Source: an uncultured Candidatus Saccharibacteria bacterium
GTDB lineage: Bacteria; Patescibacteria; Saccharimonadia; Saccharimonadales; 2-12-FULL-41-12
DNA: 5,224 bases
Assembly (NCBI GenBank): GCA_946478995.1
Contig: CAMLDK010000062.1
Coordinates: 1 to 5,224 of the forward strand
Direction of reading: 5' to 3'
Under the pieces are notes generated by a model that was not told the DNA's origin, made no database searches, and saw only the letters and a program-made list of their open reading frames with translations. This document shows positions 1 to 5,224 of this stretch, piece by piece (the first letter of the stretch is position 1; each line of letters opens with the position of its first letter). The position numbers and the translations under genes were made by a program.

Positions 1-977
1 GAAAGAGGGTTTCCGTTAGCATCCTCGAAAGATTTGGTAAGAACCAGCTTACCTGTAGGTGTTTTATTAGGAGTCTCAGGTGGACTTGTTGTCTTTCGTC
101 CTTTAAGAGCAAAGTTAGAACATTTCTTAGGTGTTTCAATAGCAACCGTTACAGTTCCGCCGCCTTTTTTAGGAAGTTCAGCTTCTAAACACCAAGCTGG
201 TGCGCCTTTACCTCTATATCTAGGGTCGGCGAAAGTTACATTATTAACTACACTTGGACCGTTTAAGCCATAGGTCATCTTCTGGAAATGTTCTCCGACT
301 TTAGTTCTACAACTTTCAGCTTCGCCTTTGCGGGCAGCTTGAATTAGAGCACCACGCTCACGCTTATTAAAGCCAAGCAATCTAAGAGCCTGCTTACCTT
401 TAGGGGAAGTTATGTTTCTAATGAATTCAACTTCTGTCTTAGCGCCACCTTCAAAAAGTGGGTCGCCGCCAAGATGAGACCATGTGTATCCCTTGGCCGC
501 TTCTGCGAAAACACCACTGGCAGCAGCGGCAACTCCTAGGCCGGCTACAGCTTTAGATATTTTAGGATGTTTCTTAACAATATTACCTATACGATCTGCT
601 ATGCTTGTGAAAAAGCCTGGGGCCTTTTTGGATTCATCTTCTATCTTTTTCTCGGAAGATGCATCAGCAGGAGCAATAAAACCTGAATCCCTTGCTTCCA
701 TCTCATATAGACCTTCTAGGTCTTCTACTTCAGGATCACCGGCAGGAAGACGGCTTTCCGGACTATCCGGATCCACGGCCGTAGTTGCCTTGCCTTCTTG
801 TCCCCATGAGTCGACAATTGCCTGCTCACGCTCAGTTAATGCTAGAGGATCAGGCTGATCCATAGCGTCTTTTGCTTCCATAGAGCCAACAGGTGCGGCC
901 TCAGGAAGGTATAAACCGACTTCAGGGCTAAAACCTAATGTCATTTCTCGTTCTTGTATAGCTGCTAGAGCTGTCAT
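1..977 (-). CDS. Partial multidomain surface protein with N-terminal export module and start of a Cna-B-like domain
   Basis: The reading frame is open from an ATG at 977 to the window edge: 325 full codons, C-terminus missing. The start is supported by GGGAG 8 bases upstream (986-990) and a promoter about 60 bases upstream. Residues 1-118 are acidic and hydrophilic, with no signal peptide at the extreme N-terminus. Residues 120-163 hold the module shared with the two downstream-numbered neighbours: PGFFTSIADRIG, KKHPKIS, then a hydrophobic Ala/Gly/Val stretch at about 142-160 ending AEAA. Residues 180-292 form a cysteine-containing domain (C223, C263, C286) with segments such as ADPRYRGKGAPAWCLEAELP and VAIETPKKCSNF. 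I do not recognise it as a named family, although it resembles secreted Saccharibacteria proteins I recall. A Pro/Thr linker (297-307) leads into TGKLVLTKSFEDANGNPL, which reads like the first strands of a Cna-B/SpaA prealbumin-like domain. Likely exported and membrane or wall associated, possibly an adhesin. Base composition is more A/T-rich than its neighbours. Gene reality is near certain; function is inferred. Confidence 0.85.
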   Translation of the reverse strand, partial: MTALAAIQEREMTLGFSPEVGLYLPEAAPVGSMEAKDAMDQPDPLALTEREQAIVDSWGQEGKATTAVDPDSPESRLPAGDPEVEDLEGLYEMEARDSGFIAPADASSEKKIEDESKKAPGFFTSIADRIGNIVKKHPKISKAVAGLGVAAAASGVFAEAAKGYTWSHLGGDPLFEGGAKTEVEFIRNITSPKGKQALRLLGFNKRERGALIQAARKGEAESCRTKVGEHFQKMTYGLNGPSVVNNVTFADPRYRGKGAPAWCLEAELPKKGGGTVTVAIETPKKCSNFALKGRKTTSPPETPNKTPTGKLVLTKSFEDANGNPL

Positions 978-985
978 AAAATATT

Positions 986-1016
986 CTCCCACTTAGTTTC
1001 TTAATAAAACTCCCAC
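986..1016 (-). repeat. Duplicated GTGGGAG in the leader of the partial surface gene
   Basis: On the minus strand GTGGGAG occurs twice, 24 bases apart, at 1010-1016 and 986-992, each followed by an A/T-rich run ending in TTTTAT. The copy nearer the gene supplies the likely ribosome binding site, with GGGAG 8 bases before the ATG at 977. The distal copy sits in the transcribed leader and could be a decoy or a remnant of a small duplication. The repeat is visible; any function is speculative. Confidence 0.4.
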
Positions 1017-1035
1017 CCATTTAGGTGTTCCTTCT

Positions 1036-1078
1036 AATATATCACATGAGTTATTTTTTGTCAAGCATATTTTATAAT
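1036..1078 (-). promoter_or_regulatory. Sigma-70-type promoter for the partial surface protein gene
   Basis: On the minus strand a perfect -35 TTGACA (1059-1064) is followed by a 17-base spacer and a -10 TATATT (1036-1041), 5 of 6 matches to consensus. The spacer ends in TGA, giving an extended -10 (TGn). An A/T-rich ATTATAAAA block (1070-1078) lies 5 bases upstream of the -35, where an UP element would be. Transcription would start near 1029, giving a leader of about 50 bases. The gene at 1-977 can therefore be expressed independently of the peptidase operon before it. Confidence 0.8.
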
Positions 1079-1094
1079 AATTCTTTTTATGCTT
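1063..1094 (-). repeat. AT-rich inverted repeat between peptidase gene and next promoter
   Basis: AAGCATA (minus strand, 1088-1094) and TATGCTT (1063-1069) form perfect 7-base arms around an 18-base A/T loop. The left arm overlaps the stop codon of the M15-type peptidase gene and the right arm overlaps the -35 of the next promoter. It could be a weak transcription end for the peptidase operon or an operator. The stem is short, A/T-rich and lacks a good T-tract, so read-through is plausible and neither role is established. Confidence 0.3.
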
Positions 1095-2223
1095 ATTGGC
1101 AGATCGTATTAGGGCCGTTTATACCTATATGCCAGTGTGCTGCGGAGCCGGAGTGTCCCTCATCACCAGGACCTAGAAGCTGGGCCGATTCGCCGTTTCT
1201 CCTCAGAACACGGGAGAAAACACCTAGGAGTTTTTTAGTACCCGGAGCTTTACCGTTGAATCTCATTAAATCGGCGCCTCGTCCCATCCAGTGGTCCGAA
1301 CAGGTGACATGATCGGCGCCAGTAAGGTAATTTACTTTAAATCTCATGATAAGAGATGCTTTATATAGAGTTTCCAGCAATGATTTCTTTATCTTCACGC
1401 ACGCGCCCGGTATCTTATCAATCGGTGCGCATTTTCCCTTACGGGCCAAGTCTATATCATGATGTGCTGACGGACTGGCGCTGATCCGGCCGTCTTTACC
1501 TTTGCGAAGCTCGTTTATAAGCTTTGTAGCGTAATATCTTGCGGTTTTATGCTTAGGAACAGGTAAAAGATTATCGTCTCTACCTTTATTCTTGCCTTCA
1601 TGTTTACCGCCGCCGCCATTCTCGTTTCCCCCGTTCTGACCCGGATTTTCAGGCTGAGAAGGTTGGTCTTCGGAACCGGCCGGAGGCTCATAGCTGCAGT
1701 CGGATTCCACGCTATCTTCGCAAGGAGCTGTTGAAGCTGAGGCTTCGGTGCTTTTGGCACCGGCTGTAGGACTGCCGACTTTAGCGGCAGGAACTTCGCT
1801 ACCCACCGGAGCGGCGTGAGCAGTTTCAGCCGTTACAGCGCCAAAGGTACCGACCGCTCCCAGGGCAACGCCAAAGGTCAGGCCGGGATGCTCGCCGATA
1901 AAACCGGATAATTTCGACATGAAACCGGGGTCTGACTCAGCAGAATCTGCTTCAAAGGTATCTGTTTCCTGTCGGTTCAGCTCGACTATCTCTTCAGCGG
2001 CAGCCTGTCCGCCAAGCTTGGCATGTATCGCATAAGTCTCGCTGCCCGGACCCACGTAACCGTCGGCCACAATAGTTTCAGGTAGCCCAGAATCAAAAAA
2101 CGGCTCAATAGTTGGGATGGCAGGTATAGTAGCCTGTTCCATCAAAGAAGCTTGTCCCATCATCTCAGGACTTTGAGCCGGTAAGGCTTCCGGGTTTCCT
2201 ATATTTGCATCATATATAGCCAT
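1093..2223 (-). CDS. Exported M15/LAS-type zinc metallopeptidase with shared N-terminal module
   Basis: 376 residues. Residues 1-98 are a hydrophilic, acidic pre-sequence. Residues 99-138 carry the shared module: PGFMSKLSGFIG, EHPGLTFG, then a hydrophobic segment (about 115-133) ending TAETAHA-AP, which looks like an AxA signal-peptidase site, although a retained signal anchor is possible. Next comes PCEDSVESDCSYEPPAGSE (167-185), then a Gly/Asn/Pro/Lys-rich linker to about 217. The C-terminal domain (about 220-376) shows SDHWMGRGAD, giving the H-x6-D zinc pair (H311, D318), and HWH (363-365) near the end. This is the signature layout of LAS peptidases (VanY/M15 and ARB_07466-like), which cleave peptide bonds in peptidoglycan stems. 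C265, C275, C308 and C375 could form disulfides outside the cell. A true VanY would carry ExxH where HWH stands, so the exact subfamily is uncertain. Second gene of an operon, 18 bases after the C39-like gene. The ATG at 2223 has only a weak GGA (2229-2231), so coupled translation is likely. Confidence 0.88.
   Translation of the reverse strand: MAIYDANIGNPEALPAQSPEMMGQASLMEQATIPAIPTIEPFFDSGLPETIVADGYVGPGSETYAIHAKLGGQAAAEEIVELNRQETDTFEADSAESDPGFMSKLSGFIGEHPGLTFGVALGAVGTFGAVTAETAHAAPVGSEVPAAKVGSPTAGAKSTEASASTAPCEDSVESDCSYEPPAGSEDQPSQPENPGQNGGNENGGGGKHEGKNKGRDDNLLPVPKHKTARYYATKLINELRKGKDGRISASPSAHHDIDLARKGKCAPIDKIPGACVKIKKSLLETLYKASLIMRFKVNYLTGADHVTCSDHWMGRGADLMRFNGKAPGTKKLLGVFSRVLRRNGESAQLLGPGDEGHSGSAAHWHIGINGPNTICQ
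1694..1725 (-). repeat. Copy 1 of a 32-base near-identical repeat encoding the two-cysteine motif
   Basis: This stretch matches 2876-2907 at 31 of 32 bases, the only mismatch being a silent third-position change. It encodes PCEDSVESDCS in the M15-type peptidase gene. Weaker similarity continues to about 1670. The surrounding linkers have diverged strongly, so this island of nucleotide identity stands out. Confidence 0.8.
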
Positions 2224-2241
2224 ATTATTCCAAAATCCCTA

Positions 2242-3201
2242 TTATTTCTTATAGGTGAAGGTCCAGAGCTTGCCGATTCCTTTTCTTTTCAATGAAGAGG
2301 CGCTCCACCCGCGGCTCTCGCTATCCCCGCTATAACCTCTACCGTTCGGATCAGCTATGCGGAAAAGTCCGTTTTTGAACCTTTTAAGCACCATATAATG
2401 TCCTGCTTGGGTAAAGTGGCCGGAGCCAGGAAGCGCATGAACTATGACTAAACCTCCATTCAAAAGGGCTTTCTTTGCCTGTTGAAACCTGCTGGCACCA
2501 TCAAATCCTTTTACTTTCAAATCCCAGCGTTTACCCATTTCAAAGAAAGCTCCAGGAGATGTACCGGTATTGCCCGGGCTATACCACTGCGGGCTTATTG
2601 CATCAGTGACAGTACCGGGAGTTATGTGTCTGTTGCCTTTCATAGTAGCGCCGGTCATCGCAAGCGCATCAGGGCCACAGCCAGTACTAGGATATGGCCA
2701 ATCCTGCTGGTCATAATTTATAAAGCCAAGAGGCCACTCGTGGCTAGGCTTTTTGTTATCTGGATGTTTTCCTGATCCGCCTTGTTTAGGGGGTTTAGGT
2801 TGGTTATCGTTTTCGGGAACAGAGTCGGGATTATCAGGCTTGGGCTCTTCTTCAGATCCGGCGGGCGGAGTATAACTGCAGTCGGATTCCACGCTGTCTT
2901 CGCAAGGTACTACCGAACTGAGCGCCGCGGTCGAATCCATAGTCCGCTCGGTAATCTTCGGTCCTCCCATAGCCTCAAAGGGTTTGCTGCTTTTTGGTGC
3001 GAGAGTCTTACCCCCGTCAACGGGTGCGCCGCTGGCAACTTCCGCAGCAACAACCCCTATACCAAGAGCAGCTGCCGTAGTCATGCCTAGCGTTATGCCC
3101 GGATGTTCCTCGGCAAAACTAGCTATGCTCGACATCAAGCCGGGACTTTTTAGTGATTCCATGGATTCGGGTCCAACTGGAGCTGGTCGTAATTGTGCCA
3201 T
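2242..3201 (-). CDS. Exported C39-like (papain-fold) cysteine peptidase with shared N-terminal module
   Basis: 319 residues from the ATG at 3201. A frame-open ATG at 3267 lies in the promoter -35 and is rejected. Residues 19-60 carry the shared module: SPGLMSSIASFAE, EHPGITLG, then a hydrophobic segment (about 37-56). The pre-sequence is only about 18 residues. PCEDSVESDCSYTPPAGSE (99-117) follows, then a Pro/Lys/Asn/Glu-rich linker to about 155. The catalytic domain (about 157-319) starts INYDQQDWPYPSTGCGPDALAM, placing an oxyanion Gln (165 or 166) before the nucleophile C175. AGHYMVLK supplies H268 and RIADPNGRG supplies D284. This is the Gln-Cys-His-Asp/Asn order of the Peptidase_C39_2 group. 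No ABC transporter is attached, so it is not a canonical bacteriocin-processing exporter. Likely substrates are extracellular peptides or peptidoglycan cross-links. First gene of the operon, stop TAA at 2242-2244. Family call is firm; substrate is unknown. Confidence 0.9.
   Translation of the reverse strand: MAQLRPAPVGPESMESLKSPGLMSSIASFAEEHPGITLGMTTAAALGIGVVAAEVASGAPVDGGKTLAPKSSKPFEAMGGPKITERTMDSTAALSSVVPCEDSVESDCSYTPPAGSEEEPKPDNPDSVPENDNQPKPPKQGGSGKHPDNKKPSHEWPLGFINYDQQDWPYPSTGCGPDALAMTGATMKGNRHITPGTVTDAISPQWYSPGNTGTSPGAFFEMGKRWDLKVKGFDGASRFQQAKKALLNGGLVIVHALPGSGHFTQAGHYMVLKRFKNGLFRIADPNGRGYSGDSESRGWSASSLKRKGIGKLWTFTYKK
2876..2907 (-). repeat. Copy 2 of the 32-base near-identical repeat encoding the two-cysteine motif
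   Basis: Partner of 1694-1725, 1182 bases away in the same orientation, one mismatch. It encodes PCEDSVESDCS in the C39-like peptidase. Either strong selection on both the peptide and its codons, recent duplication of the 5' half of the gene, or gene conversion would explain the identity. Confidence 0.8.
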
Positions 3202-3210
3202 ATAATTTAT

Positions 3211-3214
3211 TCCC
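3211..3214 (-). promoter_or_regulatory. Ribosome binding site fixing the start of the C39-like gene
   Basis: GGGA on the minus strand lies 9 bases before the ATG at 3201. Together with the promoter at 3239-3267 this decides the start, because the longer frame beginning at 3267 would start upstream of the transcript. Confidence 0.6.
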
Positions 3215-3238
3215 AAGATAAAATCTTTAAACACCTTA

Positions 3239-3267
3239 ATAATAACATAAGGATTATAAAATGTCAA
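3239..3267 (-). promoter_or_regulatory. Strong sigma-70-type promoter of the two-peptidase operon
   Basis: Minus strand: perfect -35 TTGACA (3262-3267), 17-base spacer, -10 TATTAT (3239-3244), preceded by TGT for an extended -10. The start of transcription would be near 3232, leaving a leader of about 30 bases before the ATG at 3201. An imperfect inverted repeat (TGTGAT/ATCATA around a 5-base centre, 3271-3287) lies just upstream of the -35 and might bind a regulator, but it is weak. Confidence 0.82.
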
Positions 3268-3300
3268 TATTATGATCTTGTATCACATCTAGTGCATGAG

Positions 3301-3328
3301 AAAAGACCTTGCTGTAGACAAGGTCTTT
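3301..3328 (-). terminator. Rho-independent terminator after the LPNTG surface protein gene
   Basis: A perfect 10-base stem, AAAGACCTTG (3319-3328 on the minus strand) with CAAGGTCTTT (3302-3311), encloses a 7-base loop and continues to TTTTCT. It starts about 20 bases after the TGA stop of the surface gene. It separates that gene from the peptidase operon promoter downstream. The T-tract is short. The stem is symmetrical enough to act on the other strand, but no gene there needs it. Confidence 0.8.
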
Positions 3329-3347
3329 ATCTATTTAGAGACTCTGG

Positions 3348-4268
3348 TCAGAGGCCTAGGCGGCGAGTAATTGCCGAGTAGGCAAAGCTGGCAAGAGAGC
3401 TTACACCTATGAAAGTCGCTACTACGGCACCGGGGCCGGTGTTAGGCAATTCTTCCGGCTGAACCTTACCGGCGGGCTGTTCGGGCTTCGGTTCGGGTTT
3501 AGGAGCGGGCGGCTTTTGATAAACTATCTGGGTTACGGGGGGAGTTTCCGGCTGTTCAGGTGGCGGAGTTACTTGCGTACTACCGCACGTCGCCTCTATC
3601 TTGCCTTTTGCTTGGGCAACCGCTTTGGCTTTGGCGCTGTCTTTGAGCTGGACTTCCAAGGTGTCGATATTGCCATGCGCCGACATCAGCATTTGACGGG
3701 TTATCTTTACCTTAGCAAGCGCGAAGCCGGTAGACTGAGCATTTAGCTTGGATCCGTCAGGACAGACTATCTCTTCGCTCAGATTAACCGTGGCCTTGGC
3801 CGTGGCATCCATATTGACATCATTGAAATTCCTGACCATTACCACCGGACCGTTAACGACCGGACCAGGAGGCGGGCCATTAGGCTTATAGGGATTACCG
3901 CAGTTCCTGCCCGTCTGGCCGCCATCAACCTTTACCCAGCCAGTAGGCGAATTAGAGTTGCGGCAAATCTTGGCATTTACCGGGTCATGGAACCATTGCA
4001 AACCGCCATTTATGCTTCGGCCTGAGTTATAACCACCTTGGACCCAATGACATTTCTGGTTATTCGTGCCATTGTGCATCTTTACGTCTTCAAGTACGGT
4101 ACCTCTGTAATTAATACCCGAAACATCAACCTGCTCCCCTGTAACGGTATAAGGCTCGTTCGCTTTTACCCCTGGAGCGCTAAGACTGAGAGCCAAGGCC
4201 ACGGCAAGAGCGAGCAGGCCTATAATCAGCCGTTTGTTCATTTCGACTATTTTTCTTGCCAGCTCCAT
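3348..4268 (-). CDS. Secreted LPNTG sortase-anchored surface protein
   Basis: 306 residues. The start at 4268 is set by AAGGAGG 8 bases upstream (4277-4283); the internal Met 10 lacks a ribosome binding site. A classical signal peptide is visible: charged MELARKIVEMNKR, hydrophobic core about 14-31, likely cleavage after VKA (36). The mature region about 40-230 is not a family I can name. It has five cysteines (C73, C102, C123, C169, C228) and is rich in Asn/Gly, with stretches such as GGLQWFHDP and GGQTGRNCGNPYKPNGPPPG. A Pro/Glu/Lys linker (233-270) suits spanning a cell wall. The C-terminus is a standard sorting signal: LPNTG (274-278), hydrophobic segment (about 280-299), then RR. A sortase would join the Thr to the envelope. 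No sortase gene lies in the window. It is a monocistronic unit with its own promoter and terminator. It does not carry the HPG module of its neighbours. Adhesion or a structural surface role is inferred. Confidence 0.92.
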   Translation of the reverse strand: MELARKIVEMNKRLIIGLLALAVALALSLSAPGVKANEPYTVTGEQVDVSGINYRGTVLEDVKMHNGTNNQKCHWVQGGYNSGRSINGGLQWFHDPVNAKICRNSNSPTGWVKVDGGQTGRNCGNPYKPNGPPPGPVVNGPVVMVRNFNDVNMDATAKATVNLSEEIVCPDGSKLNAQSTGFALAKVKITRQMLMSAHGNIDTLEVQLKDSAKAKAVAQAKGKIEATCGSTQVTPPPEQPETPPVTQIVYQKPPAPKPEPKPEQPAGKVQPEELPNTGPGAVVATFIGVSSLASFAYSAITRRLGL

Positions 4269-4276
4269 CTCACTAC

Positions 4277-4283
4277 CCTCCTT
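4277..4283 (-). promoter_or_regulatory. Strong Shine-Dalgarno sequence of the LPNTG protein gene
   Basis: AAGGAGG with an 8-base spacing to the ATG at 4268 is the best ribosome binding site in the window. It contrasts with the weaker GGGA or GGA sites of the three module-bearing genes and suggests efficient translation of this surface protein. Confidence 0.75.
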
Positions 4284-4325
4284 GCGCCGTTATACACACC
4301 ACCGTAAGGCTTTAGTTATAATATA

Positions 4326-4368
4326 AATATATCAATAAGTACCATTCCATGCAACATGGTTTTATAAT
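4326..4368 (-). promoter_or_regulatory. Promoter of the LPNTG surface protein gene
   Basis: Minus strand: -35 TTGCAT (4349-4354, 4 of 6 to consensus), 17-base spacer ending TGA, -10 TATATT (4326-4331). An ATTATAAAA block (4360-4368) lies 5 bases upstream of the -35, the same 9-mer at the same spacing as in the promoter at 1036-1078. Transcription would start near 4319 with a leader of about 50 bases. The weak -35 and the extended -10 make activator help possible. Confidence 0.65.
4347..4359. repeat. Small palindrome CCATG-N3-CATGG over the -35
   Basis: Five-base arms around a 3-base centre overlap most of the -35 of the LPNTG gene promoter. The position is right for an operator, but the arms are short enough to occur by chance and no second copy was seen in the window. 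Confidence 0.25.
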
Positions 4369-4394
4369 ATGCTTATGCTAATCTGGCAAGCCGG

Positions 4395-5224
4395 CTATTT
4401 GCCGTGTCTTCTCAGGGAATGTTTCTTCTTTTGGAAACAGAAGCCAAACATGCTGCCTTTATTCTCTTCACTTTCGAAAAGCAGGTTTCCACCTTGGCTA
4501 TCTATAACTTTCTTAGCCATAAAAAGCCCTAAACCGGTGCCATCCGGACGTGCCTTGCGGGCATTTGATGCCCGATAAAATTTGGTGAACAAATGCGGAA
4601 TGTCGGATTTTGGCACGCCGAGGCCGTTATCTATCACCTTGAAGTAGATATTACCCTTATCTTCGCTGAGCTCGACCTTCACCTTGCCGCCTCTTGGGGT
4701 GTAGTAAATGGCATTGTCGGCGAAATTCATGATCACCTGCCGGATCTTGGTCTCGTCTAATGCCAGGGTCGGGAAATCCTTCGGTTTTTCATACTCTATA
4801 TCTATCTTCTTGGCTTTGGCGGTTTCCCTAAGCTGGCCGATTTCGCCTTCGATGACTTCTGCCAGATTGGTAGGCGTCGGCTCGATAACGAATTTTCCGG
4901 TCTTGAGGCGGGAAACATTCAGCAGATCGGCTATCAGATAGACCATCCGCTGAGAGCTGACAAATGCCTGGTTTAGCAGGTCCCTTTGCTGTTTGGTGAT
5001 CTTACCGGCATCTCCTTCTAAAACCATGCTCATATAGCCTTTGACACTAGTAAGGGGCGTCCGCAGCTGATGTGATGCCATGCTGATAAACTCGTCCTTA
5101 GTTTCGTCAAGCTCGCGCAGCTTCTTATTGGTGCGCTGCAGCTTGGCCGTAGCGGTATTGACTTCCGCCTGCAGCTTGGCCGCAAACCCTTGTATCTCTT
5201 CAAATCTAAGGGCGTTTTCTATGG
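4395..5224 (-). CDS. Sensor histidine kinase, C-terminal part (N-terminus outside window)
   Basis: 275 codons are visible; the frame is open to the right edge, so the sensor region is missing. The first residues, IENALRFEEIQ, resemble the end of a GAF-type sensor domain, followed by a coiled-coil-like linker (about 10-44). The HisKA domain has the H-box SMASHQLRTPL with H51 (visible numbering) as the phosphate acceptor. The HATPase_c domain is complete: N-box QVIMNFADNAIYYTP, G1 DNGLGVP, F-box FTKFYRAS and G2 GTGLGLFMAKK. It would autophosphorylate using ATP and pass the phosphate to a response regulator that is not in the window. The tail ends in a basic KKKHSLRRHGK after the catalytic fold. 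The stop TAG is at 4395-4397. Its 3' end lies 126 bases before the LPNTG gene, which has its own promoter, so the two are probably separate units. Kinase identity is certain; the signal it senses is unknown. Confidence 0.95.
   Translation of the reverse strand, partial: IENALRFEEIQGFAAKLQAEVNTATAKLQRTNKKLRELDETKDEFISMASHQLRTPLTSVKGYMSMVLEGDAGKITKQQRDLLNQAFVSSQRMVYLIADLLNVSRLKTGKFVIEPTPTNLAEVIEGEIGQLRETAKAKKIDIEYEKPKDFPTLALDETKIRQVIMNFADNAIYYTPRGGKVKVELSEDKGNIYFKVIDNGLGVPKSDIPHLFTKFYRASNARKARPDGTGLGLFMAKKVIDSQGGNLLFESEENKGSMFGFCFQKKKHSLRRHGK

What the first reader, a model, noticed from the sequence alone, without database searches (positions are those of the whole stretch)
1..3201. Three adjacent genes share an N-terminal export module but end in unrelated domains
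The proteins at 1-977, 1093-2223 and 2242-3201 align around PG[FL][FM][ST]xx[IL], then [EK]HP[GK][LI][ST], then one hydrophobic segment ending in an A-E-[AVT]-A-like stretch. Downstream they carry, respectively, a Cys-containing domain plus Cna-B-like start, a LAS zinc peptidase and a C39-like cysteine peptidase. A constant N-terminus with swapped C-terminal effectors resembles polymorphic toxin or surface-display systems. I know of no named signal-peptide class with this EHPG motif; the nearest functional analogy is the YSIRK-G/S signal peptide of Gram-positive bacteria. In a Saccharibacteria-like epibiont such proteins could act on the host envelope.
Basis: partly seen in the sequence, partly recalled or inferred. 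Interest (0 to 1): 0.78.

Follow-up and report, generated by a model that had tools for sequence, protein, structure and literature searches.

The report
Shared export leader on different peptidases
In a tiny, probably host-dwelling Saccharibacteria bacterium, neighbouring genes for unrelated secreted proteins, two of them likely cell-wall-cutting enzymes, begin with the same export leader, and related enzymes elsewhere carry a different leader, so the leader may be an exchangeable part.

Summary
A shares only the leader, more weakly, but above 143 of 143 background windows. C is a C39-like cysteine peptidase; B carries LAS zinc-peptidase motifs; A's domain is unnamed. The module is not class-wide: 392 class genomes gave nothing convincing, and two other carriers were found (P0002, P0003). 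Relatives suggest exchange: P0006 has a C39 domain 65% identical to C's behind an unrelated leader; that second leader type also precedes a LAS domain (P0004) and another C39 (L003). Topology tests do not prove swapping. Best reading: a lineage-specific Sec leader shared by secreted, probably wall-cutting peptidases at a histidine kinase/LPXTG-like locus. It works like APD1/APD2 or MafB-N constant regions; membership is not shown. No immunity gene is seen, so a polymorphic toxin is not supported. Export, cleavage, substrate and host target are untested.

The parts
4395..5222 (-). C-terminal part of a sensor histidine kinase (HisKA + HATPase_c), cut by the window edge; marks the conserved locus
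   Evidence: Pfam HisKA 57.9 bits and HATPase_c 89.6 bits; 35 of 37 relatives found are 62-78% identical, 20 of them titled Saccharibacteria, Saccharimonas or Saccharimonadales
3348..4268 (-). Gene D: secreted protein with ordinary short signal peptide and C-terminal LPNTGPG sorting-like tail
   Evidence: NCBIfam LPXTG model 10.3 bits at residues 273-300, below its cut-off 15.9; tail 56.6% identical over 53 aa to an L003 protein
3429..3449 (-). LPNTGPG sorting-like motif of D
   Evidence: read in the sequence; same motif class in 18 of 26 evaluable HK loci
3302..3328 (-). terminator-like stem-loop just after D (the scan reported it on the + strand; the stem is a near-symmetric inverted repeat)
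   Evidence: 10 pairs; number of such sites in the window (7) not above shuffles (6.9)
3239..3267 (-). promoter-like site before C (TTGACA-17-TATTAT)
   Evidence: 11 of 12 matches; number of promoter-like sites in the window (6) not above shuffles (6.5)
2242..3201 (-). Gene C: leader + two-Cys linker + C39-like cysteine peptidase
   Evidence: Peptidase_C39_2 32.8 bits, cut-off 24; Cys175, His268, Asp284 invariant in 6 of 6 aligned proteins
3016..3159 (-). leader of C (ESLKSPGLMSSIASFAEEHPGITLG...ASGAPVD)
3097..3108 (-). EHPG of C
   Evidence: read in sequence
2878..2904 (-). CEDSVESDC linker of C
   Evidence: invariant in B, C, P0002, P0003; inside a 59-nt direct repeat, 85%
1093..2223 (-). 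Gene B: N-terminal extension of about 113 residues + leader + two-Cys linker + LAS-type zinc peptidase domain; 18 bp after C
1801..1941 (-). leader of B (AESDPGFMSKLSGFIGEHPGLTFG...AHAAPVG)
1882..1893 (-). EHPG of B
   Evidence: read in sequence
1696..1722 (-). CEDSVESDC linker of B
1093..1569 (-). LAS-type peptidase domain of B; SDHWMGRGAD at 1270-1299 and HWHIG near the end
1036..1064 (-). promoter-like site before A (TTGACA-17-TATATT)
   Evidence: 11 of 12 matches; same caveat as for C
3..977 (-). Gene A: long N-terminal extension + divergent leader + LGGDP domain; cut at the window edge
489..635 (-). leader of A (ESKKAPGFFTSIADRIGNIVKKHPK...FAEAAKG), KHPK at 561-572
102..482 (-). LGGDP domain of A, a family without Pfam or NCBIfam name found in Saccharibacteria relatives

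Best explanation
The three proteins are exported through Sec by a common leader cassette: a cytoplasmic extension of variable length, a short helix ending in (E/K)HP, a hydrophobic segment and an AxA-type cleavage site. In B and C a conserved two-cysteine, Pro-rich linker follows on the outside. The cassette is shared within a lineage by proteins whose working domains are unrelated (C39 cysteine peptidase, LAS zinc peptidase, LGGDP domain), and in relatives it is replaced by another leader type. It therefore behaves as a lineage-specific address-and-tether that is duplicated or exchanged between genes of this surface locus. B and C, 18 bp apart, probably form one transcript and release two peptidases that cut peptidoglycan stem peptides, in the cell's own wall or at the contact with a host. 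Shown by computation: shared leader in B and C, probable in A; catalytic residues; the locus next to a histidine kinase and an LPXTG-like gene; leader similarity not following domain similarity. Inferred: Sec export, cleavage, exchange mechanism, peptidoglycan as substrate, tethering, host contact.
For: B-C 44% over 132 aa, score above 143 of 143 background windows, robust to masking. A-P0003 leader score 71, z 10.4. Leader and domain differ in who resembles whom: C-P0006 domain 65%, leader 21% (score 2); P0006-L003 domain 37%, leader 64% (score 124); P0002-P0003 domain 86%, leader 40%; P0002-B domain 75%, leader 74%. The P0002-P0003 contrast is 19/44 against 137/160 (Fisher 4e-8), while P0002-B is 35/47 against 118/158 (p 1.0). 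P0004 (LAS) shares the second leader type with P0006 and L003 (scores 69 and 71, 0 of 142 background windows). Catalytic residues. Sortase family in 10 of 10 related genomes. LPXTG-like gene in 18 of 26 evaluable HK loci.
Against: Likelihood topology tests do not show conflict by themselves: the C39 domain quartet is unresolved (AU 0.60, 0.40, 0.40) although leaders favour P0006+L003 (AU 0.97 against 0.04 and 0.04); for LAS the domain favours P0002+P0003 (others 0.013) but the leader does not reject it (0.47). The P0004-P0006 and P0004-L003 leader similarity falls to background when hydrophobic residues are masked (p 0.34 and 0.13 with G masked, 0.22 and 0.17 with G kept), and their linkers are T-rich. 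A-B fails masking. The adjacent L003 pair is only marginal (score 38; reached by 0 of 142 background windows with one leader as query and 2 of 142 with the other), and the L096 pair shows nothing (z -1.1). 29 of 51 identical residues between the B and C modules use different codons, so there is no recent DNA-level homogenisation. Genomes of P0002, P0003, P0004 and P0006 are not in hand, so 'same lineage' is assumed. Leader limits were chosen by hand.
Confidence: 0.5

Rival explanations
1. Ordinary old tandem duplication: one secreted gene was copied, the 3' part was replaced once by another peptidase, and fast drift of leaders in relatives mimics exchange. The leader is just a signal peptide with no special role.
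For: B and C are adjacent and co-oriented; codons diverged; topology tests do not prove conflict; signal peptides evolve fast (established knowledge).
Against: B-P0002 leaders keep pace with their domains (74% and 75%) while P0002-P0003 leaders do not; leaders of related domains (C-P0006) are unrelated while leaders of unrelated domains are alike.
Confidence: 0.3
2. Uncleaved signal anchors: the long cytoplasmic extension and hydrophobic segment keep A, B and C in the membrane (N-in), and the linker holds the domain outside.
For: extensions of about 36-139 residues before the hydrophobic segment, conserved between B and P0002; slightly acidic region before the hydrophobic stretch in B and C.
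Against: AxA-like sites follow the hydrophobic segment in A, B, C and relatives (read in the sequences; no signal-peptide predictor was run); relatives of A such as L092 and L093 have shorter leaders with the hydrophobic segment from about residue 20-26.
Confidence: 0.15
3. Polymorphic toxin or effector system with a constant trafficking region and exchanged toxin tips.
For: constant N-terminus, variable enzyme C-terminus, variable gene content between HK and pyruvate kinase in relatives.
Against: no minus-strand ORF of 60 aa or more in the 18 and 115 bp gaps; no PADLOC family above noise; a weak relative of the LAS domain sits in one LysM/phage-tail-lysozyme protein, which points to wall work.
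Confidence: 0.05
4. A is not related to B and C: its leader resembles theirs by composition only.
For: A-B similarity disappears after masking; A lacks the two-Cys linker.
Against: A-C and A-P0003 survive masking and beat all background windows.
Confidence: 0.2

Closest known systems
APD1/APD2 effectors of Amoebophilus, MafB-N toxins of Neisseria and Microscilla-N toxins (PMC3482391, section 37 read)
   Same: lineage-restricted constant N-terminal region in front of unrelated C-terminal enzymes, peptidases among them in Amoebophilus
   Different: here the constant part is the leader plus a short two-Cys linker rather than a globular domain; no lipobox at the AxA site (by eye); no immunity gene seen; leader types differ between relatives. 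Their sequences were not compared with A, B or C, apart from the Pfam scan, which did not list DUF1020
YSIRK/GxxS signal peptides (PMC12004944, passages read)
   Same: extended signal peptide class shared by different surface proteins, with an addressing role
   Different: no YSIRK/GxxS motif; slightly acidic before the hydrophobic part in B and C; much longer extension in A and B; no class-wide occurrence
LAS zinc peptidases (M15/VanX, MepA, hedgehog type)
   Same: SxHxxGxAxD and HWHxG residues; best fold matches include phage endolysins, ChiX, MepA, Sonic hedgehog
   Different: no Pfam or NCBIfam model recognises B; modest Z tied with unrelated rows; low-confidence model
Peptidase_C39_2
   Same: Pfam match above cut-off and Cys/His/Asp set
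   Different: not in a bacteriocin-exporter context; sits behind a leader shared with an unrelated peptidase

Membership tests
Peptidase C39-like (PF13529), protein C | match above curated cut-off | tested here: met
   32.8 bits, cut-off 24
Peptidase C39-like (PF13529), protein C | catalytic Cys and His conserved | tested here: met
   C175, H268, D284 invariant in 6 of 6 aligned; the roles of these residues are recalled
LAS zinc peptidase, protein B | SxHxxGx[AG]xD and HxH zinc motifs (pattern recalled) | tested here: met
   4 of 4 proteins, B included
LAS zinc peptidase, protein B | LAS fold | tested here: inconclusive
LAS zinc peptidase, protein B | recognised by a curated M15/VanY model | tested here: not met
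   0 Pfam and 0 NCBIfam families at E 1; hhalign to a VanY protein aligns 14 motif columns only, probability 0.2%. Hence 'LAS-like', not filed as M15
YSIRK/GxxS signal peptide | YSIRK-G/S motif before the hydrophobic region | tested here: not met
   read in A, B, C
APD1/APD2/MafB-N type constant regions | constant N-terminus before unrelated C-terminal domains in one organism | tested here: met
   B and C clear, A probable
APD1/APD2/MafB-N type constant regions | globular domain just after the signal peptide | tested here: inconclusive
   only a short two-Cys, Pro-rich linker by sequence; residues 1-215 of B below pLDDT 50, but from an alignment of 4
APD1/APD2/MafB-N type constant regions | sequence homology to APD1, APD2 or Microscilla-N | not tested
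   those sequences were not fetched; for MafB-N only the Pfam scan, which did not list DUF1020
Polymorphic toxin system | adjacent immunity gene | tested here: not met
   gaps 18 and 115 bp, no minus-strand ORF of 60 aa or more there; the region beyond A is outside the window
Sortase-anchored surface protein, protein D | LPXTG motif, hydrophobic segment, basic tail | tested here: met
   LPNTGPG...ITRRLGL read; segment 280-296; curated anchor models stay below cut-off, hence 'LPXTG-like'
Sortase-anchored surface protein, protein D | sortase in the genome | tested here: inconclusive
   no genome held for the window; 10 of 10 relatives tested have one

The most novel reading that the evidence does not exclude
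Saccharibacteria use lineage-specific, exchangeable secretion leaders as an address tag: all enzymes meant for one envelope site carry the same leader and linker, and when a lineage changes its tag the leaders of non-homologous proteins are replaced together (concerted leader turnover), perhaps through recognition of the long cytoplasmic extension by a dedicated factor.
Probability: 0.2. Interest if true: 0.75.

Novelty: new variant of a known kind. Interest (0 to 1): 0.5.

Why it matters
How epibiotic Saccharibacteria grow on a host surface is described as virtually unknown at the molecular level (passages of PMC11665869). A shared leader that marks a set of secreted wall enzymes would give a way to list such proteins lineage by lineage even when their domains are new, and leader exchange between unrelated secreted enzymes would be a testable mode of evolution.
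Full report
What is there. The window is a fragment of an uncultured Saccharibacteria genome: the kinase at 4395-5222 is 76-78% identical to that of three genomes, which belong to one family, and a relative of B is named Candidatus Saccharimonadales. No whole genome is held. On the minus strand the order is histidine kinase, D, C, B, A. D ends in an LPNTGPG tail. A terminator-like stem follows D, and promoter-like sites precede C and A with 11 of 12 consensus matches; the total number of such sites in the window is not above shuffles. C and B are 18 bp apart, B and A 115 bp.

Check of the observation. B and C align over 132 residues at 44% (E 2e-24). A aligns to C at E 8e-4 and to B at E 0.010. 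Against 143 membrane-segment windows from proteins of 35 kinase loci, none reaches the A-B, A-C or B-C score. With hydrophobic residues masked, B-C and A-C hold and A-B does not. Leader limits were set by hand. B and C also share an invariant two-cysteine linker, CEDSVESDCSYxPP, present too in P0002 and P0003; A lacks it.

The locus. In 18 of 26 evaluable relatives an LPXTG-like gene follows the same kinase within 9 kb on the same strand; counting one short locus more, 9 of 19 have the preceding same-strand gene ending 22-30 bp upstream of it. L096 has kinase, secreted protein, LPXTG-like gene, then C39; L099 has kinase, A-family protein, LPXTG-like gene. Sortase occurs in 10 of 10 related genomes tested, and in 3 of 14 control genomes.

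How widespread. The module profile finds nothing convincing in 392 class genomes. Beside the window's own proteins, the protein database gave P0002, P0003 and P0004 for B and P0006 for C; of these only P0002 and P0003 carry the module. The module-only search found P0002 alone and missed P0003 and C, so it is not exhaustive.

Leader exchange. P0006 has C's peptidase (65%) but not C's leader (21%, background). Its leader is that of L003's C39 (64%), whose domain is only 37% identical. P0004, a LAS protein, has a leader of this second type. P0002 and P0003 share 86% of the LAS domain but only 40% of the leader, whereas the more distant pair P0002-B keeps 74%. Both leader types thus stand before both peptidase types. 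Against this: topology tests do not show significant conflict, the P0004 similarity depends on hydrophobic residues, the L003 neighbour pair is marginal, and the L096 pair is negative. In the survey of 541 proteins, N-terminus-only sharing inside one locus occurs in two pairs, one of them B/C. Codons of B and C have diverged (29 of 51 identical residues), so the sharing is old and probably kept by selection.

Reading. The simplest account is a lineage-specific export leader, with linker, shared by secreted enzymes that probably cut peptidoglycan, and turned over between lineages. It works like the constant N-termini of Amoebophilus and Neisseria effectors (section 37 of PMC3482391); membership in those families was not shown. 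Export, cleavage and target are inferred.

Noticed in passing
L001, L007, L010, L018, L021, L023 downstream of the kinase: An AAA ATPase (MoxR-like by eye), a DUF58-like protein and a membrane protein form a cluster between the same kinase and the LPXTG-like gene; no family search was run on them.
   Followed up: no
L030, L019, L027, L010, L020, L021, L007 (C-termini of the gene before the LPXTG-like gene): The secreted protein before the LPXTG-like gene in these loci ends in a short tail of one of two types (KGxDPGIG[GN] or CDPxIxxC) after a T/P-rich stretch.
   Followed up: no
L003 11815-12996 and L096 3050-4306: Secreted proteins at the same locus share an unnamed Cys- and Ala-rich domain (E 8e-30).
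   Followed up: partly
L063 74-1938: A VanY-type peptidase ORF (Pfam 53.9 bits) lies next to a C39-type peptidase ORF in another genome of the class, a second pairing of these two enzyme types.
   Followed up: partly
L008 7286-8944 and 9026-10831: Another adjacent pair sharing only its first ~97 residues (77% identity), with a dockerin-like stretch by eye.
   Followed up: no
window 1933-2223 (residues 1-97 of B): The long N-terminal extension of B is conserved in P0002 (YDANIG, GPGSETYxxHAKxGGxAAAEE) and has no Pfam or NCBIfam match.
   Followed up: no
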